Positions 1 to 6,412 of a DNA stretch of 6,412 nucleotides are shown here, one piece after another. The DNA comes from Candidatus Gerdarchaeota archaeon. Lineage in GTDB: Archaea; Asgardarchaeota; Heimdallarchaeia; JABLTI01. The notes under the pieces are model-generated. The model was not told the origin of the DNA. It searched no databases and saw only the letters and a list, made by a program, of their open reading frames with translations. The position numbers and the translations under genes were made by a program. Every line of letters begins with the position of its first letter. The first letter of the stretch is position 1. The DNA is taken from NCBI GenBank assembly GCA_016839405.1, contig JAEOUJ010000096.1:1-6412 (forward strand), read 5' to 3'.

Positions 1-2
1 AT

Positions 3-782
3 AATCTCTCATGGCTAATTTGGATTATAACAGCAATTGTTTTTGGTTCGTCTGCAATTATTACAGCATTATTAATACCAAAAATAAATCCCGATGAAAA
101 ATCTAAAATCAATATAAATGATGTTTGGAAAATACCTAAAACTATTTGGCATTTGGGTGGAAGAAATTGGGTGTTTCTATTAATTATTGGAGTATTTTGG
201 GCTTTTAGTTCTCATTTAGTTGAAACAAGCATAATAGATTATTTAGTAACGAGATTTAATGAGACAGAATCAAAAGCTTCTCTATCGACTAATATTTTGA
301 TGGGAGGATATATTGCTGTTCTTTTAATACCAATTTTAATAATAAGCAATAAAATTAGTGAAAAAAGGGTAAATAAAATAACAGTAATAATTTACTTTTC
401 ATTTTGTATTTTTCTAGCATTAATTCCTAATTTCAATTGGATTTACTTTATAGTATTATTTGGAGGTATAGGCAATATTCTATTGAGTACAATACAAATA
501 TCTTTACCAGCTGAGCAAGTACCAAAAGGTAAAGAAGCAAGCTTTCTTGGTGTTTTTTTTGTTTTTAGTACTATAGCTAAACCATTTGCCACATTTATTC
601 AAGGTGTCTTATTAGAAAATAACGAAACCAATACATCTATCAAAATCTTTGGAGGGTATCCATGGATTTTCTTATTAGCAGGATTTGTGATGATATTAAC
701 ACTAATTCCACTATCGTTTATCGGAGATATGAAAAACAAAAATATAGAGAATAAAGAAAAAGAAAGAATTTTTACTTTGTAG
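3..782 (+). CDS. Major facilitator superfamily transporter, C-terminal half (5' end outside window)
   Basis: The frame is open from the first complete codon at base 3 to the TAG at 780-782, so the gene begins left of the window; the TTG at 153 is internal. The visible 259 residues fit the second half of a 12-helix MFS permease. A helix at about residues 4-26 (likely TM6) is followed by a polar loop with KINPDEKSK, which would be the central cytoplasmic loop. Six more hydrophobic segments follow at about 56-78, 97-115, 126-142, 147-165, 181-203 and 220-240. The loop between the fourth and fifth of these reads LPAEQVPKGKEASFLG, typical of the TM10-TM11 connection in MFS_1 exporters. The tail is short and charged (KNKNIENKEKER). 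Substrate cannot be told from this half; drug or metabolite efflux is only a guess. The 3' end overlaps the convergent ABC ATPase gene by 11 bases. Confidence 0.85.
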   Translation, partial: NLSWLIWIITAIVFGSSAIITALLIPKINPDEKSKININDVWKIPKTIWHLGGRNWVFLLIIGVFWAFSSHLVETSIIDYLVTRFNETESKASLSTNILMGGYIAVLLIPILIISNKISEKRVNKITVIIYFSFCIFLALIPNFNWIYFIVLFGGIGNILLSTIQISLPAEQVPKGKEASFLGVFFVFSTIAKPFATFIQGVLLENNETNTSIKIFGGYPWIFLLAGFVMILTLIPLSFIGDMKNKNIENKEKERIFTL

Positions 783-1866
783 TAACGTGATGGCATTCTA
801 CAAAGTGAGTATCGGATATTTGAATCCTAGGTGGCTCCTCTTGTGTACAAATTGAAGTAGCAATTGGACATCTAGGATGGAAATTACAACCAGGTGGTGG
901 AGCAACTGGAGATGGTGGATCGCCTTCAAGAAAGATACGTTCTGGTTTTACTGTAGGATCAGGAATTGGAATAGCAGAAATTAAAGCACGAGTATAAGGA
1001 TGACGCATATCTTCAAATACTTCTTCAACAGAACCAACTTCAACCAATCGTCCAAGATACATTACACACACAATATCAGAAATCATTCTAATAACGGATA
1101 AATCGTGTGCAATAAAAATATAAGCTAGATTAAATTCTCTTTGAAGATTTCTTAACAACATTAAAACTGCTGCTCTTACAGAGACATCAAGAGATGAAAC
1201 AGGTTCATCAAGAATAACAAATTGTGGATTGAGTGCAAGTGCTCTAGCAATACCAACACGTTGTTTTTGTCCTCCAGAGAATTCGTGTGGAAATCTGAAT
1301 GCATGGTGAATCATTAAACCTACTTTTTCCATCAATTCAATAGTACGGATTTTTAATTCGTCACCAGATGCAATATTGTGAATTATTAAAGGTTCAGAAA
1401 TAATATCATAAGCGGTCATTCTAGGATTTAAAGAAGCAGAAGGATCTTGAAATACAATTTGCATTTGCCTTCTCATTTCTCGCAGTTCCTTTTTTTCAAG
1501 AGTTGTCAAATCGACTATTTCATCATTCTCATTTCTGAAAAAGATGTGGCCTGAAGTTGGTTTTAATAAGTGCAATATAGTTCGAGCTGCAGTTGATTTA
1601 CCGCAACCAGATTCACCAACAATTCCAACAGTTTCGCCTTTTCTGACATTAAAAGAAATACCATCAACTGCTTTTAACCAGATTGGAGTTCTATTGAAAA
1701 TTAATCCTCCACCTGCTACTAGAAAATGTTTCTTTAAATTGCGGACTGCAACTAACAATTCTGGATCATCAGGGATATCAAATGATTCAGCTTCTACCTC
1801 AGCACTTGGTGGTTTATAAAGACCCAATCTTTGTTTCACACGGTCCCAGAATGAAAATTCACTCAT
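772..1866 (-). CDS. Oligopeptide/dipeptide ABC transporter ATP-binding protein (DppF/OppF type)
   Basis: Cytoplasmic ATPase subunit that would power peptide import by a DppBCDF/OppBCDF-type permease. Numbered from the ATG at 1866 (364 residues), it shows Walker A GESGCGKST (84-92), Q-loop Q140 in VFQDP, signature FSGGQKQR (196-203), Walker B FVILDEP (216-222) and H-loop H254. The C-terminal oligo_HPY extension carries four cysteines (C327, C333, C340, C358), spaced like the iron-sulfur ligands described in some DppD/DppF proteins. About 35 residues precede the usual start of the fold (LLVAVRNLKKHF). They include a possible amphipathic helix (FSFWDRVKQRLGLY) and an acidic linker. A GTG at 1875 is in frame, but GTGAT at 1871-1875 looks like a Shine-Dalgarno box for the ATG, so the ATG is preferred. 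No permease, DppD or binding-protein gene is adjacent, so it stands alone here. Family assignment is firm; substrate is inferred. Confidence 0.95.
   Translation of the reverse strand: MSEFSFWDRVKQRLGLYKPPSAEVEAESFDIPDDPELLVAVRNLKKHFLVAGGGLIFNRTPIWLKAVDGISFNVRKGETVGIVGESGCGKSTAARTILHLLKPTSGHIFFRNENDEIVDLTTLEKKELREMRRQMQIVFQDPSASLNPRMTAYDIISEPLIIHNIASGDELKIRTIELMEKVGLMIHHAFRFPHEFSGGQKQRVGIARALALNPQFVILDEPVSSLDVSVRAAVLMLLRNLQREFNLAYIFIAHDLSVIRMISDIVCVMYLGRLVEVGSVEEVFEDMRHPYTRALISAIPIPDPTVKPERIFLEGDPPSPVAPPPGCNFHPRCPIATSICTQEEPPRIQISDTHFVECHHVTTK
774..806. terminator. Inverted repeat over convergent stop codons, possible terminator
   Basis: ACTTTGTAG at 774-782 and CTACAAAGT at 798-806 are perfect 9-bp inverted copies with a 15-base loop. 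The left arm contains the stop of the MFS gene and lies next to the stop of the minus-strand ATPase gene. Reading the minus strand, the hairpin is followed by a pyrimidine-rich tract (opposite the A-rich 747-770), as expected for an intrinsic-like terminator of the ATPase transcript. On the plus strand no T-run follows. Termination is inferred. Confidence 0.4.
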
Positions 1867-1870
1867 TTTT

Positions 1871-1875
1871 ATCAC
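1871..1875 (-). promoter_or_regulatory. Ribosome binding site deciding the ATPase start
   Basis: On the minus strand GTGAT, complementary to part of the archaeal 16S rRNA 3' end (anti-SD of AGGAGGTGAT), lies 4 bases before the ATG at 1866. This favours the ATG over reading the same GTG as a start. Confidence 0.5.
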
Positions 1876-1907
1876 TTTTTTACTTAAACTATTCCTATAT
1901 ACTTGTG

Positions 1908-1929
1908 CTTTATATGTTTAACTTTATAT
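1908..1929 (-). promoter_or_regulatory. Duplicated TATA-like element for the ATPase gene
   Basis: On the minus strand ATATAAAG occurs twice, at 1915-1908 and 1929-1922, with a 14-base period. The proximal copy would place transcription start near base 1887, about 25 bases downstream, giving a leader of about 20 bases that includes the ribosome binding site. This fits archaeal TATA/TBP geometry. The distal copy could be an alternative promoter. In AT-rich DNA such matches arise by chance, so confidence is moderate. Confidence 0.45.
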
Positions 1930-2114
1930 CACAAATAAGGATAAAAGACATCCTTTAAGTGTTAAACAAAAAAATGTTATAAAAATAGTTTATAATAATT
2001 GTGTTGATTGTGTATTTTCTTTATATTAAGAAAATTTGCTATAAGAAACAATTTCAATAACTTAAATAGAGATAAAAGCTTAATTTATTATTGAAAAAAT
2101 AAAAGAAAATTATC

Positions 2115-2138
2115 AATAATTGAAAATAGTCAATTATT
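2115..2138. repeat. 9-bp inverted repeat upstream of the ESCRT cluster
   Basis: AATAATTGA at 2115-2123 and TCAATTATT at 2130-2138 are perfect inverted copies around a 6-base spacer. The repeat lies just upstream of the TATA-like TTTAAATT at 2143-2150, where an archaeal regulator could act as activator or repressor. It is made almost only of A and T, so chance is possible; no regulator is identified. Confidence 0.35.
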
Positions 2139-2142
2139 AATG

Positions 2143-2150
2143 TTTAAATT
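2143..2150 (+). promoter_or_regulatory. Possible TATA box of the ESCRT cluster
   Basis: TTTAAATT would set transcription start near 2171, just before the ribosome binding site at 2175-2179, giving a very short leader. Other A/T stretches further upstream (for example around 2061-2090) would serve as well, so the assignment is weak. Confidence 0.3.
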
Positions 2151-2174
2151 TGTGATTGTATTAGATAGTTATAG

Positions 2175-2179
2175 AGGAG
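2175..2179 (+). promoter_or_regulatory. Ribosome binding site supporting the TTG start of the Vps23-like gene
   Basis: AGGAG lies 12 bases before the TTG at 2192. An in-frame stop at 2162-2164 rules out a longer protein. The first in-frame ATG (2243) would remove the first helix of the UEV domain, so TTG is the best start. Confidence 0.65.
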
Positions 2180-2191
2180 AAATCGATCCCT

Positions 2192-2947
2192 TTGTCGCGA
2201 AATAATATTAATGATTTAGCAATCGCCCGAGAAGCACAATTGATGTTTACCTATACACAAGGATTCAAACCAATAGGTAACGAATTGAATAAGTGGAAAG
2301 GTTCAATCTTGGTTGAAACACCATCAGGTGAACAAACTATAGATGTGGAAATACTTGTTCCTTTAAAATATCCACAATATCCTCCACGTGTTCTTGTATT
2401 AAGTAAGAATATTCAACATCCAAATATTGAGAAAAATGGTAATGTTCTCTTACAAATCACTCATGATTGGAGACCAGATATTCATGTATATCAAGTTGTT
2501 CACTCTCTTCAAGATTTATTCAAAAAAGTTCCACCACAATTTACTGATGATGGTGGAGTTAAAATAGTGAAACAAAAAGCAAAAGTGCAAGAATCAAGTA
2601 CAATAGGAACAGTTAATCAACAAAAAGTTATGAATGTAAATGAAAACATAACAGATCTTCAAGAGAAAATAAAACAACGAGATGAAGAACTAAGATCACT
2701 ACGAACACAGCTTGTAAAGGATTCGAATGAAACTGTTACAACTGTTGAAGATATTGTTCTTCAAAAAGATAGACTTGAAAGTCAAGAATTACTTTTACAA
2801 GCCAAAGCTGTTGCTTTAGCGGACCTTCTAGTTACACTTGATGAGAAATTCAAAGATGGGGAAATTAGCCCAATTGATTTCGCTAAACTCTATAGAAAAT
2901 ACACTAAAGAGCTTTACATGGTTCATAAGGAATTAGAATTAAAATAA
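2192..2947 (+). CDS. ESCRT-I Vps23/TSG101-like protein: UEV domain, coiled coil, steadiness box
   Basis: 251 residues, TTG start. Residues about 1-118 form a ubiquitin-conjugating-enzyme-like fold: YPQYPP (60-65), HPN (76-78), then NGNVLLQITHDW (82-93) and a terminal helix ending VPPQF (113-117). The catalytic Cys position of E2 enzymes is Leu86, so this is a UEV (inactive E2 variant), expected to bind rather than transfer ubiquitin. The stretch to PPQF resembles human TSG101 (LHEW...EPPVF) as I recall it. A polar linker (119-148) lacks the proline-rich stretch of TSG101. A predicted coiled coil follows at about 150-176 (ITDLQEKIKQRDEELRSLRTQL). Residues about 200-251 match the Vps23 steadiness box (LVTLDEKFKDGEISPIDF), which packs against Vps28 in the ESCRT-I headpiece. 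It is the first gene of the cluster, 15 bases before vps28. Domain assignments are mine by pattern; ubiquitin binding is inferred. Confidence 0.88.
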   Translation: MSRNNINDLAIAREAQLMFTYTQGFKPIGNELNKWKGSILVETPSGEQTIDVEILVPLKYPQYPPRVLVLSKNIQHPNIEKNGNVLLQITHDWRPDIHVYQVVHSLQDLFKKVPPQFTDDGGVKIVKQKAKVQESSTIGTVNQQKVMNVNENITDLQEKIKQRDEELRSLRTQLVKDSNETVTTVEDIVLQKDRLESQELLLQAKAVALADLLVTLDEKFKDGEISPIDFAKLYRKYTKELYMVHKELELK

Positions 2948-2962
2948 GAATGAGGTAGAAAA

Positions 2963-3601
2963 ATGTCATATTCATCTAAAATGAAATCCCAACTAGAATT
3001 AGAAGCAGAATTATTCTCTTGTATAGCTACAATAGATAATTTAAGTCATAGTTTTGCTGATGGTATACTAGATCCAGGTATGTATAGAAGACAATTACGT
3101 TCACTAATTCGTGATGCTTTTAAAACAAGATTTCAACTTCAAAAGAAAGGTTTTGACCTTGATAGTTTTATTGAACGCGAGAAAATTGTTCAAAAATACC
3201 CATATGGAGCAGAAAAACTTCGATTCGCTGAAGGTGTAGCACCAATACCTATCGATGAGTCTGTAGAAACCTTTGCTATGCCTTTTAGTGATATGAAAAT
3301 CTTACCAGCAAAAAGTGCTGATTTTGTAGCTGGTGCAATTGAATTGATTGATTTACTTAGGTTAGGTTCTGTAGCTAGAGTTGACTTAATAGTGCCAAAT
3401 CTTGATGAAATGGCAGATATATTAATCAATTATCCAGGCTATGGTAAAGAATCCGATATAGTAAAAGAAATCAATAATTGGAAAGGAATGCTTGAAGCAA
3501 AACCACCAGATGAAGTACTTGAAGAAGGCTTAATAAAGCGATTAGAATTTGAAGCAGTAAGATGGCTAAATGGATTTAGAAGATCACTAAGAAATCCATA
3601 G
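2963..3601 (+). CDS. ESCRT-I subunit Vps28, with both N- and C-terminal domains
   Basis: 212 residues, close to human VPS28 (about 220). GAGGT at 2952-2956 sits 6 bases before the ATG. The N-terminal domain (about 10-95) has the helical hairpin ELFSCIATIDNLSHSFADG (16-34) then DPGMYRRQLRSLIRDAF. Next comes SFIEREKIV followed by YPYGAEKLRFAEG (79-91), equivalent to the region preceding the linker in eukaryotic Vps28. After a linker (about 92-115), residues about 118-210 match the four-helix Vps28 C-terminal domain: AIELIDLLRLGSVARVD, NLDEMADILINYP, IVKEINNWKGMLEAKPPDE and FEAVRWLNGFRRSL. In eukaryotes the N-terminal domain binds Vps23 in the headpiece and the C-terminal domain contacts ESCRT-II. 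Its place between a Vps23-like and a Vps22-like gene supports the same jobs. Alignment is from memory of the human protein. Confidence 0.9.
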   Translation: MSYSSKMKSQLELEAELFSCIATIDNLSHSFADGILDPGMYRRQLRSLIRDAFKTRFQLQKKGFDLDSFIEREKIVQKYPYGAEKLRFAEGVAPIPIDESVETFAMPFSDMKILPAKSADFVAGAIELIDLLRLGSVARVDLIVPNLDEMADILINYPGYGKESDIVKEINNWKGMLEAKPPDEVLEEGLIKRLEFEAVRWLNGFRRSLRNP

Positions 3602-3648
3602 AATTCCATCATTCTCCTTTTTATATCCAATAAAAATCAATTTAAAAA

Positions 3649-3653
3649 GAGGT
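3649..3653 (+). promoter_or_regulatory. Ribosome binding site for the GTG-started 107-residue gene
   Basis: GAGGT lies 6 bases before the GTG at 3660, the same box and spacing as for vps28 (2952-2956). This supports both the non-ATG start and the reality of the gene. Confidence 0.65.
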
Positions 3654-3659
3654 ATTAAA

Positions 3660-3983
3660 GTGCAAGGAAATCCAGTAGCTTATAAAAAGCTATATCGACA
3701 TTTACAAGAATTACTAAATTATCTTGAAATTTCATTGGATTCCGATTTTGTCTTAGAAGAACTAAATGCAGCACTTTATGAATGTGAAATTATTTTTGGA
3801 AAAAGACATCAATTTGCCAATCAAATTAGAGGATTAATGAAGGATTTTTACAATAAATATATCGATAAAAAAGAGTTACCTCTTGAGTATAATGATGAGA
3901 AAAAATTGGAAAGAAAAATACATGAATGGTTAAAAAAGTACTATAAAAAAGAACCAATAAGAGGAGCCATTTCGAAACGTTAA
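3660..3983 (+). CDS. Unrecognised small helical protein within the ESCRT cluster
   Basis: 107 residues, GTG start. I do not recognise a family. The composition suggests four helices: about 6-24 (VAYKKLYRHLQELLNYLEI), 29-46 (DFVLEELNAALYECEIIF), 49-69 (RHQFANQIRGLMKDFYNKY) and 79-96 (DEKKLERKIHEWLKKYY). A basic tail follows (KKEPIRGAISKR). There is no signal peptide, membrane segment or metal-binding cluster; the single cysteine is C42. It lies 58 bases after vps28 and 40 bases before the vps22-like gene on the same strand, which makes a role with ESCRT-I or ESCRT-II likely by context. It could fill the place of Vps37 or Mvb12, the eukaryotic ESCRT-I subunits not otherwise seen here. It is too short and lacks the winged-helix pattern for Vps25. 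The function is inference only. Confidence 0.8.
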   Translation: MQGNPVAYKKLYRHLQELLNYLEISLDSDFVLEELNAALYECEIIFGKRHQFANQIRGLMKDFYNKYIDKKELPLEYNDEKKLERKIHEWLKKYYKKEPIRGAISKR

Positions 3984-4023
3984 ATTTGTTAGTTAACCTA
4001 AAAACATATTGAGGAAAAACAAA

Positions 4024-4749
4024 ATGGGTTTAAGAGATATAGAAAAGAAAATCAGAGTAAAATCAGCTTTCAAAACAAAAGAAGCAGAGATAATACTAAA
4101 AGATTTAGAGCAAATGCTAGAGAATATTCGTGAACTAAGAAGCCAATTAAAGAAATTTGAAAAGAAATGGAGTAAAGACATTTCAAAAGATGAAAGTTCA
4201 TACAAAAAACTAGTGGAATTAAGACAAGAATTGGGATTACCTGATGAAGTGGGTGTTTATGAATTTAAGGAAAGCCCATCTTTTTGGGATCGAATAGGTG
4301 GTGGTGATTTCTTTGAACGATTGGGTGTGGAAATTCTTGAGAAAGCAAAAGAAGTTCAAGAATATACTGGTGGTCTTATGACACTAGGTGAAGTTGTTTT
4401 GCTAGTGAATAAAGAAAGACCAGGTAAAATCATTGCTTCTAAAGATGTTGTAACTGCAATTGAGAAATTAACAGAAGCTAAATTAATTCCAAAACCAAAA
4501 GAATTGTCTAGTGGAGTAATTTTAGTTGAATTTATACCAGCAAACCTTTCCGATGATCAAGAAGAAGTATTAGCATTATCAACTAGAAAAGGATGGATAT
4601 CCTTAGAGGAATTGATGCTTAAAACCCGATGGTCTCAAGAGAGATGTGAACGTATACTTGAATCAATGCGTGATGCAGGTATAGCTCGAGTTGATGCTAG
4701 TTATGCTGAAGGAAAGAAATATTACTTCCCCGGTTTAGGTGGAAGATAA
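4024..4749 (+). CDS. ESCRT-II EAP30-family subunit, Vps22/SNF8-like
   Basis: 241 residues from the ATG at 4024, preceded by GAGG at 4011-4014 (9-base spacing). A TTG at 4009 is in frame but overlaps that box, so it is rejected. A basic N-terminal helix (GLRDIEKKIRVKSAFKTK, 2-19) and a helical stalk (about 20-70) lead to SFWDRIGGGDFFERLGVEIL (86-105), the hallmark of EAP30 proteins. Winged helix 1 spans about 106-170 (TGGLMTLGEVVLLVNKERPG, 115-134). Winged helix 2 spans about 172-241 (IPANLSDDQEEVLAL, RWSQERCERILESM, ending KKYYFPGLGGR). Both resemble human SNF8 as I recall it (RNGGLITLEEL, WETERARQVLEHLL, HYWLPALF). There is no GLUE or NZF domain, so it is Vps22-like rather than Vps36-like. 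In eukaryotes Vps22 pairs with Vps36 and two Vps25 copies to link ESCRT-I to ESCRT-III at membranes. No Vps25 gene follows. It is the last gene of the cluster. Confidence 0.9.
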   Translation: MGLRDIEKKIRVKSAFKTKEAEIILKDLEQMLENIRELRSQLKKFEKKWSKDISKDESSYKKLVELRQELGLPDEVGVYEFKESPSFWDRIGGGDFFERLGVEILEKAKEVQEYTGGLMTLGEVVLLVNKERPGKIIASKDVVTAIEKLTEAKLIPKPKELSSGVILVEFIPANLSDDQEEVLALSTRKGWISLEELMLKTRWSQERCERILESMRDAGIARVDASYAEGKKYYFPGLGGR

Positions 4750-4831
4750 TTTCCTTTTTTATTCTTAAAAAAATTTAATAGTAGTTTTGCTTTTCAATTA
4801 CATAATAATTTTGGATTAGATATAAATTATA
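4750..4831. terminator. Convergent T/A-rich spacer, probable terminators for both strands
   Basis: Directly after the vps22-like stop there is TTTCCTTTTTT (4750-4760), an archaeal oligo-T terminator for the plus strand. A7 at 4767-4773 reads as T7 on the minus strand and could end the transcript of the membrane-anchored protein gene, about 60 bases past its stop codon. No strong hairpin accompanies either run. Confidence 0.5.
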
Positions 4832-6226
4832 TTATTCTGAATTTTCTATATCATCATTAATTTTTTCTATATCAGTGGATTCTTGATTTTTACCAATACC
4901 TTCTGAAGTAAATTCAATTGTTTTGGGTTTCTTTTCTTTCCTACGTTTCGTTTCTTTTGGTGATATCTCTACTTTCTCTTTAGATTCTTTTTCTTCATCC
5001 TCTATTTTCTTTTTAAATTCGGGCAATCCTTCCATAACATAAACGAAAATCACAAATCCTATAACTGCTGCAATAACCAAAGACCCAACTGCAATTTTCC
5101 ATGTTTTCCAATAATTTGGTAATCTACCAGCTGCTTGCATTTCATCTAGCCAAGCAAATGAAGACATTTTTGGATCGCCTGTAGGAGTGAATAAACCAGC
5201 TGTAGCATGAACTTCCAAAAATGGACTAAAATAAGCACTTAGATAACCAGGAGGATAATCAAAGATAGAATACCAACAAACAAATTCTAGTTTATCATCA
5301 TATAACTCAATGAAATTAAATAAATGTTTTACAAAACTTGCTTGATAATATTCAGAACTACCAGCACGGCTGTCAGAGATTGTATAAGTATTAGTTATTG
5401 CAATTTTTTTACTTGTTAAATTAGCAAATGAAGAATATCTCTCTAAAACTCCTGATTCATCTAATTGAGTTAAATAACCAAAATTATCAGTGAAAATTCT
5501 ACTTGAAATAGCAAATATATCACAAGTATTGTTGAAAAGAGAAATTATTGCTTCAATATTAATCAGATCAATTGGTGGTTGGTATCTGAAAATTGTTAAA
5601 ACTTTTGTATCAGAATAATTAGTTTTCACGAAATCATACATCTGTTCACATAAATCGATATAATCCATAAGCATTACAGTGTTGTTCATAGTTTCAGTTT
5701 CATAATCAAAATAAGTTTCAAAGAAACCATTAATCTCATTACCAAAACTAACATAATCTAATTCCATACCACCAATAAGTAAATTAGCAAATTTCTTTAA
5801 AGGTTCAACGACAGCGGTATCATTAAATCTAACAATTGCTTCTGAAGCATTAGTATAAGATTGAAAATTATAATCAATTGGTAATGCTGATGAATTACTA
5901 CTGATAATACTAAGTGCTAATGATTTTGAAAACTCGGGATATCTATTAAGATATAATTGATCCCATTCCAAAATAGGTGTTAATGTCAAATTCAAGAAAT
6001 CCCATCTATATTCACGATGTTCAATTTGGCACCCCATTTCTTTGGCTTTAGCATAACCCATATCAGTCATTTCTGAAGCACCAATCAGACCATTTATTGC
6101 TGTGAAACCAATTTTTACATCTTCTGCGTAACCTTGTGTTGAAGTAGGAAAGGTAGAGGATATTATGAGTGATGGTAGGAAAAGAGTGGAAAGGAAAATG
6201 ATTAGTAAATATTTAGAATATTTCAT
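4832..6226 (-). CDS. Membrane-anchored extracellular protein with glycoside hydrolase-like (clan GH-A type) domain
   Basis: 464 residues. A signal peptide or N-terminal anchor lies at about 1-34 (KYLLIIFLSTLFLPSLIIS). The ectodomain (about 35-372) reads like a TIM-barrel glycosidase. SFGNEIN (160-166) gives the strand-4 Asn-Glu acid/base pair (N163, E164). KKIAITNTYT (273-282) sits where clan GH-A enzymes have the strand-7 nucleophile (usually ITE). FVCWYSIFDYP (315-325) and GLFTPTGDPKMSSFAWL (344-360) match the final strands. At the expected nucleophile position stands N279, so it may be a binding protein or pseudoenzyme. A membrane helix (about 378-398) is followed by a highly charged tail of about 65 residues. 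All eight N-glycosylation sequons (79, 111, 126, 135, 181, 203, 232, 269) are in the ectodomain, agreeing with an outward orientation. AGGTGAT at 6233-6239 is 6 bases from the ATG and overlaps the stop of the upstream gene, so the two are cotranslated. Family number and sugar substrate are unknown. Confidence 0.8.
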   Translation of the reverse strand: MKYSKYLLIIFLSTLFLPSLIISSTFPTSTQGYAEDVKIGFTAINGLIGASEMTDMGYAKAKEMGCQIEHREYRWDFLNLTLTPILEWDQLYLNRYPEFSKSLALSIISSNSSALPIDYNFQSYTNASEAIVRFNDTAVVEPLKKFANLLIGGMELDYVSFGNEINGFFETYFDYETETMNNTVMLMDYIDLCEQMYDFVKTNYSDTKVLTIFRYQPPIDLINIEAIISLFNNTCDIFAISSRIFTDNFGYLTQLDESGVLERYSSFANLTSKKIAITNTYTISDSRAGSSEYYQASFVKHLFNFIELYDDKLEFVCWYSIFDYPPGYLSAYFSPFLEVHATAGLFTPTGDPKMSSFAWLDEMQAAGRLPNYWKTWKIAVGSLVIAAVIGFVIFVYVMEGLPEFKKKIEDEEKESKEKVEISPKETKRRKEKKPKTIEFTSEGIGKNQESTDIEKINDDIENSE

Positions 6227-6232
6227 TCAGTT

Positions 6233-6239
6233 ATCACCT
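6233..6239 (-). promoter_or_regulatory. Strong ribosome binding site overlapping the upstream stop codon
   Basis: AGGTGAT on the minus strand, 6 bases before the ATG at 6226, is the best Shine-Dalgarno match in the window. Its TGA (6236-6234) is the stop codon of the upstream gene, which suggests translational coupling. Confidence 0.75.
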
Positions 6240-6410
6240 GCGCCTTTTGCTAGAATCTTTTGATTTAGGCGATTTTTTCTTTGCTATAGTAATTTTTGAT
6301 TTACTTTTAGGTTCTAATTCAATTGATCCAACAATTTTCTTTTTCTGACTTGGTTTCTTGGAATCAAATTCTATTAGCCTGCTATCAGTTTTAATGGCTG
6401 TTGCTTCTTT
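6234..6410 (-). CDS. C-terminus of an unidentified lysine-rich protein (5' end outside window)
   Basis: The only open minus-strand frame from the right edge gives 58 residues ending at the TGA at 6236-6234. It is polar and very basic (RLIEFDSKKPSQKKKIVG near residues 11-28, then SPKSKDSSKRRR at the end) and looks disordered. It resembles a cytoplasmic tail or a nucleic-acid or membrane-contacting tail rather than a folded domain. The downstream gene starts 7 bases after its stop, so both lie in one operon. The gene's identity cannot be read from this fragment. The tail shares the general character of the charged tail of its downstream neighbour, including an I-E-F-x-S motif. Confidence 0.7.
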   Translation of the reverse strand, partial: KEATAIKTDSRLIEFDSKKPSQKKKIVGSIELEPKSKSKITIAKKKSPKSKDSSKRRR

Positions 6411-6412
6411 CA

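Follow-up and report, generated by a model that had tools for sequence, protein, structure and literature searches.

The window analysed here, a stretch of 6,412 nucleotides from Candidatus Gerdarchaeota archaeon (contig JAEOUJ010000096.1), probably carries an early-ESCRT gene cluster in which UEV-Vps23, a full Vps28, a freestanding protein resembling the C-terminal helical domain of Vps28 (Vps28-C) and Vps22 are encoded side by side, with the small freestanding protein predicted to form a second docking head and representing a candidate further subunit (Table 1). ESCRT is a membrane-cutting machinery otherwise familiar from complex cells, and the cluster encodes its early part.

Table 1. Features of the ESCRT gene cluster and its surroundings, in positions of the window
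Feature	Positions	Strand	Basis
Candidate cluster promoter, TATA-like box TTTAAAT	2143..2149	+	consensus match only; putative function
UEV-Vps23 (TSG101-like), TTG start	2192..2947	+	Pfam
UEV (~residues 29-115), coiled coil (~124-184), Vps23-core/steadiness box (~188-244)	within 2192..2947	+	Pfam UEV and UQ_con; Vps23_core under cut-off
Vps28	2963..3601	+	Pfam VPS28
Vps28 C-terminal helical domain (~residues 112-212)	3296-3598	+	Pfam VPS28
Small protein, 107 aa, GTG start; putative freestanding Vps28-C-like helical protein	3660..3983	+	profile comparison, sister HMM matches, position
Candidate internal BRE/TATA promoter before vps22, TTTCGAAACGTTAAATTT	3970..3987	+	conservation; putative function
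Vps22 (SNF8/EAP30), ESCRT-II, ATG 4024 start	4024..4749	+	Pfam EAP30; PDB SNF8

Gene order and protein identities

As the original prediction had described, the four genes lie on one strand with gaps of 15, 58 and 40 bases (taking ATG 4024 as the vps22 start), and a Shine-Dalgarno-like site precedes each start (GAGGAG at 2174-2179, GAGGT at 2952-2956 and at 3649-3653, and GAGGA at 4011-4015). The same order and strand recur in 6/6 related Heimdallarchaeota loci, which argues against a chance arrangement, and the TTG start of vps23 is conserved in all six relatives compared; two of the six loci (L005 and L006) carry an antisense gene between the small gene and vps22. As the original prediction stated, genes of ESCRT-I are directly linked with one of ESCRT-II, and this linkage is real and recurrent, both in these loci and in wider Asgard loci. 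Co-directed Asgard vps23, vps28 and vps22 genes have already been published (Makarova et al. 2024, PMC10936438, section 6), so the layout itself is not new and is less surprising than it had been rated; the gene cluster as such confirms the known picture and changes nothing in it.

Pfam searches recovered UEV, VPS28 and EAP30 over their cut-offs and Vps23_core just below it. Since three of the four proteins match named ESCRT families over cut-off, the searches did not return the lack of significant hits that was to count against the original prediction, and its Vps23-like, Vps28 and Vps22-like identities stand, the fourth protein being the small one that it had left unnamed. In Vps23, UQ_con (1.6e-15) and UEV (3e-9) both exceed the cut-off, and Vps23_core occupies its expected place at 6.7e-5 and 23.2 bits, under a cut-off of 26.8; it likewise stays under the cut-off in all four Vps23 relatives scanned (19.7-23.0 bits). 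The position of the E2 catalytic Cys is taken by Leu (NGNVLLQ versus NGNICLD), so that the first domain is a UEV and not an active E2, and the feature marking membership, an N-terminal UEV without this Cys, is present. Among 73 UEVs examined for a nearby Cys, the HPN motif was not recognised in all rows. Vps28 matches VPS28 at 8.9e-8, with residues 15-208 aligned to positions 2-187 of the 188 in the profile, and unites the N-terminal steadiness box and the C-terminal helical domain in one protein, again the feature of membership; at each of the 14 Vps28-C columns whose conservation is 0.9 or higher, it retains the consensus residue. Vps22 matches EAP30 at 1e-23, and its best match among solved structures is SNF8/Vps22 (2.2e-20) compared with 1.1e-5 for VPS36, which identifies it as Vps22 rather than Vps36.

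The window shares its three domains with the UEV-Vps23-Vps28 fusion HeimAB125_14070 (Hatano et al. 2022, PMC9192718), but holds Vps23 and Vps28 as separate genes. The Odinarchaeum complex of the same work likewise has a separate UEV-Vps23 and Vps28; it was measured to be stable with ubiquitin and consists of a Vps23 dimer and one Vps28. A third small subunit is neither described nor tested in that paper's account of HeimAB125_14070, and none is described in its account of the Odinarchaeum complex.

Ubiquitin binding has been measured for other Asgard UEV proteins (PMC9192718); the window UEV is by its sequence of the ubiquitin-binding type, and the cluster may serve ubiquitin-dependent sorting. 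Among nine related draft genomes, ubiquitin was found in eight, ESCRT-III in nine, and Vps25 and Vps4 in seven each; no ubiquitin was found in the ninth (G003) or in the window. This last result, together with the part that ESCRT-III/Vps4 play in other archaea in both cell division and the release of extracellular vesicles (PMC9192718, section 10; PMC10936438, section 5), would agree with a true ESCRT-I/II serving either process without ubiquitin cargo, its UEV acting as an adaptor for membranes or partners. We consider such a role unlikely, given the retained UEV, the ubiquitin in eight of the nine genomes and the binding measured for Asgard UEV proteins.

Kinship and distribution of the small protein

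The small gene is real, as indicated by 37 protein-database homologues (E <= 8.2e-23) and by differences from its relatives that fall mostly at third codon positions. Profile comparison, direct HMM matches of sister sequences and genomic position together identify its family as a putative freestanding homologue of Vps28-C. In hhalign, 44 small proteins compared with 78 Vps28-C domains gave a probability of 94.8, an E of 5.2e-8 and a score of 45.5 over 88 columns, against 17.75 for the best of 100 column shuffles and 20.0 for the reversed control, and no comparable match was obtained to Vps28-N, Vps23, UEV or Vps22; a first run with fewer sequences and 30 shuffles had returned an E of 2e-4 and a probability of 45-48, and was later repeated with all domains and 100 shuffles. 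An HMM of Vps28-C built from 30 Vps28 proteins only, searched among 811 ORFs, matched 11 ORFs, all small proteins and drawn from nine genomes, with E from 2.1e-9 to 0.0045; the next short ORF, which is not of the family, came at 0.46. Among long ORFs, the best matches of the small-protein HMM were Vps28 proteins or fusions (top 8.2e-4), the next other protein following at 0.17.

For the window protein the predicted link to Vps28-C is transitive, running through sister sequences and not via the window clade alone: the ten sequences of this clade scored 20.1 in hhalign, within the shuffle maximum of 21.1, and the Vps28-C HMM gave them E of 0.26 or worse, which is no match. The window protein has no Pfam family over cut-off, Pfam VPS28 matched neither the 35 alignment members of the family nor four distant small proteins, and no solved Vps28 structure in the PDB, eukaryotic chains included, was matched by the small proteins. 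Several weak matches were set aside as noise: a Smr domain at 0.1 in the window, Pfam matches of the alignment members below cut-off (CHAD at 0.015 and VasL at 0.0081 among them), and PDB matches with E of 0.2, 1.1 and 0.029. The chain matched at 0.029, PP-BRD20, is to judge from its name a designed protein of the repeat type.

In an unrooted tree based on 101 columns and accompanied by long-branch warnings, a single branch with support of 99/99.7 splits 31 non-redundant small proteins from 50 Vps28-C domains. Of these 14 well-conserved Vps28-C columns (0.9 or higher), W201 is the only one at which the small proteins reach 0.9 with the same residue (0.93), and the family has invariants of its own, E33 and Y67. 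This loss of most signature residues of archaeal Vps28-C points to a diverged paralogue rather than a spare copy, one that is still predicted to form a helical domain like the four-helix bundle of Vps28-C. The eukaryotic Vps28 C-terminal domain is, by profile, homologous to the small protein, which differs in standing alone, without a steadiness box.

A search of 227 Asgard genomes with the small-protein profile found the gene in 43 (E <= 5.1e-24), and three of the weaker further matches were Vps28 proteins. It stands directly after vps28 in 41/41 loci holding both, and vps22 is next to it in 38 of the 43; in G011 and G071 it lies beside vps22, and the part of the locus that was read there contains no full vps28. 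A fused Vps23-Vps28 gene is directly ahead of the small gene in 19 of the 79 loci read, and at all 19 the small gene remains separate. At 36 of the 79 loci Vps28 is present and the small gene absent there, so Asgard ESCRT as a whole can do without the small protein; because the loci are a non-random choice (43 genomes with the small gene and 36 picked for strong VPS28 matches or vps28 near vps22), this share is no estimate for Asgard archaea. The same absence, the lack of a Pfam or PDB match by the small protein itself and the non-significant result of the window clade would accord with a helical protein that has no tie to ESCRT, or one that regulates the cluster, standing there by chance. That is improbable, as all 43 genomes fit an ESCRT-I/II neighbourhood, the position is held across very diverged sequences and across the fusions, and sister sequences match Vps28-C at up to 2.1e-9. 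A missing third ESCRT-I headpiece subunit, Vps37- or Mvb12-like and pairing with the steadiness boxes of Vps23 and Vps28, would suit the cluster position, the size and the reported lack of Vps37 in Asgard genomes (PMC9192718, section 6), but this identity is very improbable and was rejected, since the Vps28-N steadiness box scored 11.3 with no profile match, the Vps23 coil and steadiness box aligned over 13 columns only (score 20.8), none of the 35 members matched Mod_r/Vps37, and in an Odinarchaeon two Vps23 copies take that place (PMC9192718).

Some Asgard genomes have been reported to encode the Vps28 C-terminal domain separately, besides full vps28 (PMC10936438, section 6), and this separate Vps28_C is probably the family described here. 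The text of that section gives no fixed slot after vps28, no count and no single branch, all of which are provided here for the small family.

Other matches of the small profile were weak: those in G099 and G174 (both 0.007), in G169 (2.3e-5, within a 472-aa frame), in G047, G136 and G084, and second matches in G064 and G071. Two in G005 (L013 and L014; E 0.013 and 0.041) have no ESCRT neighbours. Plasmid sequences searched with the small protein gave no match.

A possible second docking head

In eukaryotes the Vps28 C-terminal domain contacts ESCRT-II (PMC10936438). Work on Asgard proteins has reported a Vps23-Vps28-ubiquitin complex and yeast two-hybrid contacts between ESCRT-I and Vps22, found no Vps36 or Vps37 in Asgard archaea, and called the bridging factor of an Odinarchaeon undetermined (PMC9192718). 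On the reading preferred here, Vps23 and Vps28 would assemble ESCRT-I via their steadiness boxes, with the UEV reading ubiquitin, and the complex would present two different docking heads, namely the C-terminal domain within Vps28 and its freestanding relative, one or both of which may touch Vps22. Vps22 would then hand on via Vps25 to ESCRT-III and Vps4, whose genes lie elsewhere in the genome. The freestanding domain may have parted from Vps28-C once, early, and remained beside vps28 while its surface altered, and an altered surface would most likely bind a partner other than that of Vps28-C. The small protein would accordingly be the best candidate for a further ESCRT-I/II subunit in archaea with no reported Vps36 or Vps37.

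It is conceivable, and we put it forward tentatively, that the small protein represents an ancient subunit that has been overlooked. It would be a Vps28-C paralogue of single origin, retained in trans despite Vps23-Vps28 fusion, and would supply the missing link between ESCRT-I and ESCRT-II (or Vps25/ESCRT-III) where Vps36 and Vps37 are lacking. If so, two-head docking of Asgard ESCRT-I would represent an alternative, non-eukaryotic answer to the ESCRT-I/II handover. The handover in Asgard archaea in any case gains a concrete candidate, fixed between vps28 and vps22, putatively homologous to the very domain that contacts ESCRT-II in eukaryotes, and testable with four short genes.

Transcription signals and minor observations

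The common strand, the short gaps and the conserved TATA-like box upstream favour one unit, and all four genes may be cotranscribed as a single transcript. The upstream box stands 24 nt ahead of the vps23 Shine-Dalgarno site and is kept in 6/6 aligned upstream regions (the window, L001, L002, L003, L005 and L006; L004 was too short and was left out). Two observations point instead to a separate vps22 transcript. The BRE/TATA-like element before vps22, into which the end of the window's small gene overlaps, stands as a candidate internal promoter 23 nt ahead of the vps22 Shine-Dalgarno site and is kept in 7/7 aligned sequences, with an exact CGAAACGTTA core in six of them; and in four genomes (G005, G006, G034 and G012) vps22 is split off from the rest of the cluster.

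At one locus (L067 of G057), a 455-aa ORF that matches no Pfam family lies downstream of vps28 and faces the ESCRT genes. Gaps of 1.5-1.7 kb between vps28 and vps22 were seen in eight genomes other than G057.

Gene layout and conservation of the ESCRT cluster

Four co-directed genes occupy the centre of the 6412-base window and are flanked by one divergent and one convergent gene (see table). The spacing between the four, given in the original prediction as 15, 58 and 40 bases in order, is reproduced by the gene coordinates. The family assignments held for the UEV, VPS28 and EAP30 profiles of Pfam, whereas Vps23_core in the window Vps23 (E 6.7e-5) reached 23.2 bits (cut-off 26.8); this profile also stayed below its cut-off in the four Vps23 relatives scanned. 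The UEV domain of the window Vps23 lacks the catalytic Cys and has Leu at that position.

Genes and candidate promoter element of the window
Feature	Position	Strand	Assignment and remarks
oppF-like gene	772-1875	minus	ABC ATPase; divergent, upstream flank of the cluster
UEV-Vps23	2192-2947	plus	Pfam UEV above cut-off
Vps28	2963-3601	plus	Pfam VPS28 above cut-off
Small protein	3660-3983	plus	107 aa; no Pfam family above cut-off
Candidate element TTTCGAAACGTTAAATTT	3970-3987		23 nt upstream of the vps22 Shine-Dalgarno site
Vps22	4024-4749	plus	Pfam EAP30 above cut-off; nearer SNF8 than VPS36
464-aa gene	4832-6226	minus	convergent, downstream flank; no Pfam family above cut-off

The predicted four-gene order recurs in other Asgard genomes, with the same order and strand of all four genes in 6/6 loci found via Vps28, which carry the label Candidatus Heimdallarchaeota. 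The closest match of the small protein is FK731_06585 (Asgard group archaeon; 99% identity), and one homologue is labelled Gerdarchaeota. The likely source of the window is an archaeon of the Heimdall group, probably Gerdarchaeales-like. The small protein has 107 aa in the window and in a close relative (P0002) and 100 aa in loci L001-L006; the longer frame of the window reaches into the conserved element upstream of vps22. The 464-aa gene also lies downstream in 6/6 relatives, broken off by the contig end in L002, and its product has a hydrophobic stretch near both the N- and the C-terminus.

A TATA-like TTTAAAT, located 24 nt upstream of the first Shine-Dalgarno site, is kept in 6/6 aligned regions. 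The second candidate element, upstream of vps22, is kept in 7/7 aligned sequences, with an exact ten-base core in 6/7, although L001 and L003 are near-copies and the independent cases are thus fewer than seven. In two loci, L005 (3454-4797) and L006 (11052-12422), an antisense gene splits the small gene from vps22, that of L006 encoding an RsmB/F-type RNA methyltransferase (Pfam 1.8e-43). Together, the conserved element and the split loci suggest that transcription of vps22 can start from a promoter of its own. It is possible that the four genes form one operon.

Homology of the small protein family to the Vps28 C-terminal domain

Profile comparisons demonstrate, at the level of sequence, homology of the small protein family to the C-terminal helical domain of Vps28 (Vps28-C). 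In hhalign, 44 small proteins were compared with 78 Vps28-C domains, the window being represented in both sets, and 100 column shuffles and a reversed alignment served as controls. The full family matched Vps28-C over 88 columns (probability 94.8, E 5.2e-8, score 45.5; shuffles at most 17.75, reversed 20.0), and members outside the window clade matched it with a score of 50.2 (probability 96.0, E 4.8e-9), compared with a shuffle maximum of 19.1 and 17.4 for the reversed alignment. Taken by itself, the window clade (10 sequences) scored 20.1 (probability 7.2), inside its own shuffle range (at most 21.1), but it matched the remaining small proteins over 90 columns (probability 98.7, E 4.4e-16); the identification of the window protein with Vps28-C is therefore transitive. 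Scores for the other targets (the Vps28 N-terminal steadiness box, Vps23 coil/steadiness box, UEV and Vps22) ranged from 9.6 to 21.6, the highest covering 13 columns of the Vps23 coil.

An independent HMM built from 30 Vps28 proteins only and run against 811 ORFs matched 11 small ORFs from nine genomes (E 2.1e-9 to 0.0045), with window-clade members at 0.26 or worse and short ORFs that are not family members beginning at 0.46. When the small-protein HMM was used as the query instead, the top long ORFs were Vps28 proteins or fusions (best 8.2e-4), ahead of all other proteins, of which a Vps22 ranked highest at 0.17. Pfam VPS28 gave no match to the small proteins scanned, and the family matched no solved Vps28 chain.

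Within an unrooted tree of 81 non-redundant domains (101 columns), which is flagged for its small number of columns and its long branches, 31 small proteins form one side of a branch with 99 bootstrap and 99.7 SH-aLRT support. All small-protein rows listed in the alignment have a gap of two residues between their first helices, as do two Vps28 proteins (G173, G174). Conservation reaches at least 0.9 in 14 columns of Vps28-C; the window Vps28 retains all of them, and the small proteins have the same residue at that level only at W201. E33 and Y67 (window protein numbering) are invariant residues peculiar to them. We read this as an early, single split from Vps28-C followed by changes of the surface.

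Distribution and genomic position of the small gene

Profile A1, built from 35 window-clade sequences, matched 32 of the 227 genomes of the phylum at E ≤ 0.01, comprising nine window-clade genomes (E ≤ 5.8e-52), a further 21 (E ≤ 9.2e-8) and two weak matches; ESCRT-I/II genes lie beside the small gene in the loci of the 30 convincing ones. A wider profile (A2, 25 sequences) matched 49/227 at the same threshold, 43 of them at 5.1e-24 or better and the next at 2.3e-5. Since 15 of its sequences were taken from these genomes, the A2 search is partly confirmation, whereas the A1 search is independent. Three weak further A2 matches (G045, G014, G044) fall within Vps28 genes.

Gene order was examined in 79 genomes, namely all 43 with a strong A2 match and 36 chosen non-randomly. 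The small gene directly follows vps28 on the same strand in 41/41 stretches holding both; G011 and G071 have the small gene and no full vps28 within the stretch. Vps23 and Vps28 are fused into one gene in 19/79 genomes, and a separate small gene then follows in 19/19. Downstream, vps22 comes next at a distance of at most 150 bases in 38/43, the exceptions being G005 and G006 (separated by an antisense gene), G062 (about 1.5 kb), G034 (1.48 kb, with two frames, L095 1400-2635, that appear TnpB-like by eye) and G012 (vps22 4.7 kb off on the other strand). Among the 36 chosen genomes, which lack the small gene there, vps28 and vps22 are adjacent in 26, 1.5-1.7 kb apart in nine (G047, G049, G050, G052-G055, G057, G058), and one has no vps22 in the stretch. 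G057 has a 455-aa frame facing the cluster (L067 84-1448) with no Pfam family. Upstream of the fused UEV-Vps23-Vps28 gene of L095, a frame (4635-5246) resembles by eye the end of an E1/ThiF-type enzyme.

Proposed role and the remaining ESCRT machinery

By analogy with other Asgard proteins, UEV-Vps23 and Vps28 would assemble into ESCRT-I and bind ubiquitin; the text of Hatano et al. 2022 (PMC9192718) reports measurements of this for those Asgard proteins. Eukaryotic Vps28-C contacts ESCRT-II, according to the text of Makarova et al. 2024 (PMC10936438), where some Asgard genomes are also described as encoding the Vps28 C-terminal domain separately besides full vps28. The small protein is probably this separately encoded domain. 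It likely belongs to the ESCRT complex, and most simply a free Vps28-C-like protein would act as a second docking head connecting ESCRT-I to Vps22 or a further partner; we infer such a partner, be it Vps22 or another. A literature search, confined to text, returned no recognised description of the small protein. Beyond a known kind of cluster, the contribution here is a testable idea on one subunit. ESCRT-I genes are not tightly clustered in the account of PMC9192718 consulted, whereas they are in the loci read here.

Nine related draft genomes (G001-G006, G061-G063) encode ubiquitin in 8/9, ESCRT-III in 9/9, Vps25 in 7/9 and Vps4_C in 7/9. Vps4 adjoins Vps25 in 7/7 genomes with both (G001-G003, G006, G061-G063), and ESCRT-III lies on other contigs in these seven drafts, in contrast to the tight ESCRT-III/Vps4/Vps25 grouping described in the text of PMC9192718. 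According to the same text, Asgard genomes carry only one gene of the Vps22/Vps36-like type. A second EAP30 protein is encoded outside the cluster in G062 (L132 641-1333) and G063 (L134 702-1391), that of G063 being nearer SNF8 (2.5e-8) than VPS36 (0.0052).
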